Virus record (IMG/VR): IMGVR_UViG_3300047560_001700
Location: 1 to 20,051 of that record
Source of the DNA: a virus
Reading direction: 5' to 3' (one strand)
DNA: 20,051 bases
Part shown: piece after piece, positions 1-20,051 of the stretch
Layout of the letters: each line of letters starts with the position of its first letter
How positions within the stretch are numbered: the stretch's first letter is position 1
The notes under the pieces: model-generated
Told to the model about the DNA's origin: nothing
The model's database searches: none
The model's input: the letters and a program-made list of their open reading frames with translations, nothing else
Translations under genes and position numbers: made by a program

Positions 1-50
1 CTCAAGAAGTTTACGATATGATTGATAATCACAACTATCGACCGTTGTAA
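1..50 (+). CDS. C-terminal end of an upstream gene (partial)
   Basis: An open frame enters the window from the left and ends at TAA 48-50. It encodes the last fifteen residues, QEVYDMIDNHNYRPL. The stop is followed at once by the same terminator-promoter cassette that follows two other genes in this window, which supports it as a true gene end. Too little is visible to assign a function. Confidence 0.6.
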   Translation, partial: QEVYDMIDNHNYRPL

Positions 51-71
51 CACTTTAGTTTCCCATATAAT

Positions 72-95
72 AACCCCACACTTGGTGGGGTTTCT
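72..95 (+). terminator. Rho-independent terminator
   Basis: The arms AACCCCAC (72-79) and GTGGGGTT (85-92) form a perfect 8-bp stem with a 5-nt loop, followed by a short T-rich tail. It ends the upstream transcription unit. Confidence 0.85.
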
Positions 96-106
96 TCATT
101 TAGTGC

Positions 107-135
107 TTGCCGTTAATTGCAACTTCGGTAATAAT
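107..135 (+). promoter_or_regulatory. Sigma-70-type promoter with conserved leader
   Basis: TTGCCG (107-112), a 17-bp spacer and AATAAT (130-135). Downstream comes the leader ACTACAGTTGATTAGGA (137-153), whose end is the Shine-Dalgarno sequence. The stretch from about 126 to 153 is repeated almost exactly at 13543-13570 and 19116-19142. Expected transcription start is near 142. Confidence 0.75.
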
Positions 136-160
136 TACTACAGTTGATTAGGAGATCTAA

Positions 161-376
161 ATGAAATATCGTGTGATTGTGAATGGCGTTTCTTTCTATG
201 CTAACACTGCTGCTATCAAGCGTGGTGTGGGTGACTCTATCGCTGTGAATGCAGCTGTTCGTCTCACTGCTGAAGAAATGGGCAACAGCCTTGGACTCGG
301 TAAGACTTTCGTCTTCTATGACAACAAAATGAACAAGTCGACTTTCGACGTACAACTATCAAAGGTAACAAAATGA
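161..376 (+). CDS. Small phage protein of unknown function
   Basis: A 71-residue protein preceded by TTAGGAG with good spacing, and the first gene behind the promoter at 107-135. It has a beta-like N-terminus (MKYRVIVNGVSF), an alpha-helical middle and no membrane segment. Its stop overlaps the next start as ATGA (373-376), so it is probably translationally coupled to the phosphatase gene. I do not recognise a family. Position and spacing make it a real gene. Confidence 0.8.
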   Translation: MKYRVIVNGVSFYANTAAIKRGVGDSIAVNAAVRLTAEEMGNSLGLGKTFVFYDNKMNKSTFDVQLSKVTK

Positions 377-867
377 CTCGATGGATCGAGAATGTAAGTA
401 AGGACGCTGTGCGTAATGGACACCACTTTGATGCTGGTCCAAACGCCATGCTGATCCAAATTGGAGACCCTGCCTCCACGTTCCCTGAGCCGAAGTTCCC
501 ATTCAAAGTGGTTTCTCGTCACTTCGAGTTCCTCGATGCTGAGAACGATGGTTCTTTCCCAGAGGAATGTCTGATCAGTGATCAAGATGCTCAGGAGTTG
601 GTGGACTTGCTTCAATACGCACTGGATAACTCTATGAATGTGGTCGTCCACTGCCATGCTGGTATCTGTCGTTCTGGCGCTGTGACTGAAGTGGCTACAA
701 TGATGGGATTCACTGCTACTGAACGCCTACGAATCCCGAACATGCTCGTCAAGCACAAGATGATGAAGGTTCTCGGATTGACCTACGACTCCGAAGAAAA
801 GTCTCAAGTGGTCAATGGTATCGTAACAACTGGTGGCATTGTAGTGCCTGTAGGAGAATGGGAATGA
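373..867 (+). CDS. Tyrosine/dual-specificity protein phosphatase-like
   Basis: A 164-residue protein with the cysteine-phosphatase loop HCHAGICRSG at residues 93-102. This fits the C-x5-R signature: nucleophile Cys94 and phosphate-binding Arg100. A possible general acid, Asp55, lies in a DAEND stretch. Size and layout fit a minimal phage dual-specificity phosphatase of the PTP superfamily. The sequence shows the catalytic loop; the substrate (phospho-protein, RNA 5' end or phospho-nucleotide) is not determined. It overlaps both neighbours by ATGA, in a three-gene unit with the 71-aa protein and the small membrane peptide. Start ATG 373 is fixed by the overlap. Confidence 0.8.
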   Translation: MTRWIENVSKDAVRNGHHFDAGPNAMLIQIGDPASTFPEPKFPFKVVSRHFEFLDAENDGSFPEECLISDQDAQELVDLLQYALDNSMNVVVHCHAGICRSGAVTEVATMMGFTATERLRIPNMLVKHKMMKVLGLTYDSEEKSQVVNGIVTTGGIVVPVGEWE

Positions 868-980
868 AGTGGTACGACTACCTAAAGTCAACCAAAAGTA
901 TTACTTCTGAGGAGGACGTAGCTGACTCTATTGCCCTTATTGTCATCATGGTTTTACTCTATATGGTTGTCTTCTTGTAA
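864..980 (+). CDS. Small single-pass membrane peptide
   Basis: A 38-residue ORF whose ATG overlaps the phosphatase stop (ATGA 864-867). The N-terminal half is charged (MKWYDYLKS, then EED). The C-terminal half is one hydrophobic helix (IALIVIMVLLYMVVFL) that runs to the stop, so the protein looks tail-anchored. Its last codons contain the -35 region of the next promoter (TTGTCT 967-972). The function is unknown. Confidence 0.65.
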   Translation: MKWYDYLKSTKSITSEEDVADSIALIVIMVLLYMVVFL

Positions 981-995
981 GAACTGTGGTATAAT
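967..995 (+). promoter_or_regulatory. Sigma-70-type promoter for the HD hydrolase
   Basis: TTGTCT (967-972), 17-bp spacer, TATAAT (990-995). The -35 lies inside the end of the small membrane peptide gene, so this is an internal promoter. Leader CTGATTAGGAG precedes ATG 1022. Confidence 0.8.
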
Positions 996-1021
996 AAAGT
1001 TACTGATTAGGAGAGAAGGTT

Positions 1022-1486
1022 ATGAAAAAAGGTGAAATGTTAGACAAAATGCTTCATATCGCTGTGAATGCTCACCATGGTCAATTCGACAAGGGTGGTA
1101 ATCCCTACATTCTCCATCCTCTGAAAGTGATGCACTACCTGAAGTCTGACGACGAAGAACTGATGTGTATGGCTCTTGGTCATGACGTGATTGAAGACAC
1201 TGATGTGACTTACCAAGACCTACGTGATGCTGGCATCTCTGAGCGAGTTATCAAAGGTCTACAATGCCTTACAAAGCAACGTGGCCAAACTTACGAAGAG
1301 TACAAGGCTGGTGTGTTCTCTAGCTACGACGCCATGCGTGTTAAGATGGCTGACTTGCGACACAATACCGACATTCGTCGTTTGAAGGGTGTGACTGAGA
1401 AGGATATTGCTCGAATCGCAAAGTACCAAGTGTTCTACTTGGAAATTAAGGCTCGTGTCGCCTCTTTCGAGAAAATTGCTACTTGA
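1022..1486 (+). CDS. HD-domain hydrolase, small alarmone hydrolase (SpoT/MESH1-like)
   Basis: A 154-residue stand-alone HD domain matching the RelA/SpoT hydrolase half. Visible metal-site motifs are His32 (LHP), His54-Asp55 with Glu58-Asp59 (HDVIED), and Asp111 with His114-Asn115 (DLRHN). No synthetase or regulatory domain follows, so it resembles small alarmone hydrolases and MESH1. Family members remove the 3'-pyrophosphate of (p)ppGpp; animal MESH1 also dephosphorylates NADPH to NADH. Which activity applies here is unknown, but it sits directly upstream of the NAD+ salvage genes. It has its own promoter and a TTAGGAG-type ribosome-binding site. Confidence 0.85.
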   Translation: MKKGEMLDKMLHIAVNAHHGQFDKGGNPYILHPLKVMHYLKSDDEELMCMALGHDVIEDTDVTYQDLRDAGISERVIKGLQCLTKQRGQTYEEYKAGVFSSYDAMRVKMADLRHNTDIRRLKGVTEKDIARIAKYQVFYLEIKARVASFEKIAT

Positions 1487-1516
1487 CTTGCAGATAGTTT
1501 TGTAGTAAGATATATA
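1483..1516 (+). promoter_or_regulatory. Promoter of the NAD+ salvage unit
   Basis: Two overlapping registers are possible. TTGACT (1483-1488) with a 17-bp spacer gives TAAGAT (1506-1511). TTGCAG (1488-1493) with a 17-bp spacer gives TATATA (1511-1516). The first has the better -35. The -35 overlaps the stop of the HD hydrolase gene. Confidence 0.65.
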
Positions 1517-1521
1517 AACAA

Positions 1522-1542
1522 AGAGTCTGGTAGTCAGACTCT
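1522..1542 (+). promoter_or_regulatory. Leader hairpin upstream of nadM
   Basis: AGAGTCTG (1522-1529) pairs perfectly with CAGACTCT (1535-1542) around a 5-nt loop. It lies between promoter and ribosome-binding site and has no U-run, so it is not a terminator. It would sit at or near the 5' end of the transcript, where it could protect the mRNA or act as a regulatory structure. Confidence 0.6.
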
Positions 1543-1550
1543 AGAATGAA

Positions 1551-1567
1551 TTCTTAGGAGCTAAGAA
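1551..1567 (+). promoter_or_regulatory. Ribosome-binding site inside an inverted repeat (nadM)
   Basis: TTCTTAG (1551-1557) and CTAAGAA (1561-1567) are exact reverse complements around GAG. The Shine-Dalgarno AGGAG (1556-1560) therefore spans the stem end and the loop. It ends two bases before ATG 1569. The same arrangement precedes nadV (2548-2562). Confidence 0.65.
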
Positions 1568-1568
1568 A

Positions 1569-2543
1569 ATGAAAACTGGAATTTTTATCGGACGTTTTCA
1601 ACCTGTCCACCAAGGACACGTCCACGCACTAGGCATTGCTGCCTCTCAAGTAGATAAACTCTACATCCTCGTTGGTTCCGCTAATCAATGCAGGTCTATC
1701 AAAAACCCTTGGACATTCCAAGAGCGTTCATCAATGTTACGTAGTAAACTGCGTAATGCCAACATCTCGAATTATGAGATTCTCCCACTAAACGACTATC
1801 GCTATTCAGATTCTCAATGGATGTCGGACGTTCGTGCCACTGTTGAACACTATGACATGGGCATTCCTACTCTGTTCGGTCACATGAAAGAAGGCAACAA
1901 CTATCTGACATGGTTCCCTGATTGGCCATTCAAAAGCATTGAGTCTCAATACAACGTGAATGCCACTGCTGTTCGTCAACGAATGTTCGATCTGAAAGAT
2001 CCCGACATGCCACAGACTGTTCAAGCTGACTACGCATTCTACCAGAAAGAGAAAGTTACGTTTGCTGACTATCCGTTCCCAGAGACTTTGAACTTCAACT
2101 GCTCTGATGCGATTCTGGAATGCCAAGGACATGTGTTGCTTATCCAACGCAAGTTCGCACCAGGTGCTGGAGCATGGGCTCTTCCAGGTGGTTTTCGTAA
2201 TCAACGTGAGACATTCCTCGATTGTGCCATTCGTGAATTGATCGAAGAAACAAATGTTAGAGTTCCAGAGAAAGTTCTCCGTGGCTCTATCGTGAAGACT
2301 GAATTGTTCGATGATCCAAGTCGTTCATTCGGTATTCCCCGAAACACTATGGCTGTGTACATGAGAATCAACCCAAACCCTGATTTCTCGTTGCCACGTG
2401 CCAATGGTGCCGACGATGCTGCTTTGTGTAAGTGGGTGCCACTCACTGATGCTCTCAATACAATTGAGATGTATGACGACCACAAAGACATCTTGTCAAA
2501 AGTAACTGGTGTGAATCCCATGCCAGCATTTTCAAAACTGTAA
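1569..2543 (+). CDS. nadM: Bifunctional NMN adenylyltransferase / Nudix hydrolase
   Basis: A 324-residue protein with two domains. The first is a nucleotidyltransferase: GRFQPVHQGH at residues 8-17 contains the HxGH ATP-binding motif, and NATAVRQR (131-138) is the second signature. The second, from about residue 175, is a Nudix domain with box G208-x5-E214-x7-RELIEET, ending TNV where the consensus has x-G-hydrophobic; the Gly is replaced by Asn. Known relatives are the NadM-Nudix enzymes and phage KVP40 NatV: NMN + ATP gives NAD+, and the Nudix half typically cleaves ADP-ribose. It is the first gene of a unit with nadV 19 bases downstream. Its ribosome-binding site lies in a perfect inverted repeat. 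Function is confident; the Nudix substrate is inferred. Confidence 0.92.
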   Translation: MKTGIFIGRFQPVHQGHVHALGIAASQVDKLYILVGSANQCRSIKNPWTFQERSSMLRSKLRNANISNYEILPLNDYRYSDSQWMSDVRATVEHYDMGIPTLFGHMKEGNNYLTWFPDWPFKSIESQYNVNATAVRQRMFDLKDPDMPQTVQADYAFYQKEKVTFADYPFPETLNFNCSDAILECQGHVLLIQRKFAPGAGAWALPGGFRNQRETFLDCAIRELIEETNVRVPEKVLRGSIVKTELFDDPSRSFGIPRNTMAVYMRINPNPDFSLPRANGADDAALCKWVPLTDALNTIEMYDDHKDILSKVTGVNPMPAFSKL

Positions 2544-2547
2544 TTAA

Positions 2548-2562
2548 GATTAGGAGCTAATC
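2548..2562 (+). promoter_or_regulatory. Ribosome-binding site inside an inverted repeat (nadV)
   Basis: GATTAG (2548-2553) and CTAATC (2557-2562) are exact reverse complements around GAG, abutting ATG 2563. AGGAG (2552-2556) spans the stem end and loop, as in front of nadM but with different arm bases. Confidence 0.6.
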
Positions 2563-3963
2563 ATGAAACTCGCAAAATCAATTATCTTGAACACCGACAG
2601 CTACAAAGTTAGCATGTTCAAACAATATCCTGCTGGCACAACTGGCGTTTATTCTTATATCGAATCTCGTGGTGGTCAATATGATCGCACACTGATGTTC
2701 GGTCTTCAAGCGTTCATTAAGGAGTATTTACTTGACCCCATCACACAAGCCGACATTGATGTTGCAGATGAGATTCTTACAGCCCACGGCGAGCCATTTA
2801 ATCGTGAGGGGTGGCAATACATCCTTGATACGCACAAAGGCTACTTGCCTCTGGTCATTCGTGCTGTACCTGAAGGTACTGTGGTGCCTGTCTCGAATGT
2901 ACTGGCGACTGTCGAAAACACAGACCCAGAATGTTTCTGGCTGACAACTTATCTGGAAACTGCATTGCTCCGTGCCGTATGGTATGGTACAACTGTGGCA
3001 ACCCAGTCTTATACTATCAAGCAAGTGATTGCTGAATACTTGGAGAAAACTGGTGACCCTGCTGCTATTGATTTTAAGTTGCATGATTTTGGTGCTCGTG
3101 GTGTTTCTAGTATGGAATCTGCGGGACTTGGTGGCGCTGCCCACTTGGTCAACTTCATGGGTACTGACACTATCACTGGTTTGTTGTATGCTCGGGAATA
3201 TTACAATGCTGGCATTGCTGGCTTTTCGATTCCTGCAGCTGAACACAGTACTGTAACATCTTGGGGTCGTGAAGGCGAAGTAGATGCATACCGTAACATG
3301 CTGAAGCAATTCGGTCGTGAAGGTTCTATCCTTGCTGTTGTGTCTGATAGCTATGACGTGTTCAATGCTGCAGCAAAACTCTGGGGTGAAGAACTGCGTG
3401 ATGAAGTGATTGCTTCTGGTGCCACTGTTGTGATTCGTCCTGACTCTGGTGATCCTGTTGCTGTTAACCGTCAATTGATCGAGATCCTTGGTCAGAAGTT
3501 CGGTTACACTACCAACGCCAAAGGATTCAAAGTGTTGAACAATGTTCGCTTGATCCAAGGTGATGGTGTGAACGAATTGTCTATCCGTTCTATCCTTGGT
3601 GCCTTCATGGCAATGGGTTGGTCTGCTGATAACATTGCGTTCGGTATGGGTGGTGCATTGCTCCAGATCGTCAACCGAGATACACAACGATTCGCTATGA
3701 AGTGTTCGTCTATCCAGATCAATGGCGTGTGGCAGGACGTTGTAAAAGACCCTGTAACCGACTCTGGAAAGCGTTCTAAAGGCGGTCGAGTAACCCTCTG
3801 GACCAACTCTGGAGGTGAGTTCGCCTCTGGTGTTAAACCACCTGCTGGTTGGACTGATCGAGGCTTCGGAGGCTGGACAGAGGCTATGCAGACCGTGTTC
3901 CGTGATGGCCAGATCATCCGTGAATACGACTTCGCAGAGGTTCGAGCCAACGCTAAAAAGTAA
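2563..3963 (+). CDS. nadV: Nicotinamide phosphoribosyltransferase (NAMPT)
   Basis: A 466-residue, full-length member of the NAMPT family, which converts nicotinamide and PRPP to NMN in the cytoplasm. Family motifs in order: NTDSYK (10-15, aromatic stacking Tyr14), HDFGARGVSS (174-183), GTD (200-202), PAAEHST (224-230, catalytic His228), IRPDSGDP (291-298, Asp294) and QGDGV (332-336). The Asp in GTD corresponds to the residue that favours nicotinamide over nicotinic acid in characterised NAMPTs. Paired with the upstream adenylyltransferase it completes nicotinamide to NAD+ in two steps, as described for vibriophage KVP40 and for the phage NAD+ reconstitution pathway NARP2. Ends at a strong terminator. 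No truncation is seen. Confidence 0.96.
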   Translation: MKLAKSIILNTDSYKVSMFKQYPAGTTGVYSYIESRGGQYDRTLMFGLQAFIKEYLLDPITQADIDVADEILTAHGEPFNREGWQYILDTHKGYLPLVIRAVPEGTVVPVSNVLATVENTDPECFWLTTYLETALLRAVWYGTTVATQSYTIKQVIAEYLEKTGDPAAIDFKLHDFGARGVSSMESAGLGGAAHLVNFMGTDTITGLLYAREYYNAGIAGFSIPAAEHSTVTSWGREGEVDAYRNMLKQFGREGSILAVVSDSYDVFNAAAKLWGEELRDEVIASGATVVIRPDSGDPVAVNRQLIEILGQKFGYTTNAKGFKVLNNVRLIQGDGVNELSIRSILGAFMAMGWSADNIAFGMGGALLQIVNRDTQRFAMKCSSIQINGVWQDVVKDPVTDSGKRSKGGRVTLWTNSGGEFASGVKPPAGWTDRGFGGWTEAMQTVFRDGQIIREYDFAEVRANAKK

Positions 3964-3981
3964 ACCTTAGGTATTACTTTA

Positions 3982-4008
3982 ATGACCCCACACGAAGTGG
4001 GGTCATTT
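3982..4008 (+). terminator. Rho-independent terminator of the NAD+ unit
   Basis: ATGACCCCAC (3982-3991) pairs perfectly with GTGGGGTCAT (3997-4006) around loop ACGAA, followed by TT. It is the longest stem of the three CCCCAC-type terminators. The arms are also near-perfect in the other direction, but there is no gene on that side to terminate. Confidence 0.85.
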
Positions 4009-4018
4009 CATTTAGTTG

Positions 4019-4047
4019 TTGACACTTTTGCATATCGGCTGTATAAT
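4019..4047 (+). promoter_or_regulatory. Perfect consensus sigma-70 promoter
   Basis: TTGACA (4019-4024), 17-bp spacer, TATAAT (4042-4047): both hexamers and the spacing are ideal. Expected start near 4054, giving a leader of about 25 nt with TTAGGAA as ribosome-binding site. Predicted to be active with unmodified host RNA polymerase, so probably early. Confidence 0.92.
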
Positions 4048-4078
4048 AACTACAGTTGATTAGGAAAGAAAGACCCAA

Positions 4079-4468
4079 ATGTATAGCTTTAGCCCTCTCG
4101 CCACTATCCCTGCTGACCATACTGGATTCGGTATCATCGTCGGTCTCTGCATCTTTATCACCCTTGTTGTGTTGATGAATGAAGCTGAGTTGTTCTTTCA
4201 GTGGTTCTTCGTGGCTACTGTGACTTGTGTCGTTGCTTATTTCGTTTCGTATAGCTGGACTGATCAGACACCGAAGACATTCGTGAATGAGAAGGTGACT
4301 GCTACATTCGTCGGTTTCGAAGCTGAAGGCTACAAAGAGCGTTCTGGTAAGAGTTACGTTGATAAACACTTCACTTATGTAGTGTATAATGTAAATGGTA
4401 GTAATGTTCTGCTCCCTGCTACCACTGGTGTGACTTATCCACAAACTGCAATCTTGTACAAGAACTAA
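4079..4468 (+). CDS. Membrane protein, two transmembrane helices, unknown function
   Basis: A 129-residue protein. Hydrophobic helices at about residues 16-33 and 38-58 are followed by a soluble, beta-rich domain of about 70 residues (ATFVGFEAEGYK ... YPQTAILYKN). It is the first gene behind the strongest-looking promoter of the window. No enzymatic motif is visible. The layout of a two-helix hairpin plus soluble domain suggests an inner-membrane effector or superinfection-type protein, but that is only inference. Confidence 0.8.
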   Translation: MYSFSPLATIPADHTGFGIIVGLCIFITLVVLMNEAELFFQWFFVATVTCVVAYFVSYSWTDQTPKTFVNEKVTATFVGFEAEGYKERSGKSYVDKHFTYVVYNVNGSNVLLPATTGVTYPQTAILYKN

Positions 4469-4477
4469 GGAGTTATC

Positions 4478-4711
4478 ATGAGTCAAGGATATAATACTGC
4501 TGAGGAAGCTATCCAAGCTGGCATCGATGCTGGTGGCGTGGATGAGTTTGAAGGAATGAACTGCAACGACTCTCTGTTCGACGATGACCAAGCCGAGTGT
4601 GCTGGTTGGGATGGAGTTGATCGTCGTTGTGATTGTGGCAATCGACGTGTTAGCTGGGAAACTGGTCAATACGACAATGGTAAATTTTATGCTTATGGAG
4701 TGGCGTACTGA
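4478..4711 (+). CDS. Small acidic Cys-containing protein, unknown
   Basis: A 77-residue protein preceded by AAGGAG with proper spacing. It is rich in Asp and Gly and has four Cys (NCNDS, ECAGW, CDCGN), a possible but irregular metal site. The C-terminus is aromatic (KFYAYGVAY). Its stop shares a base with the next start (TGATG at 4709-4713). No family recognised. Confidence 0.75.
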   Translation: MSQGYNTAEEAIQAGIDAGGVDEFEGMNCNDSLFDDDQAECAGWDGVDRRCDCGNRRVSWETGQYDNGKFYAYGVAY

Positions 4712-4914
4712 TGACTGATCTAGAAAAACTTGAAGCCCGTATTGAAGCTGTTGATACAGCCATTGCGGCGACTAAGATGGCAATGTCTGTGGATCGTAAA
4801 TTGAGTCACGATCGACATAACAAAGGGCACTACACGAATGCTCTGACCTCTTTGACTGACCACCAAACATCGTTGAATAACCTCCGCACTCGATTGATCA
4901 CTGTAGGAAAATAA
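4711..4914 (+). CDS. Small helical protein, probable coiled coil
   Basis: A 67-residue protein starting at the TGATG overlap. Two helical stretches (MTDLEKLEARIEAVDTAIA and TSLTDHQTSLNNLRTRL) show heptad-like hydrophobic spacing, separated by a His/Arg-rich turn (DRHNKGH). It lies one base before the RNA ligase gene and is probably co-translated. No known family. Confidence 0.75.
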   Translation: MTDLEKLEARIEAVDTAIAATKMAMSVDRKLSHDRHNKGHYTNALTSLTDHQTSLNNLRTRLITVGK

Positions 4915-4915
4915 A

Positions 4916-5971
4916 ATGCGTAAACTTGCGAAAATTGTTAAGATTGATGAACTGAACCCTATCGATGGTGCTGATGCTATTGAGTGCGCAGTGGTTGGTG
5001 GTTGGAAGGTAGTGGCTCAGAAGGGTCTCTACAATGTCGGTAACTTTGCGGTGTACTTCGAGATCGACTCTTGGATCCCGACTGAACTTGCTCCATTCCT
5101 GTCTAAAGGTAAAGAGCCACGTGAGTTCGAAGGTGTCAAGGGTGAACGTCTGCGCACTATCAAACTGCGTGGCCAACTATCTCAAGGTCTGCTGATGCCA
5201 CTGTCTGAAATCTATGATCATGTTGGTGGTCAAATCTTTGCTGAAATCTGTGAAGAGGAAGGTGCTGACGTGACTGAATTGCTTGGTATCAAGAAGTGGG
5301 AAAAGCCAATGAACGCCCAACTTGCTGGTGTGTGTAAAGGTAACTTTCCTTCTCTGATTCCAAAGACTGATCAAGAGCGTTGCCAAAACCTGAAGAAAGA
5401 AATCGTTGCTGCCAACGAAGCTGGTCTGAAGTTCGAAATCACTGAGAAGCTGGAAGGCTCTTCAATGACGGTGTACCAGATTAAAGGTGAGTTTGGTGTC
5501 TGCTCTCGTAACATGGATCTGAAAGAAACCGAAGGTAACTCTTTCTGGGCTACTGCTCGTAAGGAAGGTATCCAAGAAAAGATGGCTGCTGTTGATGAGT
5601 ACTGGGACTTCGCTATCCAAGGTGAATTGATTGGACCAGGAATTCAAGGTAACATCTACAATCTGAAGGAATGTGAGTTCCGTGTGTTCGATGTGTACAA
5701 CATCCAAGCTGGTGAATACATGCTGCCACAGGCTCGTCGTCGTCTGATCGAACAGATGGGTCTGAAGCATGCGCCTGTTCTTGCAGCTTCTGCTGATATG
5801 TACGACACTCTTGGTATCACTGACATTCCTCAACTGCTTACATTCGCTGAAGGTAAGTCTGTAATGGGCGACATCACTGGTCCAGAGCGTGAAGGTATCG
5901 TGTTCAAGCAAGTCGATGGTGGTATGTCTTTCAAGGCTATCTCTAACAAGTACCTGCTTGGTGAAAAGTGA
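4916..5971 (+). CDS. RNA ligase, DRB0094 / DraRnl (Rnl5) family
   Basis: A 351-residue ATP-dependent ligase. An N-terminal OB-like domain (about 1-130; VGGWKVVAQKGLYNVG) precedes the nucleotidyltransferase core, the domain order of Deinococcus DraRnl. Core motifs: lysine nucleophile Lys178 in EKLEGSS (motif I), VCSRN (195-199), GELIGPGIQGN (236-246), FRVFDVYN (255-262, motif III), EGIVFK (326-331, motif IV) and SFKAIS with Lys340 (motif V). Family enzymes seal nicked or broken RNA through ligase-AMP and AppRNA. In phages, RNA ligases repair host or phage RNA cut by anticodon nucleases, which is a reasonable but unproven role here. It is the last gene of the unit that starts at 4019. Confidence 0.92.
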   Translation: MRKLAKIVKIDELNPIDGADAIECAVVGGWKVVAQKGLYNVGNFAVYFEIDSWIPTELAPFLSKGKEPREFEGVKGERLRTIKLRGQLSQGLLMPLSEIYDHVGGQIFAEICEEEGADVTELLGIKKWEKPMNAQLAGVCKGNFPSLIPKTDQERCQNLKKEIVAANEAGLKFEITEKLEGSSMTVYQIKGEFGVCSRNMDLKETEGNSFWATARKEGIQEKMAAVDEYWDFAIQGELIGPGIQGNIYNLKECEFRVFDVYNIQAGEYMLPQARRRLIEQMGLKHAPVLAASADMYDTLGITDIPQLLTFAEGKSVMGDITGPEREGIVFKQVDGGMSFKAISNKYLLGEK

Positions 5972-6000
5972 TTGACTTGTAACGTTGTTCGTAGTATAAT
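5972..6000 (+). promoter_or_regulatory. Sigma-70-type promoter for the AAA+ ATPase gene
   Basis: TTGACT (5972-5977), 17-bp spacer, TATAAT (5995-6000), placed directly after the ligase stop codon. AAGGAA (6015-6020) is the ribosome-binding site for ATG 6026. Confidence 0.88.
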
Positions 6001-6025
6001 TCTGGTATTGTTTTAAGGAAATTGA

Positions 6026-7072
6026 ATGTCTCACTTTATTCGTAATGGTAATATGTACTCTGTTGTGTCAGAGGAAGCAATGGATCTGCAGCCAACGTTG
6101 CCTGTCGGTAATTACACCGTCAAACGCAACGAGATGACTGGTCAGTTCTTCTTGGAAATGGTGGACTCGTTCCCTCAAGTTCCAAAGTTGTATGGCAATA
6201 CAACTCGACACGCAGATCGTATCTTGAATACATTCTTCGATCGCCCTAACTCTACTGGCATTATGCTGAATGGTGAGAAGGGTTCTGGTAAGACTCTGTT
6301 GGCCAAGACTCTGTCCATCGAAGCTGCAAAGCAAGGTGTTCCAACTATCATCATCAACGCTGCTTGGACTGGTGATGCCTTCAACAAGTTCATGCAGGAT
6401 ATCGAACAGCCATGTATCATCTTGTTCGACGAGTTCGAGAAAGTTTATGATGCTTCTGAACAAGAAGCTGCGCTGACTCTGTTGGATGGCGTGTTCCCTT
6501 CTCGCAAACTGTTCATCTTGACTTGTAATGACAAGTGGCGTGTCAATGAACACATGCGCAACCGTCCAGGTCGTATCTACTACATGATCGACTTCAAAGG
6601 TTTGGACTCTGAATTCATTCGTGAGTACTGCGATGAGCGTTTGGAAAACAAAGGCTACATCGACAAGATCGTGGAGATCGCTTCTCTGTTTGAACAGTTC
6701 AACTTCGACATGCTGAAAGCATTGGTTGAAGAAATGAATCGCTACGGTGAAACTCCACAAGACGCTTTGGCCATGTTGAACGCTAAACCAGAGTTCAACA
6801 ACAATGGTGAGTTTGAATGTAAAGTGTTGGTTGATGGTGTTGAAGTTGATGCTCGCAAGAAGTGGTCTGGTAACCCACTGGTTGGTATCATCTACTGCGA
6901 GTGGGATCCAGAACCAGAGAACGACGAAGCTGAGTACAAGGATGTAACATTCACACCAAACAACATCATCAAAGTCGATGCAACAGAAGGTCGTTTTGTG
7001 TATCAAGTAGACAATGCTGTATGTATCTTGACTCGTGCCAAGAACACTGGCTACAACTACTTGGCTCTGTGA
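6026..7072 (+). CDS. AAA+ family ATPase
   Basis: A 348-residue protein. Walker A is GEKGSGKT (83-90), Walker B IILFDE (131-136), sensor-1 Asn168 in LTCND, and an arginine-finger-like RNRPGR (178-183). The RPGR element recalls the FtsH/p97 class of AAA ATPases, but no protease domain follows. The N-terminal 60 residues and the C-terminal domain after about 255 are unrecognised and may bind the client. It is monocistronic: own promoter upstream and another promoter immediately downstream. Remodelling or unfolding of a target is the general role; the target is unknown. Confidence 0.88.
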   Translation: MSHFIRNGNMYSVVSEEAMDLQPTLPVGNYTVKRNEMTGQFFLEMVDSFPQVPKLYGNTTRHADRILNTFFDRPNSTGIMLNGEKGSGKTLLAKTLSIEAAKQGVPTIIINAAWTGDAFNKFMQDIEQPCIILFDEFEKVYDASEQEAALTLLDGVFPSRKLFILTCNDKWRVNEHMRNRPGRIYYMIDFKGLDSEFIREYCDERLENKGYIDKIVEIASLFEQFNFDMLKALVEEMNRYGETPQDALAMLNAKPEFNNNGEFECKVLVDGVEVDARKKWSGNPLVGIIYCEWDPEPENDEAEYKDVTFTPNNIIKVDATEGRFVYQVDNAVCILTRAKNTGYNYLAL

Positions 7073-7078
7073 TCAGTT

Positions 7079-7105
7079 CCCCTTGTCTTGCAATAAGACT
7101 TGGGG
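7079..7105 (+). promoter_or_regulatory. Imperfect dyad across the promoter spacer (possible operator)
   Basis: CCCC-TT-GTCTT (7079-7089) mirrors AAGAC-TT-GGGG (7095-7105) around GCAAT; nine pairs with one symmetric TT/TT interruption. It covers the -35 hexamer and the whole spacer and ends next to TATAAT. It could be a repressor site or an RNA hairpin; there is no U-run for termination. Confidence 0.4.
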
Positions 7106-7111
7106 TATAAT
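7083..7111 (+). promoter_or_regulatory. Sigma-70-type promoter of the 7.1-12.9 kb operon
   Basis: TTGTCT (7083-7088), 17-bp spacer, TATAAT (7106-7111). It is the only clear promoter ahead of the long overlapping gene series that ends at the terminator at 12910. Confidence 0.85.
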
Positions 7112-7138
7112 TAACTTATCGAAACTTGGAAAATTATC

Positions 7139-7831
7139 ATGAAGAAATTTCTTTCTGTTCTTGCGATTAGTATGATGCTGATTGCTAACGTGGCTGATGC
7201 CAAAGGTGGTGGCTCGTCTGGTGGTCATGGAGGTGGCGGTGGTCATGCATCATCTGGTGGTGCTCGATCTGGTGGCTTTAGCTCATCTGGTATGGGTGGC
7301 TCTCGTCCCTCTGCTCCAGCTGCAGCACCTGCTCCATCTCGCCCATCCACTCCAGCTGCTGCTCCAGCACCACAGACACGAACTACAACTACTACATCTA
7401 CGACTACAACTCGTACTGCTGGTGGTGGATACGTTGGTGGTGGTTATATGTACGGTGGTATGGGCATGGGCTACGGATACTCGAATGGTCTATTGACTGG
7501 TTTGATTATCGGTAATATGATGCACCCACACAATACCGTTGTCTACACTGGTGGTGGTTACAGTGGCAATGCTCTCTTATATCCTGATGGTCGTGTTGTG
7601 AACCAACAAGGCTACCAAGTTGGTGTCTACCAAAATGGTCAGTTCACTGCAATGAATGGTGGTATGGTTGCACAACCTGCCCCAGCTGATGCACTGAATC
7701 ATGCTCCACAAGTTGCGCAGCCAGTGATTATCCAGAAGACTGGACCATCTGCTGCTGATATTGTTGCAATGGTTTTGTTGGGGTTTGTGATTGTTATCTT
7801 GTTTATTATTCTGATTGGAGTTCTTGTATGA
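7139..7831 (+). CDS. Secreted/membrane low-complexity protein with signal peptide
   Basis: A 230-residue protein. Signal peptide at 1-21 (MKKFLSVLAISMMLIANVADA, likely cut before KGGG). Then a Gly/Ser/His-rich part (22-56), Pro-Ala repeats, a Thr-rich run (about 82-97), a Gly/Tyr/Met-rich section and a C-terminal hydrophobic helix (about 204-230). It would be exported and anchored by its C-terminus in the inner membrane. The flexible Gly/Pro/Thr stretches resemble surface or envelope proteins. Nothing indicates an enzyme. It overlaps the next membrane protein by ATGA and both carry Thr tracts, so the two may form one envelope system. Confidence 0.85.
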   Translation: MKKFLSVLAISMMLIANVADAKGGGSSGGHGGGGGHASSGGARSGGFSSSGMGGSRPSAPAAAPAPSRPSTPAAAPAPQTRTTTTTSTTTTRTAGGGYVGGGYMYGGMGMGYGYSNGLLTGLIIGNMMHPHNTVVYTGGGYSGNALLYPDGRVVNQQGYQVGVYQNGQFTAMNGGMVAQPAPADALNHAPQVAQPVIIQKTGPSAADIVAMVLLGFVIVILFIILIGVLV

Positions 7832-8166
7832 GCGCACTCGTTCTTATTATCTGTATTCTTGTTTTTCTTATTGTTATTGTTTCTATCATGAGGAGTTATG
7901 CCGTGGGTCCATGGGATTATGATGAAGAAGTCACTACGACTACTACCACTACAACTACGACTATTGTCGATACACCTGCTGTTGCATCTGCGCCAGCAAC
8001 CACTGGTCTGAACATTAACGGTATTCCTATCGTTGGTATGCTGACTCGACAGTTCGATGGTTCTACTCCATTCGTTATCGATCCAGTGGACGGTGACAAG
8101 ATGTATCTGAATACCAAAGACGACATCTACGAAGATGGTGCTGGTAAGTATTGGGGTCTGCAGTAA
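7828..8166 (+). CDS. Small membrane protein with ten-threonine tract
   Basis: A 112-residue protein. The N-terminal helix 3-20 is hydrophobic, then WDYDEEV and ten consecutive Thr (36-45), encoded by varied ACN codons, an Ala/Pro linker, and a small globular part (GIPIVGMLTRQFDGSTPFVI). Single-pass with a likely periplasmic C-terminus. Start fixed by ATGA overlap with the preceding gene. Unknown function. Confidence 0.82.
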   Translation: MSALVLIICILVFLIVIVSIMRSYAVGPWDYDEEVTTTTTTTTTTIVDTPAVASAPATTGLNINGIPIVGMLTRQFDGSTPFVIDPVDGDKMYLNTKDDIYEDGAGKYWGLQ

Positions 8167-8170
8167 TTAA

Positions 8171-8575
8171 ATGAGAGACAAGTTCTTTGTTCTTCACGTC
8201 ACGTTACCTTCTGGCTTTGAGTTAAAGGTTCCGTGTCGTGGATACAATCTAAAATCGTGGAAAGCATTCGAGGATAGACTCGGTTCTAAATACGATGTTG
8301 AAGAAATCAATGAACGTATTTACAACCATCTAATGTTAGGAGACCCAGACGAATGTCTATCAGAGCCAGTTGTGGACACGAAGTCCAAGAAATCGAAGAC
8401 ACCTACAACATCGCCACCAAAGAGTGGGAGATCAACGAAGACGGTTGGCAAAAAGCCGTTGCCTTCAAAAGCGTCTGCAAAGACTGCTACGAAGAGTACA
8501 AGAAAAACGACGCCATCCTCTCCAGCGAAGCCGAAGAGTTCGACTGGCTCCACAACAAGGAAGAAGACTAAATGA
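8171..8575 (+). CDS. Small protein with a basic Lys/Ser/Thr tail overprinted on the next gene
   Basis: A 134-residue ORF. Residues 1-61 look like a normal small globular phage protein (KFFVLHVTLPSG, GYNLKSWKAFEDRLG, YDVEEINERIYNHL). From Cys62 to the end it is almost only Lys, Ser, Thr, Pro and Ala, like a disordered nucleic-acid-binding tail. That tail lies wholly over a second ORF (8353-8571) in another frame. Codon 62 is TGT directly after the A of the second gene's ATG; TGA there would give the ATGA junction used throughout this operon. The tail may therefore be a recent extension by stop loss. Function unknown. Confidence 0.65.
   Translation: MRDKFFVLHVTLPSGFELKVPCRGYNLKSWKAFEDRLGSKYDVEEINERIYNHLMLGDPDECLSEPVVDTKSKKSKTPTTSPPKSGRSTKTVGKKPLPSKASAKTATKSTRKTTPSSPAKPKSSTGSTTRKKTK
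8338..8342 (+). promoter_or_regulatory. Internal Shine-Dalgarno deciding the 8353 start
   Basis: TTAGGAG (8336-8342) sits inside the 8171 ORF, ten bases before ATG 8353. It matches the ribosome-binding word used by the strongly initiated genes of this window and supports translation of the overlapping frame. Confidence 0.65.
8353..8571 (+). CDS. Small putative zinc-binding protein, overlapping the previous gene
   Basis: A 72-residue protein in a different frame from the 8171 ORF and completely inside it. A Cys7-x-His9 pair and Cys42-x2-Cys45 (SCGHEV ... CKDCYEEY) form a plausible zinc site. The rest is acidic and helical, with aromatic residues placed as in a folded protein. It has a strong TTAGGAG ribosome-binding site and the next gene's ATG follows its stop directly (TAA 8569-8571, ATG 8572). 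It is the more convincing of the two overlapping frames in the shared region. Confidence 0.72.
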   Translation: MSIRASCGHEVQEIEDTYNIATKEWEINEDGWQKAVAFKSVCKDCYEEYKKNDAILSSEAEEFDWLHNKEED

Positions 8576-9066
8576 AGTTAGCTACATTATCAGAATATGC
8601 CAAGCATAAGGATGGCACTTACGTTGCTCTGGAAATGAGCGAATCGTCAATGGATCTATTGGATCACTTTGCTGAGGCTAATCTTGGTCTTGATGAACGT
8701 GTCACTAAGAATTCGTATCACATCACTGTAATCTATTCTCGTACACCTGTGCCTGATGCAGAGAAACTATCTCGTGAATACTCAGTGAAAGCTGATCCTG
8801 TTGGTTACGAAATGTTCGATACTAAGGATGGTGGCAAGTGTTTGGTTCTGCGAGTGGAGTCTGCTGAGGCTCGTGCATTGAACAATACTCTTGGTGCAAT
8901 GGGTGCTACATCTGACTACGATTCGTACAAACCACACGTGACATTGGCATACAATATCACTCAGGATATCGATCCTGCTACTCTGCCAGTTCCAAAGTTT
9001 CAGTTGGTGTTTGATCACCTGCATGTTGCTCCGTTAGATCCACTGTTCACTCCAGCAAACAAATGA
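8572..9066 (+). CDS. 2H phosphoesterase, Acb1-like (anti-CBASS candidate)
   Basis: A 164-residue protein with two HxT motifs, HIT (50-52) and HVT (122-124), the catalytic pair of the 2H phosphoesterase superfamily. The surroundings (GTYVAL at 15-20, ITVIYSR at 51-57, GATSDYDSYKPHVTLAY at 111-127) resemble T4 gp57B / Acb1, which opens the cyclic nucleotides made by CBASS defence systems. Alternatives are a 2'-5' RNA ligase or cyclic phosphodiesterase acting on RNA ends, which would suit the nearby RNA ligase. Superfamily is sure; the Acb1 assignment is from remembered family features. Overlaps the next gene by ATGA. Confidence 0.8.
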   Translation: MKLATLSEYAKHKDGTYVALEMSESSMDLLDHFAEANLGLDERVTKNSYHITVIYSRTPVPDAEKLSREYSVKADPVGYEMFDTKDGGKCLVLRVESAEARALNNTLGAMGATSDYDSYKPHVTLAYNITQDIDPATLPVPKFQLVFDHLHVAPLDPLFTPANK

Positions 9067-9428
9067 ACGATACACTAATACTCATTGCTCTGTTATTCAC
9101 TAAACACTTTGTGGTGGACTTTCCGCTGCAAACTAAGTTCCAGTGGAGCAACAAAGGTACGTATGGCCACGTGGGTGGAATCCTGCATGCAGCGTTCCAT
9201 GGCATGGGTACTTGGTGTTGTTTCGCTTGGTATGCTCCAGAGGCTGCTGTTTATCTCTCGTTCTTGGATGCTGTGATTCATTACAACATCGACTGGGCTA
9301 AGATGAATCTCAATGCCAAGATGGGTTGGGGTCCAAACACTCATGAACAGTTCTGGTGGTTGCTTGGCTTGGATCAATTCCTGCATGCAATGACTTACGT
9401 TGGCTTGGTTGCTCTTGTTACAAAATGA
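9063..9428 (+). CDS. DUF3307-type integral membrane protein
   Basis: A 121-residue hydrophobic protein with the spaced polar residues of DUF3307: TKHFVVDFPLQ (13-23), His42 and His46 in LHAAFHG, HYNIDWAK (73-80) and LDQFLHA (103-109). It has three or four membrane segments. The family is common in phages and of unknown function; the conserved His/Asp residues could bind a metal in the membrane. Start is set by ATGA overlap with the Acb1-like gene. Confidence 0.82.
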   Translation: MNDTLILIALLFTKHFVVDFPLQTKFQWSNKGTYGHVGGILHAAFHGMGTWCCFAWYAPEAAVYLSFLDAVIHYNIDWAKMNLNAKMGWGPNTHEQFWWLLGLDQFLHAMTYVGLVALVTK

Positions 9429-9850
9429 ATCACATCTACGTAGTTGCTGGCACGTTTGACCAAGCTAAGACTTATATCTCTAAAAAGAGATCAGAGTACC
9501 TTCTTTCTGGTGATCCTCCACTGTTGATGCCAAACTATCTTGCCGTTACAGATGTGATACATCTTAAAGGCATCAGTAGACCGCATGGCGTATTCATCGG
9601 TACTTGGAGAGATAGACTAGACATCTACGATATCGTACAAACTCTGGCTCTTGCTTGGAATGGTGAGCACCAAATGCTCAATCGGATGACTCTGAATATA
9701 CCTCTGCCTAGAAAACCAACTCCGAAACTAAAACCAGATGATGTGGTGCAAGCAGCTGCTGAACTGCTCGCCAAAGAGATTGATGATCATATACTAAAGA
9801 CTGCAATGAAAGACTTGAAACAATGGACAATGTTACCCCTGAAACCGTAA
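9425..9850 (+). CDS. Phage protein of unknown function
   Basis: A 141-residue protein starting at the ATGA overlap 9425-9428; a longer in-frame version from 9356 would run far into the DUF3307 gene and is not likely. The N-terminal part (IYVVAGTFDQAKTYIS, then LLMPNYLAVTDVI, GVFIGTWRDRLDIYDI) alternates strands and helices like a Rossmann-type fold, without a Walker motif. The C-terminus is helical and Lys-rich. CTA and AGA codons are more frequent than in the genes before 8 kb. Confidence 0.78.
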   Translation: MNHIYVVAGTFDQAKTYISKKRSEYLLSGDPPLLMPNYLAVTDVIHLKGISRPHGVFIGTWRDRLDIYDIVQTLALAWNGEHQMLNRMTLNIPLPRKPTPKLKPDDVVQAAAELLAKEIDDHILKTAMKDLKQWTMLPLKP

Positions 9851-10146
9851 TGTGGAAGAAGCCAGTTCTTATTCATGGCTATCGTCTGCAACAAACTTGC
9901 TCTGCTTGTCCAGAACAGTACGACGTATATGCTGGTGAAGAACAAGTTGCTTACTTTCGTCTACGTCATGGATCGTTCTATGCTGCAGTACCAGATCATG
10001 GTGGTGATGTAGTGTATGAAGCTGATCCAGAAGGTGATGGTATCTTCAGTCGTGAAGAACGTGTGCGTTATCTAACAGAGGCTGTTCTTGCAGTGCAGGA
10101 ATACTATATCAATCGTCGTTGGGATAAGGATGATCCATGGCTATGA
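9823..10146 (+). CDS. Conserved-looking small phage protein, unknown
   Basis: A 107-residue protein if started at 9823 (28-base overlap); ATG 9850 (TAATG junction, 98 residues) is an equally good start, since neighbours use short overlaps and neither has a good Shine-Dalgarno. Features are a CSACPEQYDVY motif, a strand-rich middle (EQVAYFRLRHGSFYAAVP) and acidic GDGIFSREER that looks like a calcium-type or turn motif. The last part is helical. I cannot name a function. Confidence 0.75.
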   Translation: MDNVTPETVMWKKPVLIHGYRLQQTCSACPEQYDVYAGEEQVAYFRLRHGSFYAAVPDHGGDVVYEADPEGDGIFSREERVRYLTEAVLAVQEYYINRRWDKDDPWL

Positions 10147-10415
10147 AGAAAATTACTAAGATTATTACGTTCTATGACGATGGTACATTCGATGAATCAG
10201 TTCCATCTGTAGCACCAGTGAATCCACCAGTGCCATATACACCGTGGAATCCATCGATGCCGTACCAACCGATTCAACCAAAGAATCCATATGGTCCAAC
10301 GTATCCTTGGGAGCCACCATACACTATCTGGTGCAAGACTGCAGATGGTACAGTACAAGAGATGACTCTTACTAGTCCAATTGTTGCACAGACCACAGGA
10401 GACACTAATGTTTAG
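10137..10415 (+). CDS. Proline-rich small protein, unknown
   Basis: A 92-residue protein. AAGGA (10126-10130) lies six bases before ATG 10137; ATG 10143 would give an ATGA junction with the previous stop. The N-terminus is a short strand (ITKIITFYDDGTF). Residues 20-65 are dominated by Pro with Tyr, Trp and Asn (PVPYTPWNPSMPYQP), so this part is probably extended. A small C-terminal strand segment follows (IWCKTADGTVQEMTL). It may be a linker or a ligand for proline-binding domains. Confidence 0.75.
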   Translation: MAMKKITKIITFYDDGTFDESVPSVAPVNPPVPYTPWNPSMPYQPIQPKNPYGPTYPWEPPYTIWCKTADGTVQEMTLTSPIVAQTTGDTNV

Positions 10416-10497
10416 ACAATTACTCTCTGAGATTATCAGAGGCTATCTCGAGGAGATGAAAAATGACGATAACACTAACGTGCATGGAGTGCAGTGA
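10408..10497 (+). CDS. 29-residue peptide gene
   Basis: ATG 10408 is preceded by AGGAG (10397-10401) with ideal spacing and overlaps the end of the Pro-rich gene by 8 bases. The peptide starts with an amphipathic helix (MFRQLLSEIIRGYLEEMKND). Its frame also carries the ribosome-binding site of the next gene. It could be a real micro-protein or only a translational relay. Confidence 0.5.
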   Translation: MFRQLLSEIIRGYLEEMKNDDNTNVHGVQ

Positions 10498-10633
10498 ACC
10501 TGCTGTATGGGTTCGATCTACACAATTTGCTGGTGATCACCCATACTGCGAACGACATGCGGAGCAACAATCAGACTTCGAAGATGAACCTGATTCTTAT
10601 TCTTACTGGTATAAAGTAGATGCTGACAAGTGA
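10463..10633 (+). CDS. Small zinc-ribbon-like protein
   Basis: A 56-residue protein from ATG 10463, with GAGGAG just upstream (AGGAG 10451-10455). Cys7-x2-Cys10 and Cys29-x2-His32 (TCMEC ... YCERH) give a likely zinc site. The tail is acidic and aromatic (DEPDSYSYWY). It overlaps the 29-residue ORF in another frame and the following gene by 14 bases. Unknown role, one of several such mini-proteins in the window. Confidence 0.72.
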   Translation: MTITLTCMECSEPAVWVRSTQFAGDHPYCERHAEQQSDFEDEPDSYSYWYKVDADK

Positions 10634-10919
10634 TATAAGGTTCGACGTATACGAATATGCCATCGGTGGTAAGATGGTGGTTGGTCGTGCTCGAATGTCT
10701 TATGAATGGAAAACTCTATTAGAAGATGGAGATCAAAATGCCAAAGATAAACTAAAGGCAGAGTTGATCCATCAGATGGCAGACTACATGCTAAATCATA
10801 AGCTGGTTGAGTTTACATATCAAGACGATATCGCTACTGGTGATAAGATGGTTGCTTGTCGTGCTTACCTCGCTCCAGACTCTCAAGTTAAAATCATTCG
10901 ATCCACTATTAAAGTATGA
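10620..10919 (+). CDS. Phage protein of unknown function
   Basis: A 99-residue protein. N-terminal strands (DIRFDVYEYAIGGKMVVGRARMS), a central helix (DQNAKDKLKAELIHQMADYML) and further strands (LVEFTYQDD, KMVACRAYL) suggest an alpha/beta fold. It overlaps the previous gene by 14 bases and the oxygenase-like gene by ATGA (10916-10919). No motif identified. Confidence 0.75.
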   Translation: MLTSDIRFDVYEYAIGGKMVVGRARMSYEWKTLLEDGDQNAKDKLKAELIHQMADYMLNHKLVEFTYQDDIATGDKMVACRAYLAPDSQVKIIRSTIKV

Positions 10920-11479
10920 AGATAGAACTAAACAATCTCGGGCTGGTGATGATGAAGTTGCCAGACGAATTATTCGACTATCTAAAGAAAGAGGTATCGG
11001 ATATCGTTGACCATGAGGAGATGATATCAGGAATGACTGGTGCGGGTGTGCCAAAGCATTACTATCTAAACGACTCTGGTCCACTAAGAGAATATGTTCT
11101 GGACAGATCGTTCACTTACTTTGAGACATTCTACGAAGCCATTAACTATAAGACCAGATCCGATGGTATAGACCCATCTTGTAAACTTCATGCGCTGGAG
11201 CCATGGGTCAACGTCCAAAGAAAGAACGAATGGATACCTGCCCATGACCACTCTGGAATAATGGCATATAGCGTCTGGATGACTGTACCTGAACCGAATG
11301 TATTCGAGATTCTATACAGCACTATCACTGGTGAGACTATGAAGCACAATATTCCAGTAACGAAAGAACAGGAAGGCTCGATCATTCTATTCCCTTCGAA
11401 GCTGATCCATACAGTGCACCCTTTCCATAACTCGAATGATATTCGAATCTCTATCTCTGGAAACCTTATACTAAAATGA
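10916..11479 (+). CDS. Putative 2OG-Fe(II) oxygenase-like protein
   Basis: A 187-residue protein resembling the phage 2-oxoglutarate/iron oxygenases of the 2OG-FeII_Oxy_5 type. The metal region is WIPAHDHSGIMAYSVWM (106-122) with His110 and His112. The distal motif is EGSIILFPSKLIHTVHPF (153-170) with His165, followed by Arg177 in IRISIS as 2-oxoglutarate ligand. The double-stranded beta-helix is plausible from the strand pattern. Substrate unknown: T4-like phages carry such enzymes for protein or nucleotide hydroxylation. Start ATG 10916 uses the ATGA junction. AGA, CTA and ATA codons are frequent. Confidence 0.8.
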   Translation: MKIELNNLGLVMMKLPDELFDYLKKEVSDIVDHEEMISGMTGAGVPKHYYLNDSGPLREYVLDRSFTYFETFYEAINYKTRSDGIDPSCKLHALEPWVNVQRKNEWIPAHDHSGIMAYSVWMTVPEPNVFEILYSTITGETMKHNIPVTKEQEGSIILFPSKLIHTVHPFHNSNDIRISISGNLILK

Positions 11480-11733
11480 ACCTATTAGACAATATACGTG
11501 CAGGCGCTGAGCAACAAGGCGACGACGACAAAGGCTACGAAGTGATTCCATTGCACACTATCAATGGTCCAAGTGGTCGTCCGTACCTGTCCATTGCTGA
11601 TCGTGAGACAACAATCAGTATGCGTCTGCACCACTACGACGATATCTACCAACGTGGAATCTTCTTGCATATTGACAAGAAGGCTATTCCCGAGATGATT
11701 GCTATTCTGGAGAAAATCAATGAAACAAACTAA
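11476..11733 (+). CDS. Small phage protein of unknown function
   Basis: An 85-residue protein joined by ATGA to the oxygenase-like gene. It has an N-terminal helix, an acidic GDDDKGYE linker, a strand-rich centre (RPYLSIADRETTISMRLHH) and a C-terminal helix (IPEMIAILEKI). Not recognised. The last 14 bases overlap the lipoprotein gene. Confidence 0.77.
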   Translation: MNLLDNIRAGAEQQGDDDKGYEVIPLHTINGPSGRPYLSIADRETTISMRLHHYDDIYQRGIFLHIDKKAIPEMIAILEKINETN

Positions 11734-11977
11734 TATCATCATTGCTCTTTGCATTATGTTCCTTGCAGGTTGTACTCCATCTGCCAATGAGAAGGTCTGG
11801 CCAGTCATGCCAGAAGAACTAAAGGACTGTAAGTTCTATCGTCTCGGCGATGGCGAAGGTAATACAATCTCAGTGGCTCGCTGTCCAAACTCAAGCACTA
11901 CTGTGAAAATGAACAATAAGCAAGGAACTACAACTGTGGTTATCGATGGAGTTGAGTATGTACCAAACAAAAAATAA
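11720..11977 (+). CDS. Small lipoprotein
   Basis: An 85-residue protein. ATG 11720 follows GGAGA with good spacing and places a lipoprotein signal at the N-terminus: a short basic-hydrophobic leader and the lipobox LAGC with Cys18. The mature part is about 67 residues with two further Cys (DCKFY, ARCPN) that could form a disulphide, then a strand-rich end. It should be exported and lipid-anchored. It is not adjacent to lysis genes, so a spanin role is not supported; an envelope or superinfection-exclusion role is a guess. A longer start at 11699 would spoil the signal peptide. Confidence 0.82.
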   Translation: MKQTNIIIALCIMFLAGCTPSANEKVWPVMPEELKDCKFYRLGDGEGNTISVARCPNSSTTVKMNNKQGTTTVVIDGVEYVPNKK

Positions 11978-12134
11978 ACCAATCCCTATCAGAACTAAGA
12001 AGATGACCAAGGAAGAATTCCTGATTCAATGGGTGCTGCTACGTGCATCATTCCGAGAGGACTTCAGTGGGACGTCTGCAGCAAGAGCAGCAGATGATGT
12101 ATGGAAAGAAATTCAAAGGCTCGCAGCAAAATGA
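11958..12134 (+). CDS. Small helical protein, unknown
   Basis: A 58-residue protein from ATG 11958, which has GGAG (11948-11951) six bases upstream; ATG 11946 and ATG 12003 are alternatives. The conserved-looking core is the C-terminal helix pair (EEFLIQWVLLRASF, then SAARAADDVWKEIQRLA). The stop overlaps the next start as ATGA. Confidence 0.68.
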   Translation: MYQTKNKPIPIRTKKMTKEEFLIQWVLLRASFREDFSGTSAARAADDVWKEIQRLAAK

Positions 12135-12316
12135 TGACACTATTCGCAGCACTCACAATCATATTCCTTGTAGTCACCATTTATATTAGTATGGCGTTTG
12201 CTAATTTCTGTCGCCGTAAGTTCGGATGGGATGAAGCTGGTATCGCTCTGCTAATGCTTGGCTTCTTGTGGATTTTCCCATTCACTGTTGCTTACGACAT
12301 GGGTTGGTTGCAGTGA
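12131..12316 (+). CDS. Two-helix membrane protein
   Basis: A 61-residue protein from the ATGA junction at 12131. Hydrophobic helices at about 4-24 and 37-55 are separated by a basic loop (CRRKFGWDE). Its last codons overlap a GTG start for the SLOG gene (GTGA 12313-12316). Function unknown; an upstream start at 12101 lies deep in the previous gene and is not needed. Confidence 0.72.
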   Translation: MMTLFAALTIIFLVVTIYISMAFANFCRRKFGWDEAGIALLMLGFLWIFPFTVAYDMGWLQ

Positions 12317-12654
12317 AAGTAATCATTGCTGGTGGTCGTGACTACCATAACTACGAAACTCTCTTGGAAGCAATTACTGAGGCTCAGTTCGATATTACTA
12401 CTGTAGTGTCTGGTGGAGCCGTTGGTGTTGATGCTCTTGGAGAACGATACGCTGAAGAGATGAATAAAACTCTCAATGTGTACGAAGCTGACTGGGCTAC
12501 GCATGGTCGTGCTGCTGGTCCAATTCGTAATCGTAAGATGGCAGAGAATGCAGAAGCACTCATTGCTATCTGGGATGGACAGTCACGTGGTACTAAGAAT
12601 ATGATCGAGACTGCAACTAAGAAAGGATTGTTAGTGTATGTCAAACGAATCTGA
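12313..12654 (+). CDS. SLOG / DUF2493 family nucleotide-binding protein
   Basis: A 113-residue Rossmann-like protein with a GTG start in a GTGA overlap; this puts KVIIAGGRDY at the N-terminus, the normal family start, whereas ATG 12268 would add 15 unrelated residues. Motifs: AGGRDY (6-11), SGGAVGVDALGERYA (33-47), ADWATHGRAAGPIRN (59-73) and ALIAIWDGQSRGT (82-94). DUF2493 belongs to the SLOG superfamily, whose members bind or process nucleotides and NAD-derived ligands. The exact ligand is unknown. In this context sensing or removal of a nucleotide signal is an attractive inference. Confidence 0.85.
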   Translation: MKVIIAGGRDYHNYETLLEAITEAQFDITTVVSGGAVGVDALGERYAEEMNKTLNVYEADWATHGRAAGPIRNRKMAENAEALIAIWDGQSRGTKNMIETATKKGLLVYVKRI

Positions 12655-12889
12655 TATAATCAAAGACATCATTCGTCGTACCAACGCTAAGGTCAAACTG
12701 ATTCGTAAGCACCAGAAAGAACTTCAGGAGATATACGATCAATGTAACCACCATGGCACAGTGGAGCAAAAGTCCAGCTATTTCTCTGGATCGTACTATG
12801 ACCATGCATACACTCGCTATTGGGCTCAATGCACCGTCTGTGGTAAGAAATCCGAGGAAGTGACGAAAGAACACAGCTACTACGGGTAA
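12638..12889 (+). CDS. Small zinc-binding protein with N-terminal helix
   Basis: An 83-residue protein. A charged helix (residues 5-34) precedes a four-ligand site: Cys36, His38 or His39, and Cys65-x2-Cys68 (QCTVCGK). The Ser/Tyr-rich loop between (SSYFSGSYYDHAYTRYW) would be the zinc-ribbon arm. It overlaps the SLOG gene by 17 bases and is the last gene before the operon terminator. Confidence 0.76.
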   Translation: MSNESDIIKDIIRRTNAKVKLIRKHQKELQEIYDQCNHHGTVEQKSSYFSGSYYDHAYTRYWAQCTVCGKKSEEVTKEHSYYG

Positions 12890-12909
12890 TACTTTAGGTT
12901 TACTTTAAT

Positions 12910-12932
12910 AACCCCACCTTGCGTGGGGTTTT
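12910..12932 (+). terminator. Rho-independent terminator
   Basis: AACCCCAC (12910-12917) pairs perfectly with GTGGGGTT (12923-12930) around CTTGC, ending in TTTT (12929-12932). It closes the operon that begins at 7083. Confidence 0.88.
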
Positions 12933-12944
12933 GTCATTTAGTTG

Positions 12945-12972
12945 TTGTCGAAATTGCAGATTGATGTATAAT
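12945..12972 (+). promoter_or_regulatory. Sigma-70-type promoter with expected start at the ATG
   Basis: TTGTCG (12945-12950), 16-bp spacer, TATAAT (12967-12972). Seven bases beyond the -10 is 12979, the A of the only sensible ATG of the next gene, so the transcript is predicted to be leaderless. Confidence 0.78.
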
Positions 12973-12978
12973 AACTAC

Positions 12979-13155
12979 ATGGAAACGAAAAACAAACCCT
13001 CTCGCCTCTACTTCGGTAACACTTGGTTCACGATGCCTTTCCGTGTTCATGGTTATTGGGTCGAGGACGCTACTGGTAAGAACGTCGCTGAAGCTGCTAG
13101 CCGAGAGTTAGCTGAAGCCATCAAACAGACCCTGAACGCTATGGAGCCAAAATGA
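12979..13155 (+). CDS. Small protein, probably translated from a leaderless mRNA
   Basis: A 58-residue protein from ATG 12979. A longer frame using TTG 12919 would lie over the terminator and promoter and is rejected. The protein has a beta-like half (SRLYFGNTWFTMPFRVHGYWVED) and a helix (VAEAASRELAEAIKQTLNAM), as in small single-domain phage proteins. There is no Shine-Dalgarno because the promoter -10 ends six bases before the ATG. It joins the next gene by ATGA. Function unknown. Confidence 0.75.
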   Translation: METKNKPSRLYFGNTWFTMPFRVHGYWVEDATGKNVAEAASRELAEAIKQTLNAMEPK

Positions 13156-13304
13156 AGTACATTCTAGTTGAAGCAACAAACCCTAAAGAGTTAATGGTTC
13201 GTGTGAACGATTTTATTAGTGAAGGCTACAAGCCACAAGGTGGAATCAGCGTTGCCTGCCACTATAGCGGTAGCATCTACTACACTCAAGCAATGGTGAA
13301 ATAA
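13152..13304 (+). CDS. DUF1737-like small protein
   Basis: A 50-residue protein at an ATGA junction. GGAG lies just upstream. The pattern MKYILVEATNPKELMVRV, then EGYKPQGGISV and YYTQAMVK is that of DUF1737, a short domain found in phages and bacteria with a helix and three strands. Its function is not known. Confidence 0.78.
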   Translation: MKYILVEATNPKELMVRVNDFISEGYKPQGGISVACHYSGSIYYTQAMVK

Positions 13305-13305
13305 C

Positions 13306-13479
13306 ATGTACGAGATCGTCCTAGAAGAGTCTTATCAGCCCGAATTCGGTCGTCCATATCAGTCCGAGAGAGTCATTAGAACAATGCTCTCGCTCTTGGA
13401 TGCACAGCTGGAGACCGCTGAGTATAACATCAAACGCACCTCCAACCAGTATTTCTTCTATCGGGAGTCTAAAAAGTAA
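13306..13479 (+). CDS. Small protein of unknown function
   Basis: A 57-residue ORF starting two bases after the DUF1737 stop. No good Shine-Dalgarno is seen, so re-initiation by the coupled ribosome is likely. It has an N-terminal strand (MYEIVLEESY), an Arg-rich helix (SERVIRTMLSLLDAQLETAEY) and an aromatic end (QYFFYRESKK). It may act in nucleic-acid or protein binding; nothing specific can be said. Confidence 0.65.
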   Translation: MYEIVLEESYQPEFGRPYQSERVIRTMLSLLDAQLETAEYNIKRTSNQYFFYRESKK

Positions 13480-13577
13480 ACCTAAAGTATTACACCAGAT
13501 TTGAGGGTTATTCCAGATACTTGTTGTCTTAAATACTCACTTCGGTAATAATTACTACAGTTGATTAGGAGAACGAA
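13477..13577 (+). repeat. Terminator-less intergenic promoter cassette, copy 1
   Basis: Begins at the stop codon with TAAACCTAAAGTATTAC, then CAGATTTGA and CCAGATA blocks, TTGTTGTC and a promoter. The first 50 or so bases recur at 14342 with few changes. There is no hairpin with a U-run, unlike the CCCCAC-type cassettes. The downstream half matches the promoters at 107 and 19097. Confidence 0.72.
13524..13552 (+). promoter_or_regulatory. Sigma-70-type promoter with conserved leader
   Basis: TTGTCT (13524-13529), 17-bp spacer, AATAAT (13547-13552), then the ACTACAGTTGATTAGGA leader ending in the ribosome-binding site for ATG 13578. It is the same promoter type as at 107 and 19097. Confidence 0.78.
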
Positions 13578-13721
13578 ATGAACCGAAATGATCTGATTGA
13601 ATTGATTCTTGACCATGCTATCCAGAGTGGTGTTTACTCTGAATTGTTTATGGATCGTCTCCGTGGTAGCAGTGATTCTGAATTGGCTACCATCCTCGAG
13701 AAATTTGAAGAAACCATCTAA
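13578..13721 (+). CDS. Small helical protein, unknown
   Basis: A 47-residue protein eight bases after TTAGGAG, first gene behind the promoter at 13524. It is all helical and acidic (DLIELILDHAIQSGVY, SELATILEKFEETI). Placement directly behind a promoter and strong ribosome-binding site makes it a real gene. Unknown function. Confidence 0.75.
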   Translation: MNRNDLIELILDHAIQSGVYSELFMDRLRGSSDSELATILEKFEETI

Positions 13722-13731
13722 GGAAATCAAA

Positions 13732-13878
13732 ATGCGTGTTACTTTTCGTCTCGTTCGTATCGGTGAAGTGTTTAACTGTAATGGTAACACTTATGTAAAG
13801 AAGTCCACTCGGACTGCTCTGATGCTCTCTGCTCCCCATACGTTCTACTTCAGCCAGACTGACGACTGCAGGATCTAA
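13732..13878 (+). CDS. Small beta-rich protein, unknown
   Basis: A 48-residue protein from ATG 13732, which follows AAGGAAA with proper spacing. The sequence is mostly strand-like (MRVTFRLVRIGEVFNCNG, NTYVKKS, TFYFSQTDDCRI) with two Cys. An in-frame ORF from 13609 exists but its first 41 residues overlap the well-supported 13578 gene in another frame, so I place the start here. Confidence 0.72.
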   Translation: MRVTFRLVRIGEVFNCNGNTYVKKSTRTALMLSAPHTFYFSQTDDCRI

Positions 13879-13879
13879 A

Positions 13880-14047
13880 ATGAAATTTATTCGTACCCAA
13901 ATTCTGTCTCGTGTCGTGGTGGTGTTCATGGCTCTCTACGTGCTGGTGGTTGGTCTGATCAGCCCAAAAACAATGCTGACCGTTATCACCGATGCAGTCA
14001 ATCGTCAGGATATAATTGACACTGAGATCGATCGTCTTCACAAGTAA
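13880..14047 (+). CDS. Single-pass membrane protein
   Basis: A 55-residue protein. A basic N-terminus (MKFIRTQILSR) precedes one hydrophobic helix (VVVVFMALYVLVVGLI, about 12-27) and a polar tail with a short amphipathic helix (DIIDTEIDRLHK). Starts one base after the preceding stop. It could be an uncleaved signal anchor. Confidence 0.72.
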   Translation: MKFIRTQILSRVVVVFMALYVLVVGLISPKTMLTVITDAVNRQDIIDTEIDRLHK

Positions 14048-14056
14048 GGAATCAAA

Positions 14057-14344
14057 ATGAAACAATCTACCGATGGGCTGCCACAGATCCGAATGACCCT
14101 GCGACTGATCGATCCAACTTGGAAGGCAGTTTTTGCTGACGGCTCACCCAAAGCGATCAACACCGACACCATGTACAAAGAGTACGAAATCATGGTCGAT
14201 ATCGTCCAGCTGAACCTGAATTCAGGTGGAATGCGTATCCGTTACGAATGGCCATCCAAGTACACCAAGAGAGGTTTCGAGATCTGCACCCAAGACGTGT
14301 CTATCGACCACTTCTTCAAGCACTTTAACATCGAACAAAAGTAA
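14057..14344 (+). CDS. Phage protein of unknown function
   Basis: A 95-residue protein with AAGGAA before ATG 14057. Strands (RMTLRLIDPTWKAVFADG, YEIMVDIVQLNL, MRIRYEW) and a C-terminal helix (IDHFFKHFNIEQK) are predicted. It is the last gene of the unit and its stop starts the second terminator-less cassette. Not recognised. Confidence 0.75.
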   Translation: MKQSTDGLPQIRMTLRLIDPTWKAVFADGSPKAINTDTMYKEYEIMVDIVQLNLNSGGMRIRYEWPSKYTKRGFEICTQDVSIDHFFKHFNIEQK

Positions 14345-14443
14345 ACCTAAAGTATTACATCAGATTTGAAGGTTATTTCCAGATAGTTGTTGTCCAAATT
14401 GCAGATTGATGTATAATAGAGTCATCTGATAAGGAAGAATGAA
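14342..14443 (+). repeat. Terminator-less intergenic promoter cassette, copy 2
   Basis: Begins at the stop codon with TAAACCTAAAGTATTAC and follows the spacer at 13477 closely for about 50 bases. The promoter half instead matches the spacer at 12945-12974. Confidence 0.72.
14390..14417 (+). promoter_or_regulatory. Sigma-70-type promoter
   Basis: TTGTCC (14390-14395), 16-bp spacer, TATAAT (14412-14417). The stretch 14387-14419 differs from 12942-12974 at one base. A normal leader with AAGGAAG follows. Confidence 0.8.
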
Positions 14444-14647
14444 ATGAAAATCGAATCAATGTTCTACGTGGCTCTTGGTACTGTGGTTGATGAGATCGAA
14501 AAGGCTGATTTCTACAAAGGGATTGTCGAGTTGGCAGAAACAACAGATGAAGCTAATCGCTATGCTCGTCGTGCGCTCAAGTATAAGGCTAAGGCTATCG
14601 TAGGTTTCGATCGTGAGATGGATCGCTTAGTGAAGGAATACAAATGA
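14444..14647 (+). CDS. Small helical protein, unknown
   Basis: A 67-residue protein behind the promoter at 14390; the upstream ATG 14439 reads two codons and stops, so 14444 is the start. Helices ESMFYVALGTVVDEIEK and DEANRYARRALKYKAKAIV are followed by a charged end (REMDRLVKEYK). It overlaps the next ORF by ATGA. No function recognised. Confidence 0.75.
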   Translation: MKIESMFYVALGTVVDEIEKADFYKGIVELAETTDEANRYARRALKYKAKAIVGFDREMDRLVKEYK

Positions 14648-14724
14648 TTAACGCTAAAGAATTTCAGGAACAATTGGAATGGTTTTGGTTGTTTTGCCAA
14701 GAAGAAGCATGGAGTGAAGAATGA
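14644..14724 (+). CDS. 26-residue aromatic peptide gene
   Basis: ATG 14644 (ATGA overlap) has AAGGA six bases upstream. The peptide is acidic and aromatic (EQLEWFWLFCQEE). Its end overlaps the next start by ATGA. The tight junctions on both sides favour a true micro-gene, but a relay role cannot be excluded. Confidence 0.5.
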   Translation: MINAKEFQEQLEWFWLFCQEEAWSEE

Positions 14725-14957
14725 GTCAACGTGCCCGTGAGTATTTCAATACGTATCCTTGCCCTAATGAGCCACGATACTTTACACTGTTCGGCTATCT
14801 GTTCTCTGCCAACTGGGCTGACGACTGCTGGACACATATCACTGATCGAGAGAAAGAAAAGACTGATTACATCCACTTTGGCAAGGTTCGTAATATGAAT
14901 GGCCAAACGATGTATGAGATTGTTATCTGGAAATTTTTATTGTTGTGGGGTAAATGA
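14721..14957 (+). CDS. Small protein of unknown function
   Basis: A 78-residue protein with GGAG six bases before ATG 14721. It is rich in aromatic residues (REYFNTYPCPNEPRYFTLFGYLF) with two Cys and two Trp in the middle, and ends in a short hydrophobic stretch (YEIVIWKFLLLWGK). It may be a peripheral membrane or a small globular protein. Confidence 0.74.
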   Translation: MSQRAREYFNTYPCPNEPRYFTLFGYLFSANWADDCWTHITDREKEKTDYIHFGKVRNMNGQTMYEIVIWKFLLLWGK

Positions 14958-15181
14958 TGAGTATCGTAAATGAAGTGATGAAGGATTCAGATATCGTATT
15001 CGAAGAGTCAATCAGTGGTGTGCCCATTGCTCTGCTCTCTATGGATGACATGCACTGTTTCGCTGAGAATTTGATCTTTGAAGTCATCCGTGGACTCCGA
15101 GAGTCGTATCCACCAGACGACTGCGTACCCATCGAAGAGATCGAAGCCCACCTGCAAGAGAAGTTTGGATTAGACGTATAA
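14954..15181 (+). CDS. Small acidic protein, unknown
   Basis: A 75-residue protein at an ATGATGA junction; either of the two adjacent ATG codons may be used. Mixed helices and strands, acidic (MKDSDIVFEESISGV, CVPIEEIEAHLQEKFGL). No metal site or membrane segment. Unknown. Confidence 0.75.
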   Translation: MMSIVNEVMKDSDIVFEESISGVPIALLSMDDMHCFAENLIFEVIRGLRESYPPDDCVPIEEIEAHLQEKFGLDV

Positions 15182-15191
15182 AGGAATTAAA

Positions 15192-15404
15192 ATGAAAGCA
15201 CTCAAAGACCCAGCATGCTGGTTTATGTTCTACTTCTGGATGATCATCTTCACCTTTGGTAATGCATACTACTCTGTACCGAAAGGCTATACAACTTGGG
15301 GTGGCACGTTCGTGGAGTACGGCATATTCGAGAAGTCAATCGGTGCGTTCATGGCATCAGTTGGTTGGCCACTCTACTGGTCCACTAAGCTATGGAGCCA
15401 GTGA
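15192..15404 (+). CDS. Small membrane protein
   Basis: A 70-residue protein preceded by AAAGGAA. An aromatic membrane helix (WFMFYFWMIIFTFGNAYY, about 10-27) and a second weaker hydrophobic stretch (IGAFMASVGWPLYW, about 50-63) suggest two passes. The stop shares a base with the next start (TGATG). Confidence 0.77.
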   Translation: MKALKDPACWFMFYFWMIIFTFGNAYYSVPKGYTTWGGTFVEYGIFEKSIGAFMASVGWPLYWSTKLWSQ

Positions 15405-15598
15405 TGAAACTACGATATTTTACGATGCAAAATAGAGTCACAGCTGAGTCGGTGAAGGAATACGCCAGAGCCAATGACCTGTCACTGATGGATGCCAAGC
15501 GACGACTGGAGAATCAATCATCCACTAACCTACAATATTGGGATGGACATGCAGAACAATGGGTCACTGTGCCTTACGTTACGGAGTATAGAGAATGA
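15404..15598 (+). CDS. Small protein of unknown function
   Basis: A 64-residue protein from ATG 15404 in a TGATG junction; ATG 15392 would overlap the membrane protein further. A helical segment (ESVKEYARANDLSLMDAKRRLENQ) resembles a small DNA- or protein-binding helix pair, followed by an aromatic end (LQYWDGHAEQWVTVPY). No family named. Confidence 0.72.
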   Translation: MKLRYFTMQNRVTAESVKEYARANDLSLMDAKRRLENQSSTNLQYWDGHAEQWVTVPYVTEYRE

Positions 15599-15801
15599 TT
15601 TGCACTGAATGTAAACAAGACGAAGACTGCCGACCATACGGACATAATGGAGCATACATCTGCTTTGAGTGCGCCATGAAGGACGAAGAACGGACTAATC
15701 GAAACTTTCTGGCTCAACTGGAAGCAGCTGCCAAACAATCGAGTACAGTCATTATCGGTGAGGAAACTGGTCCACGACCAATGAATGGAGTAACACAATG
15801 A
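15595..15801 (+). CDS. Small zinc-finger-like protein
   Basis: A 68-residue protein at an ATGA junction. Cys3-x2-Cys6, Cys12 and Cys23-x2-Cys26 (ICTEC, DCRPYGHNGAYICFEC) form a treble-clef or ribbon-like site typical of small phage proteins. The C-terminal half is helical then flexible. Possibly a nucleic-acid or protein adaptor. Confidence 0.77.
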   Translation: MICTECKQDEDCRPYGHNGAYICFECAMKDEERTNRNFLAQLEAAAKQSSTVIIGEETGPRPMNGVTQ

Positions 15802-15977
15802 AAGTAGCATACGCTGTTGATATGATTGATCCACATTGTCCTTCTGAACGAATCGACTGTGGTCTATTTGAAACCCTCGAGAAAGCAGGTAAGTTCATCG
15901 AGAAAGAACGAGTTCAATACTCTGAACGTATGGAATGGGAAGTCACTGAACACATTTATCATGATGGTGACCAATGA
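15798..15977 (+). CDS. Small protein of unknown function
   Basis: A 59-residue protein with GGAG seven bases before ATG 15798 and ATGA junctions on both sides. Two Cys (PHCPSERIDCG), a helix (LFETLEKAGKFIEKERVQY) and an acidic end. Not recognised. Confidence 0.72.
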   Translation: MKVAYAVDMIDPHCPSERIDCGLFETLEKAGKFIEKERVQYSERMEWEVTEHIYHDGDQ

Positions 15978-16276
15978 ACAACAGAATGACAGAACTATAC
16001 GCTAAGGCTTGTTTGGAAGCTAGAGATATCCACCAAACAGACGTACCTGCGTTCATATCCTGTATGGCTGAGAAGTTCGGTAACCTAATCGTACGAGAAG
16101 CCATTATGGCTCTGTACGAAGACGACGGTGCAACTCACCATGAACGACTACTAACAGAACACTTTGGAATCTGCGACCATGAGTGGGTCAGCGCCAAGAA
16201 TCCAGTCGTAGTGAATGGTAGTATATGCGTCAAGTGTGGTGCACTCGATCCAAGAGAACCAGAGGAACTAAGATGA
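15974..16276 (+). CDS. LIVRE-family phage protein with C-terminal zinc ribbon
   Basis: A 100-residue protein. The N-terminal helical part carries EKFGNLIVRE (33-42) and an HFG near 63-65, a pattern shared with the protein at 16682 and familiar from many phage hypothetical proteins. The C-terminus adds Cys67-x-His69 and Cys85-x2-Cys88 (ICDHEWVSAKN, ICVKCGA), a zinc ribbon. It is probably a fusion of two small domains. Function unknown. ATGA junctions on both sides. Confidence 0.77.
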   Translation: MNNRMTELYAKACLEARDIHQTDVPAFISCMAEKFGNLIVREAIMALYEDDGATHHERLLTEHFGICDHEWVSAKNPVVVNGSICVKCGALDPREPEELR

Positions 16277-16518
16277 AACCTGTAGCAGCACAATGCAAAT
16301 TCGACACTGAACGAGAGTGGAGTCCATGCTCCGTGGAACACCATAACCTAGTACAATCTCAACCAGAGAAGTGGCCAACCTACAATACTCGACTACTCTA
16401 TCCTAGGGAAGCGATTGACGAAATGCTCAATGATATTCTCTCTATCTGTGAGCATATGGGTAATGCTGGTCTAGATGGTCACTACTGCGCTGATGAGATT
16501 GCGAGTAAATACAAATGA
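16273..16518 (+). CDS. Small protein of unknown function
   Basis: An 81-residue protein from the ATGA junction at 16273; the frame is open to 16225 but a start there would overlap the previous gene. AGAGGAA lies upstream. The N-terminal half has Cys/Trp/His (TEREWSPCSVEHHNLV, EKWPTYNTRLLY), the C-terminal half is a helix with Cys and His (ICEHMGNAGLDGHYC). Possible metal site. Unrecognised. Confidence 0.74.
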   Translation: MKPVAAQCKFDTEREWSPCSVEHHNLVQSQPEKWPTYNTRLLYPREAIDEMLNDILSICEHMGNAGLDGHYCADEIASKYK

Positions 16519-16685
16519 CTCTAGAGAATGCACTAAAGATTAAAGAACTGCTACAGGAGCTAGTGCCAGATCCAACTATCGACTTCGGTCCAGCCTATGA
16601 AGGAACGAAGCAACGACAGAAGGAAGCAATACAAATACTCAATGCAGAGATTCGATGGATGAAAGCACTAAGGAAGAAAGCATGA
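16515..16685 (+). CDS. Small helical protein, unknown
   Basis: A 56-residue protein between two ATGA junctions. A leading helix (ENALKIKELLQELV), a loop with DFGPAYEGTKQRQ and a long basic helix (EAIQILNAEIRWMKALRKK). A helical hairpin is likely. Its frame contains the ribosome-binding site (AAGGAAG) of the next gene. Confidence 0.7.
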   Translation: MTLENALKIKELLQELVPDPTIDFGPAYEGTKQRQKEAIQILNAEIRWMKALRKKA

Positions 16686-16987
16686 ACGAACGATACCACA
16701 AACTTGCCAATGAAGCATGGTGCTCAGTAAATCAAAGGATCGGATTTAATGATGCACAGAGACGAGAGTTATTTGAACGAGAGTTCGCCGAGTTGATTGT
16801 TAGGGAATGTATCGGATGTTGTGAACAAGTTATCAGCGATCCTGTTCCTAAATCAGTTGATACTTTTGAACAAGGTGGAATCCATTGTATGGACGAGATT
16901 AAACAACACTTCGGAGTTGGTATGTCAACGGAAGATAAAAAGACCCTAATCAAAGAATTACTGGGAGTGAAGAATGAAACTAACTGA
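16682..16987 (+). CDS. LIVRE-family phage protein, paralogue of the 15974 gene
   Basis: A 101-residue protein from the ATGA junction at 16682, with AAGGAAG upstream. MNERYHKLANEA, EFAELIVRE (34-42) and HFGVG (76-80) align with MNNRMTELYAKA, EKFGNLIVRE and HFG of the 15974 product, so the two are likely diverged copies. This copy has three other Cys (CIGCCE) and no C-terminal zinc ribbon. Function unknown. Confidence 0.78.
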   Translation: MNERYHKLANEAWCSVNQRIGFNDAQRRELFEREFAELIVRECIGCCEQVISDPVPKSVDTFEQGGIHCMDEIKQHFGVGMSTEDKKTLIKELLGVKNETN

Positions 16988-17132
16988 AGAACACAAAGAA
17001 TACCTAATTGCTCTAAGAGACAGTGGAGTAACTAATATGTGGGGTGCTGGTCCATATCTCGAAGCCCAATTCGATCTGACTCGAGCAGAAGCCAACATTG
17101 TTCTAATAGAGTGGATCAAGTCGTTCAAATGA
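16974..17132 (+). CDS. Small protein with TNMWGAGPYL motif
   Basis: A 52-residue protein with GGGAG before ATG 16974 and a 14-base overlap with the previous gene. The order YLIALRDSGVTNM, GAGPYLEAQFDL and a C-terminal helix ending in EWIKSF is a familiar pattern of short phage proteins without known role. Four of its six leucines are CTA codons, unlike genes before 8 kb. Confidence 0.74.
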   Translation: MKLTEEHKEYLIALRDSGVTNMWGAGPYLEAQFDLTRAEANIVLIEWIKSFK

Positions 17133-17260
17133 TATACCTACTCTTTGCAATACTCATCGTCCCTCTCTGTGCCATAGCAGTCTGGTTCGTACTGGCTAAT
17201 AAGGCATCAGATGAACGATACGAGAGAGAACTGGATCGAATCTATGGGAGAAAACGATGA
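17129..17260 (+). CDS. 43-residue single-pass membrane protein
   Basis: Starts in an ATGA junction. Hydrophobic helix at 2-23 (LLFAILIVPLCAIAVWFVL), then a charged cytoplasm-type tail (ASDERYERELDRIYGRKR). An open frame extends upstream to 17039 but that part lies over the preceding gene. Function unknown. Confidence 0.7.
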   Translation: MIYLLFAILIVPLCAIAVWFVLANKASDERYERELDRIYGRKR

Positions 17261-17553
17261 TTGACTATCACCAAGCCATCCTAGAGATGCATAAGGGAAA
17301 CGTAGTCCAATACATCGGTACAATCAATGGACCAGTCTGGAGGAAAGGATTCTCCTTCTGTATGCAACGTGGGGTGATATTCGTCTATAATCCAGAACGT
17401 ATATCCTATAAGACGTGTGGTCATATGGTGTATGATCCAGACTTTCGCTATGAACTAACTGGAGAAATGGTAGATCCAAGAGGCTGGCCAACCCATCCAG
17501 AGAGTAATAAACCTAGTGCTGGCTATGCACGAATAGGAGCAAACAACGTATGA
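17257..17553 (+). CDS. Small protein, faint DUF2829/Tad2-like pattern
   Basis: A 98-residue protein with GGGAG upstream, ATGA junctions on both sides. The N-terminus (DYHQAILEMHKGNVVQYIG, then WRKGFSFCMQRGVIFVY) and the DPDFRYE end of the core recall in outline the DUF2829 fold of the Thoeris inhibitor Tad2: a helix ending in a Gly, then strands around a WRKG-like loop. The similarity is in pattern only and several typical residues are absent. Treat as an unknown protein with this as one hypothesis. Confidence 0.72.
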   Translation: MIDYHQAILEMHKGNVVQYIGTINGPVWRKGFSFCMQRGVIFVYNPERISYKTCGHMVYDPDFRYELTGEMVDPRGWPTHPESNKPSAGYARIGANNV

Positions 17554-17732
17554 AAATCAGACATGAAATCTTTACTCAAGAGTACACCGATGAAGAGCTA
17601 TATGATGTAGAACGTGACGTCTCTGAAGCCCTCCAAGAAGACTATAATCCAATTGTTGGTAATATTCCCAAGGATAAGAACGGGTTTCGTACAGGTACAT
17701 TTGTTGTATCAATCGAATGGATCAATGATTAA
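17550..17732 (+). CDS. Small acidic protein, unknown
   Basis: A 60-residue protein with AGGAG upstream. MKIRHEIFTQEYTDEE, then LYDVERDVSEALQEDYNP, and a basic strand end (FRTGTFVVSIEW) give an alpha/beta mini-domain. The pattern seems familiar from other phages but has no assigned function. TAATG junction with the next gene. Confidence 0.75.
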   Translation: MKIRHEIFTQEYTDEELYDVERDVSEALQEDYNPIVGNIPKDKNGFRTGTFVVSIEWIND

Positions 17733-17938
17733 TGGACTACGATGATGATTACCTAAGAGATAATCCACAAATTGAGTCTAGTCTCTGGTCAGAGTGGGTC
17801 TGCGTAGTATGTGGATGGGACAAGATACCGAATCCAACCCAAGAGGAATGGACTCGTCTAAAAGCTAACTTCTACCATGGGAAAGCTCCAATAGAATCAG
17901 TGGCAGAACTAAAGAAAATGAGGAATAACAATGGCTAA
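17732..17938 (+). CDS. Small protein with CxxC, unknown
   Basis: A 68-residue protein starting in a TAATG junction. Acidic N-terminus (MDYDDDYLRDN), one VCVVCGW pair, then a basic helix (TQEEWTRLKANFYHG) and an Asn-rich end. One CxxC is not enough for a full zinc site, so redox or dimer metal binding is possible. Overlaps the next gene by 8 bases. Confidence 0.7.
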   Translation: MDYDDDYLRDNPQIESSLWSEWVCVVCGWDKIPNPTQEEWTRLKANFYHGKAPIESVAELKKMRNNNG

Positions 17939-18110
17939 AGTGATTGGATTCGACGAGAAAGTATACAAACGATTCACCTGTTACTTCTGTGCAGCGATCG
18001 TACAATATGCTCCCAATGAGGACAAGTTCACGGATAAAACCGATGAAGGAACTAAGATCAAAGGTCTGTTCTGTCCGAACTGCAATGAATTTCATAGGAC
18101 TAATCCATGA
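17931..18110 (+). CDS. Small zinc-ribbon protein
   Basis: A 59-residue protein with AGGAA before ATG 17931. Cys17-x2-Cys20 and Cys48-x2-Cys51 (TCYFC ... FCPNCNEFH) form a complete zinc ribbon. A competing frame from 17944 gives a protein without such a pattern and is rejected. ATGA junction with the next gene. Confidence 0.76.
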   Translation: MAKVIGFDEKVYKRFTCYFCAAIVQYAPNEDKFTDKTDEGTKIKGLFCPNCNEFHRTNP

Positions 18111-18250
18111 GGAAATCGATCCGTAGCTATGGACCATACGAGAATCACCTGTGGTATCCGATAGTCGTTAGAGCGAATGGACTGAGTCGGATCGTGGAGA
18201 TGAGTGGTGCAGAGATGAACCTGTGGCGTGCTTATATAGGCAGCGTATAG
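18107..18250 (+). CDS. Small basic protein, unknown
   Basis: A 47-residue protein from the ATGA junction at 18107. It has a Tyr/Arg N-terminus (MRKSIRSYGPYENHLWYP), a strand (IVVRANGLSRIVEM) and an end with Trp (MNLWRAYIGSV). No Shine-Dalgarno, so probably coupled to the previous gene. Its stop is followed by a 56-base spacer in which I see nothing certain. Confidence 0.62.
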   Translation: MRKSIRSYGPYENHLWYPIVVRANGLSRIVEMSGAEMNLWRAYIGSV

Positions 18251-18306
18251 GATGTGGTGGAGGAGCTCGGATAAATAGCAGGTTTAGGTGTTAATGAAGA
18301 AGAAAG

Positions 18307-18594
18307 ATGGCATACAAAGAAAAAACTTGTCCTAAGTGTGGCGCCACGCATAAGAAGCGTGGCGAGTTCTGCAGTCGCAGCTGTGGAAACGCAAGAGTGT
18401 GGTCGGCTGAGATGCGTCAAGTATTTTCAGAGAAGCAGACTGAGTTCATATACAGTGATGCCGATGCTGCCGAAGAGGCACGATGGCGTATCAACAACCA
18501 CGAAGAGCCTGAGCCAGTCGCTCCGATTCGTACACAGAATTCCTTAGAAGTCAACCAATTTGTGCAAGATGGGGACATCTGGACCACGGACTAA
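18307..18594 (+). CDS. Zinc-finger phage protein
   Basis: A 95-residue protein. N-terminal zinc site Cys8-x2-Cys11, Cys22-x3-Cys26 (TCPKCGATHKKRGEFCSRSC), a compact knuckle often met in phage HNH-like or DNA-binding proteins, but no HNH catalytic residues follow. The middle is helical (MRQVFSEKQTEF) and the tail acidic. GAAG-rich Shine-Dalgarno upstream. The last gene of the small-gene block; no U-run terminator follows. Confidence 0.78.
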   Translation: MAYKEKTCPKCGATHKKRGEFCSRSCGNARVWSAEMRQVFSEKQTEFIYSDADAAEEARWRINNHEEPEPVAPIRTQNSLEVNQFVQDGDIWTTD

Positions 18595-18608
18595 GTTGCA
18601 AAAAAGAG

Positions 18609-18637
18609 TTGACTAATAGTTGACTTTATGGTATACT
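18609..18637 (+). promoter_or_regulatory. Sigma-70-type promoter with duplicated -35 word
   Basis: TTGACT (18609-18614), 17-bp spacer, TATACT (18632-18637). A second TTGACT at 18620-18625 sits one helical turn (11 bp) downstream inside the spacer. Drives the sigma region 4 gene. Confidence 0.85.
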
Positions 18638-18649
18638 CACTGTGTGAGT
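18635..18649 (+). promoter_or_regulatory. Palindrome over the transcription start (possible operator)
   Basis: ACTCAC (18635-18640) and GTGAGT (18644-18649) are exact reverse complements separated by TGT. The dyad covers the end of the -10 and the expected start near 18644. Good position for a repressor, possibly the downstream gene product. Confidence 0.45.
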
Positions 18650-18669
18650 GGATGATAAGGACTAGAGTG

Positions 18670-18876
18670 ATGTACGATTCGATTATTTCCCAGTGTGTTT
18701 CTAAGGGTATTCCTGAGCGAGAGATTATGGTGGTTCTCGATCGTATCCGTGGTGTAACCTTAGCTGAGATTGCTAGAGACGAGGGTGTTACACCAGAGAG
18801 AATCCGACAGATCGAGGCTAGAGGTCTTCGTCGAATGAAGCAGAAAGGTGTTGTCGTAGTTGCAAATATGGAGTAG
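18670..18876 (+). CDS. Stand-alone sigma-70 region 4-like HTH protein
   Basis: A 68-residue protein. Residues 30-57 (TLAEIARDEGVTPERIRQIE, then ARGLRRMK) match sigma-70 region 4.2, the helix-turn-helix that contacts the -35 element and the RNA polymerase beta flap. No region 2 or 3 is present, so it is not a full sigma factor. A start at 18628 would lie on the -10, so ATG 18670 with AAGGA (18657-18661) is used. It probably alters promoter recognition, as a decoy or co-activator of host polymerase, and may regulate itself through the duplicated -35 and palindrome upstream. Known small phage regulators of this kind support the idea; the effect here is inference. Confidence 0.85.
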   Translation: MYDSIISQCVSKGIPEREIMVVLDRIRGVTLAEIARDEGVTPERIRQIEARGLRRMKQKGVVVVANME

Positions 18877-18879
18877 AAT
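18851..18879 (+). promoter_or_regulatory. Sigma-70-type promoter inside the end of the sigma-like gene
   Basis: TTGTCG (18851-18856), 17-bp spacer, TAGAAT (18874-18879). Expected start near 18886, just before AGGAG (18891-18895). With the terminator at 19062 it defines a unit of about 200 nt. Confidence 0.65.
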
Positions 18880-18901
18880 TCTCTCTTTACAGGAGAAACC
18901 T

Positions 18902-19063
18902 ATGAATACCGCACCACTTTTTAGCCTTCAAAACCCACTTTTTAAGGACGTTTTTATCGACGTCCTAAAGACCCTCAGTCTTGAAGGGGAATCTTTTGAA
19001 ATCGCTTCAGCCGCTTTAAGACTCCAAACTGCACTCCAAGAAGCCGAAAAAGTCAAGCAATAA
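18902..19063 (+). CDS. Small helical protein from a short monocistronic unit
   Basis: A 53-residue protein. AGGAG (18891-18895) lies six bases before ATG 18902; the upstream in-frame ATG 18860 is inside the sigma-like gene. It reads MNTAPLFSLQNPLFKDVF, then helices (VLKTLSLEG, SAALRLQTALQEAEKVK). The coding sequence contains several nested inverted repeats and uses CTT, CTA, TTA and TTT words more than its neighbours. With its own promoter and terminator, the transcript could also function as a structured RNA. Coding role moderately sure. Confidence 0.65.
   Translation: MNTAPLFSLQNPLFKDVFIDVLKTLSLEGESFEIASAALRLQTALQEAEKVKQ
18925..18987 (+). other. Nested inverted repeats within the 18902 gene
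   Basis: Outer arms CCTTCAA (18925-18931) and TTGAAGG (18981-18987); inner arms AGGACGT (18945-18951) and ACGTCCT (18960-18966) with an 8-nt loop; also AAGAC (18968-18972) with GTCTT (18978-18982), which competes with the outer stem. The two 7-bp stems can form together. Suggests a folded RNA. Confidence 0.5.
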
Positions 19064-19085
19064 CCCTCAAAGACTGGGGGTTTTT
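19062..19085 (+). terminator. Rho-independent terminator
   Basis: AACCCTC (19062-19068) pairs with GGGGGTT (19076-19082, one T-G pair) around AAAGACT, with T-run 19081-19085. The stop codon of the 18902 gene lies in the base of the stem. Different sequence from the CCCCAC-type terminators. Confidence 0.8.
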
Positions 19086-19096
19086 GAAGAAATCCC

Positions 19097-19125
19097 TTGT
19101 CTTAAATTGCAACATCGGTAATAAT
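19097..19125 (+). promoter_or_regulatory. Sigma-70-type promoter with conserved leader
   Basis: TTGTCT (19097-19102), 17-bp spacer, AATAAT (19120-19125), then the ACTACAGTTGATTAGGA leader. From 19104 to 19142 the sequence matches 114-152 with one or two differences. Confidence 0.78.
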
Positions 19126-19155
19126 TACTACAGTTGATTAGGAAAAGGATTTGAG

Positions 19156-20046
19156 ATGACTACAGTGACTTTTGATGCAGTGAGTGGTAACTACGTGGCT
19201 AAGGTGGGTTCGAAGACTATTAAGTCTTATTCCAAAGCCTATGTGGAGCGTAAAGTCAAAGCCCTCGCTGGTGATATGGAACAAGCCATCGTCGTGGCCA
19301 CTGAGAAGTCTAATCGTTTCGACATTAACACACGATTCGGTTTCGTTGAGAAACTGGTGACGATGGTTGCTACTGGTGTTCAGCCATCCGCTGTGATCAC
19401 TGGTGAAGGTGGTCTCGGTAAGACTTACACTGTGACTAAGACTTTGGAGACTAATGGCTACAAAGACATCACTGATTTGGCTGAGTTTGAAGTTGGTTCT
19501 GTGATTAACACTCGCAAGTGTTTCACGATGGTTAAAGGCTATAGCACTGCCAAAGGTCTCTATCGTACCCTCTTCGAGAACAACAAGTCTATCATTGTGT
19601 TCGATGACTGTGACGCTGTTTTGAAAGACCCAGTTGCTCTGAACCTGCTCAAAGGTGCATTAGATAGCTATGGTAAACGTGTTATTAGCTGGAATGCCGA
19701 TATGCGTGACGACGATCTGCCACGTTCTTTCAACTTCGAAGGTCGTGTTATCTTCATCTCTAATATGGATCAGTCTCGTATCGACCAAGCCATTCGTAGT
19801 CGTTCGATGATGATCGACCTGTCTATGACTCTGGACCAGAAGATCGATCGTATGGAGCACATCGCTCTCTCGGACGAGTTCTTGCCTGAGTACGATGCTA
19901 AGACCAAGACCGATGCATTGGCTCTTATTCGTGAGATCAAGGACGACTGCAAAGAGGTTTCTCTGCGTACCCTTATCTCTGTTACTAAGGTTCGTGCTAG
20001 CAACAAAGACTGGAAAGACCTTGCTACATACATGCTTACTGCATAA
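19156..20046 (+). CDS. AAA+ family ATPase
   Basis: A 296-residue protein. Walker A GEGGLGKT (83-90), Walker B IIVFDDCD (146-153), sensor-1 Asn203 (FISNMD) and Arg214/Arg216 as candidate arginine finger (IRSRS). An N-terminal part of about 55 residues (GNYVAKVGSKTIKSYSKAYVERKV) resembles a small DNA- or client-binding domain. It is a phage-type single AAA module; the C-terminal lid is helical. Not closely similar to the ATPase at 6026 outside the motifs. Its partner and target are unknown. ATG 19156 lies 14 bases behind TTAGGA and 7 behind AAAGGA, so it is well supported. Confidence 0.88.
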   Translation: MTTVTFDAVSGNYVAKVGSKTIKSYSKAYVERKVKALAGDMEQAIVVATEKSNRFDINTRFGFVEKLVTMVATGVQPSAVITGEGGLGKTYTVTKTLETNGYKDITDLAEFEVGSVINTRKCFTMVKGYSTAKGLYRTLFENNKSIIVFDDCDAVLKDPVALNLLKGALDSYGKRVISWNADMRDDDLPRSFNFEGRVIFISNMDQSRIDQAIRSRSMMIDLSMTLDQKIDRMEHIALSDEFLPEYDAKTKTDALALIREIKDDCKEVSLRTLISVTKVRASNKDWKDLATYMLTA

Positions 20047-20051
20047 TCCCC

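Follow-up and report, generated by a model that had tools for sequence, protein, structure and literature searches.

Depletion of NAD+ is widespread as a defence against phages, which answer it with nadV and nadM, the gene pair that makes up NARP2. NARP2 circumvents this depletion by phage-encoded NAD+ salvage (PMC12028318). A NARP2-type pair, with nadV and nadM homologues together, is also present in the viral record analysed here (IMG/VR IMGVR_UViG_3300047560_001700; the whole record of 20,051 bases is referred to as the window). While the NARP2 work concerns the enzymes and we found no RNA leader described there, the leaders of the present genes contain an upstream hairpin (hp1) and a second hairpin around the Shine-Dalgarno (SD) sequence (hp2), which together look like a cis-regulatory RNA family that we did not find described. 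No Rfam 15 family matched, with only tRNAs reaching the gathering threshold, and no account of a two-hairpin nadM/nadV leader was found in the open-licence literature.

Several described RNAs share individual traits with this element. The NAD+-I riboswitch is larger and of a different architecture, and no Rfam model matches here. This riboswitch (nadA motif) mediates translational control by NAD+ and is built from two similar tandem domains (PMC10085692). The NAD+-II riboswitch (pnuC motif), in which the ribosome binding site lies within RNA structure and which has been proposed to be a translational OFF switch (PMC7749635, PMC10085692), resembles our element as a short leader of an NAD-pathway gene with a structured ribosome binding site. 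The two are set apart by their described fold features, as NAD+-II contains P1, P1a and a pseudoknot with an A5 strand, whereas the present element consists of two independent hairpins with no cross-pairing signal; the A5 strand is absent from its conserved columns, and mutual information over 130 leaders (see below) yields two local hairpins only. In addition, NAD+-II serves pnuC, whereas this element serves nadM/nadV. Guanidine-II riboswitches carry ACGR loops; these are absent here, where the loops are GAUAGAC or GGYRGUC and GGA-type, and the gene association differs as well. What guanidine-II shares with our element is the presence of two small stem-loops in one leader (PMC10085692). Finally, the translational repressor operators of T4 and RNA phages likewise place a conserved-loop hairpin at the ribosome binding site, but the present element differs from them in spanning several phage lineages and bacterial chromosomal genes.

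Two hairpins in the nadM-nadV leader of the window

The nadM product combines CTP_transf_like and NUDIX domains, and its relatives carry the annotation NMN adenylyltransferase/NUDIX; the nadV product contains NAPRTase and NAMPT_N domains (Table 1). A sequence-only reading of the window had pointed out that the SD of either gene lies within a perfect inverted repeat, and both repeats are present exactly as it had described them. Its remark that other TTAGGAG-type words lack the 3' arm also holds, for TTAGGAG at 1007 and 13565 and for TTAGGA at 4060. Of the gene starts listed for the window, those of nadM and nadV alone bear an SD hairpin that has 6 bp or more and whose loop is the GAG of the SD. 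The word CTACAGTTGATTAGGA occurs in four exact copies (138-153, 4050-4065, 13555-13570 and 19128-19143), where 0.22 would be expected with up to three mismatches, and at least one copy directly follows a strong -10 box; it serves other genes as a repeated leader-plus-SD that lacks the 3' arm.

Table 1. Features of the nadM-nadV unit in the window
Feature	Position	Strand	Basis
Predicted sigma-70 promoter of the nadM-nadV unit	1483..1511	+	TTGACT, 17 nt, TAAGAT; consensus scan, 9/12 matches
hp1, AGAGTCT-GGTAGTC-AGACTCT	1522..1542	+	In leader minimum free energy (MFE) structure; stem covaries and loop is conserved in homologues
hp2 of nadM, TTCTTAG-GAG-CTAAGAA, holding the SD word	1551..1567	+	Sequence, fold, homologues
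nadM, NMN adenylyltransferase with NUDIX domain, 324 aa	1569..2543	+	Pfam PF01467, PF00293; start codon ATG 1569
hp2 of nadV, GATTAG-GAG-CTAATC	2548..2562	+	Sequence, homologues
nadV, nicotinamide phosphoribosyltransferase, 466 aa	2563..3963	+	Pfam PF04095, PF18127; start codon ATG 2563
Terminator-like hairpin, putative end of the nadM-nadV unit	3981..4007	+	Scan

The sequence-only reading had overlooked hp1, where unpaired bases are better conserved than anywhere else except the SD. In the window, hp1 sits at the start of the predicted nadM transcript, directly upstream of hp2. The window nadV has no hp1 and, in our scan, no recognised promoter of its own; its ATG follows the nadM stop at a distance of 19 nt. 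Downstream of the NAD genes, at 4916-5971, the window also encodes an RNA ligase (PF09414) with a PHA02142 OB-fold domain.

Each hp2 folds on its own, at -3.9 kcal/mol for nadM and likewise -3.9 kcal/mol for nadV, but is only marginally stable, and shuffled sequences are often as stable as the nadV hairpin (z -0.44); the evidence for hp2 is therefore comparative. When the RNA begins at the predicted start, 1518, both hairpins form (-16.3 kcal/mol, z -3.5). Folding 1535-1600 alone is misleading, as this segment cuts hp1 in half and an alternative structure results.

Conservation and covariation in homologous leaders

Homologous nadM and nadV loci were taken from IMG/VR without selection on structure. 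The SD hairpin is kept in almost every one of them while its sequence changes, from GATTAG-GAG-CTAATC to GATAAG-GAG-CTTATC, GTAAG-GAG-CTTAC, ATAAAG-GAA-CTTTAT and AAAAG-GAA-CTTTT before nadV, and from TTCTTAG-GAG-CTAAGAA to TTCTAAG-GAG-TTTAGAA before nadM; in the nadV variant GTTAAG-GAG-ATTAAC, the innermost pair is lost and the outer pairs are retained. These homologues strongly support the earlier suggestion that the arms evolved by compensatory change, and nearly all close homologues pair rather than keeping the SD alone. The two hairpins seen at the outset are, however, only half of a larger element, since hp1 lies upstream of hp2 in the nadM leaders and in many nadV leaders of relatives.

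The stem of hp1 is freely variable and its 7-nt loop near-invariant: most phages have GAUAGAC, the window's group has GGUAGUC, GGCAGUC or GGUGGUC (GGYRGUC), and the overall type is G-RNNGW-C. Being a palindrome next to the promoter of the window, hp1 could also be viewed as a DNA operator, bound by a transcription factor like NrtR. However, a stem that varies freely while its pairing, including G-U pairs, is kept around a conserved loop is the signature of an RNA and not of a DNA operator, which renders this explanation highly improbable.

In an alignment of 46 leaders (A2), 93.3% of the cells of the two-stem structure were paired, compared to 60.8% after shuffling and at most 46% with slid partners. 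The covariation score in this alignment was 0.760 versus 0.166 in the control, doubly changed cells numbered 183 versus 57, and RNAalifold, unaided, returned the same two stems. The MAFFT alignment A1 places GGAA-type hp2 one column off; the first covariance model was therefore built from A2 without GGAA-type hp2. Moreover, unguided, background-corrected mutual information over 130 phage and bacterial leaders ranked the pairs of the hp1 and hp2 stems on top, together with hp1 loop positions 2 and 6, which covary as A.A, G.U or A-U. Conservation and covariation thus lead us to reject a chance origin of the hairpins. Across the same 130 leaders, no mutual information linked hp1 with hp2 and no signal of a pseudoknot or other tertiary contact was found; pairing or kissing between the two hairpins was accordingly rejected.

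The predicted MFE structure of the whole leader contains both hairpins in 123 of the 130 cases. None of the 130 leaders departs from a G at hp1 loop position 5 or from the GGA in hp2; admission to this set had, however, depended on recognisable hairpins and, for hp2, on a GGA. This selection did not create the hp2 result, as hp2 also appears in the unselected nadM and nadV sets.

Distribution and gene association

Both hairpins are present in Xanthomonas phage LucasX, Synechococcus phages B23 and BUCT-ZZ01 and Roseobacter phage DSS3P8, with the SD of the two Synechococcus phages wholly inside the hp2 loop and an hp1 loop of GAAAGAC; Acidovorax phage ACP17 has a variant of the two-hairpin leader. 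An hp2-like hairpin without a clear hp1 precedes nadM in Klebsiella phage phi1_146010 and KVP40 and nadV in Xanthomonas phages X1 and XacN1, and neither hairpin was seen in Myxococcus phage Mx1 or Aeromonas phage 31. Another variant leader (L219, L223, L228-L230) combines hp2 ATAC-GGAGA-GTAT with upstream hairpins that have AGTGA, AGAGA, ACTGA or GGAGA as loops.

In sets of divergent leaders, an hp2 stem of at least 6 bp precedes nadV in 32 of 35 loci when seeded with B23 and in 25 of 48 when seeded with LucasX, but in only 4 of 78 bacterial nadV leaders from many phyla. With stems of 4 bp allowed, both hairpins were found in 18 of these 78, mostly from proteobacteria (Lysobacteraceae, Luteimonas, Xanthomonas, Achromobacter, Caulobacter, Pseudomonadales, Microbulbifer, Thiodiazotropha and Methylomonas). 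The genomes of such carriers gave strong model matches at chromosomal nadV and nadM. Among 40 genomes of one bacterial family, five carry the element, at nadV/nadM, and wider samples of two bacterial classes yielded few convincing matches, again at nadV or nadM. The element, whose occurrence before bacterial genes the sequence-only reading had also overlooked, is thus not phage-specific, and its breadth, from cyanophages through Xanthomonas, Roseobacter and Acidovorax phages to proteobacteria, speaks against a regulator peculiar to one lineage.

The two helices are directly observed, as are their conservation and their association with particular genes. Over all fetched phage loci, 185 of 239 SD hairpins of the hp2 kind lie at nadM or nadV, the remaining 54 being spread over about 2000 other SD-ORF starts, many of them spurious ORFs. 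In covariance-model searches of 42 phage records and several hundred bacterial genomes, convincing matches fell almost only on nadM, nadV or adjoining genes. In 22 whole phage records, the matches of model R1 whose loci were fetched lie at nadM/nadV or, in an operon where one gene separates element and nadM, 350 nt before nadM; the sole exception was a locus without nadM and nadV in Stenotrophomonas phage RAS14 (L128, E 0.147). Model R2 gave the same picture in 20 further records (with RAS14 again included), except that one record (L419) has additional copies next to nadM and a second record (L420) has a copy on another gene. Where a small gene is first in the nadM unit, it is this gene that both hairpins precede, and the SD of nadM is an ordinary one.

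L419 has three near-identical leaders (record coordinates 72838-74022), one before nadM and the others before two unknown genes next to it, an arrangement that looks like recent duplication. In L107, L083, L424 and L425, a recurrent protein of 106-110 aa is encoded first in the nadM unit, behind a two-hairpin leader; the one member checked is phrog_12218 (unknown function) and has the motif NHTDGCGWxYE. In a Pseudomonadales genome (L371), the element also precedes a 343-aa gene behind nadV that appears SPFH-like by eye.

Possible modes of control

Taken as a whole, the earlier interpretation is partly supported. Judging from anatomy and conservation, the SD hairpin likely governs translation, and the two hairpins are most likely a cis-acting translational control element before nadM/nadV, plausibly a new NAD-pathway riboswitch. 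As in riboswitches generally, a conserved cis-acting RNA structure leads metabolically related genes. Our best explanation, to which we assign an even chance, is an element of about 50 nt in which binding of an NAD-pathway metabolite alters access to the SD of nadM/nadV. According to this model, hp1, with its strong stem and conserved loop, would be the recognition module and hp2, with its weak stem around the SD, the expression platform, which 30S subunits would open unless it were held closed. NAD+, NMN or nicotinamide might bind in the hp1-hp2 region and thereby change SD access, so that at low NAD the phage or bacterium would produce the salvage enzymes. We infer translational control, the direction of regulation and the ligand alike; for the last, the earlier suggestion of NAD+ or nicotinamide is a reasonable proposal of candidates. 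hp2 is weak almost everywhere (median about -3 kcal/mol, and about -4 kcal/mol in most GC-rich bacteria), while hp1 reaches down to -18 kcal/mol in GC-rich bacteria, and a weak hp2 beside such a strong hp1 fits a switchable platform. Two small hairpins are, on the other hand, sparse for an aptamer.

The confinement to NAD salvage genes across unrelated hosts suggests that the signal comes from the pathway, as a metabolite or as one of the enzymes. With its variable stem and conserved loop, hp1 also resembles a protein-binding hairpin, and NadM, NadV or a widespread host protein might bind the loop and keep hp2 closed, in autogenous or other repression. Variation of the hp1 loop type by lineage, GGYRGUC in the window's group versus GAUAGAC elsewhere, could be read in the same way. 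NadM and NadV do travel with the element, nadM being present in 20/20 records searched for it and nadV in 6/6; with the genes in every record searched, gene presence cannot separate metabolite from autogenous control. However, Pfam recognises no RNA-binding domain in NadM or NadV, and a host protein would need to function in very different hosts. Mainly on account of this breadth and of the lack of a recognised RNA-binding domain, we favour a metabolite and consider a protein operator rather unlikely, albeit the main rival.

With a GGA presented in its loop, at the SD, hp2 resembles a CsrA site. Alternatively, hp2 might shield the SD from a RegB-like RNase, as T4 RegB cleaves GGAG/U in SD sequences and RNA structure protects these targets (PMC3014915). 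However, hp1 is devoid of GGA, and neither activity accounts for the restriction to NAD genes. In addition, 15 phage records gave no RegB-family match above the cut-off and no CsrA; CsrA was also not found in an element-carrying Achromobacter genome but was present in two other bacterial genomes tested. We regard a role of either factor as exceedingly doubtful.

Returning to metabolite sensing, we tentatively propose, at slightly less than an even chance, a third class of NAD-pathway riboswitch, common to phages and proteobacteria, in which tandem hairpins, one with a conserved RNNGW loop and one around the SD, would allow phages to step up NARP2-type rebuilding of NAD+ when the immunity of the host drains it. 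That a compact RNA element accompanies nadM/nadV both in bacteria and in phages whose hosts are unrelated suggests post-transcriptional tuning of the salvage answer, perhaps by the NAD level itself. If true, this would add a small riboswitch class and, to our knowledge, the first riboswitch on a phage counter-defence pathway.

An effector might also be dispensable, with a weak hp2 setting basal initiation and coupling nadV to nadM and with hp1 positioning or stabilising the mRNA 5' end. In nadM-nadV operons without a promoter in between, 10-19 nt separate the nadM stop from the nadV ATG, and in several of them this stop falls within the hp2 arm of nadV; hp2 without hp1 occurs before nadV genes directly behind nadM. 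For such nadV genes, our favoured metabolite model likewise has hp2 alone probably coupling translation to ribosomes ending nadM, the simplest role. Moreover, a -10-like hexamer shortly precedes hp1 in 60 of 73 copies (control, 31 of 73). hp2 without hp1 is also found before some nadV genes with promoter-like sequence of their own, which implies that hp1 is not always needed and poses a difficulty for hp1 as a sensing module. However, control without an effector leaves both the near-invariant hp1 loop and the restriction to NAD genes unexplained, and in five loci (L058, L086, L094, L102 and L115) hp1 of nadV shares sequence with the 3' end of the gene before it, so that hp1 need not mark the mRNA 5' end and is not just a stabiliser. 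Overall, we deem the effector-free explanation improbable.

In the same five loci, the TAG within the GATAGAC loop is the stop codon of the upstream gene, which is nadM where the position was checked.
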